From Arthrobacter pascens (GTDB lineage Bacteria > Actinomycetota > Actinomycetes > Actinomycetales > Micrococcaceae), in assembly GCF_030815585.1 (NCBI RefSeq), contig NZ_JAUSWY010000001.1, positions 2,728,001 to 2,792,000 of the forward strand: a DNA stretch of 64,000 bases. Reading direction: 5' to 3'. Position 1 is the stretch's first letter, and every line of letters begins with the position of its first letter. Below are positions 1 to 64,000 of the stretch, one piece after another. The notes beneath the pieces are model-generated. The model was not told the origin of the DNA. It made no database searches and was given only the letters and a program-made list of their open reading frames with translations. The position numbers and the translations under genes were made by a program.

Positions 1-52
1 GTTCAGCCACCTGTGGTTTGGCATCCTTCATGAGCTGTTCGATCCGGTCCAT
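1..52 (-). CDS. 5' end of an unidentified protein (runs off the window)
   Basis: Only the first 17 codons are inside the window, beginning ATG at 52 and reading M-D-R-I-E-Q-L-M-K-D-A-K-P-Q-V-A-E. The start lies 2 bases after the TAG stop of the sigma factor gene, so the two genes are almost certainly co-transcribed and translationally coupled. Genes in this position after an ECF sigma factor are often anti-sigma factors or regulatory membrane proteins, but nothing in the 17 residues shows that. Function unknown. Confidence 0.6.
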   Translation of the reverse strand, partial: MDRIEQLMKDAKPQVAE

Positions 53-54
53 GG

Positions 55-585
55 CTAGCCCTTCCGTTCGGTCATAAGTTGTGCAGGGGCCACGTTGGCA
101 AATGCCCGGCGTGCCCGATGAAGGCGGACGGCGGCGGCAGAGGGGGAACACCCGAGTGTCTGGGCCAGTTCGGCGGTGGTCAGACCGTCCCAGTAGGTGA
201 GCATAAGAACCTCCCGGTCCCGCTCGTTGAGCCGCAGCAGGACATCGGCCACGGCGGCCTGCTCTTCATCGTTGGAGCCAGGAGCCTGGCTGCGGGCCTG
301 GTCCTGCAGGCGATCGATGAGTTCGAGGCGACGACGGCGGCCCTTGTACTCATTGCTGAGCACCTTCCGGGCAGTCGCGAGCAGCCAGCCTATGCCTGGC
401 GGTTCCGCCAGCTGCTTCTCCCAGGCGATCCTGAAGACGTCCGCCGCCAGTTCCTCGGCGCGGGGCAGGTCGTTGATGCGGTAGGCAATGTAGCGGTACA
501 CGCGCGTGAAATGCTGAGTGTGCAGGTCAATAAAGTCATGTTCACTGGCTGCCAACATGGTGTTCCCCCCGGCATCGGATGACAT
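55..585 (-). CDS. ECF-type RNA polymerase sigma factor
   Basis: A 176-residue sigma-70 family protein of the extracytoplasmic-function class, which directs RNA polymerase to a dedicated set of promoters. Region 2 lies at about residues 18-72 (FTRVYRYIAYRI, then AEELAADVFRIAW), and region 4 at about 115-165 with the helix-turn-helix LTTAELAQTLGCSPSAAAVR. There is no region 1 or 3, as expected for ECF factors. No strong ribosome site precedes ATG 585. A second ATG at 558 follows a G-rich stretch and could be the real start. The next gene begins 2 bases after the stop and may encode its regulator, but is cut by the window edge. Family call is firm; the stimulus is unknown. Confidence 0.88.
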   Translation of the reverse strand: MSSDAGGNTMLAASEHDFIDLHTQHFTRVYRYIAYRINDLPRAEELAADVFRIAWEKQLAEPPGIGWLLATARKVLSNEYKGRRRRLELIDRLQDQARSQAPGSNDEEQAAVADVLLRLNERDREVLMLTYWDGLTTAELAQTLGCSPSAAAVRLHRARRAFANVAPAQLMTERKG

Positions 586-624
586 AGGTTCTTAACCAAT
601 AAGTGTCCAGTGCAGCCCTGTTTC

Positions 625-675
625 TTACACCCGGGCAAAGATATTTTTCGCCCGGACCGGGAAACGGGGGTGTAA
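625..675 (-). terminator. nested hairpin between xerD and the sigma factor gene
   Basis: Outer arms TTACACCC (625-632) and GGGTGTAA (668-675), with an inner CCGGGC/GCCCGG hairpin (631-636 and 650-655) around an A/T-rich loop. It lies just downstream of the xerD stop on the minus strand. There is no clear U-tract, so it is a possible terminator or processing structure rather than a proven one. Confidence 0.4.
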
Positions 676-684
676 ACCCGGCTG

Positions 685-1719
685 TCAGCCCAGCGCCCGG
701 GGGTGGGCGGCGGCATAGATTTCGCGCAGCGTATCAGCGGTGACCAGCGTGTAGACCTGCGTGGTGGTCACGGATGCATGGCCCAGGAGTTCCTGGACCA
801 CGCGGACGTCCGCACCGCCTTCCAGCAGGTGGGTGGCGAAGGAGTGCCGCAGCGTGTGGGGCGAAACAGCCTTGCTGATGTTGGCCTTGTCCGCTGCGGC
901 CTTAAGGATGGTCCACGCGCTCTGGCGGCTGATCCTTCCGCCCCGGGCATTCAGGAAAAGCGCCGGGGTGCCCTTGCCCTTCGCTGCCAGCAGCGGACGG
1001 CCACGCACCAGGTAAGCGTCGAGGGCCCTCGCCCCGTAAGACCCCAGCGGCACCAGCCGCTCCTTGGATCCCTTCCCGAAAAGGCGGACGATGGCGGGGC
1101 CGGCCTCGGCCTCCTGCAGCGAGATGTCGTCGACGTCCAGACCCACTGCCTCGCTGATCCGTGCCCCTGTGGAGTACAGGAATTCCAACAGGGCACGGTC
1201 ACGCAGGCCTGTCGCCGTGTCCGTGGCGGCAGCTTCGAGGATTCGGGTTACTTCGTCCACGCTGATTGCCTTGGGCAGCCTCTTGCCGGGCATGGGCGGA
1301 TGGACGTCGCTGGCCGGGTCCGTGGTTGTCAGTCCTTCGAGGGCCCAGAACTTGTGCAGTCCGCGGACCGCCACCACCGTCCTGGCCGCCGACCTCACAC
1401 CCAAGGCCGTGCCGCCGTCGGAACCGTCGGAGAGGGCCTGGACGTACCCGGTCACGTGATGCCGGGTAATCTGGTCCGGGCGCCGGCAGCCGGCCGTCGC
1501 CAGGTAGCGGGAGTACCGCATGAGGTCCCGGCGGTAGGCGGAGAGCGTGTTAAGTGCCAATCCCCGTTCGACGCCCATGTGCTGCAGATATTCGGTGATG
1601 GCGCGATCTATGGCAGTCAGGGGCCGGGGCTGCGCCGTGGCAGGTTCCGCAGCGGCCGGTGTTGCGGCCGGCGCTTCAGCGGGTGGGCTGGTTTCCGCAG
1701 ACGTGCTCACCGGCGTCAA
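685..1719 (-). CDS. xerD: site-specific tyrosine recombinase XerD
   Basis: A 344-residue tyrosine recombinase that, with XerC, resolves chromosome dimers at dif. An Ala/Pro/Thr-rich N-terminal extension of about 35 residues precedes the SAM-like core-binding domain (about 36-130). The catalytic domain carries the full set of residues: Arg187 in TGARISE, the Lys in GKGSKER (216-221), His288 and Arg291 in PHTLRH, His314 in LLGHAS and the nucleophile Tyr323 in QVYT. Its start overlaps the stop of the NUDIX gene by 4 bases (ATGA), so the two are coupled. The pyrG-NUDIX-xerD order is the one known in mycobacteria, which supports XerD rather than a phage integrase. The N-terminal extension is the only unusual part. 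Confidence 0.93.
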
Positions 1720-2378
1720 CGCTGGCTGGGGTGGGCGGGCCAGGGTGCGTCTGCGGGGCGCAGTCCGGCAAAGCCGTCCGCCCTCGCTGCGGCGGCCGCA
1801 AGGATTCCGACGACGGCGGACGGGTTGTGCAGCCGGCCTTGCAGGACTGCGGCCACAGCTTCGTCCAGGGCTATCCAGTGGAGTTCGATCTCTGCTTCCT
1901 CATCCGTCCGCTCGTGGCGGTCATGATGCGGTACGTCGCTGACGTCACGGGCAAGGTAGATCCTGATGGCCTCGCTGGAGGAACCGGGCGAATTGAAGAA
2001 ATCGGCCAGGACGTTCCAGGTCCCGGCCGCCAGGTCCGCCTCCTCGGCAAGCTCCCGGGCAGCGCCGGCCACAAAATCCTCGCCCTGCACATCCAGCAGG
2101 CCCGCGGGGATCTCCCAGAGGTCCATGCCGACAGGATGCCGGTATTGCTTGAGCAGAAGGATCTCGCCGGCGTCGTTCATCGGCAGGACAGCCACAGCAC
2201 CGGGATGATCGATGTAATCACGGGTCAGGGCGTCGCCGGTCTCGTTCAGCTGGAAGCTGTCGCTGACCACATCCCAGATCCGGCCTTCGTAGACCTTCTC
2301 GGTGGACAAAAGACGGCGAGGGCTCGGTGCATCCGAAACCTGCCGTGCAGCATGGGTGGTTTCAGACTTACCGGGCAT
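1716..2378 (-). CDS. NUDIX hydrolase, ADP-ribose pyrophosphatase type
   Basis: A 220-residue NUDIX hydrolase resembling ADP-ribose pyrophosphatases (cleaving ADP-ribose to AMP and ribose-5-phosphate). The NUDIX box runs about residues 93-116, with G93, E100, and REL-AEE at 108-113. The first loop is one residue longer than the canonical G-x5-E spacing, and the usual Gly after EE is Asp. The upstream substrate region includes [12 protein letters not shown] and QYRHPVG, typical of the ADPRase branch. ATG 2378 was chosen because AAAGGA lies 8 bases upstream. A TTG further out at 2417 would overlap pyrG and has no such site. Sits between pyrG and xerD, as in mycobacteria. Exact substrate is inferred. 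Confidence 0.87.
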
Positions 2379-2403
2379 CGCGCCGTCCTTTGGTGGTTCG
2401 TAA

Positions 2404-4191
2404 CTACTTAGCGGCAACCGTACGCGACGGCCCGGCTGCAGGCGCTTCAGTGTCCGGCGCGGCGTCCGGCGCGGCGGCAGCGGAGAAGTCCGGCCCTTTT
2501 TGATGTGCCAGCGCCGCCTTGACCAGGCCTGAGAAGAGCGGATGCGGCCGGGTGGGGCGCGAGCTCAGCTCGGGGTGGGCCTGGGTTGCCACGTAGTACG
2601 GGTGGACCTCCCGGGGAAGCTCGACGTATTCCACGAGCTTGCCGTCCGGCGACGTTCCCGAGAAGACCAGACCCTTGGCTGCAATCTGCTCGCGGTACTT
2701 GTTGTTGACTTCGTAGCGGTGACGGTGGCGTTCGCTGACAGTGGTCTTTCCGTAAGTCTCTGCGATCACCGAGCCGGCGTCGAGCTTGGCCTCGTACAGG
2801 CCCAGGCGCATGGTGCCGCCCAGATCGCCCTTGCCCTCAACGATGTCCAGCTGCTCCTCCATGGTGGCAATCACCGGGTACTTGGAGTCAGGTTCGAACT
2901 CGCTGGAGGAGGCGCCTTCCAGGCCAACCACGTTCCTGGCGTATTCGATCACCATGCACTGGAGTCCCAGGCACAGGCCCAGGACGGGGAGTTTGGTTTC
3001 GCGCGCGAACTTGAGCGCGCCGAGTTTCCCTTCGAGCCCGCGGATTCCGAAGCCGCCCGGGACGCAGATGGCGTCCACGCCCCCCAGGGAGTCAACGGCC
3101 CCCTCGTGGGTTTCGCACTCATCCGACGGCACCCAGCGGATCTTGACCTTGGTGTCGTTGGCAAAGCCCCCGGCCCGCAACGCTTCGGTCACGGAGAGGT
3201 AGGCGTCCGGAAGGTCGATGTACTTGCCCACCAGAGCGATTTCGACGTGGTGCTTGGGGTTGTGGACTGCTTCGAGGAGCTTGTCCCAGCTGGTCCAGTC
3301 AACGTCCTTGAACGGGAGATCCAAGGCACGGACGATGTAGGAATCCAGGCCCTGGGAATGAAGGGTCTTGGGGATGTCGTAGATGCTGGGCGCGTCGGCG
3401 GCGTTCACCACGGCGTCGACGTCAACGTCGCACATGCGGCCGATCTTTTCGCGCATGGCGTCGGGGACTTCACGGTCCGAGCGGATCACGATGGCTTCCG
3501 GCTGGATGCCGATGGAGCGCAGGGCGGCCACGGAGTGCTGAGTCGGCTTGGTCTTCAGCTCCTGTGAGGGCCCGATGTACGGCACCAGCGAGACGTGGAG
3601 GAAGAAGACGTTGCCGCGGCCTATGTCCTGGCGGACCTGGCGTGCCGATTCGAGGAACGGCTGGGACTCGATGTCGCCTACAGTGCCGCCAATCTCGGTG
3701 ATGATGACGTCCGGCGCATTCTTGACCTCGGCGGGGAGCCGCATCCGGCGCTTGATTTCATCCGTGATGTGCGGAATTACCTGGACGGTGTCGCCGAGGT
3801 ATTCGCCGCGGCGTTCCTTAGCGATGACGGTGGAATAGATTTGGCCGGTGGTCACATTCGCCGATCCCTCGAGGTTCTCGTCGAGGAAGCGCTCGTAGTG
3901 TCCGATGTCCAGGTCCGTCTCGGCGCCGTCGTCAGTGACGAAGACTTCACCGTGCTGGAAGGGGTTCATCGTGCCCGGATCCACGTTCAGGTACGGATCG
4001 AGCTTCTGCATAGTTACAGACAAACCGCGTGCCCGCAGGAGGTGACCGAGGCTCGAAGCCGTCAGTCCCTTACCGAGCGAGGACGCTACACCACCTGTGA
4101 CGAAGATGTGTTTGGTCGTCTTGGACGAGCCCGGGAACCGGGAATTTACACGGGAATTTGATCGCTGCACCACGGAATTCGAGCCTATCAT
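2404..4191 (-). CDS. pyrG: CTP synthase
   Basis: CTP synthase, 595 residues, makes CTP from UTP, ATP and glutamine. The synthase domain begins after a 25-residue basic leader with [15 protein letters not shown] (P-loop) and contains [13 protein letters not shown] and GTVGDIES. The class I glutamine amidotransferase domain follows (about 320-575) with nucleophile Cys407 in GLCLGLQCM and the HPE motif in [10 protein letters not shown]. It is about 45 residues longer than the usual 550, mainly through an Ala/Pro-rich C-terminal tail. ATG 4191 was chosen because GGAAGG lies 8 bases upstream; a GTG a few codons later lacks a ribosome site, and a longer reading to 4293 has no support. Confidence 0.95.
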
Positions 4192-4275
4192 CAAATGAGC
4201 CTTCCACGGATCGGGAAACTGTTCCCCAAATGATCCAGTGTGCAGGGAGGACGGCCATAGGATCAAGGGGTGACC

Positions 4276-4803
4276 ATGCATCCGGAACCGCAAAACCCGT
4301 CAGCACGCCTGCCCCGGGGCACCCACGAAGGGAAGTCCCCGGTCTTCCGGTCGCTGGCGCTCGAGTCCATTCCGGTGCCGGAGTACGCCGATGTGATTGT
4401 CCTCCCAGTCCTCCCTGCCGGACAGCAGGAATGCCCGGTGGACCCAACGGTCTGGGCCGAAACGATTTTCTCACTGAAGTCCATGCCGGGCTGGGTGACG
4501 GCCCTGCTGGGGTTGCGGCAGGCAGTTGTCGGGCTGGTCGGCATTCACAGGGCTCCTGCCGGTGTCTTCGCCGTCTCGAAAGTCCGCGGCGAGGAAGCCC
4601 TGATCAGCGCCGACGATACGCACCTGGATTTCCGCTGCGGAGTGGCGTACGACGCCGGTGCCCGGCTCCTCCGGGTCACCACCACCGTACGGCTGAAGGG
4701 CTGGAGGGGGCGGCTGTATTTCGGTCCCGTCCGGCTGCTGCACCCGCTGGTGGTGCACGCCATGATGGCACGCGCCATCCGCCGCCTGACGGCTGGCGCC
4801 TAA
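4276..4803 (+). CDS. DUF2867-like protein of unknown function
   Basis: A 175-residue protein resembling the DUF2867 family. The core pattern is present: an early [19 protein letters not shown] segment, a [15 protein letters not shown] segment, an FRCGVAYD strand and the C-terminal [19 protein letters not shown]. It has no signal peptide or clear membrane helix. Start ATG 4276 is preceded by AAGGGG at 5 bases; a GTG two codons earlier is less likely. It is the only plus-strand gene among minus-strand neighbours, and converges with recN, whose stop is 26 bases beyond. The biochemical role of DUF2867 is not known to me. Confidence 0.72.
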
Positions 4804-4829
4804 GCCCCAGGCCTGAAGGAAGAGAGCCG

Positions 4830-6569
4830 TCAGGCCCTCTGCGGCAGCAGCTTTGCGTCGTCGAGCAGTTCCTGCGCATGGGCCTGCGCCGATTCGGAAT
4901 CCTCCTGGCCGGCCAGCATCCGGGCGAGTTCCCGGACCCTCTCGGGGCCGTCGAGGAGCCGCACGTCGCTGGAGGTGAATCCGGTGGCGGTCCCGCCGTC
5001 AGTCCCCCTGACCGATGTTTTGGTGACCGTGATGTGCTGGTCCGCGAAGGCGGCCACCTGCGGAAGGTGGGTGACCACCAGGACCTGCACGTGCTGCGCC
5101 AGCATGGCCAGCCGGCGGCCGATCTCGACGGCGGCCCGGCCGCCCACGCCGGCGTCCACTTCGTCGAACACAAAGGTGGGCACCGGATCCACTGCGGCGA
5201 GCACCACTTCGATGGCCAGCATCACACGGGACAGTTCACCGCCTGAGGCGCCTTTGCCCAGCGGACGGGCCGGAGCGCCGGCGTGCGGCTGGAGCAGGAA
5301 AGAGATCTCGTCCGCGCCATGCGGCATGAGCTGGGCGCCCGCCTCCAAGGTGATCACCAGGGTGGCGTCCGCCATGGCCAGGGCCTTCAGCTCCGCGCTG
5401 ACGCGCGCCGACAGGTCCTTGGCGGCCTTGCCCCTGATCTTGCTGATGGTGGCGGCCTGTTTCATCAGCTCGGCCTCGGTCCGGGCAACTTCCGCGTCCA
5501 GCGCCTCGATCCGGGTGGAGTCGTCCTGCAGTTCATCGAACCGGACGCGCGCGTTCTCTGCCCAGACCAGGACCTCGTCGATGCTGGGGGCATATTTGCG
5601 GACCAGCTTGGCCAAGGCAGCCCGCCGGTCCTCGATCTCAGCGAGCCTCTCCGGCCCCTCTGAATCCAGCCCCGCCTGGTAGCTCGCCAGTTCCGTGGCG
5701 ACATCGTTCAGCAGGAAGCCCACCTCCGCCAAGCGGGCGGCTGCCGCTCCGAGTTCGGCGTCGTGCTCCGCCACATGCTCCAGGGTCCGTTTGGCCACGT
5801 CCACCAGCGTGGTGGCGTCCCCCTCGTCAGCGAAATCCTCGGCGATGAGCGCCTGGTGCGCGGTGTTTGCCGCAATCCTCAGTTCTTCCACGTTGGCCAG
5901 TTTCACGGCCTCGGCCTTGAGTGACTCGTCCTCCCCCGGCTGCGGATCCACCCCATCGATCTCTGCCAGTGCGATCTCCAGCGACTCTGCTTCACGGAGC
6001 CTGTCGCGGGCGGCATTGCGCAGGGTGTCCAGCTCGGCTTGGATTGACTTCCAATGGCTGTACAGGGCCTGGTAGGTGCCCAGAGGAGCAGTGAGGGCGT
6101 CACCGGCAAACTTGTCCAGGGCACCCCGCTGGGCGATGGCACCCTTCAGCCGGATCTGGTCCGACTGGCCATGGACCACCACAAGGGTTTCGCCGATCTC
6201 CGCAAGGACACCCACGGGAGCGGCGCGCCCCCCAAGGAACGCACGGCTGCGGCCGTCCGCGCCCAGGCGCCGGGCGAGGATAAGTTCAGCGCCGCCGTCG
6301 AACTCCTCCACATCAGCGCCGGCATCCAGCGCACGCGCAACAGCCGGATGGCCGGATTCCAGTTTGAGGACAGCCTCCGCCGTGGCGCTCTTGGCGCCAG
6401 TCCGGACCGCGCCGGCGTCGGACCTGGCGCCGAGCAGGAGTCCGACGGCGGTGACCACCATCGTTTTTCCTGCGCCGGTTTCGCCGGTCACCACGCTAAG
6501 CCCGGCGCCCAGCGGCAGAGTGGCGTCAGCGATGACACCCAGATCGCGGATTCTCAGTTCTTCAAGCAT
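4830..6569 (-). CDS. recN: DNA repair protein RecN
   Basis: A 579-residue SMC-like ATPase used in double-strand break repair by recombination. Walker A is GETGAGKT (about 29-36). The middle is a long predicted coiled coil rich in Glu, Ala and Arg (about 150-380). The ABC signature ASGGELS is near 443 and Walker B TFVFDEVDAGVGG near 466. Length is normal for RecN (550-590). Its ATG follows the nadK stop by 3 bases, so recN is the last gene of the tlyA-nadK-recN run, the order known in mycobacteria. No LexA box was seen directly before it, and any SOS control would have to act on the upstream promoter. Confidence 0.95.
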   Translation of the reverse strand: MLEELRIRDLGVIADATLPLGAGLSVVTGETGAGKTMVVTAVGLLLGARSDAGAVRTGAKSATAEAVLKLESGHPAVARALDAGADVEEFDGGAELILARRLGADGRSRAFLGGRAAPVGVLAEIGETLVVVHGQSDQIRLKGAIAQRGALDKFAGDALTAPLGTYQALYSHWKSIQAELDTLRNAARDRLREAESLEIALAEIDGVDPQPGEDESLKAEAVKLANVEELRIAANTAHQALIAEDFADEGDATTLVDVAKRTLEHVAEHDAELGAAAARLAEVGFLLNDVATELASYQAGLDSEGPERLAEIEDRRAALAKLVRKYAPSIDEVLVWAENARVRFDELQDDSTRIEALDAEVARTEAELMKQAATISKIRGKAAKDLSARVSAELKALAMADATLVITLEAGAQLMPHGADEISFLLQPHAGAPARPLGKGASGGELSRVMLAIEVVLAAVDPVPTFVFDEVDAGVGGRAAVEIGRRLAMLAQHVQVLVVTHLPQVAAFADQHITVTKTSVRGTDGGTATGFTSSDVRLLDGPERVRELARMLAGQEDSESAQAHAQELLDDAKLLPQRA

Positions 6570-6572
6570 GAT

Positions 6573-7598
6573 TCACTTTGCGGTTGACGGATCGGATTCT
6601 TCATCAGGCCTGTCCCCGTGGGAGACCTGGAGAGGCGGCATGGGCCGGGGCGTCCTGACGATCGGGATGGGCCCTGTGTGGATCGCTTCCGCCTGGGGAA
6701 CGGGGCCCCGCCAACCGTGGATGGGGAGCTCGAACTTGCGGACCAACCTGGCGGAAAAGGGCGTCTGGTGGGTTCGTGCCAAACGGACCGGTGTGGCGGA
6801 CTTTGTCACTTCCACGCGGGAGCCCGGCGGCAGGTCCACCGAGCGCCGGCCGTCGCACCACAGCACACCCTGGGCATCGGTCCGGTTGAGGACCTCCACG
6901 GCCAGCCGCGACCGCGGGGACACCACCAGGGGTTTGGCGAAGAGCGCGTGGGCGCTGATGGGGACGATAACCAGTGCTTCGACCTCAGGCCAGACCACCG
7001 GCCCGCCCGCCGAGAATGCATAGGCAGTGGAGCCGGTGGGGGTCGCAAGCACCACGCCGTCACAGCCAAACGAGGTCAGCGGGCGCTCATCCACTTCCGT
7101 GACAACCTCGAGCATCCGTTCGCGGTTGCCTTTTTCGATCGCAGCCTCGTTCAGGGCCCAGGTGTGCCAGATCTTCTGGCCCCGGACCCAGACCTGGACG
7201 TCGATGGTCATGCGTTCTTCCACCGTGTAGTCGCGGCGTGCAATCCATTCGACGGTCTGCGCAAGGTCGGCCCGCTCGCTCTCGGCGAGGAAGCCCACAT
7301 GGCCGAGGTTGACGCCCAACAGGGGCACGTCCACATCCCGCACCAGCTCTGCCGCACGCAGGATGGTGCCGTCGCCGCCCAGGACCATGACCAGTTCAAC
7401 GTCAGGCAACTGCACATGATCGTGCAGGATTTCCACGGGCTGGGCCAGGTGTCCGAAGAAGCGTTCCATGTCACCGTGTTCGGACTCCTGCATCACCGGC
7501 ACAATTCCCGAGGCTTGCAGCTGGGCACAGGCTTCCCAGGCGGCCTTCAGTGACTCCTCGCGGCCAGTGTGGGCAAGGACCAATACTCGCCTGCTCAT
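6573..7598 (-). CDS. nadK: NAD kinase
   Basis: A 341-residue ATP- or polyphosphate-dependent NAD kinase, the source of NADP. The GGDGT motif (VLGGDGTILRAA, near residue 76) and the NE/D motif (ALNEAAIEKGNR, near 151) are present, followed by the GDGVVLATPTGSTAYAFSAGGP region that binds NAD. ATG 7598 is the start: GGAA lies about 6 bases upstream and the protein begins MSRRVLVLAHTGR, like its relatives; the reading to 7649 would intrude into tlyA. The start lies inside the last codons of tlyA (stop at 7612), so the genes overlap by 17 bases minus the stop spacing and are coupled. Confidence 0.94.
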   Translation of the reverse strand: MSRRVLVLAHTGREESLKAAWEACAQLQASGIVPVMQESEHGDMERFFGHLAQPVEILHDHVQLPDVELVMVLGGDGTILRAAELVRDVDVPLLGVNLGHVGFLAESERADLAQTVEWIARRDYTVEERMTIDVQVWVRGQKIWHTWALNEAAIEKGNRERMLEVVTEVDERPLTSFGCDGVVLATPTGSTAYAFSAGGPVVWPEVEALVIVPISAHALFAKPLVVSPRSRLAVEVLNRTDAQGVLWCDGRRSVDLPPGSRVEVTKSATPVRLARTHQTPFSARLVRKFELPIHGWRGPVPQAEAIHTGPIPIVRTPRPMPPLQVSHGDRPDEESDPSTAK

Positions 7599-7611
7599 CG
7601 GGTTCCGCTTT

Positions 7612-8424
7612 CTAGTGGTTCGGCCAGATACGTCCAAGCAACCCAGCAATGGCTGCGTCTCGCTCTTCGATCTTAGGCAAGTCTTGGGTGATCCTGCGCT
7701 TTATCCACAGGAAGTATTCGACGTTTCCGTCCTGGCCCGGCAACGGACTCGCCGCCAGGCCGCATAAGTCGAGTCCGGCGTCGAGGGCCGCATTGGCGAC
7801 TTTCTCCACCGCCATCCGGCGTTCGCGCTCCGAATTCACCACCCCGGTGCGGCCGAGGCGGTCCTTACCGATCTCGAACTGGGGCTTCACCATCAGCACC
7901 AGGTCCCCACCCGGCTCGGTGCACAGGGCCAGCGGCAGGACCACCAGTGTCAGCGAAATGAAGGAGAGATCGGCGACGGTCAGCGTTGCCTGTCCGCCGA
8001 TGTCTTCCGGGGACATGTAGCGTACGTTGAGTCCCTCGTGTACTGCCACGCGGGGTTCGCTTCTGAGCTGGGGCACCAGTTGTCCGTGCCCGACGTCGAC
8101 AGCCACCACGTGTGCCGCGCCGCGCCTCAGGAGCACCTCGGTGAAGCCGCCGGTGGACGCTCCGGCGTCAAGGCACCTCTTGCCCTCAACCGTGATCGCG
8201 GGAAAGGCGTCCAGCGCGCCGGCAAGTTTGTGGCCGGCCCGGCTCACGTAGCTGTCCTGCTCGCTTTGCTGCACCGCCAGTTCCCTGCCATCCGGTACCT
8301 GGAGCGACGCCTTGGACAGCAGCTGCCCAGCGGAGCTCACCCGGCCTTCGGCGATCAGCGCGGCGGCATGGGTGCGCGACCTTGCCAGACCGCGGGCAAC
8401 GAGTGCCTGGTCGAGTCGTGCCAT
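7612..8424 (-). CDS. tlyA: TlyA-family 2'-O-ribose rRNA methyltransferase
   Basis: A 270-residue TlyA/hemolysin A family protein. In mycobacteria TlyA methylates 16S and 23S rRNA and confers capreomycin sensitivity. An S4 RNA-binding domain (about 1-62, RLDQALVARGLARSRTHA) precedes an FtsJ-like SAM-binding domain with CLDAGASTGGFTEVLL near residue 86 and VADLSFISLTLVLP later, carrying the catalytic-type Asp. Length matches the family (about 265-275). It lies between a 74-residue gene (2 bases upstream) and nadK (overlapping), as in the Rv1693-Rv1696 block of M. tuberculosis. The name hemolysin in old annotations does not describe its known role. Confidence 0.92.
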   Translation of the reverse strand: MARLDQALVARGLARSRTHAAALIAEGRVSSAGQLLSKASLQVPDGRELAVQQSEQDSYVSRAGHKLAGALDAFPAITVEGKRCLDAGASTGGFTEVLLRRGAAHVVAVDVGHGQLVPQLRSEPRVAVHEGLNVRYMSPEDIGGQATLTVADLSFISLTLVVLPLALCTEPGGDLVLMVKPQFEIGKDRLGRTGVVNSERERRMAVEKVANAALDAGLDLCGLAASPLPGQDGNVEYFLWIKRRITQDLPKIEERDAAIAGLLGRIWPNH

Positions 8425-8426
8425 GG

Positions 8427-8651
8427 TCAGGCTCCACCGTTCCCGGACGGGGCGTCCTCATTCAACGATTCGAGCAGGGCATCATGAAGTTCACCGTAGA
8501 CGGCCTCGTGCTCTGCCACCGGCATGGTCCTGAGACCATCCAGCGTGGCCACGATGGCCTCCACGGACGCATCCCCGATGTCGTCCGCCGGTGTTTCTGG
8601 CCATTCCGGAGTCGGCTGGGCTGCTTCATGCTCTTCGTTCAGCTCAGTCAT
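8427..8651 (-). CDS. small acidic protein of unknown function
   Basis: A 74-residue acidic protein (MTELNEEHEAAQPTPEW start, then DDIGDASVEAIVATLDGL and EAVYGELHDALLESLNED). It is mostly helical in appearance with no transmembrane segment and no known motif. It fits tightly between the HAD phosphatase gene upstream (9 bases away) and tlyA (2 bases). A small gene occupies the same position in the mycobacterial cluster, which supports a real gene. Function unknown. Confidence 0.75.
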   Translation of the reverse strand: MTELNEEHEAAQPTPEWPETPADDIGDASVEAIVATLDGLRTMPVAEHEAVYGELHDALLESLNEDAPSGNGGA

Positions 8652-8660
8652 GGCACCAGT

Positions 8661-9650
8661 CTAATGACCCAGCCACTCGAGCCTCGGCGCACGGGCCTCT
8701 GCGGTTTCCGGGGTGGCCGCCCACCAGGCGGCGAACGCGGCCCGCCAGGAGTCCAGGTCGTCCACGTGGCCATGGACGCTGACGGTATCCCCACTGACCA
8801 CGGCGCTGGCGGCGCCGCAGCGGTAGACGCCGTCGGTATGGTCAACTGCAGGGTACGGGCGGTGAAGGTCGGTGAGCGAGCCAATCACATAGTTGGGCCG
8901 TTCGGCCGTGCGCGCGGCCAGGATGGTTTCCCTCGTGTCGACGCCGGTCAAGACAGCCACTGTCGCGAAGCCGGCGTTGTTGCCGCCCAGGATGTCGGTG
9001 TCCAGCCGATCGCCCACCACCAGTGGGCGCTCGGCGGCAAGGCGCTTGGCGGCAGCATGGAACAGCGGAGCCTCAGGCTTTCCGGCAACCCGCGGTGTCC
9101 GGCCGGTGGCTGCCGCGACGGCGGCCACCAGGGTGCCGTTACCGGGAGCGATGCCGCGTGCCTGCGGAATGGACATGTCCGTATTCGTGGCCACCCAGAG
9201 TGCTCCGGCCGCAACAACGTAGGAGGCCTCGGCAAGGTCCTTCCAGCCGATACCCGGATTGAAACCCTGGACCACAGCCACCGGATCCTCGTCCTGGCTT
9301 CGGACCGGAGTAAGGCCCACCAGTTCAATCTCCTGGGCCAGTGCCGGGCTGCCAGTGATCATGACACGGGAGCCGGGGGGCAGCAGCGAAGCGAGCAACT
9401 CCGCCGCGGCCTGCGACGAACTGACCACCTGACGGTCTTCGGCTGGTGCGCCCAGCTCCCGGAGATGGGCAGCAACCTGCGCCGGAGTACGGGAGGCATT
9501 GTTGGTGACATATCCCAGGCCCACGCCCAGCCCAGCCAGTTGCTGAAGGGAATCCACGGCCCCAGGAATTGCGTGCGGGCCGGCATAGACCACCCCGTCC
9601 AGGTCCGCCAGCAGGGCGTCAAACAGCGAAATCAGAGGAACGGCAGCCAT
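8661..9650 (-). CDS. HAD-IIA family sugar-phosphatase-like hydrolase
   Basis: A 329-residue HAD superfamily hydrolase of the NagD-like IIA subfamily. The nucleophile motif is LLADLDGVVYAG (about 12-23), the Thr motif VTNNASR follows near 47, and the Mg-binding motif GDRLDTDILGG is near 213. Members dephosphorylate small phosphate esters such as glycerol phosphate or p-nitrophenyl phosphate. The C-terminal 60 residues extend past the catalytic core and carry a WRAAFAAWW segment. Start ATG 9650 is 6 bases after the stop of the TPR gene upstream. Neighbour order is that of Rv1691-Rv1692 in M. tuberculosis. Substrate unknown. Confidence 0.88.
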   Translation of the reverse strand: MAAVPLISLFDALLADLDGVVYAGPHAIPGAVDSLQQLAGLGVGLGYVTNNASRTPAQVAAHLRELGAPAEDRQVVSSSQAAAELLASLLPPGSRVMITGSPALAQEIELVGLTPVRSQDEDPVAVVQGFNPGIGWKDLAEASYVVAAGALWVATNTDMSIPQARGIAPGNGTLVAAVAAATGRTPRVAGKPEAPLFHAAAKRLAAERPLVVGDRLDTDILGGNNAGFATVAVLTGVDTRETILAARTAERPNYVIGSLTDLHRPYPAVDHTDGVYRCGAASAVVSGDTVSVHGHVDDLDSWRAAFAAWWAATPETAEARAPRLEWLGH

Positions 9651-9656
9651 GAGGAA

Positions 9657-11498
9657 CTAGTCTTCCCGGGTCTCGGAGTGATCCCCTGCGGCCGGGTCTT
9701 CGCTGTGTGAACCCTCGCCGGAGTCCGACTCCCCGGCTTCCGATATGTTAACTTCCGTTTCATCAACTTCGATTTCGTCGGCTTCCACGGAGTCCTCATC
9801 CGACTCTGCGTCGTCCGACTCAAAGTAGTCGGATTCCGCATCATCAATGGCTGCGTCCACGCTTCCGCTGGGCTCCGGAGCTGTGCCTTGTGCGGCAGCT
9901 TCGGTGCTGACGGCCGCCGCGGTGGGAGTGTTTGATTCAGTGCCTCCGGCGGCCCGGTCGAGAAGACGGCGGCGCTGCGCTTCCTCGCGGGCTTCCTCTT
10001 CCTCATCCCAGCCCAGGTCGACGATGTCCGGTTCTTCGTCCACACCCAGGCCCAAAGCGTTTTCAGCCACCACGGCCTGCTTCTGCCACTTGGCTGCTTC
10101 AGCCTCACGCCCTACTGCAGAGAGGGCATTGGCATAGGCACGGAAAAGCCTGGGGCTGTAAGAAAAGGCCCGGTTGATGTCCAGCTGCGTGATTTCCAGT
10201 TCTGCCACGGCCGCGTCCAACTGGCCAAGGTCGGTGCGTGCTCCGGCCGCCACAATGGCCAGCTCGGCCTTGCCCGGTGCATCCAGGTCCTTGGCTTCCT
10301 CGGAGCGCACTACGTCAAGGGCGCGGTCCGGCCGGCCGAGGCCGCGTTCGCAGTCCGCCATCACTGGCAAGTGGACGTTTGAGCCGCTGATCCGGCGGTA
10401 TGTCCGGAATTCCCTCAGTGCTTCGCCGTAATGTCCTGCGGCATAGGCTGTCAGGCCCACCGCTTCGCGGACTGCGGCAAGCCTGCCGCCTCGCCGGCTG
10501 GCAGCAAGGGCATGCTGGAAGGCAAGCTCCGGCTCGTCGTCGATCAGCCGGCCGGCCATCACCAGGTGGCGGGCCACCCACTCGGCACTCTTGTCTTCGA
10601 GGGTCTTGATCTGGTGCTGCGTGGCGCGGTCAAGCTCCTTGCCCGTGACGTCTTCATCGATCTCAGGGGAGCGTTCGCGGTCAGGTCGGTTGGCGCTGCG
10701 GAGATCGCGGGCGTTCGGAACACGGGCCGGACGGTCTTCCGGACGGTCCCGGCCGAACTGGCGGGGACCGGAGTCGCCACGGTCGAAGCTCCGCGGTGCC
10801 CTGTCCTGGCGGTCGCCAAACGGCTTCCGGTTGCCGCCGCCGGAGAAGCTGCGGCGTTCGCTGTCACCTTCACGACGCGGACGATCACCATAAGGCTTGT
10901 TCTCCCGGTCGCCATAAGGCTTCCGCTCACCGCCGCTGTAGGGCTTCCGCTCACCGGAACCGCCACCGCTGTAGGGCTTCCGCTCACCGGAACCGAAACT
11001 GCGGCGTTCGCCGTCACCTTCACGACGCGGACGATCACCATAAGGCTTTTTCTCACGGTCACCGTAAGGAGGTTTACGGTCGCGGTCGCCGAAGGGAGGC
11101 TTACGGTCGCGGTCACCGAAGGGCTTGCGCTCACCACCGGCACCGCTGTAGGGCTTCCGCTCACCGGAACCGCCGCCGCTGTAGGGCTTCCGCTCACCGG
11201 AACCGAAACTGCGGCGTTCGCCGTCACCATCACGACGCGGACGATCACCATATGGCTTGTTCTCACGGTCACCGTAAGGAGGTTTACGGTCCGGGTCACC
11301 GAAAGGCTTCCGCTCACCACCGGCACCGCCGCCGCTGTAAGGCTTCCGCTCACCGGAACCCGGAGCGCGGCGTGGACCATCGGCGCTGTCGCGGTTCTCC
11401 TTCGAACGGAATCCTCGGGGTTCTCCGCCCGAGTTGTTCGTGCCGCGGAAAGGGCCGCGGTCTTTTCCGTCGCGGTTGCCGCCATTGTGCTCAGCCAT
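9657..11498 (-). CDS. TPR-type protein with Arg/Gly/Lys-rich repeat domain and acidic tail
   Basis: A 613-residue protein with three parts. Residues about 5-235 are low complexity: repeated GERKPYSGGG, GDRDRKPPFG and GDRPRREGDGERRSFGSG units, strongly basic and probably disordered. Residues about 286-478 form helical TPR-like repeats (ELAFQHALAASRRGGRLAAVREA, HYGEALREFRTYRRI, GRPDRALDVV, AVGREAEAAKWQKQA). From about 480 the tail is very acidic. ATG 11498 has a strong AGGAGG 7 bases upstream. A TPR gene occupies this position in the mycobacterial cluster (Rv1691). RGG/RKP-rich domains of this kind commonly bind RNA, so an RNA- or ribosome-linked role is possible but only inferred. Confidence 0.8.
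   Translation of the reverse strand: MAEHNGGNRDGKDRGPFRGTNNSGGEPRGFRSKENRDSADGPRRAPGSGERKPYSGGGAGGERKPFGDPDRKPPYGDRENKPYGDRPRRDGDGERRSFGSGERKPYSGGGSGERKPYSGAGGERKPFGDRDRKPPFGDRDRKPPYGDREKKPYGDRPRREGDGERRSFGSGERKPYSGGGSGERKPYSGGERKPYGDRENKPYGDRPRREGDSERRSFSGGGNRKPFGDRQDRAPRSFDRGDSGPRQFGRDRPEDRPARVPNARDLRSANRPDRERSPEIDEDVTGKELDRATQHQIKTLEDKSAEWVARHLVMAGRLIDDEPELAFQHALAASRRGGRLAAVREAVGLTAYAAGHYGEALREFRTYRRISGSNVHLPVMADCERGLGRPDRALDVVRSEEAKDLDAPGKAELAIVAAGARTDLGQLDAAVAELEITQLDINRAFSYSPRLFRAYANALSAVGREAEAAKWQKQAVVAENALGLGVDEEPDIVDLGWDEEEEAREEAQRRRLLDRAAGGTESNTPTAAAVSTEAAAQGTAPEPSGSVDAAIDDAESDYFESDDAESDEDSVEADEIEVDETEVNISEAGESDSGEGSHSEDPAAGDHSETRED
10790..11400 (-). repeat. in-frame DNA repeats inside the TPR gene
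   Basis: Tandem and interspersed copies of short units such as TAGGGCTTCCGCTCACCGG and ACGGTCACCGTAAGG (plus-strand reading) encode the GERKPYSGGG and GDREKKPYG blocks. Several 60-120 base stretches are nearly identical, for example around 10970-11060 and 11190-11280. Unit number is likely to vary between strains by slippage or recombination. All repeats keep the reading frame. Confidence 0.75.
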
Positions 11499-11694
11499 GT
11501 GGGATTCCTCCTGTTGTGAGCCGACCACTGGCGCAATCGCAGCCGCTCGTATCCGTGTTTCGTTTTACTACGCAACCCGAAATCAAGCGCTTCGAAGTCC
11601 GTACATCTCAATCAATTCTAGGCGAGAGCCCCATCCACGAGGGACAGAGATGCCCATTGAGGCCGCAGTCGTGGGAATCTTCACACTCCAGGCC

Positions 11695-11750
11695 AAACGC
11701 TCTCTCACTTGCTGCACGTTTTGGGGTGACGCTCTCGCATTTGCTGCGGG
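11695..11750 (+). repeat. 32-bp phased ACGCTCTC repeats, left part of array A
   Basis: Two units of the ACGCTCTC(T/G)CA(C/T)TTGCTGC repeat, with ACGC starting at 11697 and 11729, exactly 32 bases apart. They are the left end of an array that the IS element split. The right end resumes at 13143. Confidence 0.85.
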
Positions 11751-11753
11751 GTT
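11746..11753. repeat. left target-site duplication of the IS element
   Basis: GCGGGGTT directly outside the left terminal inverted repeat, repeated exactly at 13135-13142. Eight bases is the length expected for the IS256 family. Confidence 0.92.
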
Positions 11754-11780
11754 GGGACTGTCTGAATAACGGTGTGTGGG
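11754..11780 (+). repeat. IS left terminal inverted repeat
   Basis: Begins GGGACTGTCTGAATAACGG and matches the reverse complement of 13108-13134 at 24 of 27 positions; differences are at positions 10, 13 and 14 from the tip. Beyond position 27 both ends continue with TCCGGCC after one extra G on the left. Confidence 0.9.
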
Positions 11781-11808
11781 GTCCGGCCTGATCCGAAAGG
11801 AGATGGCC

Positions 11809-13092
11809 GTGTCAGATTCCACGACCGAGATGACAGGGGTGATGATCGATCCTGTGACGGGAGAGATCATCGATCAGAAGGAGCTTGCGGAGCGGTTGCT
11901 CGCGCAGGCCAAGGAACAGGGTGTGAGCCTGGTAGGCCCGGGTGGGCTGCTGAACCAGCTCACGAGGAATGTGCTGGAGACCGCGCTGGAAGCGGAGCTG
12001 ACCGAGCACCTCGGGCACGAGCATGGCCAGAGACCGATCGCAGCCAACATGCGCAACGGCACCAGGTCAAAGACCGTGCTGACCGAGATCGGCCCGGTCG
12101 AGATCGAGGTGCCCCGGGATCGGGACGGCTCGTTCGAGCCGGTGATCGTGCCCAAACGGAAACGGCGTCTGGACGGAATCGACCAGATCGTGCTCTCGCT
12201 GTCCGCCCGGGGGCTGACCACGGGGGAAATCGCCGCGCACTTCGAAGAGGTCTACGGGGCCAAGGTCTCCAAAGACACCATCAGCCGCATCACGGAGAAG
12301 GTCGCCGGGGAACTGGCCCAATGGTCGGCCCGGCCTTTGGATCCGATCTACCCGGTGCTCTTCGTTGACGCGGTCGTGGTCAAGGTCCGTGACGGGCAGG
12401 TGCGCAACACCCCGTTCTATGTCGTCATGGGGGTCACCACAAGTGGTGAGCGGGAGATCCTGGGCATCTGGGCAGGCGACGGCGGCGAGGGTGCACGGTT
12501 CTGGCTGCAGGTCTTCTCCGAGCTGAAGAACCGGGGCGTTGAAGATGTGTTGATCGCCGTCTTTGACGGGCTCAAAGGCCTGCCGGAGGCGATCACGACC
12601 ACGTGGGAGCGAACGGTGGTGCAGCAGTGCGTCGTGCACCTGATACGCAACAGCTTCCGCTACGCCGGACGCCAGCACCGCGACGGCATCGTCAAGGCGC
12701 TCAAGCCCGTCTACACGGCCCCGTCAGAGCAGGCGGCGAAGGACCGGTTCGCCGAGTTCACGGCCGAATGGGGCCAGCGATATCCGGCAATCGTGCGGCT
12801 CTGGGAGTCCTCCTGGGCTGAGTTCGTGCCATTCCTGGAGTACGACGTGGAGATCCGCCGGGTGATCTGCACAACGAACGCGATCGAGTCGATCAACGCC
12901 CGCTACAGAAGGGCTGTGAGGGCCCGCGGGCACTTTCCGAACGAGGCCGCGGCCCTGAAATGCCTGTATCTGGTCACCAGATCTCTTGATCCAACCGGCG
13001 GCGGCCGGGCACGCTGGGTAATGAGGTGGAAGCCTGCGCTGAACGCGTTCGCGATTACCTTCGCCGGTCGGTTCGAAAGAACCACTCACTAA
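11809..13092 (+). CDS. IS256-family transposase
   Basis: A 427-residue mutator-type DDE transposase. The first Asp is in VLFVDAVVVKVRD, the second in VLIAVFDGLKGLP, and the catalytic Glu in TTNAIESINARYRR; CVVHLIRNSF between them is the family signature. The N-terminal half has helix-turn-helix regions (LTTGEIAAHFEEVYG, VSKDTISRI) that bind the ends. GTG 11809 was chosen because AAAGGAG lies 6 bases upstream; an in-frame ATG at 11803 is only one base from that site, which is too close. The gene is unbroken and ends 15 bases before the right inverted repeat. Confidence 0.93.
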   Translation: MSDSTTEMTGVMIDPVTGEIIDQKELAERLLAQAKEQGVSLVGPGGLLNQLTRNVLETALEAELTEHLGHEHGQRPIAANMRNGTRSKTVLTEIGPVEIEVPRDRDGSFEPVIVPKRKRRLDGIDQIVLSLSARGLTTGEIAAHFEEVYGAKVSKDTISRITEKVAGELAQWSARPLDPIYPVLFVDAVVVKVRDGQVRNTPFYVVMGVTTSGEREILGIWAGDGGEGARFWLQVFSELKNRGVEDVLIAVFDGLKGLPEAITTTWERTVVQQCVVHLIRNSFRYAGRQHRDGIVKALKPVYTAPSEQAAKDRFAEFTAEWGQRYPAIVRLWESSWAEFVPFLEYDVEIRRVICTTNAIESINARYRRAVRARGHFPNEAAALKCLYLVTRSLDPTGGGRARWVMRWKPALNAFAITFAGRFERTTH

Positions 13093-13107
13093 TGAAAACC
13101 GGCCGGA

Positions 13108-13134
13108 CCCACACACCGTTTATCGGACAGTCCC
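13108..13134 (-). repeat. IS right terminal inverted repeat
   Basis: Reverse complement begins GGGACTGTCCGATAAACGG, matching the left end. It lies just 3' of the transposase stop. Confidence 0.9.
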
Positions 13135-13142
13135 GCGGGGTT
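13135..13142. repeat. right target-site duplication of the IS element
   Basis: GCGGGGTT, identical to 11746-11753. Confidence 0.92.
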
Positions 13143-13460
13143 TTGGGTGACGCTCTCGCATTTGCTGCGGGGTTTTGGGTGACGCTCTCGCATTTCTGGG
13201 TGCGACGGCGGTGCCGGGGTGTGGGGGCAAGGGGCCGGGCCGGTTTGCTGCAGGGTTTGGGGGAGGGTTGCCTGTTCTTCTGCAGGAACTGAGAGAGCGT
13301 TGCCTGTTCTTCTGCAGGAACTGAGAGAGCGTTGCCTGTTCTTCTGCAGGAACTGAGAGAGCGTTGCCTGTTCTTCTGCAGGAACTGAGAGAGCGTTGCG
13401 TGGTCTTCTGCAGGAACTGAGAGAGGGGTGCGTGGTCTTTTGCTGGAGGTGAGAGGGGGT
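13143..13460. repeat. 32-bp phased repeats, right part of array A (forward then inverted units)
   Basis: This gene-free stretch holds the rest of the array. Two forward units have ACGCTCTC starting at 13150 and 13182. After a G-rich gap, a run of inverted units (CTGCAGGAACTGAGAGAGCGTT) follows, with the GCGT end at 13300, 13332, 13364 and 13396. Decayed units end near 13268, 13428 and 13460. Every step is 32 bases. The four good inverted units are almost identical. There are no spacers or cas genes, so it is not CRISPR. It lies between the IS and the terminator of the rrn operon. Confidence 0.88.
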
Positions 13461-13479
13461 TTGGGGTTTTTTAAATGGG

Positions 13480-13508
13480 TCAGGCCCCAACCTGTGGTTG
13501 GGGCCTGA
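13480..13508 (-). terminator. rrn operon terminator hairpin
   Basis: Perfect 13-bp stem: TCAGGCCCCAACC (13480-13492) and its complement (13496-13508) around a 3-base loop. It lies 12 bases beyond the 3' end of 5S rRNA on the transcribed strand. The U-tract is weak (CCCATTTAAAA on the minus strand). No alternative gene end is nearby. Confidence 0.8.
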
Positions 13509-13520
13509 GCCTTAATGTGT

Positions 13521-13638
13521 GTCCGGCGGTGACCTACTCTCCCACACCCTCCCGGGTGCAGTACCATCGGCGCTGTGGGTCTTAGCTTCCGGGTTCGGAA
13601 TGGGACCGGGCGTTTCCCCCACGCTATGACCGCCGTAA
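13521..13638 (-). rRNA. rrf: 5S ribosomal RNA
   Basis: The minus strand reads GTTACGGCGGTCATAGCG at the 5' end, CCCGGTCCCATTCCGAACC in loop B/C, and ends GTCACCGCCGGAC, all typical of actinobacterial 5S. The terminal stem GGCGGT/ACCGCC closes. Length about 118. The ends are estimated to within a few bases. Confidence 0.95.
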
Positions 13639-13865
13639 CCCTTGTACCCGGCACGCGCCCCGGTGTGGGGGTGGTGTGGGAAGTCTGGTTACAACCTGTC
13701 CCCGCAGCTTGTGTGGTGCGGGTGTGGTGTTGTTTATTCAGTTGTGTTCTCAAGCAACGGGTTTGTTGGTTGGGAACCACATAGTGGACGCAAGCAGTCT
13801 TGTTATCTTTTTACCGCCCCTGGGTGTAAACCCCTTTTGAATGGGTTTACAGGGGTGGTGTGTGG
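13639..13865 (-). other. 23S-5S internal transcribed spacer
   Basis: About 227 bases without a gene. It holds the 3' half of the 23S processing stem (13779-13796), a degenerate copy of the GTTCTCAAACAAC box (13747-13758, GTTCTCAAGCAAC-like) and a hairpin at about 13816-13856 made of TGTAAACCC and GGGTTTACA arms. No tRNA was seen. Confidence 0.75.
13779..13796 (-). other. 3' arm of the 23S rRNA processing stem
   Basis: ACATAGTGGACGCAAGCA on the plus strand is the reverse complement, with one difference that pairs as G-U in RNA, of 17126-17143 on the other side of 23S. In the precursor RNA the two arms would form an 18-bp helix bringing the 23S ends together, the usual RNase III substrate. Confidence 0.8.
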
Positions 13866-19069
<5,204 letters not shown>

Positions 19070-19509
19070 AGTAAAACAAAAACGAACACCACCCAGAAAC
19101 CACGGGAAAACGCGGAAACCAGGCAGCAAAATTTGAAACCAGCTGTAAAAACCAGACCACACCACAGGGGCGGCATGACCCGGCAAATTCAACCAATTCA
19201 TATAAAATAAACCGGTATCAACAAACTTGGCACACTATTGAGTTCTCAAACAACAGACACATTCGAATACTTCTCGAAACAATTCATAATCAATGAATTC
19301 TTTTGTTTCGCATTTCTTCGCCGCGATGTTTCCAGCTTATTTCATTCATATTCACTTTGCAAATCCGGGTTATTTTCCCGATGTTCACTTGGTGGAATGA
19401 ATCCGCCCATCAAAAAGCGAAGCATTTCTTCATTTCCGTGCTGAGCACATGAACAGTTGCTTCTCAAGTGAAGGGGTTTGTCGCCACTCACCGGCGGCGA
19501 CTCAGAAGA
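19070..19509 (-). promoter_or_regulatory. rrn operon leader and promoter region
   Basis: A 440-base gene-free stretch between the tyrS terminator and 16S. It is unusually A/T-rich in its middle (19200-19330). The minus strand carries GTTGTTTGAGAACTCAATAG (complement in 19235-19254), the actinobacterial leader box that resembles the antitermination boxA, and the 5' arm of a 16S processing stem (complement of 19216-19225). One weak promoter candidate on the minus strand is TTGCAA, 17 bases, TAAGCT, with complements around 19346-19375. I could not place the promoter with confidence. Confidence 0.6.
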
Positions 19510-19562
19510 CATTACACGCTCCCCCGGGGCCGTGCAAATCGGCTGCGGAGGAGCGTGTAATG
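19510..19562 (-). terminator. tyrS terminator hairpin
   Basis: Perfect 13-bp inverted repeat CATTACACGCTCC (19510-19522) and GGAGCGTGTAATG (19550-19562), 15 bases after the tyrS stop. On the minus strand the stem is followed by TCTTCT. The loop is long (27 bases) and GC-rich. Confidence 0.7.
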
Positions 19563-19577
19563 GGTCGTGAACGGGCT

Positions 19578-20891
19578 CTAGGGAACCAGGACTTCGACGG
19601 TCGCCAGGTTCTTTTTGCCCCGGCGCAGAAGCAGGTACTGGCCGTGGAGCAGTTCCGATTCGGAGATCACAGCCTCCGGATCGGAAACCTTCTCGTTGTT
19701 CACGTAGGCACCGCCTTCGCCTACGGTCCTCCGGGCGGCTGACTTGCTCTCTGACAAGCCTGACGCGACGAGCAGATCCACGATGCCAAGTCCGTCCACC
19801 TGGATCCTGGCGGATGGAAGCTCCGACGTAGCCGCTTCAAGGGTCTGCTTGTCCAACGCTGACAGGTCCCCGTTACCAAAGAGCGCGGCGGAAGCTGCGA
19901 TGACCTTCTCTGTGGCCTCGACGCCATGGACGAGCGAAGTCACTTCGAACGCAAGCTTCCGCTGGCCTTCACGCGCGAACGGGCGCTCTGCAACTGCGGC
20001 AGCCAGAACGTCAATCTCGGCACGGTTCAGGAAGGTAAAGACCTTGAGTCGGTCCACAACGTCGGCGTCGGCGGTGTTGAGCCAGAACTGGTAAAAGGCG
20101 TAGGGGCTGCACATCCCTGCATCAAGCCAGATGGCATTGCCTTCACTCTTACCGAACTTGGTGCCGTCCGAGTTCGTGATCAAAGGAGTGCCCAGGGCAT
20201 GGACAGTCTTGCCCTCGACCTTGCGGATCAGTTCGGTGCCGCTGGTGAGGTTTCCCCACTGGTCTGAGCCCCCGGTCTGGAGGACACAGCCGTAGTCACG
20301 GAAGAGCTGGAGGTAGTCCATGCCCTGCAGGATCTGGTAGCTGAACTCCGTGTAGCTGATGCCTTCCTCGGAGTTGAGCCGGGAGGCAACGGCGTCCTTG
20401 CGGAGCATGGTTCCCACCCGGTAGTGCTTCCCGATCTCACGCAGGAAGTCAATGGCGCTCAACGGGGCGGTCCAGTCGAGGTTGTTGACCATGCGTGCGG
20501 CGTTGGCACCGTCGAAGCTCAGGAACCGGCGGACCTGCGCCTGCAGGTAACCCACCCACTCTGTCACCGTGTCCTTGGTGTTCAGGGTGCGCTCGGCGGT
20601 GGGGCGCGGGTCACCGATCAGGCCGGTGGATCCGCCCACGAGGCCCAGCGGCTTGTGTCCGGCCAGCTGCAGCCTCCGCATCAGCAGCAACTGGACGAGG
20701 TTTCCCAGGTGCAGGCTGGGCGCCGTGGGGTCGAAGCCGCAGTAATAGGTGACCGGCTCACCGGCGAGGAGCTTTTCCAGTTCCGCTTCATCAGTGGAGA
20801 CGTGGACCAGACCGCGCCATTTGAGCTCCTGCCAGACGTTGGCAAAGGAGGGGTCGTTCTGCTGGGATTCGAGATCGTTGAGTTCTGACAC
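19578..20891 (-). CDS. tyrS: tyrosyl-tRNA synthetase
   Basis: A 437-residue class I synthetase that charges tRNA-Tyr. The HIGH-like motif is SLHLGN (in FDPTAPSLHLGNLVQ), the KMSKS-like motif is TKFGKSEGN, and YCGFDPT is the tyrosine-binding strand. A C-terminal S4-like RNA-binding domain (VDLLVASGLSESKSAARRTVGEGG onward) completes it. Length is standard. GTG 20891 is proposed as start because the protein then begins SELNDLESQQNDPSF like relatives; the reading frame runs on to a TTG at 20969 that would almost touch the upstream helicase gene. The ribosome site is weak. tyrS directly upstream of the TPR-HAD-tlyA block is known in mycobacteria; here the rrn operon and the IS lie between. Confidence 0.94.
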   Translation of the reverse strand: MSELNDLESQQNDPSFANVWQELKWRGLVHVSTDEAELEKLLAGEPVTYYCGFDPTAPSLHLGNLVQLLLMRRLQLAGHKPLGLVGGSTGLIGDPRPTAERTLNTKDTVTEWVGYLQAQVRRFLSFDGANAARMVNNLDWTAPLSAIDFLREIGKHYRVGTMLRKDAVASRLNSEEGISYTEFSYQILQGMDYLQLFRDYGCVLQTGGSDQWGNLTSGTELIRKVEGKTVHALGTPLITNSDGTKFGKSEGNAIWLDAGMCSPYAFYQFWLNTADADVVDRLKVFTFLNRAEIDVLAAAVAERPFAREGQRKLAFEVTSLVHGVEATEKVIAASAALFGNGDLSALDKQTLEAATSELPSARIQVDGLGIVDLLVASGLSESKSAARRTVGEGGAYVNNEKVSDPEAVISESELLHGQYLLLRRGKKNLATVEVLVP

Positions 20892-20974
20892 GACTTCTAA
20901 GTTAGCAGGATTGCCTGCCGCCGGCGCCACAGGGAAGGCACCGGCGGCAGCCGACAGGCGGCAGCGCAAGCAGG

Positions 20975-23203
20975 TCAGCGCTCGATGCCCGCCGGTACCG
21001 TCTCTGCCGCGATGAGCCGGAGTCGCTGCGTGGGACGGGTCATGGCGACGTAGAGATCCCCTACCCGGCCGTGCTCGTGGTTGAGCATCATGGACGGTTC
21101 CAGCACCACCACGCCGTCGAACTCCAGGCCCTTGGCCTCGCGTGGGCTGATGACCACGATGTCCTGTTCATAGCTTCCGGCGCCCGTGCCGATGCGCCGG
21201 CCGTAGGCGGCGCGCAGGGCTGCCGTTGCCTCCGGGAGCAGGTGACCGTCGGCGATGATCGCCAGCAGGCCGCCGTCGAGCGCTTCCAGTTCATCGGGCA
21301 GAACCTCCACCAGCCGGCTGACCACCTTGTCCGAATCAACCCTGTCGATGATGGGCGACCAGCGCCCCTCACGGACGGCCTTCGGCGCGGACACCACCAG
21401 GCCGGCTGCATTGGCCATCCGCGCCGCAGCTTCCGCGATCTGCGACGGAGTCCGGTAGTTGACCGTCAGCTCCTCCAGCTGCCAGCGGTCTCCGAACATC
21501 GGACCAAGCGCCGCCTGCCAGGAGTTTGCACCTGCCACGGAGCTGGTCTGGGCGATGTCACCGACGATTGTGAAGGACTTCAGCGGGCAGCGGCGGACCA
21601 GCAGGCGCCACTGCATCGGCGACAGCTCCTGCGCCTCATCCACGACGATGTGGCCGAAGGCCCAGGTCCGGTCGCTGGTTGCGCGCTCGGCAGCCGTCAG
21701 CCTCGCCTCGCGCTCCTGGTTCTGGTCCACCAGCTCCTCGGCGGACACCAGCACGTCCACACCTGCCGTCTCCATGTTCACCAGCGTCTGCTTGGCGTTG
21801 GCGAGGTCGCGGGCGCGGTCGTGTTCCTGCTGCGCGAGCCCACGGCCTGCAGCCGGATCCAGCTCCCCCAGCAGCTCGGCCGCTTCGTCAAGGAGCGGGA
21901 CGTCGGCCTCGGTCCAGGGGGCGTCCACAGGACGCAGAAGCAGTGCGCGTTCCCCAACGGTGAGGCGCGGCGTGCAGGCCTCCAGCACGGCAGGTTTGCT
22001 CAGGAGCTCGCTGATCAGTTTCTCCGGAGTCATGGGCATCCAGCAAAGGTTGAGCGCGATCCGCACGTCCCGGGCAGTACGGACGTCTTCTGCCAGGTAC
22101 GAACGGTCGGCATTGTTTCCAATGCTTCCGGCTTCCACCAGCTCCGTCATCTGTTCCGTGAGTTCGCGGAGCAGGATCTTGACGAACGTCAGGCGTGCCT
22201 CGTTATGCGGCTTGCCTGTGGAACGGGCTCGTTCGCGGGCCCGGCGGACCTGCCGCGGCGTCAGCACGAGCTTGCGTCCGTCAACTTCCAGCACGCGGTC
22301 CTCTGCGGGGATCCGCTGCCGGTTGGCCACCGCGTTGGCCACCACGCCTGCCATGTCCAGCCGCCCCTTGATGGCTGCGACGTCGGCCTCGGGCTCGGCC
22401 ACTGCGTTGATGCCGGGCATCAGCCGCCCGACGCTCGCCATCACCACTCCGGTCTCGCCGAGTGACGGCAGCACCCGTTCGATGTACTTCATGAACGACG
22501 ACGACGGCCCCACCAGCAGCACGCCTGCTGTCTTGAGCCGGTCCCGGTGCGTGTAGAGCAGGTACGCAGCGCGGTGCAGCGCAACGGCAGTTTTTCCCGT
22601 ACCCGGGCCGCCCTGCACCACAACAGCGCCGGAGATGGGGGACCGGATGATGCGGTCCTGTTCGGACTGGATGGTGCCGACGATGTCCGACATCCGGCCC
22701 GTCCGCTTGGAGTCCAGCGCCGCCAGCAGCGCTCCTTCGCCCTGCAAGGACGCGTTGTCGGCCAGCATGTCCGCATCCAGGACGTCGTCCTCGATGGCCT
22801 TGACCTCCCGCCCCTGGAGAATCAGGTGCCGGCGGCGGCGGACGCCCTGCCGATCAAACGCCGTGGCCTGATAGAAGTGGCCGGCTTCGGGCGCGCGCCA
22901 GTCCACCATGAGCCGCTGCAGGTCGTCGGTGGTCAGGCCGATGCGGCCGATGTACTGGGCCTCGCCGGAATCAAGATCAAGGCGTCCGAAGACCAGCCGG
23001 TCATCAACCGCATCCAGCTGCGCCAGGCGGTCCTCATAAAGCGCAGCGAACGCATCGCGCTCGGAAACATTCTGCATGGTGCCAACGGCACCGGCCCGGC
23101 GGACCAGCGCCAACTGCTTGCGCTTTTCGTCGCGTAGCTCTTCAAGCCGCGCATACAGACCAGCAACATAGTCCCGTTCGTGGGCCAAATCGGCGTCGAG
23201 CAT
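20975..23203 (-). CDS. HelD/HelR-type RNA polymerase-associated ATPase
   Basis: A 742-residue UvrD/Rep-like superfamily 1 protein of the actinobacterial HelD type, which frees stalled RNA polymerase; HelR forms give rifampicin tolerance. The N-terminal coiled coil (ERDYVAGLYARLEELRDEKRKQ) is the arm that enters the polymerase secondary channel. Walker A GGPGTGKT is near residue 203 and Walker B HIVVDEAQELSP near 519. A C-terminal helicase half follows (YVAMTRPTQRL near the end). Length matches the 736-residue M. smegmatis protein. I looked for the rifamycin-associated element (GGGGCTTGCGGCAAGGCCC-like) in 23204-23281 and did not find it. HelD versus HelR is not settled. Confidence 0.85.
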   Translation of the reverse strand: MLDADLAHERDYVAGLYARLEELRDEKRKQLALVRRAGAVGTMQNVSERDAFAALYEDRLAQLDAVDDRLVFGRLDLDSGEAQYIGRIGLTTDDLQRLMVDWRAPEAGHFYQATAFDRQGVRRRRHLILQGREVKAIEDDVLDADMLADNASLQGEGALLAALDSKRTGRMSDIVGTIQSEQDRIIRSPISGAVVVQGGPGTGKTAVALHRAAYLLYTHRDRLKTAGVLLVGPSSSFMKYIERVLPSLGETGVVMASVGRLMPGINAVAEPEADVAAIKGRLDMAGVVANAVANRQRIPAEDRVLEVDGRKLVLTPRQVRRARERARSTGKPHNEARLTFVKILLRELTEQMTELVEAGSIGNNADRSYLAEDVRTARDVRIALNLCWMPMTPEKLISELLSKPAVLEACTPRLTVGERALLLRPVDAPWTEADVPLLDEAAELLGELDPAAGRGLAQQEHDRARDLANAKQTLVNMETAGVDVLVSAEELVDQNQEREARLTAAERATSDRTWAFGHIVVDEAQELSPMQWRLLVRRCPLKSFTIVGDIAQTSSVAGANSWQAALGPMFGDRWQLEELTVNYRTPSQIAEAAARMANAAGLVVSAPKAVREGRWSPIIDRVDSDKVVSRLVEVLPDELEALDGGLLAIIADGHLLPEATAALRAAYGRRIGTGAGSYEQDIVVISPREAKGLEFDGVVVLEPSMMLNHEHGRVGDLYVAMTRPTQRLRLIAAETVPAGIER

Positions 23204-23281
23204 TTAACGTTCCCCTATCGCGAAAGACAGACCGTCCATTCTACAACCATTTCGGTTAACGCGTCTGAAACTTCGGGCCTG

Positions 23282-23932
23282 CTAGTTCGCTGGTCGAAGT
23301 TTCCCCGCCTTGTACCGGGACACGGTGGGATCCGCCGTGATCCAAAAGCGCCACGAGTAGCGCTCCGACCCGCCGGCGCCGGAGACACCGACCCTGGGCC
23401 CGGAACTGATCTCGGCGACTGGCTCAGGGGGCAACACCAGGCTGAAAGGTGCCGCCAGGGCATCCCGGCCACTGTCCGCGGTGGTCAGTCCGAGCGCCTT
23501 GGCAAGCCTGGCCGGGCCGCTGGCCAGGTCCGCGGCGGATTTTGACGTGGGGCGCCGGTGCCGGGCCAACTGGCGCCCGGCGGTCACCTCTCCCGCCCGC
23601 AGCAGGACCGCGGACGCTACGCCGTCGGGTCCACAGACGATGTTGGCGCAATGGTGCAGCCCGTACGTGAAGTACACGTACAGATGCCCGGCCGGACCGA
23701 ACATGGGCGCATTCCTGGCAGTGGGCCCGCGGAACGTGTGCGATCCGGGATCCGGGTGCAGCGAGTCCTCCGGGCCAAGATAAGCCTCCACCTCCGTGAG
23801 CCTGACGGACACGGCACCGTCCCGGGAATCATGGGTCAGGACCGACCCCAGGAGCAGCAGGGCAACGTCGCGGGCGTCGCCGGACAGTACGTCCCGCAGC
23901 CGGGATTCCTCCGGCAGGGCGTTCGTGCTCAT
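23282..23932 (-). CDS. mpg: 3-methyladenine DNA glycosylase, AAG/Mpg family
   Basis: A 216-residue alkyladenine glycosylase that removes 3-methyladenine, hypoxanthine and related bases. It carries the characteristic strands VRLTEVEAYLGPEDS (catalytic Glu), HTFRGPTARNAPMFGPAGHLYVYFTYGLHHCANIV and ASAVLLRAGEV. Length is normal for bacterial AAG (about 200). A divergent alkylation-repair pair starts 116 bases away on the plus strand, so the locus is devoted to alkylation damage. mpg next to tyrS is also the mycobacterial order. No Ada-type operator could be recognised. Confidence 0.93.
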   Translation of the reverse strand: MSTNALPEESRLRDVLSGDARDVALLLLGSVLTHDSRDGAVSVRLTEVEAYLGPEDSLHPDPGSHTFRGPTARNAPMFGPAGHLYVYFTYGLHHCANIVCGPDGVASAVLLRAGEVTAGRQLARHRRPTSKSAADLASGPARLAKALGLTTADSGRDALAAPFSLVLPPEPVAEISSGPRVGVSGAGGSERYSWRFWITADPTVSRYKAGKLRPAN

Positions 23933-24048
23933 ACTCTGACTTTATCCAAGCCTCACTGACGCGCGGCCTGGACTGGAGCAGCTTCCAAGGAACGGCCATG
24001 TCCGATTTCCGCTAGCAGGCCCGGTTCCGGGCTGGCAGGATAGAGGAC

Positions 24049-25563
24049 ATGGACTTCTGGCAGCGCTACCGTGCGATCGACGCACGCGACACACGGTTCG
24101 ACGGGCAGTTCTACACCGCTGTCCGGACCACGGGCATCTACTGCCGCCCTTCCTGCCCGGCCAGGACGCCCAAGGCCTCCAATGTCACCTTTTACGAAAC
24201 CTCCGCCGCCGCGCACGACGCCGGCTACCGGGCCTGCAAGCGCTGCCTCCCCGAAGCGGTGCCCGGCACGCCGGCCTGGAACATCCGGCAGGACCTTGCG
24301 GGTAGGGCCATGCGCCTGATCAACGACGGGGTGATCAACCGGGACGGAGTGGAGGGACTTGCGGCAAGGCTGGGATATTCCTCCCGCCAGCTCAACCGGA
24401 TCCTCGGTCAGGAGCTGGGCGCCGGGCCGCTCTCCCTGGCCCGCGCCAGCCGCGCCCAGACTGCCCGCACATTGCTGGTGTCCACTTCCATGAAGCTTGC
24501 CGACATCGCGTTCGCATCCGGATTCAGCAGTGTCAGGCAGTTCAACGAAACCATGGTGGAAGTCTTCGCCATGACCCCTACTGCGCTGCGCGCCACAGCG
24601 AAGCACCACAAGCATGCAACCGCCGCTACGGCCTTGACCCTCAGCTTGCCGTACCGCGAGCCATTCGATCCGGGCGTTTTCTCGTTCCTGGCAGTCAGGG
24701 CCATTTCCGGAATAGAGGCCGGCACGCCCACCTCCTACGCACGCACCCTGCGGCTCCCCCACGGCGATGCCCGCTTCAGCGTTAATTACGACGCCGACGC
24801 GCCGGGACGGCCCCTGACCCTCACGGTCGGCGCGGTGGATCTCCGCGACCTGCCCGCGCTGCTCAGCCGGGTGCGGCGCCTCTTTGACCTCGACGCCGAT
24901 CCAGTGGCCATCGACAACGCCTTGGCCGCGGATGCCCGTTTGGCCCCCGCCGTGTCAGGGACGCCCGGCATCAGGATGCCGGGCGCCCTGGATCCGCAGG
25001 AACTGCTGATCAGGGCCATGATCGGCCAGCAGATCACTGTAGCGGCTGCCCGGACGGCTTTGACTCAGCTGTCGGCCGCCGGAAGCGCCAGCCTGCTGCC
25101 GGGCGACGGGCTGGACCGTTTGTTTCCCACCCCTGCCCAAATCGCCGAAACGGGGTATGCGCTGCTGCGTGGCCCCAGGCGGCGGATTGAGGCCCTCCGC
25201 GCCGTTGCGTCGGCCCTTGCGGGCGGCGAGCTCGATTTTGGCTACGGCGAGGATCTGCCGGGGCTGGGGGCAAAGCTGCTCCCGCTTGCCGGCGTGGGAC
25301 CTTGGACGGTGGGCTACGTGGCGATGCGAGTCCTCGGGGCCCCGGACGTTTTCCTCGCCAACGACGCCGCCGTGCGGAACGGAATCAGGAGGCTCGCCCT
25401 GCCTCCTGTGCCGTCTCCCAGCCCGGCCGCTGAGGTGCCCAGCCCGGATTTCCGCGGGGTCAGCCCCTGGCGGTCCTACGCCACCATGCACCTTTGGCGC
25501 GCAGCTGCCGCGCAGAGTGCCCCACGTTCTGAGAAATCAGTTCCAGAGAAAGCGATGCGATGA
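24049..25563 (+). CDS. alkA: Ada-type regulator fused to AlkA glycosylase
   Basis: A 504-residue fusion. Residues 1-75 form the Ada zinc domain with Cys32, Cys36, Cys63 and Cys66 (Cys32 is the methyl acceptor by homology). Residues about 85-185 form an AraC helix-turn-helix pair (GLAARLGYSSRQLNRIL, KLADIAFASGFSSVRQFN). From about 200 to 500 it is an AlkA-type HhH glycosylase with GVGPWTVGY and catalytic Asp439 in FLANDAA. Methylation of Cys32 probably turns it into an activator of its own operon, while the AlkA part removes 3-methyladenine. ogt follows with a 4-base overlap. This AdaA-AlkA type is known in actinobacteria. Confidence 0.93.
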   Translation: MDFWQRYRAIDARDTRFDGQFYTAVRTTGIYCRPSCPARTPKASNVTFYETSAAAHDAGYRACKRCLPEAVPGTPAWNIRQDLAGRAMRLINDGVINRDGVEGLAARLGYSSRQLNRILGQELGAGPLSLARASRAQTARTLLVSTSMKLADIAFASGFSSVRQFNETMVEVFAMTPTALRATAKHHKHATAATALTLSLPYREPFDPGVFSFLAVRAISGIEAGTPTSYARTLRLPHGDARFSVNYDADAPGRPLTLTVGAVDLRDLPALLSRVRRLFDLDADPVAIDNALAADARLAPAVSGTPGIRMPGALDPQELLIRAMIGQQITVAAARTALTQLSAAGSASLLPGDGLDRLFPTPAQIAETGYALLRGPRRRIEALRAVASALAGGELDFGYGEDLPGLGAKLLPLAGVGPWTVGYVAMRVLGAPDVFLANDAAVRNGIRRLALPPVPSPSPAAEVPSPDFRGVSPWRSYATMHLWRAAAAQSAPRSEKSVPEKAMR

Positions 25564-26054
25564 AAGCCCTGCTGTTAGTGATGTCCACCCCGGACGGCCC
25601 GTTCACCATTCTTGCCCAGGATGGTGAAGTCCTGGCATCCGGCTGGACCGCCGAGCCTGGCGAATTGACCGGTCAGATTCACCCAGGACTGCGTCCGGGC
25701 GAAGTTGAAGTGGTGACGGACCTTGGTCCCATTTCCCGGGCAGTGGAAGCGTTCTACTCAGGGGACCCCGTGCCCGCCATGAGTGTCCCTGTGAGGCAAA
25801 AGTCCGGGCCCTTCCGTGCCCATGCCTGGGACGTTCTGCGGACCGTCCAGCCCGGGTTTCCGGTGACCTACACCGAATACGCCGGGCTGTCCGGCAATCC
25901 GAAGGCGGTGCGCGCAGCCGCAAGCGCCTGCGCCTTCAATGCCGCGGCCCTGTTTGTCCCGTGCCATCGTGTCATCCGGACGGATGGCACCTTGGGTGGC
26001 TTCCGGTGGGGCCTGGCCATCAAGGAGAGCCTGCTGGCCCGCGAGGCCGCCTGA
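25560..26054 (+). CDS. ogt: methylated-DNA-protein cysteine methyltransferase
   Basis: A 164-residue O6-alkylguanine-DNA alkyltransferase, a suicide enzyme that moves the alkyl group to Cys135 in the PCHRV motif (134-138). The helix-turn-helix (YTEYAGLSGNPKAVRAAASA) and the Asn hinge are present. Its ATG overlaps the TGA of the ada-alkA gene (ATGA), so expression should follow Ada control. It supplies the Ogt activity that the upstream fusion lacks. Length is normal. Confidence 0.94.
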   Translation: MKALLLVMSTPDGPFTILAQDGEVLASGWTAEPGELTGQIHPGLRPGEVEVVTDLGPISRAVEAFYSGDPVPAMSVPVRQKSGPFRAHAWDVLRTVQPGFPVTYTEYAGLSGNPKAVRAAASACAFNAAALFVPCHRVIRTDGTLGGFRWGLAIKESLLAREAA

Positions 26055-26100
26055 GCCCCAACCATGCGGGCGTTATTGCGCCGTTGCTATTTCGCAGTCG

Positions 26101-26862
26101 CTAACTCACGGTCGGCACGCCGGAGGGCCACGGCAGCAGTTCCGGGAGGTCCACGCCGTCAGCCGCGGCCGAGGCCCGCAGGCTGCCGAGGGACGGTTCG
26201 CGGCCGGCAAGCCAGGCCGCAATGTCGGTGATCATGCCGCTGACCACCGTGGAGCGGCCGCCGCTGCCGATGCTCACCGGCGGGAGTCCGAGCGGCTGCA
26301 GGACGAGCCTGTCAGCGGGGGGAACCCTGGGGGACAAGAAGTCGAACAGGTGCTCACAGAACTGCCGGCTCCAGGTCTCGGGTCCCAGGCCAGTGCCCAG
26401 GTCCGAGGCATGGATCACGAGTTCCCGCCACAGTGCCAGGCCGCCGTCGAAGACCACTCCCCCACGGTAAGAGATGGGCGCCTGCCAGCCGGGGCCGACT
26501 GAACCGGGATATTCCAATGTGTCAAAGGCGGCCAGAGCCCGGTCAAGGGCTGCCTGCAGGTCCGCCTGATGCGTCGCGGCGTCGTGGCCCGCTGCCATGC
26601 CGATCGCCTTGTTGCGTCCCTCCTGGCCACCGTCGTACAGGTCGACGGTCTCGCCGCGGGCGGCATATTCCAGCTGCCTGGCCATGGCGTTCGAGATCCC
26701 TGTCAGGTGCGCCAGGACGTGGCCCCGGGTCCAGCCGGGCAGGGCTGACGGAGCCAGTACATCCTCATCGGCGAGTTTCGCGGCGGTGGAGGTCACGGCG
26801 GCCGCGGCCTTGTGCAGTTCGGCGAGCAGGGCGTCCGGTGCGGGAGCTGTCATGGCGCTCAT
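26101..26862 (-). CDS. mycothiol-dependent maleylpyruvate isomerase-like protein
   Basis: A 253-residue DinB/MDMPI-fold protein. The N-terminal four-helix bundle contains LPGWTRGHVLAHLTGISNAM (His in HVLAHLTG near 48-55) and a second His region HDAATHQADL, the metal-binding pattern of mycothiol-dependent maleylpyruvate isomerases. The C-terminal part resembles the SCP-like or MDMPI-C region. Mycothiol is made only by actinobacteria. ATG 26862 overlaps the pdxH stop (ATGA); an ATG three codons later at 26853 is also possible. No aromatic-ring degradation genes lie nearby, so the substrate is probably something else. Confidence 0.8.
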   Translation of the reverse strand: MSAMTAPAPDALLAELHKAAAAVTSTAAKLADEDVLAPSALPGWTRGHVLAHLTGISNAMARQLEYAARGETVDLYDGGQEGRNKAIGMAAGHDAATHQADLQAALDRALAAFDTLEYPGSVGPGWQAPISYRGGVVFDGGLALWRELVIHASDLGTGLGPETWSRQFCEHLFDFLSPRVPPADRLVLQPLGLPPVSIGSGGRSTVVSGMITDIAAWLAGREPSLGSLRASAAADGVDLPELLPWPSGVPTVS

Positions 26863-27413
26863 CCTAACCGAGGTTGCATCTTTGCTGGCATGCCGCCCGG
26901 GCCATAGAGGTGCCGAATGTGCTGCCGGTCGACGCGTGCCTGCCAGAACTCAATTTCTGCCGGCCTGACGGCGTAGAGCTGCCAGTCCGGATTGTGGCTG
27001 CCATCCGCTGCGGGCCGGGCCTGCCAGTCGGCGGCGGAGGCGTCCGCGGAGAGCTCAACCACGGCGCCGGCAACCCGGACCTGGCGGCCCTGCTCCGGCC
27101 AGTAGAAGTTCAGCGCGGCCCGCGGGTTCACGGCCAGTTCCCGGCCCTTCCGCGAGATGCGGGACGTCGCGAAGTGCCAGCCGTCGTCGTCGATATTCTT
27201 CAGGATCAACATCCTGGCGGAGGGCTGGCCATTTGTGTCCGCAGTGGCCAGGCTGCAGGCGTGCGCTTGCTGCACGCCGGCAGCAAGCGCCTCATCCAGC
27301 CACTGCTTGAACAGCTCCACCGGATCCGAAGGGGCACTGCCCGGGTCAAACCCGGGCAGGTCCGCAGGAAAGTCGGGCAGCGAACGCAGGTGCCGGCGGA
27401 AGGATTCGCTCAT
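26859..27413 (-). CDS. pdxH: pyridoxamine 5'-phosphate oxidase family protein
   Basis: A 184-residue FMN-binding split-barrel protein. ARMLILKNIDDDGWHFATSRISRKGRELA and ALNFYWPEQGRQVRVAGAV follow the PdxH FMN and substrate regions, and the C-terminal AEIEFWQARVDRQHIRHLY matches the PdxH dimerisation segment that ends the enzyme. It is about 30 residues shorter than E. coli PdxH (218), mostly at the N terminus, and the closing segment lacks the usual ERLAP residues. It probably oxidises pyridoxamine- or pyridoxine-phosphate to PLP, but a related FMN oxidase is possible. It is followed by the mycothiol-type gene with a 4-base overlap. Confidence 0.75.
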   Translation of the reverse strand: MSESFRRHLRSLPDFPADLPGFDPGSAPSDPVELFKQWLDEALAAGVQQAHACSLATADTNGQPSARMLILKNIDDDGWHFATSRISRKGRELAVNPRAALNFYWPEQGRQVRVAGAVVELSADASAADWQARPAADGSHNPDWQLYAVRPAEIEFWQARVDRQHIRHLYGPGGMPAKMQPRLG

Positions 27414-27452
27414 GGCGACATGCTAGCTGGAAGCGTTCCGCGGTTAACGCAC

Positions 27453-27554
27453 AACGCTCTCTCAGTTGTTGCATGAAAATCGGCAACGCTCTCTCACTTT
27501 CTCGAGGAAAGTGAGAGAGCGTTGGCCAAAATGATGCAAGAACTGAGAGAGCGT
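27453..27554. repeat. 32-bp phased inverted repeat array B
   Basis: Two forward units (ACGC starting at 27454 and 27486) face two inverted units (GCGT ending at 27522 and 27554). Both pairs are spaced 32 bases. The inner pair forms a perfect 18-bp inverted repeat (27484-27501 with 27507-27524) around TCGAG. The outer pair matches over 21 bases with one difference. The array lies between the stop of argH and the start of pdxH, 8 bases from the argH stop, in a gap of 148 bases. It could act as a transcription terminator for argH, as a protein-binding array, or both. Confidence 0.9.
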
Positions 27555-27561
27555 GCGGCTG

Positions 27562-30236
<2,675 letters not shown>

Positions 30237-30317
30237 GGAAATGCTCCTCTTTGTTGGGGTTTGCGTTGTTTAAAGAATTGATTACAGAAAGCCTGTCATA
30301 CCCGCGGCAGGTTCTTA

Positions 30318-30848
30318 CTAGCCGCCGGCTTCCTCTGCCAACTGCAGGAACCGGACCGCCAGATCCTGACCGCCCTGCGGATCGCGGGAGACCAGCAGCA
30401 CGGTGTCGTCCCCGGCGATGGTGCCCAGGATAGAGGGCATCACCGAGTGGTCGATGGCCAGCGCCAGGAAGTTGGCCGCTCCCGGCGGCGTCCGGAGCAC
30501 CGCGATGTTGGCCGAGGCTTCCGCCGTGACCAGGAGTTCGCTGCACAGCCGGGCGAGCCTCGCGTCCAGGATTTCCTGGCTCACACCGCTCTTGGCCGCA
30601 CGTTCGCCGCCTTCGCCGGGGACGGCGTAGACCAGCACGCCTTCCTTGCCGCGGACCCGGACGGCGCCGAGCTCCACAAGGTCCCGCGACAGTGTGGCCT
30701 GGGTGACCTGCACGCCGTCGTCCGCCAGCAAAGCGGCAAGCTCGGCTTGGGAGCGCACCGATTCGCCTGTCAGGATTGCGGTGATCCGCGCCTGGCGGGC
30801 CGTCTTCGTGGCCGGGCTGGACCCCGGCGAGGCTGGCGAAACGGACAC
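30318..30848 (-). CDS. argR: arginine repressor
   Basis: A 176-residue ArgR, the arginine-sensing repressor of the pathway. The N-terminal winged helix contains TARQARITAILTGESVRSQ and VTQATLSRDLVELGAVRV (the SR motif). The C-terminal hexamerisation and arginine-binding domain contains LALAIDHSVMPSILGTIAGDDTVLLVSRD. The start is GTG 30848, whose first base is the last base of the argF stop (TAGTG), so translation is coupled to argF. About 15 extra residues precede the DNA-binding domain. Its likely target is the argC promoter region at 36380-36420. Confidence 0.95.
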   Translation of the reverse strand: MSVSPASPGSSPATKTARQARITAILTGESVRSQAELAALLADDGVQVTQATLSRDLVELGAVRVRGKEGVLVYAVPGEGGERAAKSGVSQEILDARLARLCSELLVTAEASANIAVLRTPPGAANFLALAIDHSVMPSILGTIAGDDTVLLVSRDPQGGQDLAVRFLQLAEEAGG

Positions 30849-31888
30849 TAGCGGCTAAGTCCCTCAGCTGCCGCACGGACAGGTGCCAGTCCTTCCACCA
30901 CGGCGAGGCCGGAGCGGTGCATGAGCCAGGCCATGAGGGCCTTCTGGGCGTGCAGCCGGTTCTCGGCCTCGTCCCAGACGATCGACTGCGGGCCGTCGAT
31001 GACGCCGGCCGAGATCTCATAGCCCCGGTATGCGGGCAGGCAGTGAAGGACGACGGCGTCGTCCGCCGCGTGTGCCATGGCCTCCTCATCGACGGAGTAC
31101 TCCCGGAAAAGCTGCATCCTGGCCTCCTTCTCGGATTCCTGGCCCATGGAAACCCAGGTGTCGGTGGCCACGACGTCCGCGCCCTTGAGTGCCTCGGCAG
31201 CGTCGGTGGTGACCAGCACCGAGCCGCCGGTCAGCGCGGCGCGCTCCTCGGCGGCCGTTACGATCTCCGCGGCCGGGAGGTATCCTTCCGGGCCGGCGAC
31301 GCGGACGTGCATTCCGGCGGTCACGCCTGCCAGGAGGTACGAGTTGGCCATGTTGTTGGCGGCGTCGCCGAGGTAGCTCATGGTGAGGCCCTTGAGCTCG
31401 CCCTTGTGTTCCTTCACGGCCAAGAGATCGGCCAGCAGCTGGCACGGGTGGTAGTCGTCGCACAGGGCGTTGATGACCGGCACCTTGGAGTTCTCGGCCA
31501 TGGCCACCAGTCCGGAGTGCGCCCCGGTACGCCACACAATCGTGGAGACCATGCGCTCCAGGACCTTCGCCGTGTCCTCAACAGATTCTTTGTGGCCGAT
31601 CTGGGCCTCGCCGGGGTTGATGATGAGGGCATTGCCACCCATGTCCGCCACGCCCGCAGCAAACGAAACCCGGGTGCGGGTGGAGGTCTTGTCGAAGATC
31701 ACCGCTACGGTCTTGCGGCCGTTCCCGTCAGCGGCATACGGCTGGACGCTGTATGGTGCGGCCTTCATGCGGACGGCGAGCTCCAGGACCTCGGCCTGCT
31801 CTGCGGGGCTGAGGTCGGTGTCCTTGAGGAAGTGACGGGTTATGCTGGTTGACGGAACTGTGCCGGTTGAAGGAAGTGCAGGAGTCAC
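30848..31888 (-). CDS. argF: ornithine carbamoyltransferase
   Basis: A 346-residue anabolic enzyme making citrulline from ornithine and carbamoyl phosphate. The carbamoyl-phosphate loop is STRTR in DKTSTRTRVSF, the ornithine-side motif is HCLPAYRG, and DDYHPCQ, NMANS and DTWVSMGQ are all present. Slightly longer than usual at the N terminus (about 20 residues). ATG 31888 overlaps the argD stop by 4 bases and the stop is joined to argR. Anabolic rather than catabolic role is inferred from the cluster. Confidence 0.95.
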   Translation of the reverse strand: MTPALPSTGTVPSTSITRHFLKDTDLSPAEQAEVLELAVRMKAAPYSVQPYAADGNGRKTVAVIFDKTSTRTRVSFAAGVADMGGNALIINPGEAQIGHKESVEDTAKVLERMVSTIVWRTGAHSGLVAMAENSKVPVINALCDDYHPCQLLADLLAVKEHKGELKGLTMSYLGDAANNMANSYLLAGVTAGMHVRVAGPEGYLPAAEIVTAAEERAALTGGSVLVTTDAAEALKGADVVATDTWVSMGQESEKEARMQLFREYSVDEEAMAHAADDAVVLHCLPAYRGYEISAGVIDGPQSIVWDEAENRLHAQKALMAWLMHRSGLAVVEGLAPVRAAAEGLSR

Positions 31889-33186
31889 TGGGCGTCCTTA
31901 GCTGTCTGGAGGATGGCCGGGAAGGCGGCGAGGAACGTGTTGGCCTGGTCCGTGGTGAGGACCAAGGGCGGGGCGAGCCGGATGGTGCGCGGCCCGGGGC
32001 TGTTGACGATGAAACCGGCTTCGAGGCCCGCGGTCACCACGGACGGTGCGACGTCGGCGTCCAAGTCGAAGCCGATCAGCAGGCCCTCGCCCCGGACGTC
32101 CGTCACGCCCTCCATGGTGGCCAGGCCGGCGCGGAGATGTTCCCCCACCGCCGCAACATTGGCGAGCACGCGCTGGCTTTCGATGGCGTGCAGCGTGGCG
32201 AGGGCGGCCGCCGTCGCCACAGGGTTTCCGCCGAAGGTGGTGCCGTGCTGACCTGCTGCCAGCAGGGATGACGTCTGCTCGCCGAACGTGACCAGCGCGC
32301 CGATGGGGAAACCGCCACCGAGGCCCTTGGCCAGCGTGACGGCATCCGGAACGATCCCCGCGTCCTCGCTGGCAAGCCATTTGCCGGTACGGCCGATTCC
32401 GGTCTGGACTTCGTCCAGGATCAGTAAAGCCCCCGCCTTCGTGGTCGCCTCACGAGCGGCCCTGAGGTAGCCGGCAGGCAAGGGCCGGACCCCGGCTTCG
32501 CCCTGGATCGGCTCCAGGAACACCGCGGCCACGGTTTCGTCAATCGCGGCTTCGAGGGCTTCGACGTCGCCGAACGGGAGGTGGACAACGCCGCCCGGCA
32601 GCGGCTCGAACGGAGCGCGATAGGCTTCCTTGGCCGTCAGGGCGAGGGCGCCCATGGTGCGGCCGTGGAAGGCACCCTCGAGGGCGATGATTTTGGTGCG
32701 GGCCGCGGCGTCCGTGCCACCATTTTCGGGACCGGAGTTCCGGCGCGCGAGCTTGAAGGCGGCCTCAACGGCCTCGGTGCCGGAGTTGGTGAAAAACACC
32801 TTGGAACCAGCCGGCGCGTTGCTCAAGGCCAGCAGTTTTTCGGCGAGGGCGATCTGCGTGGGGCTGGTGAAGAAGTTGGAGACGTGCCCCAGCGTCGCCA
32901 GCTGGCTCGAAATCACCGAGGTCAGAAACGGGTGGGCGTGGCCGAGCGCGTTGACGGCAATGCCGCCGAGCAGGTCCAGGTATTCCTTGCCGTCGGCGTC
33001 CCAGACCAGGCAGCCGGCGCCTCGGACAAGCACCCGCTGGGGAGTGCCGAATACGCCCATCAGGGACGTGGAGTAGCGGGCGAGCCAGTCGGCTCCGCTG
33101 GCGTGGCCTTTGCCTTCGACCAGGTCTCCCACGGGTGTTTTCTCCAGGGTGCTGGCCGCGTGGCTGCCTGTGTGTGACTGGTTCAT
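31885..33186 (-). CDS. argD: acetylornithine aminotransferase
   Basis: A 433-residue class III PLP aminotransferase converting N-acetylglutamate semialdehyde to N-acetylornithine. [53 protein letters not shown] and the PLP lysine in [15 protein letters not shown] are present. ATG 33186 overlaps the argB stop (ATGA); the longer reading to 33321 would run inside argB. The first 35 residues are a variable leader. May also serve lysine synthesis as DapC, as known for other ArgD. Confidence 0.95.
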
Positions 33187-34148
33187 GGGGCTACTTCCTC
33201 GTCGGGGACGACCTGCGTGCCGATGCCCGCCGTCGTAAATGTTTCCAGGAGCATGGAATGCGGCAGGCGGCCGTCCACGATGTGCGCCTGTTCCACACCT
33301 CCGTCGATGGCTTTGAGGCACGCCTCCATCTTGGGGATCATGCCTGATTCGAGCGACGGCAGCAGCCGGCGCAGTTCCGAAGCCGTCAGCGATGAAATGA
33401 GGGAGGACCGGTCCGGCCAGTTGGCGTACAGGCCCTCCACATCTGTGAGGATCACCAGCTTGGAGGCTCCCAGGGCTTCCGCCAGGGCAGCGGCAGCTGT
33501 ATCCGCGTTGACGTTAAGGACCTGCCCGGTGGTTTGCACGCGCTGTCCTCGCTCGTCGGCGGCATCGCCGCCGTCGTCCTCGATTTCCGGTGCCACAGTT
33601 GAGATGACCGGGATCCGGCCTGCCGCAAGGATGTCAAGGATGCCTTCCGGATTAACACCCACCACTTCGCCTACCAGGCCCAGGTCCACTTCCTCGCCGT
33701 CGATCACGGTGCCGGTCCGGACAGCACGCAGGAGTCCGCCGTCTTCGCCGGACATGCCCACGGCATAGGGTCCGTGGGAATTGATCAGCCCAACGAGCTC
33801 GCGCCCCACCTGTCCGGTGAGGACCATCCGGACCACGTCCATGGCTTCCGGCGTAGTGACCCGGAGGCCGCCCTTGAACTCGGACTCGATGCCCAGCCTG
33901 GCCAGCATGGAGTTGATCTGGGGCCCACCGCCGTGGACCACGACGGGATGGATCCCCACGTGGTGCAGGAAGACGACATCCTCAGCGAACGCACGGCGCA
34001 GCTCGTCGTTGACCATGGCGTTGCCGCCGTACTTGATCACCATGGTGGTGCCGGCGAAGCGCTGGATCCAGGGCAGCGCCTCGATCAGCGTGCCGGCCTT
34101 GCTTTGGGCGTCAGTCATGGACGTGGTCTCGCGGGTCTGGGTGTTCAT
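33183..34148 (-). CDS. argB: acetylglutamate kinase
   Basis: A 321-residue amino acid kinase phosphorylating N-acetylglutamate, typically the arginine-inhibited step. Motifs: [11 protein letters not shown] (phosphate-binding Lys), [53 protein letters not shown], and [10 protein letters not shown]. An insertion of about 10 polar residues follows APEIEDDG. An in-frame ATG ten codons on (MTDAQSKAG) is an alternative start; GGAG lies 12 bases before the chosen one. A 33-base gap separates it from argJ. Confidence 0.95.
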
Positions 34149-34181
34149 GGGCTGCAGTATCTCCAGGGGTGGCTGGTTGAT

Positions 34182-35348
34182 CTAGCTTGAGTACGCGCTG
34201 TTTTCGTGCACGTAATCGTGCGTCAGGTCGTTGGTCCAGATGGTGGCCTCCGCATCGCCTGCCTGGAGGTCGATCTCCACCAGGACCTCCCTCGGCTCCA
34301 GGTCCACGAGGTCGCGGTCATCGCCGATGCTGCCGTTGCGGCAGATCTGGATGCCGTTCATGGCCACGTTGAGCTGATCCGGCTCGAACACGGCGTCCGT
34401 CGTACCCACTGCGGACAGGACCCGGCCCCAGTTGGGGTCCTTGCCGAAGATGGCCGCCTTGAAGAGGTTGGACCGGGCCACGGAGCGGCTGACGGTTTCG
34501 GCATCCCGCTCGCTGGCCGCGTTGAACGTGCGGATGGCAATGTCGTGGCTGGCGCCTTCGGCGTCCCCGATCAGCTTGCGTGCCAGTTCGGCGCACACCT
34601 GCGTGAGGCCGGCACCGAACGCCTCTGCAGAAGGCACGGCACCGGATGACCCGGAAGCCAACAGCACCACGGTGTCGTTGGTGGACATGCAGCCGTCCGA
34701 ATCAGTCCTGTCAAAGGTGACGCGTGTGGCATCCCGCAGGACGAAGTCGAGCATTTCGGCTTCAACGTTGGCATCCGTGGTGAGCACCACCAGCATGGTG
34801 GCGAGGCCGGGGGCGAGCATGCCTGCGCCTTTGGCGATGCCGCCGATGGTGAACTCCTGGCCGTCGGCGTCAGTGCCGATGAACAGGGCTGCCTTGGGCA
34901 CCGAATCGGTGGTCATGATGGCTGCGGACGCTTCCGGGCCGCCGTCCGTGCTGAGGGCCGCGGCTGCCGCCTCGATGCCGGGAAGGATCTTGTCCATCGG
35001 CAGCTGCTCGCCGATCAGGCCGGTGGAGCAGACAAAGACGTCCGTGGCAGAAATGTCCAGTACGTCCGCCACTTTCTCGGCCGTGCTGTGGGTGTTCTGG
35101 AACCCTTCGGGGCCGGTGCACGCGTTGGCGCCGCCGGAGTTGAGGATGACGGCGTCCACGCGGCCGTCCGAGACCACCTGGCGGGACCAGTGGACGGGCG
35201 CAGCGGCCACGCGGTTACTGGTGAAGACGGCGGCCGCGGCTTTGGAGGGGCCGTCGTTGACCACCAGGGCGAGGTCCGGTTTGCCCGAGGCCTTCAGGCC
35301 GGCGGTGATCCCGGCGGCCCGGAATCCCAGGGGGGCGGTAATGGTCAC
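34182..35348 (-). CDS. argJ: glutamate N-acetyltransferase / amino-acid N-acetyltransferase
   Basis: A 388-residue ArgJ that recycles the acetyl group from acetylornithine to glutamate. It matures by self-cleavage before a Thr. The cleavage region [20 protein letters not shown] is present, with ATML supplying the nucleophile Thr of the beta chain. The active-site segments [11 protein letters not shown] and [11 protein letters not shown] occur near the N terminus. Start GTG 35348 overlaps the argC stop (GTGA). Whether it is mono- or bifunctional cannot be read from sequence, but clusters lacking argA, as here, usually have an ArgJ able to recycle. Confidence 0.95.
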
Positions 35349-36376
35349 GGGGCAACTCCCTGCAGGTTAAGGCCGGCGGTTTCCGCCAGGCCAAGCGCAA
35401 TGTTCATGGACTGCACGGCTCCGCCGGCCGTGCCCTTGGTGAGGTTATCAAGGACGCATGTGACAATCACGCGGCCGGTGTGTTCGTCGAATGCCAGCTG
35501 CATTGCGGCGTGGTTGGATCCCACCACCGCCTTTGTATTGGGCCATTGCCCTTCCGGCAGGAGGTGCACAAACGGTTCGTCGTCGTAGGCATCTGCCCAG
35601 GCCTGGCGAAGGTCGGCTGCCGTGGTGCCCGGCTTGACCTTCGCAGTGGCAGTGGTGAGGATGCCGCGGCTCATGGGCGCGAGTGTGGGCGTGAAGGAAA
35701 CAGTAACGCTCTCCCCGGCAGCATTGGAGAGCCCCTGCTCAATCTCAGGCGTATGGCGGTGGCCGCCCCCAACGCCGTAGGGGCTCATGGAGCCCATCAC
35801 CTCCGCGCCGATCAGGTTCACTTTCGCCGCCTTTCCCGCACCTGACGTTCCGGAGGCGGAAACGATGACGACGTCGTCGGGCTGAAGCAGCTTGCCTGCG
35901 AAACCAGGAGTCAATGCCAGAAGGGCCGACGTCGGATAGCAGCCGGGCACGGCAATGCGGGTTGCCCCTTTGAGGGCCTCGCGCTGCCCGGGCAGTTCCG
36001 GCAGGCCGTAGGGCCAGGTTCCGGCGTGGGCCGAGCCGTAGAATTTCTCCCACGCGGCCGGGTCCTCGAGCCGGTGGTCAGCGCCGGCGTCGATCACTAC
36101 GGTACCCTCGGGAAGCTGCGCGGCAATCTCGGCGGAGGCTCCGTGCGGGAGTGCAAGGAACACCACATCGTGGCCCGAGAGGTTTTCCACGGTGGTGTCT
36201 TCCAGGATGCGGCTGGAAAGCCCGTGCAGGTGGGGCTGCAGCTCGCCGAGGCGGGAGCCTGCATTGCTGTGCGCTGTGATGGCACCGATGGTCACGTCCG
36301 GATGTCCTGCCAGGAGGCGCAGGACTTCTCCCCCGGCGTAGCCGCTGGCACCGGAGACGGCAACTGAAATAGTCAT
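35345..36376 (-). CDS. argC: N-acetyl-gamma-glutamyl-phosphate reductase
   Basis: A 343-residue NADPH-dependent reductase, first gene of the arginine cluster. The Rossmann start is [21 protein letters not shown], and the catalytic Cys is in [16 protein letters not shown] 36376 gives the family N terminus; ATG 36388 would add four residues. Neither has a ribosome site. A TATGAT box ends exactly 7 bases before 36376, which suggests a leaderless messenger. ArgR half-sites overlap the promoter. Confidence 0.94.
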
Positions 36377-36379
36377 GCA

Positions 36380-36425
36380 TTGAATCATACAGCAAAACTA
36401 TTCATCGTGTCCGATATTTATGCAC
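36380..36425 (-). promoter_or_regulatory. argC promoter with candidate ArgR sites
   Basis: On the minus strand: -35 CGGACA (complement 36408-36413), 18-base spacer, -10 TATGAT (complement 36384-36389), then 7 bases to ATG 36376. ArgR-like half-sites lie in and around it: TGAATCATA and TATTCA on the plus strand (36381-36404), and TTTATGCA at 36417-36424. They resemble the TGAAT...ATTCA halves of ARG boxes but the spacing is not a perfect canonical box. ArgR repression here is inferred. Confidence 0.5.
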
Positions 36426-36549
36426 GATGTCCGCGGGCTGCTTGGCTTTCCGTTGGACACGCTAGCGTATGCTGGTTTGAGGGTGATCCTGACCGCGCAG
36501 TCCGAGTGTCGGCTGCAGCGTTGCCCGGAAAATTACGAGGTCCCGTTAC

Positions 36550-37641
36550 ATGACCACCACCCTCCCTACATCCGAGCGCCCTCAATCACGCGTCCGGCAG
36601 CCCAACGCGGTTGTCCTTAGCTATTCGGAGCTGCTGAAGAGCGTCAAGGCCGCGGGCCTCCTGGAACGCCGCGTCGGCTTCTACATCACGCTCTTCGCCA
36701 GCCTTGTCCTCCTAATGGCCGCCACCTGGTTCGGTTTCGCACTGATCGGTGACAGCTGGTTCCAGCTCCTGATCGCCGCCGCCCTGGGCGTCCTGTGCAC
36801 CCAGTTGAGCTTCCTGGCCCACGAGGCCGGACACCGCCAGATCTTCGCTTCCCGCCGGGCCAATGACTGGTCCGCGAGGCTGCTTGCCACCTCCGTGGCC
36901 GGTATGAGCTACTCCTGGTGGGAGCAGAAGCACGGCGCGCACCACAACCATCCGAACGTGATTTCCAAGGACCCGGACATTGCCACGGGCGCAATAGCAT
37001 TCCACCCCGAGGCCGCTGCCACCCGTCAGGGACGGTTCTCGTTCCTGACCCGCAAGCAGGGCTGGTTCTTCTTCCCGCTGCTGTTCCTGGTGGGCCTGGG
37101 GCTCCAGATCGATTCGGTCAGGTTCGTCTTCCGCCGCGCCAAGGTCACGCACCGCTGGGTTGAGATCCCCATTCTCATGGCCCGCCTGTGCCTCTTGCCG
37201 GTTCTTGCCTTTAGTTTCCTGCCGCTGGGAATGGCGTTCGCCTTCATTGGCGTGCAGCTCGCCGTCTTCGGCTTCTATATGGGTGCGTCGTTCGCCCCCA
37301 ACCACAAGGGCATGCCGGTCCTGCCGGCAGACAGCCGCGTGGACTTCTTCAGCCGGCAGGTCCTGACGTCCCGGAACATCTCCGGCGGCCGCTTTATGGA
37401 CATCCTGCTGGGCGGCCTGAACCGCCAGGCTGAGCACCACCTCTTTCCGGACATGGCACGGCCCCAGCTGGACAAGGCCGCCAAGATCGTGCGCGAGTAC
37501 TGCCGGAAGCACCAGGTCCCGTACACGGAAACCACGCTGCTGCAGTCCTACGGCATCATCGTCCGCTACCTCAATGACGTTGGGCTTGCCGCCGGACGCC
37601 ACTTCGAGTGCCCGATGGCCACCGTTACCCGGCGCTACTAA
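36550..37641 (+). CDS. membrane fatty acid desaturase / acyl-CoA desaturase
   Basis: A 363-residue integral membrane di-iron desaturase. The three His boxes are HEAGHR, HGAHHNHPN and QAEHHLFPDM, with at least four membrane helices (IGFYITLFASLVLLMAATWFG-type near the start, a second pair before HEAGH, another pair around the middle near ILMARLCLLPVLAFSFLPLG). It introduces a double bond into membrane acyl chains; the position is not readable. Start ATG 36550 has GAGG 9 bases upstream. It is divergent from argC and followed by a strong hairpin. Cold-linked membrane adjustment is a plausible role. Confidence 0.9.
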   Translation: MTTTLPTSERPQSRVRQPNAVVLSYSELLKSVKAAGLLERRVGFYITLFASLVLLMAATWFGFALIGDSWFQLLIAAALGVLCTQLSFLAHEAGHRQIFASRRANDWSARLLATSVAGMSYSWWEQKHGAHHNHPNVISKDPDIATGAIAFHPEAAATRQGRFSFLTRKQGWFFFPLLFLVGLGLQIDSVRFVFRRAKVTHRWVEIPILMARLCLLPVLAFSFLPLGMAFAFIGVQLAVFGFYMGASFAPNHKGMPVLPADSRVDFFSRQVLTSRNISGGRFMDILLGGLNRQAEHHLFPDMARPQLDKAAKIVREYCRKHQVPYTETTLLQSYGIIVRYLNDVGLAAGRHFECPMATVTRRY

Positions 37642-37698
37642 GGAACAGCCGCAGCCGGGCTGCAGCCCGGGCCGCGACTCCCGGTCCACGTTTGACCC

Positions 37699-37731
37699 CG
37701 AAGTGACGGCCGGTTTCCGGCCGTCACTTCG
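37699..37731 (+). terminator. desaturase terminator hairpin
   Basis: Perfect 15-bp stem CGAAGTGACGGCCGG (37699-37713) with its complement (37717-37731), loop TTT. No T-tract follows. It ends the desaturase unit before the quinone oxidoreductase gene. Confidence 0.75.
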
Positions 37732-37806
37732 TCGTCGGCGACGGTATCCCTAGGATGGATCCATGATCCGGGCCAGGAAATCCCAGCCCGGAGAAGGAGA
37801 GGTTCC

Positions 37807-38772
37807 ATGACGCATGCAATCGTCGCCCAGCAGCCTGGCGGCCCCGAAGTACTGCACTACGCCGAGGTTGAGCGCCCCGTTCCCGGCCCTGGCCAGCTGC
37901 TGGTCAAGGTGGCCGCCGCCGGGGTGAACTTCATTGACACATACCACCGGAGCGGCGCTTACAAGGTTGCGTATCCGTTCACGCCAGGTTCGGAAATGGC
38001 TGGGACCGTAGAAGAAACCGGCGACGGCGTCGAGGACTTTTCCGCTGGCGACCGGGTAGCCACCGCGGAAGGAGCCCGCTGCTATGCCGGCTATGCGCTT
38101 CTGGATACCAGCAAGGCACTCCCGGTACCCACCGGCGTCGATGACCTCACCGCGGCGGCGCTGCCGCTGCAGGGCATAACGGCCCACTACCTCATTAATT
38201 CCTCGTTCCGGGTGGAGCCGGGGCACACCGTTCTGACGCACGCCGGAGCCGGCGGGGTGGGCTTGCTGCTGATTCAGCTCCTGAAAGAAAAAGGCGCCCG
38301 CGTCATCACCACGGTCTCATCTGATGCCAAAGAGCTCCTTGCCCGTGAAGCAGGCGCTGACCATGTGCTGCGCTATGGCGGCTTCCCGCACCACGTCCGT
38401 GAGTTGACGGACGGAAAAGGCGTGCATGTGGTGTACGACGGCGTCGGCCGGGACACCTTCGATGGGTCCCTTTCGTGCCTGCGCACCAGAGGCGCCCTCG
38501 TCCTGTTCGGCGCGGCATCCGGCCCGGCGCCGTCGTTTGACCCCCAGCGGCTCAACGCCGGCGGATCCCTGACCCTCACGCGTCCGTCGATGGGTCACTT
38601 CCTGCTGAATGAACAGGAACGTCGCTGGCGTTCCACTGAGATCTTCAATGCCGTTGCCGATGGAAACCTCAAAGTCCGGATCGGGGCAACCTACCCCCTC
38701 GCCGAGGCACGCCAGGCCCACGAAGACCTTGAAAGCCGACGCACCACGGGCAAGGTCCTGCTGCTCCCCTAG
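37807..38772 (+). CDS. NADPH:quinone oxidoreductase (QOR-like MDR protein)
   Basis: A 321-residue zinc-free medium-chain dehydrogenase/reductase. The N-terminal GroES-like part carries VAAAGVNFIDTYHRSGAYK and PGSEMAGTVEETGDGV typical of quinone oxidoreductase; the NADPH site is THAGAGGVGLLLIQLLKEKG. No zinc ligands are seen. It probably performs one- or two-electron reduction of quinones. AAGGAGAGG lies 6 bases before ATG 37807. Flanking genes give no further clue. Confidence 0.9.
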   Translation: MTHAIVAQQPGGPEVLHYAEVERPVPGPGQLLVKVAAAGVNFIDTYHRSGAYKVAYPFTPGSEMAGTVEETGDGVEDFSAGDRVATAEGARCYAGYALLDTSKALPVPTGVDDLTAAALPLQGITAHYLINSSFRVEPGHTVLTHAGAGGVGLLLIQLLKEKGARVITTVSSDAKELLAREAGADHVLRYGGFPHHVRELTDGKGVHVVYDGVGRDTFDGSLSCLRTRGALVLFGAASGPAPSFDPQRLNAGGSLTLTRPSMGHFLLNEQERRWRSTEIFNAVADGNLKVRIGATYPLAEARQAHEDLESRRTTGKVLLLP

Positions 38773-38907
38773 TCCTGTTGACACCTGGTCCTGCTGGTCC
38801 AGTGCTCCTGTTGGTTCTCCAGTTGAGGTAAACGCCGGTCAAACGTCTGATGGAGCTCTGGCAAACCGCGACACTTTCTGTTCATCTTCTCCAGAGAGAC
38901 TGCCTGA

Positions 38908-41900
38908 GTGACCGAGCAACAACTCAGCGGCTTCGGCCCCGAAGCCGACACCGCCTATCAGCCCCAGATGCCTGGAGCCGCCGCCTCGCCGCCGGCGAGG
39001 ACATTGATGGATATCCTCCACGCATCTGCCGATCGGTATCCGGATGCGTCGGCCCTGGACGACGGACGTCAGTCCTTGAGCTACGCACAGCTGATGGCGG
39101 CCGTCCGGGCCGTCGGCCGTGAACTGCATCTTGCGGGGCTCGGCGCCGGCGACAGAATCGGCGTGCGCATCCCCTCCGGCACGAACCAGCTGTACGTCTC
39201 CATCCTGGCAATCCTGCTTATCGGCGCGGCGTACGTCCCGGTTGACGCTGACGACCCCGAGGAACGGGCCCGACTGGTCTTCGGAGAAGCCGGGGTGGCT
39301 GCCGTCGTGACCGCGACGGAAATCACCCTGACCAGGGAACGGCCCGCGCCGTTCCCTGCCCCGCGGACCGCTACACCTGAGGATGACGCCTGGGTGATTT
39401 TCACGTCGGGCTCCACGGGCACACCCAAGGGAGTGGCAGTCAGGCACCGGTCTTCGGCTGCCTTTGTCGACGCAGAAGCACGCATATTCCTCGCGGCCGA
39501 GCCCATCGGCCCGCAGGACAGGGTCCTCGCGGGTCTCTCTGTGGCGTTTGATGCCTCCTGCGAGGAGATGTGGCTGGCCTGGCGGCACGGTGCCTGTCTT
39601 GTCCCGGCCCCTCGTGCCCTGGTGCGCACCGGCATGGATCTTGGGCCCTGGCTCATCAGTCATGGAATTACGGTCGTATCCACAGTTCCCACGCTCGCAG
39701 CACTTTGGCCTGCGGAAGCGCTGGAGAACGTCCGGCTGCTGATCTTCGGGGGCGAGACCTGCCCCCCGGAGCTTGCTGAGCGACTCGCGGTGGATGGCCG
39801 CGAGGTGTGGAACACCTATGGCCCCACGGAAGCCACTGTTGTAGCCTGCGCCGCGCCGCTGGGCGGACCCGGGCCGGTCCGGATCGGCCTTCCGCTCGAC
39901 GGCTGGGACCTGGCCGTCGTCGATACGAACGGCGTCCCGGTTGCCGAAGGCGGCGTCGGAGAACTCATCATCGGCGGGGTGGGGCTTGCCCGTTACCTTG
40001 ACCCGGCCAAGGATGCGGAAAAGTATGCCCCGATGCCTTCACTGGGCTGGGGCCGCGCCTACCGCTCCGGCGACCTGGTCCGTTACGAATCCGACGGGCT
40101 GGTCTTTATGGGCCGCGCCGACGAACAGGTCAAGCTGGGCGGCCGCCGGATCGAGCTCGGGGAAATTGACGCAGCGCTGCAGGCACTGCCCGGTGTTGCC
40201 GGTGCGGCTGCCGCGGTCCAGACGACGGCGGCAGGAAACCAGATCCTGGTGGGGTATCTCGCCCCTGCCGGCGCGGCGGAGCCTGATCTCGCCGAGGCCC
40301 GTGGACTGCTCGCCGCGAGTCTCCCGGCTGCCCTCATCCCCCTGCTGACAGTCGTCAATTCCCTGCCGACGAAAACGAGCGGCAAGGTGGATCGGCACGC
40401 CCTCCCGTGGCCGCTCGCCGGCTCCGGCAAGGCGGACGCCGACAATGCCCCGCTGAACCTTCCCGACGATGCCCGCTGGATCGTCGAGCAATGGGGCGCC
40501 GTGCTGGGAAGCGCCGCGGTCAGCCTCGACGCGGACTTCTTTGCCCACGGGGGCGGGTCGCTTGCCGCCGCCCAGCTCGTCTCCGCCCTCCGGGTCCGCT
40601 ACCCCACCATCACCGTCGCGGACATCTATGCCACTCCGCGGGTCGGGGCGCTGATCGATACGGCACGGCTGTCACTGCCCGACGGCGTCCCAGCCGGTCC
40701 GGCGAAGGAACGGAGCGTCCGGCCGACGGCCCTCAAATCCCAGGTCTTCCAGACCCTCATGGGCGTCCCACTGCACGTTCTGGTGGGCATGCGCTGGCTG
40801 ACCTACCTGATGGTGGCAAACAACCTCCTGGCCGGCTTCGCCGGCTTCACGGCCGCCCCTACTGTGTCCTGGTGGTGGGTGGGTGCGTCGTGGCTGGTGT
40901 TCGTCAGCCCGGCCGGCCGGATGGGTCTATCCATCGCCGCTGCCCGGATCCTGCTGCGCAACGTGCGCCCGGGAACGTATCCGAGGTCAGGAAAGATGCA
41001 CCTGCGGCTGTGGCTGGCCGAGCAGGTCCAGGACCTCTCCGGGGCGGTGAGCCTCGCCAGCGCTCCCTGGGTTCCCCAGTACGCCCGGGCACTCGGGGCC
41101 AGGATCGGCGCCAACGTGCACCTGCATTCGATGCCGCCCGTGACAGGCCTCCTCTCCCTCGGCAGCGGTGCCAACGTCGAGCCCGAAGTTGACCTCTCCG
41201 GCTGGTGGATCGACGGCGACAACGTCCATATCGGAGCCATCCATGTCGGCGCGGAAGCCACTGTGGGTGCACGAAGCACCCTGATGCCCGGGGCAAGCAT
41301 TGGGGCAGGCGGCCGTGTGGAACCGGGTTCGGCGGTTCTCGGCAAGGTGAAATCCGGCCAGGTCGTGGCAGGCTCCCCGGCACAGCGCCGCGGCAAGGCC
41401 AAGCATGACTGGCCGGCGGCGCCCATCACCAGCACGCTGATGGGCAGGCTCTGGTTTGCCGCATTCGCTTCAGCGTCCGCTGTGCTGGCCATGATCCCCT
41501 ATGTGTCCGCCGCTGCAGGTTCTGCCGTCGTGTTCCTGTTTATCCAAGGCAGCAGTTCCCTTTCCGCGGCATGGCCGCAATTGCTGGCCTCCCTTCCATT
41601 GGCCGCTCTGGCCTGGTTCGCGGCAAACCTGCTCCTGGTACTGGGAACCACCCGTCTGTTGGGACTGGGCCTGAAGGAGGGGCACTACCGGGTAAGAAGC
41701 CGGATCGGCTGGCAAGTCTGGGCCACAGAGCGGGTCCTGGACCTGGCCCGGGACTTGCTCTTTCCCATCTACGCCAGCCTCTTTACACCAGTCTGGCTGC
41801 GCCTGCTCGGAGCAAAGATCGGCAAGAACGTTGAGGCCTCCACTGTGTTACTGCTGCCGAAGATGACCACGGTCGGGGAGGGTGCGTTCCTGGCCGACGA

Positions 41901-42858
41901 CACCATGGTGGCTTCTTACGAACTCGGCGGCGGATGGATGAGAATAGCACCCGCCAAGATCGGCAAGCGTTCATTCCTCGGGAACTCGGGCATGACAGGA
42001 GCGGGCCGGAACGTCCCCAAGAACTCCCTCGTCGCAGTTCTGTCCGCCACGCCGTCGAAAGCCAAGTCCGGCACCTCCTGGCTTGGCAGTCCGCCAGTCC
42101 GGCTGCGGCGCACGGCCATCGCCTCGGACGACTCCCTGACGTTCCAGCCGCCGACCCGGCTGAAAATCGCCCGGGCGCTCTGGGAGGCCTGCCGGTTTGT
42201 GCCTGTTGTGCTGACGGTGGGCCTTGCCGCAGGCGTGCTGCTGACCTTCGACTCACTGGCCGCTACGTTCAATTACGGCGTAGCCGCTGTTCTGGGCGGA
42301 ATCGTCATCCTGGTGGCAGGGGCCGTGGCCGCCGTCAGCGCCGTGATAGCCAAATGGCTGCTGGTGGGCAGGATCAAGGCCGGGGAACACCCGCTCTGGA
42401 GCTCCTTCATCTGGCGGAACGAGGTAGTGGATACGTTCATCGAGATGGTCAGCGCGCCCTGGTTTGCACGCTCTGCCACCGGAACTCCAGCACTGGTGTG
42501 GTGGCTCCGCGGGCTGGGGGCCAAAATCGGCCCCGGAACATGGTGTGAGAGCTACTGGCTGCCGGAAGCTGATCTCGTGGCCCTTGGCGCGAATTCAACG
42601 GTCAACCGTGGGTGTGTTGTTCAAACGCACCTGTTCCATGACCGCATCATGAGTATCGGCCCTGTTACGCTCGAAGACGGGGCCACCATGGGGCCGCACG
42701 GCGTCATTCTTCCGCAAGCCCGGATCGGCCGCGGCGGAACCGTCGGGCCGGCTTCGCTGGTGATGCGCGGGGAAACAGTGCCCGAAGGAACGTACTGGAT
42801 GGGCAATCCGGTGAGCCCGTGGGCCGGCCCTGATGTTCCCGCGCCCCGCCTGAAGTAG
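38908..42858 (+). CDS. Pls/PosA-family single-module NRPS-like membrane synthetase
   Basis: A 1316-residue protein. An adenylation domain (about 30-500) shows A3 FTSGSTGTPKGVA (near 164), A5 NTYGPTEATVV, A7 YRSGDLVRY and A10 lysine in PTKTSGKVDR (near 489). A carrier domain follows with the phosphopantetheine Ser551 in FFAHGGGSLAA. The remaining 740 residues alternate at least six membrane helices with three left-handed beta-helix-like hexapeptide regions (about 725-830, 970-1060, 1190-1300). There is no condensation or thioesterase domain. This layout is that of epsilon-poly-lysine synthetase (Pls) and PosA relatives, which make isopeptide homopolymers of an amino acid. Start GTG 38908 has only a weak site. 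A PPTase gene lies 1.5 kb away. Amino acid specificity not determined. Confidence 0.88.
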   Translation: MTEQQLSGFGPEADTAYQPQMPGAAASPPARTLMDILHASADRYPDASALDDGRQSLSYAQLMAAVRAVGRELHLAGLGAGDRIGVRIPSGTNQLYVSILAILLIGAAYVPVDADDPEERARLVFGEAGVAAVVTATEITLTRERPAPFPAPRTATPEDDAWVIFTSGSTGTPKGVAVRHRSSAAFVDAEARIFLAAEPIGPQDRVLAGLSVAFDASCEEMWLAWRHGACLVPAPRALVRTGMDLGPWLISHGITVVSTVPTLAALWPAEALENVRLLIFGGETCPPELAERLAVDGREVWNTYGPTEATVVACAAPLGGPGPVRIGLPLDGWDLAVVDTNGVPVAEGGVGELIIGGVGLARYLDPAKDAEKYAPMPSLGWGRAYRSGDLVRYESDGLVFMGRADEQVKLGGRRIELGEIDAALQALPGVAGAAAAVQTTAAGNQILVGYLAPAGAAEPDLAEARGLLAASLPAALIPLLTVVNSLPTKTSGKVDRHALPWPLAGSGKADADNAPLNLPDDARWIVEQWGAVLGSAAVSLDADFFAHGGGSLAAAQLVSALRVRYPTITVADIYATPRVGALIDTARLSLPDGVPAGPAKERSVRPTALKSQVFQTLMGVPLHVLVGMRWLTYLMVANNLLAGFAGFTAAPTVSWWWVGASWLVFVSPAGRMGLSIAAARILLRNVRPGTYPRSGKMHLRLWLAEQVQDLSGAVSLASAPWVPQYARALGARIGANVHLHSMPPVTGLLSLGSGANVEPEVDLSGWWIDGDNVHIGAIHVGAEATVGARSTLMPGASIGAGGRVEPGSAVLGKVKSGQVVAGSPAQRRGKAKHDWPAAPITSTLMGRLWFAAFASASAVLAMIPYVSAAAGSAVVFLFIQGSSSLSAAWPQLLASLPLAALAWFAANLLLVLGTTRLLGLGLKEGHYRVRSRIGWQVWATERVLDLARDLLFPIYASLFTPVWLRLLGAKIGKNVEASTVLLLPKMTTVGEGAFLADDTMVASYELGGGWMRIAPAKIGKRSFLGNSGMTGAGRNVPKNSLVAVLSATPSKAKSGTSWLGSPPVRLRRTAIASDDSLTFQPPTRLKIARALWEACRFVPVVLTVGLAAGVLLTFDSLAATFNYGVAAVLGGIVILVAGAVAAVSAVIAKWLLVGRIKAGEHPLWSSFIWRNEVVDTFIEMVSAPWFARSATGTPALVWWLRGLGAKIGPGTWCESYWLPEADLVALGANSTVNRGCVVQTHLFHDRIMSIGPVTLEDGATMGPHGVILPQARIGRGGTVGPASLVMRGETVPEGTYWMGNPVSPWAGPDVPAPRLK

Positions 42859-42874
42859 GGGCGCCCGCCCCTGG
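42852..42874 (+). terminator. possible hairpin after the Pls-like gene
   Basis: AGGGGCG-CCC-GCCCCT at about 42856-42871, directly at the stop. No T-tract. Readthrough into the M1 peptidase gene 60 bases on is possible. Confidence 0.35.
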
Positions 42875-42918
42875 TAGAAACCGCATGTCCGTGACCGTCT
42901 GTGATTGAGGCCCGCCAA

Positions 42919-44304
42919 ATGAGTTCCCCAGAATCAGCCAGCTCCGGAACCGGCGTGGGAACGGCTGAGCCTGGGCTCACGTCCGATCCGTACGTGGCGG
43001 ACCACGGTACGGACGCCTACAGCGTGTCGCGCTACGAGCTGGACCTGGATTACCGGCTGTCCAGTAACAGGCTTTTCGGTCACGCGGTCCTGCACGCCGT
43101 GGCGGCCCGGCCAGCCTCCGCAATAGTTCTTGACCTGGCGGGGCTTCGGGCAGTCAAGGTCTACCTCAACGGCCGGCGTGTCCGGCGCTTCACCCAGCGC
43201 GCGGAACAACTTGTGGTCCACCTCGACACCGGCCTCGTCCCAGGCCATGATTTCATCCTGGACATCCGCTATGAGGGCAATCCATCACCCCGGCGTGGCC
43301 TCTGGGGCGAGGTGGGCTGGGAGGAGCTGACCGACGGCGTACTTGTAGCAGGACAGCCCAACGGGGCGCCGTCGTGGTTCCCCTGCAACGACCACCCACG
43401 GAACAAAGCCAGCTACAGGATCTCCGTCACCACGGACGTGAACTACCGGGCAGTCTGTAACGGTGTATTGGTAGGGCACAGCAGCAGGTCCAGCCGGGAA
43501 ACCTGGATCTACGAGCAGGAAGAACCGATGGCTACGTACTTGGCGACGGTTCAAATCGGCCGCTATGACGCCCTGGTCCTCGATGACGGAACCGGTCCCG
43601 CCGGTGTGCTCCAGACGGTGGCCGCACCGGCAGCGCTGGCGGCGGCCGCACGGCAGGGGCTGCGCCGGCAGCCGGAAATGATGAGCACATTTATCAACTG
43701 CTTCGGACCTTATCCATTTTCCCAGTACACGGTGGTCGTGACAGACGATGACCTGGAAATCCCGCTTGAGGCACAAACATTGTCGATCCTCGGGCGCAAC
43801 CACGTGGAACAGGGCTGGGAGTCGCAGCGGCTGATCGCCCATGAACTGTCGCATCAGTGGTTTGGGAACTCCCTGACGGTGGGTACATGGAGCGATATCT
43901 GGCTGCACGAGGGCTTCGCCTGCTATGCCGAATGGATCTGGTCCGAAGCCGCCGGCGTCATGCCGGTGCACGACCGGGCAGCGTCGGCCTGGCGCGGGCT
44001 CTCCCGCGCAGGGCAGGATCTCCTGATCGGCGACCCTGGCCCGGCGCTGATGTTCGATGACCGGGTCTATAAGCGTGGAGCCTTGGCCCTGCATGCCCTC
44101 CGCGTCCTCTGCGGGGACCTCGCCTTCTTCGCCCTGCTGCAGGAATGGACAAGGACCCGCCGCCACGGTTCCGTGTCCACCGCTGCCTTCATTCTTATGG
44201 CGGACCGGGTTGCGGGCATCGATTCAGAGGCACTGCTCCACCCCTGGCTGTTCGAGGAAGCACTTCCCCCGCTGCCCGTCAGCGGGCGGCCTACCCTCAC
44301 CTGA
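42919..44304 (+). CDS. M1-family zinc metallopeptidase
   Basis: A 461-residue gluzincin of the aminopeptidase N family. The zinc site is H308-E309-x2-H312 (HELSHQWFG) with E331 in LHEGFACYAEW as third ligand. The N-terminal beta-sandwich (about 30-220) precedes the catalytic domain, and there is no large C-terminal helical domain, as in short actinobacterial M1 proteins. The usual GAMEN exopeptidase motif appears as IPLEAQT. No signal peptide, so it is likely cytoplasmic. ATG 42919 has GAGG 9 bases upstream; GTG 42901 is less likely. It could be transcribed with the Pls-like gene. Confidence 0.9.
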   Translation: MSSPESASSGTGVGTAEPGLTSDPYVADHGTDAYSVSRYELDLDYRLSSNRLFGHAVLHAVAARPASAIVLDLAGLRAVKVYLNGRRVRRFTQRAEQLVVHLDTGLVPGHDFILDIRYEGNPSPRRGLWGEVGWEELTDGVLVAGQPNGAPSWFPCNDHPRNKASYRISVTTDVNYRAVCNGVLVGHSSRSSRETWIYEQEEPMATYLATVQIGRYDALVLDDGTGPAGVLQTVAAPAALAAAARQGLRRQPEMMSTFINCFGPYPFSQYTVVVTDDDLEIPLEAQTLSILGRNHVEQGWESQRLIAHELSHQWFGNSLTVGTWSDIWLHEGFACYAEWIWSEAAGVMPVHDRAASAWRGLSRAGQDLLIGDPGPALMFDDRVYKRGALALHALRVLCGDLAFFALLQEWTRTRRHGSVSTAAFILMADRVAGIDSEALLHPWLFEEALPPLPVSGRPTLT

Positions 44305-44334
44305 CGGCCGGACGAAGAGCCGGGCCGGCAGGGG

Positions 44335-45000
44335 TTATCCCAGTGCAACCGCCGCGGCAAAGCGTGCGGGCAGGCCAGTGTCGGAGGAGGCCAGATCGGC
44401 GATTTCGGGCCTGTTGCGGACCTGGACCGTCCGGGGATCCGTCCTCAGGCCGTCGCCCGTCACCTTGAGCCATGCCTCTTTCCGGACCCAGAGGCGGGCG
44501 CGTTCACGGAGCAGTGCTGGTCCCGTCAGGGATGCAACGGTGAGCAGTTCATCCCCGCCCAAGGCCACGCCGTCGAACCCGTCAAAGTCCAGCCGCGCAG
44601 GATCCTCGGCATCAACTCCCAGCCGCATCCCCGTGCCCGGCGAGGGCAGGCCGGCAAGCAGCACCCAGTGCCGCGTCCGTGCCATGCTCAGCAGGAGCGG
44701 CAATCGCTCGCCCCTAAAGGTATACCCGGGCCTGCCGTGGGAGAGTGCCAGGCCTGAGCCGCACCTCGGGCAGGAGTAGGAGGCCTCAAGCTCACCCGGC
44801 GGCAGGTCCATCAGTTCCGCGGCAAACCGGCGCAGGGCTGCCCTGCCCAAGATGAAACGCGTCCGCGCAAGCGGTTCCATGGCCGCAGCACGGGACGCTT
44901 CCGCCGGGTCAAGCAGGAGGGCATCCGGGAAATCCTTGATACCCTCCTGGTGACCACGGGTATCCTCCGCTTGAAGGACGAGGCCGGACTCCATGCGCAT
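44335..45000 (-). CDS. 4'-phosphopantetheinyl transferase superfamily protein
   Basis: A 221-residue Sfp-like enzyme that attaches phosphopantetheine to carrier proteins. The Mg-binding motif GVDAEDP and the WVRKEAWLKVTGDGL motif (W-x-x-KEA) are both present. An SCPRCGSG...HGRPGY segment before the catalytic core is of the type found in actinobacterial PPTases. It is convergent with the M1 gene (30 bases) and 1.5 kb from the Pls-like synthetase, whose carrier Ser551 is a natural client. It starts 4 bases after the pheT stop; ATG at 44994 is an alternative start. Confidence 0.87.
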   Translation of the reverse strand: MRMESGLVLQAEDTRGHQEGIKDFPDALLLDPAEASRAAAMEPLARTRFILGRAALRRFAAELMDLPPGELEASYSCPRCGSGLALSHGRPGYTFRGERLPLLLSMARTRHWVLLAGLPSPGTGMRLGVDAEDPARLDFDGFDGVALGGDELLTVASLTGPALLRERARLWVRKEAWLKVTGDGLRTDPRTVQVRNRPEIADLASSDTGLPARFAAAVALG

Positions 45001-45003
45001 TGG

Positions 45004-47547
45004 CTAGCGCTGGACGGCACCGAAGCGCTTTGCGGCCAGGGCCACGGCGCTTTCCCGGGCGGCTGAAGCCTCATCCGCCGTCAGGGTGCGGTCATTGGCG
45101 CGGAACCGAAGCCCGAAGGCCAGTGACTTCTTGCCCTCCTCGATGCCCTTGCCAGCATAGACATCAAAGAGCGCCACGTCCTCCAGGAGCTCCCCGGCGC
45201 CTTCGCGGAGCGCCGAGAGGACATCGTCCGCCGGAACGTCCCGCGGAACCACCAGGGCAACGTCCTGGGTGGCCACCGGGAAAGTGGAGATGTGGCGGGC
45301 AACAATGACGTCCGCGGCTGCTTCAAACAGTGCGTCCGCGTTGATCTCCAGGGCCACCGAGCGGGCCGGCATGTCGTGCGCGGCCAGGAGCTTCGGGTGC
45401 AGCTCGCCCGCATAGCCCACCACTTCACCGGTGCGCAGCGAAAGCCGGGCGGCGCGGCCGGGGTGGAACGCCTGGTGCGCCCCTTGGCTGACAATGACCT
45501 CCACACCCAGGACATCGCCGGCAAGCCGGGCGATGTCCAGTGCGTCTGCCCAGTCCCAGGCCCGCGGGGCGTGGGCGGCGGCAGCCGGCGAATCGTGGCC
45601 GGTCAGGACGGCGGCCACATGCAGCGGCTGGTCCGGGACGCCGTCGTACAGCGCATCCAGCACCTCATCGGAGGGCTTGACGCCGAGCGGCGGAATGGAC
45701 GCCGTTCCCACTGTGTCGCCCGGGAGGAACACGAGGCCGGACTCAAAGAGCGCCAGGTCGCGGAAGCCGCGGGAGTGGTTGCGCTTGGCCACCTCAATCA
45801 GCCCGGGGAGGATGGAGGTCCGCAGGAAGGCGTGTTCCTCGCTGATCGGGTTGGCCAGTTTGACGGCTGTCCGTTCAGTCCCGGCCTCCGGCACGCCGAA
45901 CGTATCGTTGGACGCCTTGGAGACGAAGGGGTACGCCAGGACTTCGGTCAGTCCTGCGTCCGCCAGCGCCTGGATGAGCCGGCGGCGCTGCTGCTGCACG
46001 CGGGTCAGTCCCCGTCCCGGGGGCGCCACCGGGAGGGTGGCGGGGATGTTGTCGTAGCCCACCAGCCGGGCGATTTCCTCGGACAGGTCCTCTTTGGTTT
46101 CCAGGTCATTCCGCCAGCTGGGGGCTGTTACCGTCCAGCCGCCGTCGTTCTTCCCCACCACGGCACCGAGGTCCTCAAGTGAGGTGACAATCTGTTCTTC
46201 CGTGAAGTCGATGCCGATCCGTTTGGCGGCAAAGCCAGCCGGCAAGGCGATGGTCACAGCGTCCGGCGCGGTGCCGACGTCGGTCCCCGCCTCGTCCGCG
46301 GCGGCTCCGGCGAGTTCAACCAGGAGGTCGACCGCGCGCTGGGCGGCAATGTGTGCCACCTGCCAGTCGACGCCGCGTTCGAAACGCTTGGAGGCCTCCG
46401 ACGGCAGCTTGTGGCGCCGGCGTGAGCGGGCAATTGAAACTTCTTCGAAGTGGGCGGCCTCGATCAGGACTGTGGACGTGGTGTCCGAGACCTCCGTGGA
46501 GGCTCCGCCCATAACGCCGGCGACGCCGATGGGACCGGATTCGTCCGTGATCAGCAGGTCTTCCGTGTCGAGCGAGCGCTCCTTGCCGTCGAGGGTAGTG
46601 AGCTTCTCCCCTGCCACGGCACGCCGGACTACGATGTCGCCGGACAGCTTGTCCTGGTCGTAGAAATGCAGGGGCTGGCCGAGCTCAAGCATCACGTAGT
46701 TGGAAATGTCTACCGGCAGGGAGATCGAACGGATGCCGGCGAGGCGCAGGCGGGAAGACATCCATGCCGGTGTGGGCCGCGTGGCGTCGACGCCGTGGAC
46801 GGTGCGGGCCACGAAGCGGTCGCAACCGGGCTTGCCGTAGACGGGCGCGTCGTCGTTGAGCTTGACGCCGTAGCCGCCGGAAAGTCCAGCCGGAGCCTGC
46901 ACTTTGGAGGCCGGGTCCGTGAAGGAGGTGCCCGTGGCGTGGGCGTATTCACGGGCCACACCACGGATCGAGAACGCGTAGCCACGGTCTGGGGTCACGT
47001 TGATCTCTGCTGCCTGGTCGTAGAGGCCCAGGAGCTCCATGGCGTCGGTGCCGATTTCCGGGTCCAACCCGAGGCGGGACAGCACCAGGATCCCGTCGTG
47101 GTCCTCGCCGATGCCGAGTTCACGCACGGAGGCGATCATGCCCGCAGACAGGTGGCCATACGTCTTCCTCGCGGAGATGCGGAAGTCACCCGGCAGCACA
47201 GCTCCGGGAAGGGTGACAACTACTTTGTCGCCCTCGACGAAGTTGTGGGCGCCGCAGATGATCCCCTGCACGCCCGACGGATCGATGCCGTCGCCGGTGA
47301 GGGTCTGCTCCTGGCCCTCCGGTACGACGCGGACCTGGCACCAGTTAATGGTCTTGCCGTTGGACTGCGGTTCCTTGACCAGGCTCAGCACCTGGCCCAC
47401 CACGATCGGACCCTGCAGGGTGTCAGTGGGGCGGTGGACGCCTTCTTCTTCAAAGCCGACCTTGACCAGTTCGGCCATGACGTCTTCGGCCGTTGCTCCG
47501 GCCGGTACCTGCGCGGATTCCCGCAGCCAGGAAAGTGGGATACGCAC
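45004..47547 (-). CDS. pheT: phenylalanyl-tRNA synthetase beta subunit
   Basis: An 847-residue beta chain. It starts MRIPLSWLRESAQVP, has the EMAP-type tRNA-binding domain (about 40-160), B3/B4 editing domain, B5 and the inactive synthetase-like core, and ends with the ferredoxin-fold anticodon-binding domain (FPVATQDVALVVP). Length is normal for actinobacteria. Start GTG 47547, two bases after the pheS stop, so pheST form one unit. Confidence 0.95.
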   Translation of the reverse strand: MRIPLSWLRESAQVPAGATAEDVMAELVKVGFEEEGVHRPTDTLQGPIVVGQVLSLVKEPQSNGKTINWCQVRVVPEGQEQTLTGDGIDPSGVQGIICGAHNFVEGDKVVVTLPGAVLPGDFRISARKTYGHLSAGMIASVRELGIGEDHDGILVLSRLGLDPEIGTDAMELLGLYDQAAEINVTPDRGYAFSIRGVAREYAHATGTSFTDPASKVQAPAGLSGGYGVKLNDDAPVYGKPGCDRFVARTVHGVDATRPTPAWMSSRLRLAGIRSISLPVDISNYVMLELGQPLHFYDQDKLSGDIVVRRAVAGEKLTTLDGKERSLDTEDLLITDESGPIGVAGVMGGASTEVSDTTSTVLIEAAHFEEVSIARSRRRHKLPSEASKRFERGVDWQVAHIAAQRAVDLLVELAGAAADEAGTDVGTAPDAVTIALPAGFAAKRIGIDFTEEQIVTSLEDLGAVVGKNDGGWTVTAPSWRNDLETKEDLSEEIARLVGYDNIPATLPVAPPGRGLTRVQQQRRRLIQALADAGLTEVLAYPFVSKASNDTFGVPEAGTERTAVKLANPISEEHAFLRTSILPGLIEVAKRNHSRGFRDLALFESGLVFLPGDTVGTASIPPLGVKPSDEVLDALYDGVPDQPLHVAAVLTGHDSPAAAAHAPRAWDWADALDIARLAGDVLGVEVIVSQGAHQAFHPGRAARLSLRTGEVVGYAGELHPKLLAAHDMPARSVALEINADALFEAAADVIVARHISTFPVATQDVALVVPRDVPADDVLSALREGAGELLEDVALFDVYAGKGIEEGKKSLAFGLRFRANDRTLTADEASAARESAVALAAKRFGAVQR

Positions 47548-47549
47548 TG

Positions 47550-48611
47550 TTAGATCTCCATCCCGAAGTGCTCGCTGAAACGTACGTCGCCTTCGATCAT
47601 GTCGCGCATGTCGCCCACCTCGTTGCGGAACATAAGGGTGCGCTCGATGCCCATGCCGAAGGCAAAACCTGAATAGATGTCCGGATCAATACCCGCCGCG
47701 CAGAGCACGTTGGGGTTGACCATTCCGCAGCCGCCCCATTCGATCCAGCGCGGGCCGCCCTTTGCGCCCGGGTGCCAGATGTCCAGCTCAGCGGACGGCT
47801 CGGTGAACGGGAAGTAGTTGGGGCGCAGCCGGATCTGGGCTTCATCGCCGAACATCTGCCGGGCGAAGTGCTCCAGGGTTCCGCGGAGGTCAGCCATGCT
47901 CAGGTTCCTATCGATGGCCAGACCCTCGAACTGGTGGAACACGGGCGTGTGGGTGGCGTCCAGCTCATCGGTCCGGAACACCTTGCCCGGGCACAACACG
48001 TATATAGGCACTTGGCGTTCCAGCATGGAGCGGACCTGCACCGGTGACGTGTGCGTGCGCATCAGCAGGTGGGCTTCAGGCGGCTCCACAAAGAACGTGT
48101 CCTGCATCTCGCGGGCCGGGTGGTCAGGCTTGAAGTTCAGTGCGTCGAAGTTGAACCATTCGGATTCGACTTCCGGGCCCTCGGCGATTTCCCAGCCCAT
48201 GCCCACGAAGATGTCCGCGACGCGGTCCTGGAGCGTTGACAGGGGGTGGCGCGCACCGGCCCGACGGCGCCGCGGAGCGGCCGTGACATCCACGGTTTCT
48301 TCCACCAGGATCCGGGCGTCATTTTCGGCTTCCAGCTCGGCAGTCCGATCGGCGAGCGCCTTGTTTACCCGTCCACGGGAGGAACCCATGAGTTTGCCGG
48401 CAACGGCCTTCTGGTCTTTGGGCAGGCCGCCGATTTCCCGGTTGGCCAGGCTCAGCGGCGACTTCTCACCGGTGTGGGCCAGTCTCACCGCCTTGAGTTC
48501 GTCAAGGGAGGCAGCGCCGGCAATGGCGGCGATGGCCTGGTCTACAGCGGCAGTGATGGCGGCTTCATCCAGAGGGTTCGGGATGGCGGCGCCCGGCAAA
48601 GTTTCAGTCAT
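47550..48611 (-). CDS. pheS: phenylalanyl-tRNA synthetase alpha subunit
   Basis: A 353-residue catalytic alpha chain. The N-terminal coiled coil (about 15-95) binds tRNA. Class II motif 2 is in [13 protein letters not shown] and motif 3 in [23 protein letters not shown] and [21 protein letters not shown] are typical. The motif 2/3 phenylalanine pocket has FSEHFGMEI at the C terminus. No T-box or leader-peptide attenuator was seen in the 227 bases upstream. Confidence 0.96.
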
Positions 48612-48838
48612 CTACTGTTCTTAGCTACGAGTCGGGGCTGATGATTTTCGTCAATGACCAGGGCAGCCGTGCACGGTTTCCCGGCAGCGCGTCCGTCACT
48701 GGCAGGTCATCTTATGAATTCACTCAAACATCAGTGCATTCAGATCAGTTCACTTAATGACCAGGTCAGGGCCAACCGGAACAAGATCGGCGGCCACTAT
48801 CCCCAAGTCTAATTGAACCCTCCGGTTACCATGTCCTC
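48612..48838. other. divergent intergenic region pheS / HEXXH gene
   Basis: A 227-base gap between divergent genes. It is somewhat A/T-richer around 48705-48765. I see no T-box core (AGGGTGG-type), no convincing promoter and no strong hairpin. Confidence 0.4.
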
Positions 48839-49351
48839 ATGACACCACGGCAGCGTGTGCGGGCGGCACAGCCGTTGACGGCTGTGCAGTTGACGGCTGT
48901 GCGGTTGACGGCGGGACAGCGGGCGCGGCAACTCGCCAACCTGGCCAACGGCACCACCGGGCTTGGCCTGGCAATTGCCCGGGCGGCAGGAACTGCCGTC
49001 AGCCGCGGCCCGCGCGGGTTGATCATCGCAGCGGGCTACCGGTGGCGGCTGCCCTTTGCCGGCGCATTCACCATGGGCAACGTGGTGATCTGCCGCACGG
49101 AAGCCGATCACCTGACGTCCAACCTGGCATTGCTGGGCCACGAGGAGAAGCACTGCAGCCAATATGCGTGGTGCCTGGGCCTGCCCTTCCTCCTGTTCTA
49201 TTTCCTGGCCGCGGGCTGGTCGCAGGTTCGTACGGGAAACCCGGCGTCGGGGAATTTTTTCGAACGCCAGGCAGGCCTTGAAGCGGGCGGATACCGAGAG
49301 ACCAGTAAACGACAGCCGGCTCCAGGCGGAGCCGGCGGAATCGAGGCATGA
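48839..49351 (+). CDS. HEXXH-motif membrane-linked protein of unknown family
   Basis: A 170-residue protein. GHEEKHCSQYAW contains an exact HEXXH zinc motif (H-E-E-K-H). A hydrophobic stretch (CLGLPFLLFYFLAAGW) follows immediately, and a Glu-containing FFERQAGLEAGGY 30 residues on could supply a third ligand. The N terminus contains a tandem LTAVQ-LTAVR-LTAGQ repeat. No family name is recognised. It overlaps the SIMPL gene by 4 bases (ATGA), so the two are probably co-translated. A metalloprotease-like role is only inferred from the motif. Confidence 0.65.
   Translation: MTPRQRVRAAQPLTAVQLTAVRLTAGQRARQLANLANGTTGLGLAIARAAGTAVSRGPRGLIIAAGYRWRLPFAGAFTMGNVVICRTEADHLTSNLALLGHEEKHCSQYAWCLGLPFLLFYFLAAGWSQVRTGNPASGNFFERQAGLEAGGYRETSKRQPAPGGAGGIEA
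48874..48914 (+). repeat. 15-bp tandem repeat in coding sequence
   Basis: GTTGACGGCTGTGCA-type units starting at 48874, 48889 and 48904 (the last partial), encoding LTAVQ, LTAVR and LTAGQ. The multiple of three keeps the frame. Confidence 0.8.
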
Positions 49352-49998
49352 GCGTGACCAGTGGAAGCATCACCAGAAACATCAGCGTGAGCGGGACAGG
49401 GACAGCCGAGGCAGCCCCGGACCTGCTGACGATTTCCGTTGGCGTGGAATGCCGCCGGGACAACGTTGGGGCAGCCTATGCGGAGGCCGGGAAGGCGTCC
49501 GCCGCTGTCTCCACCGCGCTCCGGCAGCATGGCGTGTCCAATGCGGACATCCGGACGTCCGGGCTGAACGTACGGGCAGACCTCGTCTGGCAGGAGGGCG
49601 AAGGCCAGAAAGTGGCGGGCTATGTCGCCTCCAGTGTGCTCACCGTGCGGCTACGGAAGGTAGCCGGAGCGTCGGCCGCCATCTCGGACGTCGTCGACGC
49701 AGGTGGGAACGACGTCAGGCTCAACGGGCTTGAACTCGGCTTTTCCGATGAGGCGGCGGTAAAAGCCCGCGCCCGCGAAGCAGCCTGGCAGGATGCGCTC
49801 CGGTCTGCGGAACAGTATGCGTCGCTCGCCTCGGCCCGGCTTGGCGCGGTGGTCTCCATTACCGAGGAGGCAGGCGGCCAGGCACCGATACCGCTCGCCA
49901 GGATTCAGCGCGCTGTTGCCACCGAGTCGCTCAGCGTGGAAGCTGGCGAAACGAGCGTGGGGGCCGCCGTCACGGTGGTCTGGGAATTGCTGGACTGA
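49348..49998 (+). CDS. SIMPL-domain (DUF541) protein
   Basis: A 216-residue protein of the SIMPL/DUF541 family (YggE- or BP26-like). Features: ISVSGTGTAEAAPDLLTISVGVE at the start, DIRTSGLNVRADLVW, GYVASSVLTVRLRKV and ARLGAVVSITEE, and a C-terminal strand SVGAAVTVVWELLD. No signal peptide is evident, whereas many SIMPL proteins are exported. Members oligomerise and are linked to oxidative and envelope stress, but the mechanism is not known. Coupled to the HEXXH gene upstream. Confidence 0.85.
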   Translation: MSVTSGSITRNISVSGTGTAEAAPDLLTISVGVECRRDNVGAAYAEAGKASAAVSTALRQHGVSNADIRTSGLNVRADLVWQEGEGQKVAGYVASSVLTVRLRKVAGASAAISDVVDAGGNDVRLNGLELGFSDEAAVKARAREAAWQDALRSAEQYASLASARLGAVVSITEEAGGQAPIPLARIQRAVATESLSVEAGETSVGAAVTVVWELLD

Positions 49999-50077
49999 CC
50001 CTGCTCCTTACCTCTTGGGGGCCGTGACAGTCCCGGCGGGCCAGACGACGGTTCAGATCAACCCAGCGCGTCGGTCC

Positions 50078-50106
50078 TTGACTTAAGTTCGAACATACCT
50101 TCGAAT
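50078..50106 (+). promoter_or_regulatory. LexA (SOS) box overlapping a probable promoter
   Basis: TCGAAC-ATAC-CTTCGA at 50089-50104 differs from the actinobacterial LexA box TCGAAC-N4-GTTCGA at one base. A -35 TTGACT (50078-50083) lies 17 bases before a weak -10 TCGAAT (50101-50106), so the LexA box would sit between and over the -10. The implied start of transcription is at or next to ATG 50114. Confidence 0.7.
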
Positions 50107-50113
50107 AGAGTGC

Positions 50114-51244
50114 ATGAGATGGGATGCACAAGCGCTGATGCCGCAACCCGCGGAAACCGCCGGAACAGGGCCGTCCCCCGCCCTGCTTCCCCTCGCCGGA
50201 CTGGTCCGGTCGGTAACCACTCCCGAGTTTGCGGGAATCACCTTCCACGAGGTCACCGCAAAATCGGTGCTCAACAAAGTGGTTGCCGGTTCGCGGATGC
50301 CGTTCGAATGGACAGTAAACCCGTACCGCGGCTGCAGCCATGCCTGTGTCTACTGCTTTGCACGGAAGAGCCACACGTACCTGGATTTTGACGCCGGTCT
50401 GGACTTCGACAGCCAGGTGGTGGTCAAGGTCAATGCCGCCGAGGTCCTCCGGAAAGAGCTGGCCAAGCCGTCCTGGGGGCGCCATCAGGTGGCGTTGGGC
50501 ACCAACACGGACCCCTACCAGCGCGCCGAAGGCCGCTACAAGCTGATGCCGGGAATCATTTCGGCGCTCGCCGATTCAGGCACTCCACTGTCCATTCTCA
50601 CCAAGGGAACGCTGCTGGCGCGGGACATCCCCCTCCTGAAGCGGGCCGCGGCTCAAGTTCCGGTGGGTGTCGGGATATCCCTGGCCATGACGGATGAGGC
50701 CCTCTCAGAAGCCGTGGAGCCGGGGACTCCCGGACCCCGCGCCAGGCTGAAACTGATTTCCCGACTCCGGGACGCCGGCCTGCCATGCGGGGTGATGGCC
50801 ATGCCCATCCTCCCTTGGCTGTCTGACAGCGACGATGCGCTGGACGCCCTCTTCGGGTCGCTGGCGGCGGCAGGAGCCACCGGGGTGACCGCCGGCGCCC
50901 TGTACCTGAAACCGGGTACGCGGGAGTGGTTCATGCAGTGGATCGCAGCGAACCATCCGGAGCTTGCGGGCCGCTACCGCCGGCTCTACGGCACGGGTTC
51001 CTATGCCTCAAAGGAGTACCGGGCCTGGCTCGCCGGGAGGATCCGCCACTTCAAGGAGCGCCATGGCTTCTCCGGCTCCCACGGCTTCAGCCATCGCGAT
51101 CTCGAGGACGATCCCCGCGGCGAAGAAGCGCAGTATCCGGCTGGCAGCCTCCCTCCCGCAGGGGGATCCGGGGCGGCATCACGGCAGGCTGGGAATACCC
51201 AATCTGCCGCCGAAGGGCAGCGTCAGCAGCCCACCCTGTTCTAG
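50114..51244 (+). CDS. Rv2578c-family radical SAM protein
   Basis: A 376-residue radical SAM protein. The cluster-binding Cys triplet is in NPYRGCSHACVYCFAR (C-x3-C-x2-C). The barrel continues through VALGTNTDPYQRAEGRYKL and SILTKGTLLARDIPLL. The same family is found beside LexA boxes in mycobacteria (Rv2578c), and here a LexA box overlaps the promoter, so the gene is probably SOS-induced. The family resembles spore-photoproduct-lyase-like proteins (SplB-like) but the reaction is unknown. ATG 50114 has no ribosome site, in keeping with leaderless translation. The C-terminal 70 residues are variable. Confidence 0.88.
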   Translation: MRWDAQALMPQPAETAGTGPSPALLPLAGLVRSVTTPEFAGITFHEVTAKSVLNKVVAGSRMPFEWTVNPYRGCSHACVYCFARKSHTYLDFDAGLDFDSQVVVKVNAAEVLRKELAKPSWGRHQVALGTNTDPYQRAEGRYKLMPGIISALADSGTPLSILTKGTLLARDIPLLKRAAAQVPVGVGISLAMTDEALSEAVEPGTPGPRARLKLISRLRDAGLPCGVMAMPILPWLSDSDDALDALFGSLAAAGATGVTAGALYLKPGTREWFMQWIAANHPELAGRYRRLYGTGSYASKEYRAWLAGRIRHFKERHGFSGSHGFSHRDLEDDPRGEEAQYPAGSLPPAGGSGAASRQAGNTQSAAEGQRQQPTLF

Positions 51245-51282
51245 CCGCATTTCCCGGAACGGCCACGCCTGCCGGCTCCTTG

Positions 51283-51305
51283 CCCGGAGTCCTGACTCCT
51301 CCGGG
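51283..51305. terminator. hairpin between converging genes
   Basis: CCCGGAG (51283-51289) with CTCCGGG (51299-51305), 9-base loop, between the stops of the radical SAM gene (plus) and the MutT-like gene (minus). Weak to moderate candidate for a two-way terminator. Confidence 0.45.
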
Positions 51306-51314
51306 AGTCCTGCA

Positions 51315-51767
51315 TCAGCTGCCGGTTGCTGAATCCGAGCGCACATCCAGGGATTGAAGGAGAGCCCGGACAATCGGGAAGTCGGCAGGGATCCAGGGAA
51401 GATTGAGGGCTTCATCACCGTCCGCCAGGCTGAACCACTTCACCTCGTCGTGGTCCTCAAGGGGCCGGGGTTCCCCTTGGGCAATCTCTGCCAGCCATAC
51501 CCGCATGGATGCCTTCTCACTGAGGGGCCAGCCGGCAGCCGTGACGGCGTGAAGCTCAGATCCCAGCCGCACGCCGATCCCCAGTTCCTCCCGAAGTTCC
51601 CGGTGAAGCGCGGCCTCCGGCGCCTCGTCCGGTTCAACTTTGCCGCCGGGGAATTCCCACAGCCCGGCAAACTGCTCGGGAGCAGTACGCCGCGCCACCA
51701 GCATCCTTGTGGGCTCACCCAGGGAGTCCAGCACAGCTCCGCCAACTACGAGTATCTGTCCAGTCAC
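51315..51767 (-). CDS. MutT-like NUDIX hydrolase
   Basis: A 150-residue NUDIX protein. The box GGKVEPDEAPEAALHRELRE continues ELGI and is a perfect G-x5-E-x7-REL-x-EE-x-G match. LWEFPGGKVE and the N-terminal ILVVGGAVLD fit the MutT/(d)NTP pyrophosphohydrolase group, so it probably cleans 8-oxo-dGTP or other damaged or rare nucleotides. Start GTG 51767. It converges with the SOS-linked radical SAM gene, though a shared role in DNA damage is only suggestive. Confidence 0.87.
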   Translation of the reverse strand: MTGQILVVGGAVLDSLGEPTRMLVARRTAPEQFAGLWEFPGGKVEPDEAPEAALHRELREELGIGVRLGSELHAVTAAGWPLSEKASMRVWLAEIAQGEPRPLEDHDEVKWFSLADGDEALNLPWIPADFPIVRALLQSLDVRSDSATGS

Positions 51768-51915
51768 CGCCCCAGTCTATGGGGGACAATGGGTTGGACG
51801 GACTTGTCCGCTTGCACCGGAATACCCTCCACCGCCGCGGGGTTATTAAAATATGATTTAAGCTTCCGTGGGCCGCAGCAGCGGCCTCCCAGGATCTCCC
51901 CCGAAAAGTTGGTAC

Positions 51916-53124
51916 ATGAGCAGCGTCCTCCAGACCCCTTCCGCGACCACCGCCCGGACCCCGCGCGTTGGCCCTGCCATTATTTCCCTGGCCATGGGCG
52001 GCTTCGGTATCGGTGTCACGGAGTTCACCATGATGGGACTGCTGAAGGAGGTGGAGCAGGGACTGAAGATCACCACGCCGGAGGCCGGAAACCTGATCTC
52101 GGCATATGCCCTGGGCGTGGTGGTGGGCGCTCCCTTGCTCGCCGCGGTAGGTGCCAAACTCCCCCGCAAGTACCTCGCCTTGGGACTGATGCTCTTTTTC
52201 AGCCTCGCGAACCTGACATCATTCATCGCCCCCGACTACGGCAGCATGCTGGTTTCCCGCTTCGCGGCAGGACTTCCCCACGGGGCGTTCTTCGGTGTCG
52301 CAGCTGTTATTGCCGCCTCACTCGTGTCCCCCACGCGGCGCGGCTGGGCCATCTCCATGGTCATGGCGGGCCTGACGGTGTCAAACGTGGTCGGGGTTCC
52401 GCTGGCCACCTGGGTTGGCCAAGCCTATGGCTGGCGCCTGCTGTTCCTCCTGGTGGGAGCCATAGGGCTGCTGACCCTGGGCCTCCTGTGGAGGTTTGTC
52501 CCGTTTCAGGACGCCCACCCCGATGCGAGCATCCGACGGGAACTCGGCGCCCTCAAGCGGCTGCAGGTCTGGTTGGCCATCTTGATCGGCATTGTCGGCT
52601 TTGGAGGATTTTTCGCAACCTACACCTACATTGCCCACACCATGACGGGGGTCGCCGGGATTCCGTCGCCGCTGCTTCCGATCGTAGTTGCTTTGTATGG
52701 CCTCGGAATGGTTGCTGGCAACATCGTGGGCGGCAGGATTGCCGACAGGTCCGTGATGGGAACGATCTACCGCGTACTGCCGGGTATCGCCGTCGCCCTC
52801 GTGGTCTATGCGGTGGCCGTCCACTGGCCGTGGTCCGCGTTTGTCATGGTGTTTGTGGTGGGAGCCGCCGGTTCGATGCTGGTGCCCGCCCTGCAGACCC
52901 GTTTGCTGGACGCGTCGCCGGACGCGCCGTCCCTGGCGTCCTCGCTCAACCACGCCGCCCTCAATGTTGCGAACGCCTTGGGTGCTTTCCTTGGCGGGGT
53001 AGTGATCGCCTGGGGCTGGGGCTACGTTGCGCCGGCTGTCGTGGGGGCCGTCCTGGCCGTCCTCGGCCTGGCAGTCGCCGTCATCAGCGGACTCCTGGAA
53101 CGCAAAAAGCCGCTGGCCGCCTGA
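51916..53124 (+). CDS. MFS transporter, AraJ/DHA1-like
   Basis: A 402-residue major facilitator with about 12 membrane helices. GFGIGVTEFTMMGLLKEV at the start, and the A-like motif in GAKLPRKYLALGLML, are typical of the AraJ or arabinose-efflux-like DHA1 group of sugar and drug exporters. Motif C-like GLTVSNVVGVPLATWVG is also present. ATG 51916 gives the expected N terminus; a GTG at 51868 would add 16 residues. A/T-rich sequence at 51845-51865 precedes it. Substrate unknown. Confidence 0.85.
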   Translation: MSSVLQTPSATTARTPRVGPAIISLAMGGFGIGVTEFTMMGLLKEVEQGLKITTPEAGNLISAYALGVVVGAPLLAAVGAKLPRKYLALGLMLFFSLANLTSFIAPDYGSMLVSRFAAGLPHGAFFGVAAVIAASLVSPTRRGWAISMVMAGLTVSNVVGVPLATWVGQAYGWRLLFLLVGAIGLLTLGLLWRFVPFQDAHPDASIRRELGALKRLQVWLAILIGIVGFGGFFATYTYIAHTMTGVAGIPSPLLPIVVALYGLGMVAGNIVGGRIADRSVMGTIYRVLPGIAVALVVYAVAVHWPWSAFVMVFVVGAAGSMLVPALQTRLLDASPDAPSLASSLNHAALNVANALGAFLGGVVIAWGWGYVAPAVVGAVLAVLGLAVAVISGLLERKKPLAA

Positions 53125-53191
53125 TCCTGGGATAGGCGGCCAGCGGAAATCGCCGGCTCAAACTCCGGACTGGAAGCCCGGGAGGCAGCAA

Positions 53192-53811
53192 TTAAGCCTG
53201 CGCGTCCTGCGGCCTGGCGCTAGTCGCCACATCGTCGCCGATCGCGGCATCCGAGCGGTGGAGATCGGGTTCCAGATAGATCACCCTGGCCATCGGAACC
53301 GCTGACCGGATCCTTGACTCGGCGTTGTCGATGGCTGCTGCAATATCCCGGCCCGAGTCGGCAGCGCCAACGGAGATCTTGGCAGCCACCAACAGCTCTT
53401 CCGGCCCGAGGTGGAGCGTCTTCAGGTGGATGACGCGTGTTCCGTCGGCCTCGATCGCTCCGAGGATCTTCGCGTGCCAACCAGCGCACCCAAGTCTTCC
53501 AGGAGAATAACGGGGAGCTCAGGCTGCTTGGCGTTCCGGACAAAATGGACCCAGCTTTGCTTGCCCCGGACGTGGTTCGATTCGATGATGGCGGTTCGAA
53601 AGGAGAAGGACTCGGCCACAATGGCGCCCACCAGGACAGCCAGCGGCACCCACCAGAAGTCACCTTCGATGGCGTGGGGATGCTGAAGCTTGCCCCACGC
53701 CTCATACAGGGCTAAGAGCCCGTCCACACTGAACAGGACAATGGACACGATAAACGCATAGATGTAGCGCTCCCGACCATAGCCAAAGGGATGCTCCGGG
53801 CACCTCTTCAG
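53192..53811 (-). pseudogene. remnant of a cation diffusion facilitator transporter
   Basis: Two pieces of one CDF family metal-efflux gene. The first (about 53482-53811) encodes PEHPFGYGRERYIYAFIVSI through VILLEDLGALVG, i.e. helices 3-5 of the transporter. The second, in another frame (53192 to about 53481), encodes KILGAIEADGTRVIHLKTL through ARVIYLEPDLH, the cytoplasmic C-terminal domain. The start (helices 1-2) and about 100 residues between the pieces (helix 5-6 region) are missing, and the frame shifts at the joint. The reading frame before 53811 is unrelated sequence. Clearly a decayed gene; the intact family is about 310 residues. Confidence 0.82.
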
Positions 53812-53905
53812 GATTACGGAACAAGACAGGGAATATGTGGAGCCGTCAGCGGGCTCCGCCCCTGGATACCGTACTTGCCGCGGCGTCGGACACACACCTC
53901 TGACA

Positions 53906-53923
53906 GTCAGTAAGGTTACTGAC
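53906..53923. promoter_or_regulatory. 18-bp palindrome, candidate operator
   Basis: GTCAGTAA-GG-TTACTGAC, perfect 8-base arms. It overlaps the -35 of the promoter of the GlsB-type gene. The cognate regulator is unknown; no regulator gene lies next to it. Confidence 0.55.
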
Positions 53924-53947
53924 AATAAGGGTGCTGTGTGTTAGCTT
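53919..53947 (+). promoter_or_regulatory. promoter of the GlsB-type gene
   Basis: -35 CTGACA (53919-53924), 17-base spacer, extended -10 TGT-TAGCTT (53939-53947). It is 54 bases before ATG 54001. The -35 lies inside the 18-bp palindrome, so a bound protein would block it. Confidence 0.55.
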
Positions 53948-54000
53948 GAACAATAATCGGGACGATTTCAATTCATCCCGACGAATATGAAGGAGGAGAC

Positions 54001-54276
54001 ATGGGTTTTCTTGCTTGGATTATTCTCGGCCTCATAGTAGGGGCCATCGTCAAGGCTGTCATGCCCGGCAAAGTGGGCGGCGGCTGGGTCACCAGCCTGG
54101 TACTCGGCGTGGTTGGTGCGATTGTGGGCGGCTGGATCGGAAGCCTTCTTTTCGCCAGGGGCGATCTCGCCTTCTTTGATCTGGGCACCTGGATCCTTGC
54201 GATCATTGGCGGCCTGCTAGTGGCCGGCATTTATGGCGCCATCACGGGACGCAGCGGGAGCACCCGCGCGCCCTGA
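54001..54276 (+). CDS. GlsB/YeaQ/YmgE-family membrane protein
   Basis: A 91-residue small membrane protein. GFLAWIILGLIVGAIVKAVMPG at the start, GWVTSLVLGVVGAIVGGWIG in the middle and TWILAIIGGLLVAGIYGAI at the end form three glycine-rich helices. These are transglycosylase-associated/GlsB proteins, linked to general or alkaline-shock stress, though the precise job is unknown. GGAGGAG lies 6 bases before ATG 54001. A strong terminator follows. Confidence 0.9.
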   Translation: MGFLAWIILGLIVGAIVKAVMPGKVGGGWVTSLVLGVVGAIVGGWIGSLLFARGDLAFFDLGTWILAIIGGLLVAGIYGAITGRSGSTRAP

Positions 54277-54308
54277 TTCCCGACTTCCTACCTGAGTTTC
54301 AACAGCAA

Positions 54309-54342
54309 GGGCCCCGGAGATGTAGCCGGGGCCCTGCCTTTT
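54309..54342 (+). terminator. rho-independent terminator of the GlsB-type gene
   Basis: Stem GGGCCCCGG (54309-54317) and CCGGGGCCC (54326-54334), 8-base loop, followed by TGCCTTTT. Confidence 0.88.
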
Positions 54343-54357
54343 AAGTCTGCCTGGTGC

Positions 54358-55269
54358 CTACCCCGAAGCCGGTGCGCGGCCCTGCTGGGACCGTGCACTT
54401 GCATAGAGGCAAACGGTCGCTGCGGTGCCAAGGTTGAGGCTCTCCGCCGCCCCATAGACAGGCACCGCCACCCGGTGGTCAGCCAACGCCAGCTCGACTT
54501 CAGAGAGTCCCTGGGCCTCGTTACCGAAGAGCCACGCCGTGGGGTTCTCCAGCGCATACGCGGACCCTGTACCCGACACCGCCATACGACGGGCAGCGTT
54601 TTCGTCCTGGAGGACGTCCAGGTTGAGGTCTCCATATCCGTCCGCCGCCAGAAGGCCTATCCCCCGCGTCCTGCAGGCGGCGGCCACTTCATCGATGTCC
54701 GCACCGAGGACCACTGGAAGGTGGAAAAGCGAACCGGCCGTGGAACGGACTGCCTTGGGGTTGTAGATGTCCACGCTCGATCCTGTGAGGACCACTGCGT
54801 CGGCGCCGGCGGCATCCGCAGCACGCAGCACCGTCCCGGCGTTCCCGGGGTCCCTGACCTGGCACAGGACGGCGATCAGGCGCGGGCCGGCGTCGAGCAC
54901 TTCTTCCAGGCTGACGTCCACGAAGCCGCACACGGCAATAATCCCTTGGGGGTTCACGGTGTCAGCCATGGCGGCCAGCACGTCATCCGTGGCCAGCCGG
55001 GCGTTAGTGCCCGCAGCCAAATCATCAAATTCCGGGAACCGGTCAAGGCATGCTTCGCTGGCGAAAACCTCATGCACCACGCCCGGCGCCCCAGCCGCGA
55101 GCCTCTGCTGGTGCAGCCGCAGGGCTTCGCGCACGGACTGCGGGCCCTCAGCCAGGAACTGTCCCCGCTTTAAACGGGCCGGGCGCCCGGCAAGCTTCGC
55201 CACGTCCCTGACCCGATCAGCTCGGGGGTTGGACAGTGGAAAATCTTGCGGGCGCCCGGTTTCGTTCAT
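54358..55269 (-). CDS. TrmH-family (SPOUT) RNA 2'-O-methyltransferase
   Basis: A 303-residue SpoU/TrmH methyltransferase. Motif 1 is VAVLCQVRDPGNAGTVLRAA, motif 2 AWLFGNEAQGLSE, and motif 3 VPVYGAAESLNLGTAA. The N-terminal part (SNPRADRVRDVAKL, RKGQFLAEGPQSVREAL-like) is the substrate-binding extension. The equivalent gene downstream of rplT in M. tuberculosis is called tsnR. Target could be 23S rRNA or tRNA. ATG 55269 lacks a clear ribosome site. Confidence 0.9.
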   Translation of the reverse strand: MNETGRPQDFPLSNPRADRVRDVAKLAGRPARLKRGQFLAEGPQSVREALRLHQQRLAAGAPGVVHEVFASEACLDRFPEFDDLAAGTNARLATDDVLAAMADTVNPQGIIAVCGFVDVSLEEVLDAGPRLIAVLCQVRDPGNAGTVLRAADAAGADAVVLTGSSVDIYNPKAVRSTAGSLFHLPVVLGADIDEVAAACRTRGIGLLAADGYGDLNLDVLQDENAARRMAVSGTGSAYALENPTAWLFGNEAQGLSEVELALADHRVAVPVYGAAESLNLGTAATVCLYASARSQQGRAPASG

Positions 55270-55335
55270 ATAAGAACTTTAGTGTCTCTTGCCACCAGTC
55301 CTTGAACGACTACCTGTACAGGCAGTGGCCGGCTG

Positions 55336-55803
55336 TTACTTGGCAGCTGCCTCAGCGGCAGGCTTCTTGGCAGCAGGCTTCTTGGCGGCAGGCTTCTTGG
55401 CAGCCTTCGGCGCTGCTTCAGCCTGGACGGCCGGAGCGGACGTGTCGGCGGGCAGGGAATCCTTGGCAATCTTCACCAGAGCGGCGAAGGCGTTGGCGTC
55501 GGAAACAGCCAGCTCGGCGAGCATGCGGCGGTCAACCTCAACCTCGGCGGCCTTGAGCCCCTGGATCAGACGGTTGTAGGTGAGGCCGTTCGCGCGGGAT
55601 GCAGCGTTGATGCGCTGGATCCACAGGCGGCGGAAGTCGCCCTTCTTCTTCTTACGGTCACCGTAGCTGTACACAAACGAGTGCAGCAGCTGCTCTTTGG
55701 CCTTGCGGTACAGGCGTGAGCGCTGTCCCCGGTAGCCCTTTGCGCGTTCGAGGATAACCCTGCGCTTCTTGTGGGCGTTTACCGCCCTCTTCACACGTGC
55801 CAC
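55336..55803 (-). CDS. rplT: 50S ribosomal protein L20, with C-terminal extension
   Basis: A 155-residue L20. The first 118 residues are standard ([60 protein letters not shown]). Residues about 120-155 form an Ala/Lys/Pro-rich tail with [15 protein letters not shown] repeats, found in Arthrobacter-type L20. Start GTG 55803 with AAGGAG 7 bases upstream. Binds 23S domain I early in assembly and represses its own operon in other bacteria. Confidence 0.95.
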
Positions 55804-55921
55804 GTGCGTACTCCTTCAGAATTCTGATCCCAAGCGTCTACTGCCGGTAACCCGGCCGGCCTGAGAAGCCTTTTTGGTAGTTGACTGCTGCCGGGTGGCA
55901 AACAGTCAGAAAACTTGGAAA
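55804..55921 (-). other. rpmI-rplT intergenic segment
   Basis: 118 bases between rpmI and rplT, longer than usual. It holds a GGCCGGCCGGG-rich potential hairpin (55845-55862) and the rplT ribosome site. No gene. It could be a target for L20 binding, but nothing proves it. Confidence 0.4.
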
Positions 55922-56116
55922 TTAGATGCCGAGCATCTTCCGGATGACCTTGGCGTCGCCCTTGAAGACGATCTTGTCGCCGGCAAGGCGACGTGTCAGC
56001 CTGGAGGACTTGTGCTCGAGGTAGTGGCGGCGGTTGGCCTGCTGGCGGCGCAGCTTGCCGCTGCCTGTCAGCTTGAAGCGCTTCTTAGCACCACTGTGGG
56101 TCTTCATCTTCGGCAT
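55922..56116 (-). CDS. rpmI: 50S ribosomal protein L35
   Basis: A 64-residue L35 with the standard [20 protein letters not shown] start, [15 protein letters not shown] and the ending MLGI. AAGGAG lies 10 bases before the ATG. Normal length. Confidence 0.97.
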
Positions 56117-56233
56117 GGGAACCGATCTCCTTACGTATCCACAGACATTGTCTGCAGTTCTTTCGTGCAGCCACCCCTGCGGGCGGCGTGCTGGTTGCTT
56201 ACTGCGGGAGGACAGACCTCCAGCAGCTTTGAA

Positions 56234-57328
56234 CTAGGTGGTCTTCTTGCTGGCGGGCTTCGGCGCCGCCTTGGGGGCGGGCCTTGCAGCTGGCTTTGGG
56301 GCTGCAGGCCTGGCCACCGGCTTCGGAGGCGAGGGAACTGCGGCTGGCCTCGGAGCTGCGGGCGCCGGGGCGGGTGCAGCTTCCGCCGGCTTAGCAGCTT
56401 CCGCCGGCTTAGCAGCAGCAGGTGCCTTGGCAGCGGGCGGCGCAGCCTTGGGAGCCTCGCGCTTGGGAGCGGCAGTCTTCGGAGCGGCCTGCTTGGGTGC
56501 TTCCTTCGGTGCGACTTCCTCGACCGGAGTCTCAGCAGCAGTGGCCACCTCAATAGCGGAAGCCTCAGCGGCCGGTTCAGCCACCGCGGCTTCGGCCGGG
56601 GCGGCCTCAACTGCGGCGGGCTCCTCGGATTCGGGTGCCTCGGTTTCCGGCTCGGTGGTGATGGCGAAACCCTCCGGGAGAAGATCCGCCAGAGACTGCG
56701 TCAGCGGTGCCTGCTCGTCGCCGGAGACGTCGATTCGGCCGCCCGAAGCCTTCGCTTCGTTCTGCGCCTTTGCTTCTGCGCGCTGCGTCGCACGGCGTGC
56801 TTCAGCCTTGGCCTCGGCCTTGTTCTTAAGCGGCCCCACGACCATCACCATGTTGCGGCCATCGATGCGCGGGCTTGATTCAACTACGCCCACGTCTGCA
56901 ACGTCGTCCGCAAAGCGCTGGAGCAGGCGGATGCCCATCTCCGGACGCTGCTGCTCGCGGCCGCGGAACTGGATCATGGCCTTCACCTTGTCGCCGGCGC
57001 CGAGGAAGCGCAGTGCATGTCCGCGCTTGGTCTCGTAGTCGTGGGTGTCGATCTTCAGGCGGAAGCGGATTTCCTTCAGAACAGTGTTGGTCTGGTTCTT
57101 CCGGGCTTCACGTGCCTTGACGGCGGCCTCGTACTTGTACTTGCCGAAGTCCATCAGCTTGCACACCGGAGGCTTCGCCTGCGGTGCAACTTCAACGAGA
57201 TCAAGATCGGACTCGGCAGCCAAACGCAGGGCATCCTCAATACGGACGATTCCTACCTGTTCACCTGCAGGGCCGACCAGCCGCACCTCGGGGACGCGGA
57301 TACGCTCATTGATTCTTGGCTCGCTAAT
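56234..57328 (-). CDS. infC: translation initiation factor IF-3, with long C-terminal extension
   Basis: A 364-residue IF-3. The N domain ([44 protein letters not shown]) and C domain ([47 protein letters not shown]) end near residue 185. Another 180 residues of Ala/Pro/Glu then Ala/Pro/Lys repeats follow. The start is ATT at 57326-57328: AGGAG lies 7 bases upstream and reading from ATT gives exactly the conserved N terminus, whereas no ATG or GTG does. A rare start codon is the basis of autoregulation of infC in E. coli. Confidence 0.92.
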
Positions 57329-57329
57329 G

Positions 57330-57590
57330 TTAAAGCTCCTGTGATTGTTGTGGGTATTCCACCGACAAAATAGAGAAGGCCCCCAATTGCCGGAGCAATC
57401 GAAGGCCTCAAAGATCGGATGTACTGGCCTCTTCAGAGGCTGCACGCATGTCCCCCGGCGTACGCCTGGGGTAATGCCCGACCGGTACCCGGCAACCTTG
57501 CTTCCCTGGAATTGCTTCCGGTGGAAATCGGCTGACGCGGGTGGGAGAGAACTCCGCTTGCAAACTGCATGCCATTCTACAGAAAAAATC
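57330..57590 (-). promoter_or_regulatory. infC leader with attenuator-like hairpin
   Basis: About 250 bases precede infC. On the minus strand GGCCTTCGATTGC and GCAATTGGGGGCC (complements near 57379-57408) form a strong hairpin followed by TTCTCTATTTT, which looks like an intrinsic terminator upstream of infC. A preceding GCCTCTGAAGAGGC hairpin (57423-57442) may be an alternative structure. A -10-like TAGAAT (complement 57574-57579) could start the leader. This fits attenuation control of the infC-rpmI-rplT operon, as L20 leaders do elsewhere, but the pairing was judged by eye. Confidence 0.5.
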
Positions 57591-57673
57591 CCTCGCAGCG
57601 CATCTTGGCGCCGGTTGGGGATCATTCACAGCAAAATAACGACATTCAGTCGGTCTGTGACAAGCTTACCAGT

Positions 57674-58060
57674 ATGAGTACCCCAGACAGTAATTCACAC
57701 GTTTTCGCGCCCGCAGACACCCGGGGCGACGTGTCAGAACAGATCCGCGACATCTCCGAAGTGCCGGCCATTGAGGTCATCACCACGGCCGCCGTCCACC
57801 TTATGAGCGCAGCAGCCGTGAAGCTTGGCCTGGCAGCCGAGGACAACGCCGAGGAGCTCAAGGACCTGGATGAGGCCCGCAAGCTCATCACCGCCCTCGC
57901 CGGGCTGGTGACCGCTGCGGCACCTGAGATCGGTTCCCAGCATGCCGGTCCTTTGCGCGACGGCCTCCGGTCGCTCCAGCTTGCCTTCCGTGAAGAGTCC
58001 ATCATCCCGGACGCTCCAGGCAAGGGTCCGGGCGAGAAGTACACCGGCGCTGTTAACTAG
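57674..58060 (+). CDS. DUF1844-family protein
   Basis: A 128-residue DUF1844 protein. The core IRDISEVPAIEVITTAAVHL, MSAAAVKLGLA and DLDEARKLITALAGLVTAAA is characteristic. The C-terminal KGPGEKYTGAVN is variable. ATG 57674 gives the expected start, although the ribosome site is poor; the longer reading to 57569 overlaps the infC promoter. Divergent from infC, as in many actinobacteria. Function unknown. Confidence 0.85.
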   Translation: MSTPDSNSHVFAPADTRGDVSEQIRDISEVPAIEVITTAAVHLMSAAAVKLGLAAEDNAEELKDLDEARKLITALAGLVTAAAPEIGSQHAGPLRDGLRSLQLAFREESIIPDAPGKGPGEKYTGAVN

Positions 58061-58087
58061 GCGCACAAGGGACTCCGCGTTAATTAC

Positions 58088-58127
58088 GACGGCGGCGGGC
58101 GGGCCACACGGTCTGCCCGCCGTCGTC
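58088..58127 (+). terminator. GC-rich hairpin after the DUF1844 gene
   Basis: GACGGCGGCGGGCGGGC and GCCCGCCGTCGTC form a GC-rich stem. It is followed by GTTT. With the palindrome at 58133-58176 it gives a double hairpin between convergent genes. Confidence 0.55.
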
Positions 58128-58132
58128 GTCGT

Positions 58133-58176
58133 TTCCCTGAGTTTTTGTCCAGATATCTGGACAAAAACTCAGGGAA
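58133..58176. terminator. perfect 44-bp palindrome, two-way terminator candidate
   Basis: Arms of 22 bases, TTCCCTGAGTTTTTGTCC and on to AGAT, then its exact complement; the centre is GATATC. Both strands carry a TTTTT/AAAAA run within the stem. It lies between the DUF1844 gene (plus) and the MFS gene (minus), 12 bases from the MFS stop. Confidence 0.75.
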
Positions 58177-58188
58177 GGTCAGGGCCAG

Positions 58189-59496
58189 TCAGACGGCCGA
58201 GCGGCGCCGCCTGCGCGCCTGCAGCAGCAGCCCCACCAGGCACAGCGCCACACCGGCCACTCCCACGGATACAAATCCGCCGGAGGATCCGATGCCGTCA
58301 ATGAAGACACCAGCCAGGGGTGCCCCGAGCGCCACGCCTCCGGTCAGGGCGGAGCCATACCAGCCCATCGCTTCGCCCCGCCGTCCCTCGTCCACGAGCT
58401 CTGCCACTTTTTCAGACGCGGCCGAGAGCACGGGCGCGCACAGCAGGCCGGGCAGGAGGGACAAAAGGGCCAGCGTCCAGGTGTCGTGGGCGAATCCCAT
58501 CGGGATAGTCAGGGCCGCCATTCCCAGCAACAGAACAATGGGCGAAACGGGGCGGTGCATGGCACCATAAATCAGCCCTCCCACCACGGATGCCGCACAC
58601 CAAAAGAGGAAGACGATTCCGATCTCTCCCTGGTGTCCGCCGGTTTCCAAGGCTGCGACGATGCCCACGTCCGTGCCGCTCAGCACCATTCCCGCACCCG
58701 CGGCAACCGCGAAAACCGCGGCTACGGTGGCTGTGAACCAGGTAAAATTGTGCGCCATCCTGTGCCGGAGCCCGGCGCGTCCGTCCGCTGCGGATCCACG
58801 TGCTCCGGCAGGGGCGAGTTCTGCAGCAGCGCCTTGGAGGTGGGCGGGCGCGGCGGATACCACTGCCGCTTCCGCCGCGTGTTGCTGATCGGCTGCACAG
58901 TCGGCGGTTCGGACGGTGCTGCGGGTGGGTGGATTGAACCACATGAGGAACAGCCCGGCCAGTGACGTTGACACCCCCACCACAGTGAGCCCCAGTACGG
59001 TGAAGCCGCTGGTCGCCACGACAGCTCCCGCAGCAGGTCCGATCATAAACACCACCTCGGTGGTGATGGCGTCAAGGGCGAAGGCGGTGCGCCGCTGGTC
59101 GCCGTCGGCCAGGATTCCGAGGGACTGGCGCACCACACTGAAGATCGGCAGGGTCAGCAGTCCGCCGATGAACACGAGCGGCAGCAGCCATTCGTAGGAC
59201 ACGTGCGGAACGGCCGACCAAATAATGGTTTCTGACACCACGGATGGGATCAGGGCCTTGCGCAGGCCTACGGTGTCAACCCGGCGTCCCCGCCACGGTG
59301 CACCCACGGCGATGCCGATTGTCATCACAGCGGCCGCCGCTCCTGCCGCGGCATAGCCTTGGTCAAGTGTGAGGACAATGTGCAGGGTCAGCAGCACACC
59401 TGCCGCCGAATGCGGTATGCGGGCAATCATGCCGACCAGAAGCAGCCGCCTGATGGGCCGCACCGCCAGCAGCTCCCGGTATAGAGCGAAGTTCAC
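58189..59496 (-). CDS. MFS transporter
   Basis: A 435-residue transporter with about 12 helices. The N-terminal half has LLLVGMIARIPHSAAGVLLTL and GAPWRGRRVDTVGLRKA (A-like motif); the middle loop (about 200-245) is long and Ala-rich with a QQHAAEAA segment. No diagnostic substrate motif. GTG 59496 has AAGGA 5 bases upstream. Substrate unknown; typical of drug-efflux-like proteins. Confidence 0.83.
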   Translation of the reverse strand: MNFALYRELLAVRPIRRLLLVGMIARIPHSAAGVLLTLHIVLTLDQGYAAAGAAAAVMTIGIAVGAPWRGRRVDTVGLRKALIPSVVSETIIWSAVPHVSYEWLLPLVFIGGLLTLPIFSVVRQSLGILADGDQRRTAFALDAITTEVVFMIGPAAGAVVATSGFTVLGLTVVGVSTSLAGLFLMWFNPPTRSTVRTADCAADQQHAAEAAVVSAAPAHLQGAAAELAPAGARGSAADGRAGLRHRMAHNFTWFTATVAAVFAVAAGAGMVLSGTDVGIVAALETGGHQGEIGIVFLFWCAASVVGGLIYGAMHRPVSPIVLLLGMAALTIPMGFAHDTWTLALLSLLPGLLCAPVLSAASEKVAELVDEGRRGEAMGWYGSALTGGVALGAPLAGVFIDGIGSSGGFVSVGVAGVALCLVGLLLQARRRRRSAV

Positions 59497-59550
59497 GGAA
59501 ATCCTTTGGTCTGCCGCCGGCAGCGCGGGGATCTCCCGGCTGACCGTCGG

Positions 59551-60447
59551 CTACTGTGCTGCGCGCCTCAACTTGATTTCGATCGAGTCAACCCGCTCAC
59601 CAAACAATACATTCCGGGACCACACGGACTGCAGCCCTGTCACCAACTCCTGGACCGCGGCGGAGTCAAGCCCGTCCTCGAGGTACAGCACCACCTGAAG
59701 TTCGGGACCGGCACCTCCGCCTGGCAGTTGGGCGCCGGTACCGGAGGCCGTGGGGACGCCCGAGCCGGGCAGGAGCGCGATGTTTCGGACAGCAGGGAAT
59801 CCTGCTGCGGCCGCGGAAACTTCCGCCGCCACCTCCTCGTCGGCGTAGGAAGGGATCCAGCCGTGCTGTTGCGCCAGCGCCCACACTGCCGGCCGGCGCA
59901 CCACAAAGGTGACGTCCGAGCCCGGATCGAGGACCAGGAGTTCGGCCCCCTCCGCCACTGCAGAGAGTGCAGCACGGGCGGCGTACACGGCTACGGGCCG
60001 CGCTCCGGGGTGCCACGCAGCCAGTGCGGCAGCGGACGTGAAAGCCGGAATGGCAGTCCTGCCGTCGGCAGCCTTGAGGGTGACCAGCGCCATGTCCGCC
60101 TGTTTGTCCGCTGACAGGCCGCCTGCGCCCTCCGCCTCCTCAGCGAGCTGGGCAATGACCGGGATGAACACCCGGGCTGTGGCCAGTGAAGCCACCACGG
60201 CCGCTTCATCGCCGGTGCCGTCAAGAAGGCCGCGGACGGCGGTGACGTATCCGGCGTCGGCCGTGCCGTCGTCGTCCTCGAAGTTGTGGATCTTGCCGTC
60301 GTCTCCGGCCAGGCTCCGGCCCGCCCACGGTTGGCCTGCCGAGTCGGCAGGACCTCCGGCGCCTGCCAGGGCGGCTGCTATGTGTCCGGGAAGGTGGCGT
60401 GGTGCGGGGCCGTTTCCGGCCGCCTGCCCCTTGCCACTGGAGTCCAC
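59551..60447 (-). CDS. SseB-family protein
   Basis: A 298-residue protein with the SseB N-terminal-like domain: an AASVATARVFIPVIAQLAEE-like segment, DMALVTLKAADGRTAIPAFTS, ARPVAVYAARAALSAVAEGAELLVLDPGS. The C-terminal half resembles a second SseB/YneR-like region. Start GTG 60447. It directly follows priA (9 bases), an order found in Micrococcaceae. SseB-domain proteins have no clear enzymatic role outside type III secretion. Confidence 0.75.
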   Translation of the reverse strand: MDSSGKGQAAGNGPAPRHLPGHIAAALAGAGGPADSAGQPWAGRSLAGDDGKIHNFEDDDGTADAGYVTAVRGLLDGTGDEAAVVASLATARVFIPVIAQLAEEAEGAGGLSADKQADMALVTLKAADGRTAIPAFTSAAALAAWHPGARPVAVYAARAALSAVAEGAELLVLDPGSDVTFVVRRPAVWALAQQHGWIPSYADEEVAAEVSAAAAGFPAVRNIALLPGSGVPTASGTGAQLPGGGAGPELQVVLYLEDGLDSAAVQELVTGLQSVWSRNVLFGERVDSIEIKLRRAAQ

Positions 60448-60456
60448 TGACGCAGC

Positions 60457-61203
60457 CTAGCGGCGGCCGGCGACGTCAAGGGCTTCAGGCAGGGTGAACG
60501 CGCCGGCGTACAGCGCTTTGCCCACAATCGCGCCTTCCACGCCCAGCGGAACCAGGGAACGCAGCACCTTCAGGTCATCGAGGCTGGAGATGCCGCCCGA
60601 GGCCACTACCGGCTTGCCGGTCTTCTCCACCATCTGGCGCAACAGCTCCACGTTGGGCCCCTGCAGCGTGCCGTCCTTGGTGACGTCCGTGACCACGTAG
60701 CGGGCGCAGCCGGCCTCTTCCAGCCGGCCCAGGACCTCCCAGAGGTCCCCGCCTTCTTTGGTCCATCCCCGCCCCGCCAGGGTTCTCCCGCGGACGTCGA
60801 GTCCGACGGCGATCTTGTCGCCGAACCGCTCAATGGCCCGGCGGGTCCAGTCAGGGTTTTCCAGGGCCGCAGTGCCGAGGTTTACCCTCGCCACCCCGAG
60901 GTCCAGCGCCGCCTCAAGCGAATCGTCGTCCCGGAGTCCGCCGGAGAGCTCTACCTTGATGTCCAGCCGTCCCACCACTTCGCGCAGCAGTTCAGCGTTT
61001 GAGCCACGGCCAAACGCAGCGTCCAGGTCCACAAGATGCACCCATTCAGCGCCCTGCTGCTGCCAGTTGAGGGCTGCCTCAAGCGGAGTGCCGTAACTGG
61101 TCTCGCTGCCGGCCTCACCCTGCACCAGCCGGACGGCCTGGCCGTTTACGACGTCGACGGCGGGCAGCAGTTCAAGAACCGGCAGATCGTGTGCGGTGGT
61201 CAT
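60457..61203 (-). CDS. priA: PriA-type phosphoribosyl isomerase (HisA/TrpF)
   Basis: A 248-residue (beta-alpha)8 barrel. [47 protein letters not shown] and the second acid in [16 protein letters not shown] are the active-site segments. In actinobacteria that lack trpF the same protein isomerises both ProFAR (histidine) and PRA (tryptophan), hence PriA; only the histidine role is supported by the neighbours here. ATG 61203. Confidence 0.9.
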
Positions 61204-61262
61204 CTCAAATCCTCAGTGTGTAGCGGCAGTGGTTTTAGGACTGGCGGCTGGATGGCAGGTGG

Positions 61263-61421
61263 CTAGCTGCCCGGCAGGGTCAGCAGGTAGGCGGCAAGCA
61301 GCGACATGCCGGCCAAGGTGTAGAAACCGATCTGGGTCCAGAGGGGTTTGTGCTGCTGCCTGAAGGACAGGGCGCCGCCCACAAGGAGACCGGCGAGGCC
61401 CATCAGGACAATCGACCACAT
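61263..61421 (-). CDS. 52-residue membrane protein between hisH and priA
   Basis: A small gene: ATG at 61421 directly after the TAG stop of hisH (TAGATG), 52 residues, stop TAG at 61263. The product has two hydrophobic helices (WSIVLMGLAGLLVGGALSF and IGFYTLAGMSLLAAYLLTL) joined by RQQHKPLWTQ. Tight coupling to hisH argues that it is expressed. Function unknown. It is too short to appear in many annotations. Confidence 0.75.
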   Translation of the reverse strand: MWSIVLMGLAGLLVGGALSFRQQHKPLWTQIGFYTLAGMSLLAAYLLTLPGS

Positions 61422-62156
61422 CTAGGCGGAACCATCCGTTGATGCGGGCTTACGGAGTCCGTCCACCCAGTTGCGCAGGAGACGGGCCCCGGCATCACCG
61501 GATTTTTCCGGGTGGAACTGGGTGGCGCAGAGCGGCCCGTTCTCCACCGCGGCAATGAACGGGGCACCGTGCTCGGACCAGGTGACCAGCGGCGGAGCCA
61601 TCCGCGGCTGCACCACGTCGAAGTTCCATTCCTGGACGCCGTAGGAGTGAACAAAGTAAAACCGTTCGCCTTCCACTCCCGCGAAGAGCCTCGATCCTTC
61701 GGGGACCTTCACGGTATTCCACCCCATGTGCGGCACTACGTCCGCCGGGAGGAGCTCGACCTTGCCGGGCCACTCCCCCATGCCTTCGGCTTCAGTCCCG
61801 TGCTCAACACCGGCCTCGAACAGCACCTGGAGGCCGACGCAAATGCCCAGGACGGGCCTGCCACCAGCCACGCGCCTGCCGATCAGCCGGATCCCATCCA
61901 CGGCCTTCAGTTCGCGCATCACGGTTTCAAAGGCACCCACGCCCGGCACCACCAGGCCATCCGCGTTGAGCACGTCCTCCGGCTTGGCGCTGAGGATGAC
62001 CTCGGCTCCGGCCCGTTCAAGGGCACGCACAGCAGAGCGGATGTTTCCGGAGCCGTAATCCAGCACCGTGACTGTGGGCTTGCCTTCAAGCGATACCGGT
62101 TTCTTCGAGGCGGCGGGATCTATTACCGCGCCGTCCCGGAGGATCTGGCCGGTCAC
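61422..62156 (-). CDS. hisH: imidazole glycerol phosphate synthase, glutaminase subunit
   Basis: A 244-residue class I amidotransferase that feeds ammonia to HisF. After a 27-residue leader come [20 protein letters not shown], the nucleophile Cys in [14 protein letters not shown], the oxyanion region GVGAFETVM, and the catalytic HPEKSG. hisF itself is not in the window. GTG 62156 overlaps the hisB stop (GTGA). Confidence 0.95.
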
Positions 62157-62779
62157 AACGCACCCTTGGTGGAGGGAATTCCCTCCACACGCGGATCAGG
62201 CTCGACGGCTGCACGCAGGGCGCGGGCGAACGCCTTGAACTGCGCTTCCACAATGTGGTGCGGGTCCCTGCCGGCAATCACGTTCATGTGGAGGCAGATA
62301 CCCGCGTGGAGGGTAATGGCCTCAAACACGTGGCGCGTCAAGGAACCGGTGAAATGGCCACCGATCAGGTGGTATTCCTGTCCGGCAGGCTCGCCGCCGT
62401 GCACCAGATATGGCCGGCCGGAGACATCCACCACCGCGTGCGCCAGCGCCTCATCAAGCGGCACGGTGGCTTCACCGAACCGGCGGATCCCGGCCTTGTT
62501 GCCCAACGCGGTACGAAGGACTTCGCCGAAGGTGATGGCCACGTCCTCCACCGTGTGGTGGACATCAATGTGCGTATCGCCGGTGGCCTTGACCGTCATG
62601 TCAATGAGGGAGTGCTTGCACAGGGCTGTCAGCATGTGGTCGTAGAACGGGACCGATGTGTCGATGTCCGATACGCCGGTGCCGTCGAGGTTGATCTCCA
62701 CAAGCACTGACGATTCACTGGTGGCACGCTCCATGCGTGCGGTCCGGGCCTCGGCAGCATTCGATCCGGTGGAACTCAT
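62153..62779 (-). CDS. hisB: imidazoleglycerol-phosphate dehydratase
   Basis: A 208-residue monofunctional HisB (no phosphatase domain). The manganese-binding His patterns [14 protein letters not shown] and [17 protein letters not shown] are present. ATG 62779 has AAAGGA 10 bases upstream and gives the usual N terminus; the longer reading to 62848 would cross the gap to hisC. Normal length (about 200). Confidence 0.95.
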
Positions 62780-62850
62780 GGTCTGATGTCCTTTAGGAGA
62801 AGGAGTATAGGAGCAGTAACGCAGGCGCTTACAGCGCCGGTAACTCAAGT

Positions 62851-63969
62851 TTAGGCGGGGAGTTTGGCCTGGCGTGCCAGGATACTTTCCAGGGCGTTAA
62901 GGAACGCTGTGGTTTCCATCTCAGTTCCGGCGGTGACGCGAAGATGGCCTGGGATGCCGACGTCCCGGATGAGCACACCGGCGTCCAGCAGTTCCTGCCA
63001 GACGGCGTGGGGGCTCTCCAGTCCGCCGAAGAAAATGAAGTTGGAATCCGAGGCAGCCGGCTTGAGGCCCATCCTGGTCAGTTCCGCCACGATCCGGTCC
63101 CGCTGCTTCTTGATATCCTCAACCTCCGCCATCAGCGCCTCGCGGTGCCGGAGAGCAGCCAGGGCTGTGGCCTGGGTGACGGCTGAGAGGTGATAGGGCA
63201 ACCGGACCAGCCTCAGGGCGTCCGTCACTTCGGGTGCAGCGGCCATGTAGCCCAGGCGTGCCCCCGCCAGGGCAAAGGCCTTGCTCATGGTCCTAGTGAC
63301 AATGAGGCGTTCCCTGCCGGGCAGCAATGTGAGTGCACTCGGCGTGCCGTCGTGGGCGAACTCGTGGTAGGCCTCATCAACTATCACGATGGTCTGGGCG
63401 GCCTCGCCTGCCGAGTAGACGGCTTCCACCACATCCAGGCCAAGGCCTGTCCCGGTGGGGTTGTTGGGTGAACAGAGGAAAACGATGTTCGGCTGAAGTT
63501 CCTCAACCTGCAACGCCGCGGATTCCGCGCTCAGCCCGTAGCCTTCAGCACGCGTCCCCACGATGTATTCGGTGTCCGTGCCGCTGGCGAGCAGAGGATA
63601 CATGGAATACGTGGGCGGGAAGCCCAGCGCCGTGCGCCCGGGCCCACCGAAAGCCTGGAGGATCTGCTGGAGAACTTCATTCGACCCGTTGGCTGCCCAA
63701 AGATTCGTGGCGTCCAGTCCATGGCCCAGGTATTCAGCCAGCGCCTCCCGGAGCTCGGTAAACTCACGGTCCGGATAGCGATTGAGTCCCGCGGCTGCTT
63801 CCGTTACGGCCGCGCTGATGGCAGCCCGTACATCCGCCGGAACGCCATGCGAGTTTTCGTTCACGTTCAGCAGGATAGGAACATCCAACTGCGGTGCCCC
63901 GTAGGGGGTCAGACCGCGGAGGTTGCTCCGGAGCGGAAGGCGGTTCAGGCGTTCTAGCTGGTCATTCAC
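62851..63969 (-). CDS. hisC: histidinol-phosphate aminotransferase
   Basis: A 372-residue class I/II PLP aminotransferase. [10 protein letters not shown] (substrate-side), [36 protein letters not shown] and the PLP lysine in [18 protein letters not shown] are present, ending [10 protein letters not shown]. First gene of the hisC-B-H-small-priA run within the window. Only 31 bases lie upstream inside the window, so the promoter or hisD gene is not seen. Confidence 0.95.
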
Positions 63970-64000
63970 CTGAACAGTTTAGTGCCGAAGCAGGTGCCCG

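Follow-up and report, generated by a model that had tools for sequence, protein, structure and literature searches.

We found by computation a family of modular repeat arrays in a 64,000-nucleotide stretch of the Arthrobacter pascens genome (the window) and in related genomes. The analysis shows its architecture, its position close behind stop codons with units reading along the gene, compensatory change in an inner dyad, conservation of the unit cores between species and a core triplet that depends on lineage. Our leading reading, held tentatively, is that of a lineage-specific modular gene-end element in which an inner stem-loop would end transcription and outer phased units would be sites for a putative factor; we infer both the termination function and the existence of the factor. 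The arrays account for a conserved intergenic repeat family and could serve as insulators in Arthrobacter genetics. Should they terminate transcription, they would be a gene-end signal of modular build, specific to the lineage. Should a protein read them, that protein would be a so far unrecognised sequence-specific factor, with a core triplet that varies from one related species to another, and the family would offer a natural series for the co-change of a binding protein and dozens of genomic sites.

An array beyond the rrn operon and its interruption by an insertion sequence

The earlier note had placed eleven repeat units on a 32-base register just past the rrn operon. When the window sequence was rechecked, all eleven coordinates proved correct, and the array was found beyond the 3' end of the 5S rRNA. 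The window contains 14 exact matches to ACGCTCTC against 2.36 expected, a number reached in 0 of 100 shuffles, and seven pairs of matches are exactly 32 bp apart, compared with a maximum of zero across 200 first-order Markov windows, so that the register is upheld. The region is organized as follows.

11697–11753, + strand: left part of the forward half, ahead of the insertion; units with exact ACGCTCTC start at 11697 and at 11729, the latter truncated after 25 bp
11754–13134, + strand: IS256-family insertion sequence, 1381 bp with 27-bp inverted ends, by which the array is split
11776–13092: IS256-family transposase, 438 aa (Pfam PF00872, 410 bits; NCBIfam NF033543 IS256, 386 bits)
13135–13213, + strand: right part of the forward half, past the insertion; duplication copy at 13135–13142, units with exact ACGCTCTC start at 13150 and 13182
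13237–13460, − strand: inverted half of the array; intact units with exact ACGCTCTC end at 13300, 13332, 13364 and 13396, and degenerate units, their register unchanged, end at 13268, 13428 and 13460 (ACCCTCCC, CCCCTCTC and ACCCCCTC)
13477–13511, − strand: separate stem-loop, also recovered by folding, whose two 16-bp arms show 94% complementarity; it lies between array and 5S gene
13521–13637, − strand: 5S rRNA, last gene of the rrn operon

The insertion is flanked by an 8-bp target duplication, GCGGGGTT (copies at 11746–11753 and 13135–13142). The 1421-bp jump from 11729 to 13150 is the sum of the 1381-bp insertion, the 8-bp duplication and the 32 bp left once both are removed. Excision thus restores a register of 32, 32, 32, indicating that the four forward units once formed one array. 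Four full-length copies of the insertion are present in the genome (the other three at G000:C1:538729–540109, 3474334–3475714 and 4703190–4704570), and their 100% identity suggests that the element was probably active recently. The 8-bp target duplication accompanies three of the four copies; none was found for the copy at 538729. Among the flanks of the four, only the window copy sits within an array, and a second copy begins 27 bp past the end of another array.

The two halves of the rrn array face one another across 119 bp (13182 to 13300), and they lie behind the separate stem-loop at 13477–13511, which is possibly the rrn terminator; for these two reasons the array would provide at most a second stop there. 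A consensus terminator scan of 11500–13700 returned three sites against 1.8 expected, and neither the array centre nor the stem-loop at 13477–13511 was among them. The rrn array is an atypical member of the family, and a second element of the window, at 27454–27554 behind argH, is cleaner.

A genome-wide family in an exact 32-bp register

The conserved unit is longer than the CTCTC that the earlier note took for the core: it reads ACGCTCTCTCAC-TT-NN-TGC, and a linker of 13 free bp comes after it, centred on an A/T tract. With up to two mismatches allowed, this 19-base unit has 106 matches in the 4.73-Mb genome against three for the reversed pattern. Arrays were found in at least 23 stretches of this genome (around the match clusters listed), and adjacency to rrn is just one of their many placements. 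The periodicity, whose absence elsewhere the earlier note had named as a refutation, recurs beyond the window, genome- and genus-wide: of 481 same-strand neighbours within 150 bp at loci of this genome and its relatives, 432 have a spacing of exactly 32 bp.

The facing units of the inner pair fall into length classes. Measured inclusively (n = 127), the pair spans 37 bp in 57 cases, 26–30 bp in 28, 47–49 bp in 10 and 58–59 bp in 7; the remaining 25 lengths are scattered, four of them at 34, 41, 42 and 44 bp. In a stricter set of 122, for which outer units were demanded on both sides and all lengths from 24 to 59 bp were allowed, 65 pairs were at 37 bp, 25 at 26–30, 19 at 58–59, 11 at 47–49, and one each at 40 and 44. 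Some members of the 58–59 class are visibly a 26–27-bp dyad plus one degenerate 32-bp unit. The classes step by roughly one helical turn. The 32-bp register itself is firm, and a helical phasing between the two halves is suggestive, since each length class may descend from few ancestors.

Viral contigs gave 0 matches to a two-unit pattern and phages 0 matches to one 101-bp element, and plasmids gave two weak partial matches, both on Arthrobacter sp. StoSoilB13 replicons of 1.0 and 1.35 Mb; an origin as a phage or plasmid element was therefore rejected.

Four arrays, L031, L043, L051 and L053 (G000:C1 near 5946, 3618500, 4725200 and 2741300), have near-identical linkers, GGGGTTTTGGGTG and AGAAGAACAGGCA, unlike those of other loci. 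This likeness suggests homogenisation; the one in the window is the array behind rrn. Of the strong clusters listed, the window's own two loci are the sole ones inside the 1.7 Mb of G000:C1:1.91–3.59 Mb. No open frame of 300 codons marking dnaA was found in the first 3.5 kb of the contig.

Most arrays lie close behind stop codons and read along the gene

The gene neighbours of 173 distinct arrays of at least two units were tandem in 80 cases, convergent in 79 and divergent in 14. Other gaps of at least 40 bp at the same loci, obtained by subtraction, were convergent in about 50, tandem in about 220 and divergent in about 117; the chi-square p of 8.5e-19 is too small, because the loci were selected through the repeat, the genes were called by our own codon-usage script and orthologous arrays were counted. 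For 159 arrays with a gene ending towards them, the nearest stop lay at a median of 14 bp, and 103 of these arrays were between −10 and 30 bp from it. Of 238 units lying first behind a stop codon, 211 had the same sense as the gene, and within 30 bp of the stop 121 of 127 did.

As to orientation, 111 of the 173 arrays are strictly facing (>..<), 60 are one-sided and 2 are mixed. One-sided arrays in tandem settings agreed with the sense of the gene in 26 cases and opposed it in 9. Ten genes preceding arrays were scanned and encode ordinary metabolic, regulatory, transport and translation functions (e.g. methionyl-tRNA synthetase, ThiF).

The inner dyad and the outer units evolve under two regimes

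Where both arms of the inner dyad depart from the framework, the departures were complementary in 40 of 44 cases, compared with a mean of 5.5 and a maximum of 14 in 2000 shuffles; this count required at least six of nine framework bases on both arms, by which strongly decayed dyads were removed. The triplet was equal on both arms in 100 of 122 elements (shuffled mean 65.9), the effective number of dyads being below 122 as the elements are partly orthologous. Linker bases 28–31, which adjoin the dyad, also match between the two sides (z 3.4 to 6.2). A first dyad count, in which 184 of 187 candidates were kept and 47 of 83 double departures were complementary (shuffled mean 29.7, maximum 56), was dropped for off-register placements.

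Departures from the framework numbered 69 of 2196 cells in the outer units and 163 in the inner ones. Compensatory change inside and few departures outside indicate stem-like behaviour of the centre, whereas the flanks behave as conserved sequence. Compensatory change could also arise by template-switching mutation between the arms without selection.

The earlier note had proposed protein-binding sites that share one face of the DNA. The 32-bp register, the stable cores and the stepped inner lengths fit this proposal. The note missed the insertion sequence, the position right behind stops and the inner dyad, whose evolution resembles that of a base-paired stem. One rival explanation is an array acting at the level of DNA, RNA playing no part: its units would be sites for a nucleoid, topology or transcription-roadblock protein at gene ends, and the inner pair would be the meeting point of two opposed arrays. 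It accommodates the exact register (432 of 481), the inner lengths stepped by about one helical turn, the one-sided form of 60 of 173 arrays, the 69 departures in 2196 outer cells and the lineage-dependent triplet. Binding to double-stranded DNA does not, however, call for the compensation seen within the inner dyad; few ancestors may underlie each of the three length classes, and some genomes mix two triplets. We regard this explanation as possible, though doubtful.

Action in the message is a further explanation. The repeated CUCUCUCAC and the long hairpin would then form a 3'-end element of the RNA (stability, RNase III or an RNA-binding protein), and the DNA spacing would be functionless. 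The sense orientation behind stops (211 of 238), the mainly gene-sense one-sided tandem arrays (26 vs 9), the very stable fold of the argH element and the compensatory change in the dyad all speak for it. The exact 32-base spacing and the stepped distances, however, have no evident reason in single-stranded RNA, and on the sense strand G.U was not favoured over A.C after cluster reduction (2 vs 2). We consider this explanation very unlikely. A strand bias of G.U over A.C had been seen in the raw counts (16 vs 8) and was rejected at 2 vs 2 with one member per cluster.

In the gene-end reading that we prefer, the inner inverted pair (mostly 26–30, 37 or 47–49 bp) would fold as a strong stem-loop in the transcript and most likely end, or close off, transcripts arriving from either side. 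The further units, following outwards on each side at exactly 32 bp, or three helical turns, would most likely present one DNA face to a putative sequence-specific factor; we favour factor sites for these outer units because their sequence itself is kept. Such a factor would strengthen the stop. The placement and orientation behind stops, the compensatory change in the dyad and, at argH, the folds of array-free genomes and the conserved cores speak for this reading. The one-sided arrays (60 of 173) form no stem on their own, which counts against its stem-loop terminator part, as do the scan of 11500–13700, the absent U-tract rule, the three weak folds at argH, the possible template switching and the uneven retention at a trmH-like locus.

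A terminator with a sense-strand U-tract was considered and rejected: the raw tandem counts (TT 25, AA 4) included many argH orthologues, and the excess was gone at one vote per cluster. Among 18 tandem clusters, which were made with a crude threshold, the tract behind the dyad on the sense strand was T in 7 and A in 7, following no rule.

In 46 of the 61 elements that could be classified among the 122, the A/T tracts (linker positions 22–25) on the two sides of the centre shared a strand (shuffled 31.7, sd 4.1). This arrangement lends the element as a whole a polarity absent from its units, and it could limit the stem or prevent a long perfect palindrome.

Conservation of the element at the argH locus

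The second element of the window separates the 3' end of argH from the gene that follows.

27454–27554, − strand: second, compact element, 101 bp, two outer and two inner units, 37-bp inner dyad
27562–28968, − strand: argH-like gene (argininosuccinate lyase), named from a reading of its sequence alone

The stretch 27440–27580, which holds the element, has a predicted RNA fold of −87 kcal/mol (z −11.3). Among the 15 array-bearing genomes examined, 14 carry the element in the argH slot, two of them with another repeat in place of the outer unit nearest the gene; the exception, G004, has a different palindrome. Among 15 genomes without TCT-type arrays, 12 have no array at argH, and G011, G017 and G022 have the same architecture with an altered core. 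One of the 12 array-free slots had undetermined bases and was left out; of the 11 folded, eight reached z ≤ −1.8 (mononucleotide shuffles, within 110 bases of the stop) and three gave weak folds. It is as if array and plain stem-loop substitute for each other in this slot.

Comparison of 11 complete, orthologous argH elements bore out the earlier claim that bases outside the core drift. The mean pairwise mismatch was 0.05 in the outer cores and 0.09 in the inner cores, figures raised by the inclusion of G017, which is of CCG type, against 0.43 in the rest of the linker; the A/T tract stood at 0.29 and the two free bases at 0.60. Third codon positions of argH, taken as a yardstick, gave 0.37.

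On an argH tree of 31 genomes, the array trait required four changes, compared with 10.6 for shuffled labels (0 of 500 as low), indicating that inheritance prevails, accompanied by gains or losses. The picture was less stable at a trmH-like locus, where arrays were seen in G000, G058 and G077, a TCG-type array in G012, and degenerate units in G016, G020, G023 and G005; this series covers visible cases only, as no frame was obtained in 4 of 30 genomes and the wrong one is likely in several. The trmH-like array is kept in few genomes, and individual elements are not always retained.

Other repeats were observed at argH. Downstream of the gene in G004 and G005 (L218 and L234), another palindromic repeat family, GGTCTCGACAGGCTCGACCACCGG, has several copies in the array slot. 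A different repeat, like GGGGCCCACGTCCGCAGGGTTCCCTGGCCGAG, occupies the slot in G012, G015, G058 and G090 (L236, L215, L225 and L214), and in the last two genomes it stands where the outer unit nearest the gene would be.

The core triplet and the distribution of the family

The core has the form ACGC-NNN-CTCACTT, in which NNN is TCT in this genome and in most array-bearing ones. The triplet is TCC at 12 of the 14 places listed for G036, CCG at all nine places of G108, and mostly TCG at the places listed for G012, G045 and G106. Mixtures occur in G065 (TCG, CCG and GCG) and in G055 and G119 (GCG with CCG). The core triplet is thus lineage-dependent, although strict uniformity is absent.

These triplets enter another account of the arrays, a protein-dependent barrier at gene ends. 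A putative protein would coat the 32-bp-phased units along one DNA face and, with the central stem-loop, halt RNA polymerase from either side, much as TTF-I does at Sal boxes; its DNA specificity would have shifted several times in the genus (ACGC-TCT/TCC/TCG/CCG/GCG-CTCACTT), with most arrays following. As an interpretation of our analysis, we consider this barrier unlikely.

The TCT form is present in 46 of 121 genus genomes, patchily between species. The TTNNTGC form with any triplet was found in 53 of the 121, and a less strict form in 31 of the remaining 68, giving 84 of 121 with the architecture overall. In a family-wide draw of 197 genomes, which held 12 of the array genus, eight had the architecture, six from the same genus and two from one other genus. 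At least 113 stretches match in a named species collection, and each of the 80 listed bears an Arthrobacter, Pseudarthrobacter or Micrococcaceae title. Arthrobacter livingstonensis is named in a table row of PMC12306157.

Relation to known repeats and terminators

Among the papers listed in our searches of one open-access library, none described the array family; those matching ACGCTCTCTCAC dealt with Thalassospira microRNAs and pericytes. Its arrangement is BIME-like and its placement terminator-like, and we file it under extragenic palindromic repeats at gene ends.

Portions of PMC2817692 and PMC3116915 present REP/BIME and REPIN sequences as dispersed extragenic palindromic repeats, many of them behind genes, with opposed units in composites. 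REP and BIME repeats belong to enterobacteria and pseudomonads. The arrays resemble REP/BIME in being dispersed, extragenic, behind genes and built of opposed units (111 of 173 strictly >..<). They differ from REP, BIME and REPIN in that the unit is not itself palindromic, the register is fixed at 32 bp and the arrays converge. A REP unit, as defined in a part of PMC3733652, is a 20–40-bp palindrome with a GTAG or CGTC tag; by inspection ACGCTCTCTCACTTNNTGC is neither palindromic nor so tagged, and this identity was rejected. The RAYT-type Y1 transposase family PF01797 was detected in one of 121 genus genomes (G032), while a control was positive in 5 of 14 named genomes. Its absence from 120 of the 121, this genome included, makes a REPIN/RAYT origin unlikely.

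A selfish REP/BIME- or MITE-like repeat, tolerated behind genes because insertions are nearly harmless there, and uniform in its cores through copying and not through host use, would explain the many dispersed, intergenic, palindromic copies, the patchy distribution (TCT form in 46 of 121 genomes) and the occupation of the argH slot by other repeat families in some genomes. Linkers, however, vary between array copies while cores agree, which is unexpected from recent copying, and orthologous elements persist with conserved cores. PF01797 is found in just the one genus genome and not in this one. At the loci looked at, we noticed neither arrays on both sides of a transposase gene nor an autonomous parent of MITE type with the same ends. 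Such an origin seems distinctly improbable.

Like intrinsic bidirectional terminators, the arrays have a stem-loop near stops, often between convergent genes, with compensatory change; a GC-rich stem-loop behind the gene, a feature of intrinsic terminators, was found for the two-sided elements only. Unlike these terminators, the arrays have modular conserved outer units and follow no rule of a sense-strand U-tract.

ERIC, RUP and BOX are imperfect intergenic palindromes of about 100–130 bp with many copies. By this general description the array elements, likewise imperfect, intergenic, numerous and about 100 bp long, are similar; they are set apart, again by description, through growth in 32-bp modules and a lineage-dependent core triplet. 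PMC3049150 is a paper on BOX and RUP. On a roadblock reading, the arrays would be comparable to TTF-I and its Sal-box, both being oriented sites behind transcription units, rRNA genes included. The Sal-box sites are oriented, repeated and placed behind the 3' ends of eukaryotic rRNA genes. The arrays differ in being bacterial, behind many genes and facing both ways, and the analogy is one of mode of action, with no kinship implied. A CRISPR array consists of direct repeats parted by unique spacers of near-equal length; this identity was rejected, as the free linkers measure just about 13 bp and the units are turned towards one another.

The window also encodes, at 9657–11528 on the − strand, a 623-aa protein with an N-terminal half made up of repeats in degenerate form, GERKPYSGG and YGDRENKPYGDRPRR among them; the corresponding repeats in the DNA lie at 11000–11373.
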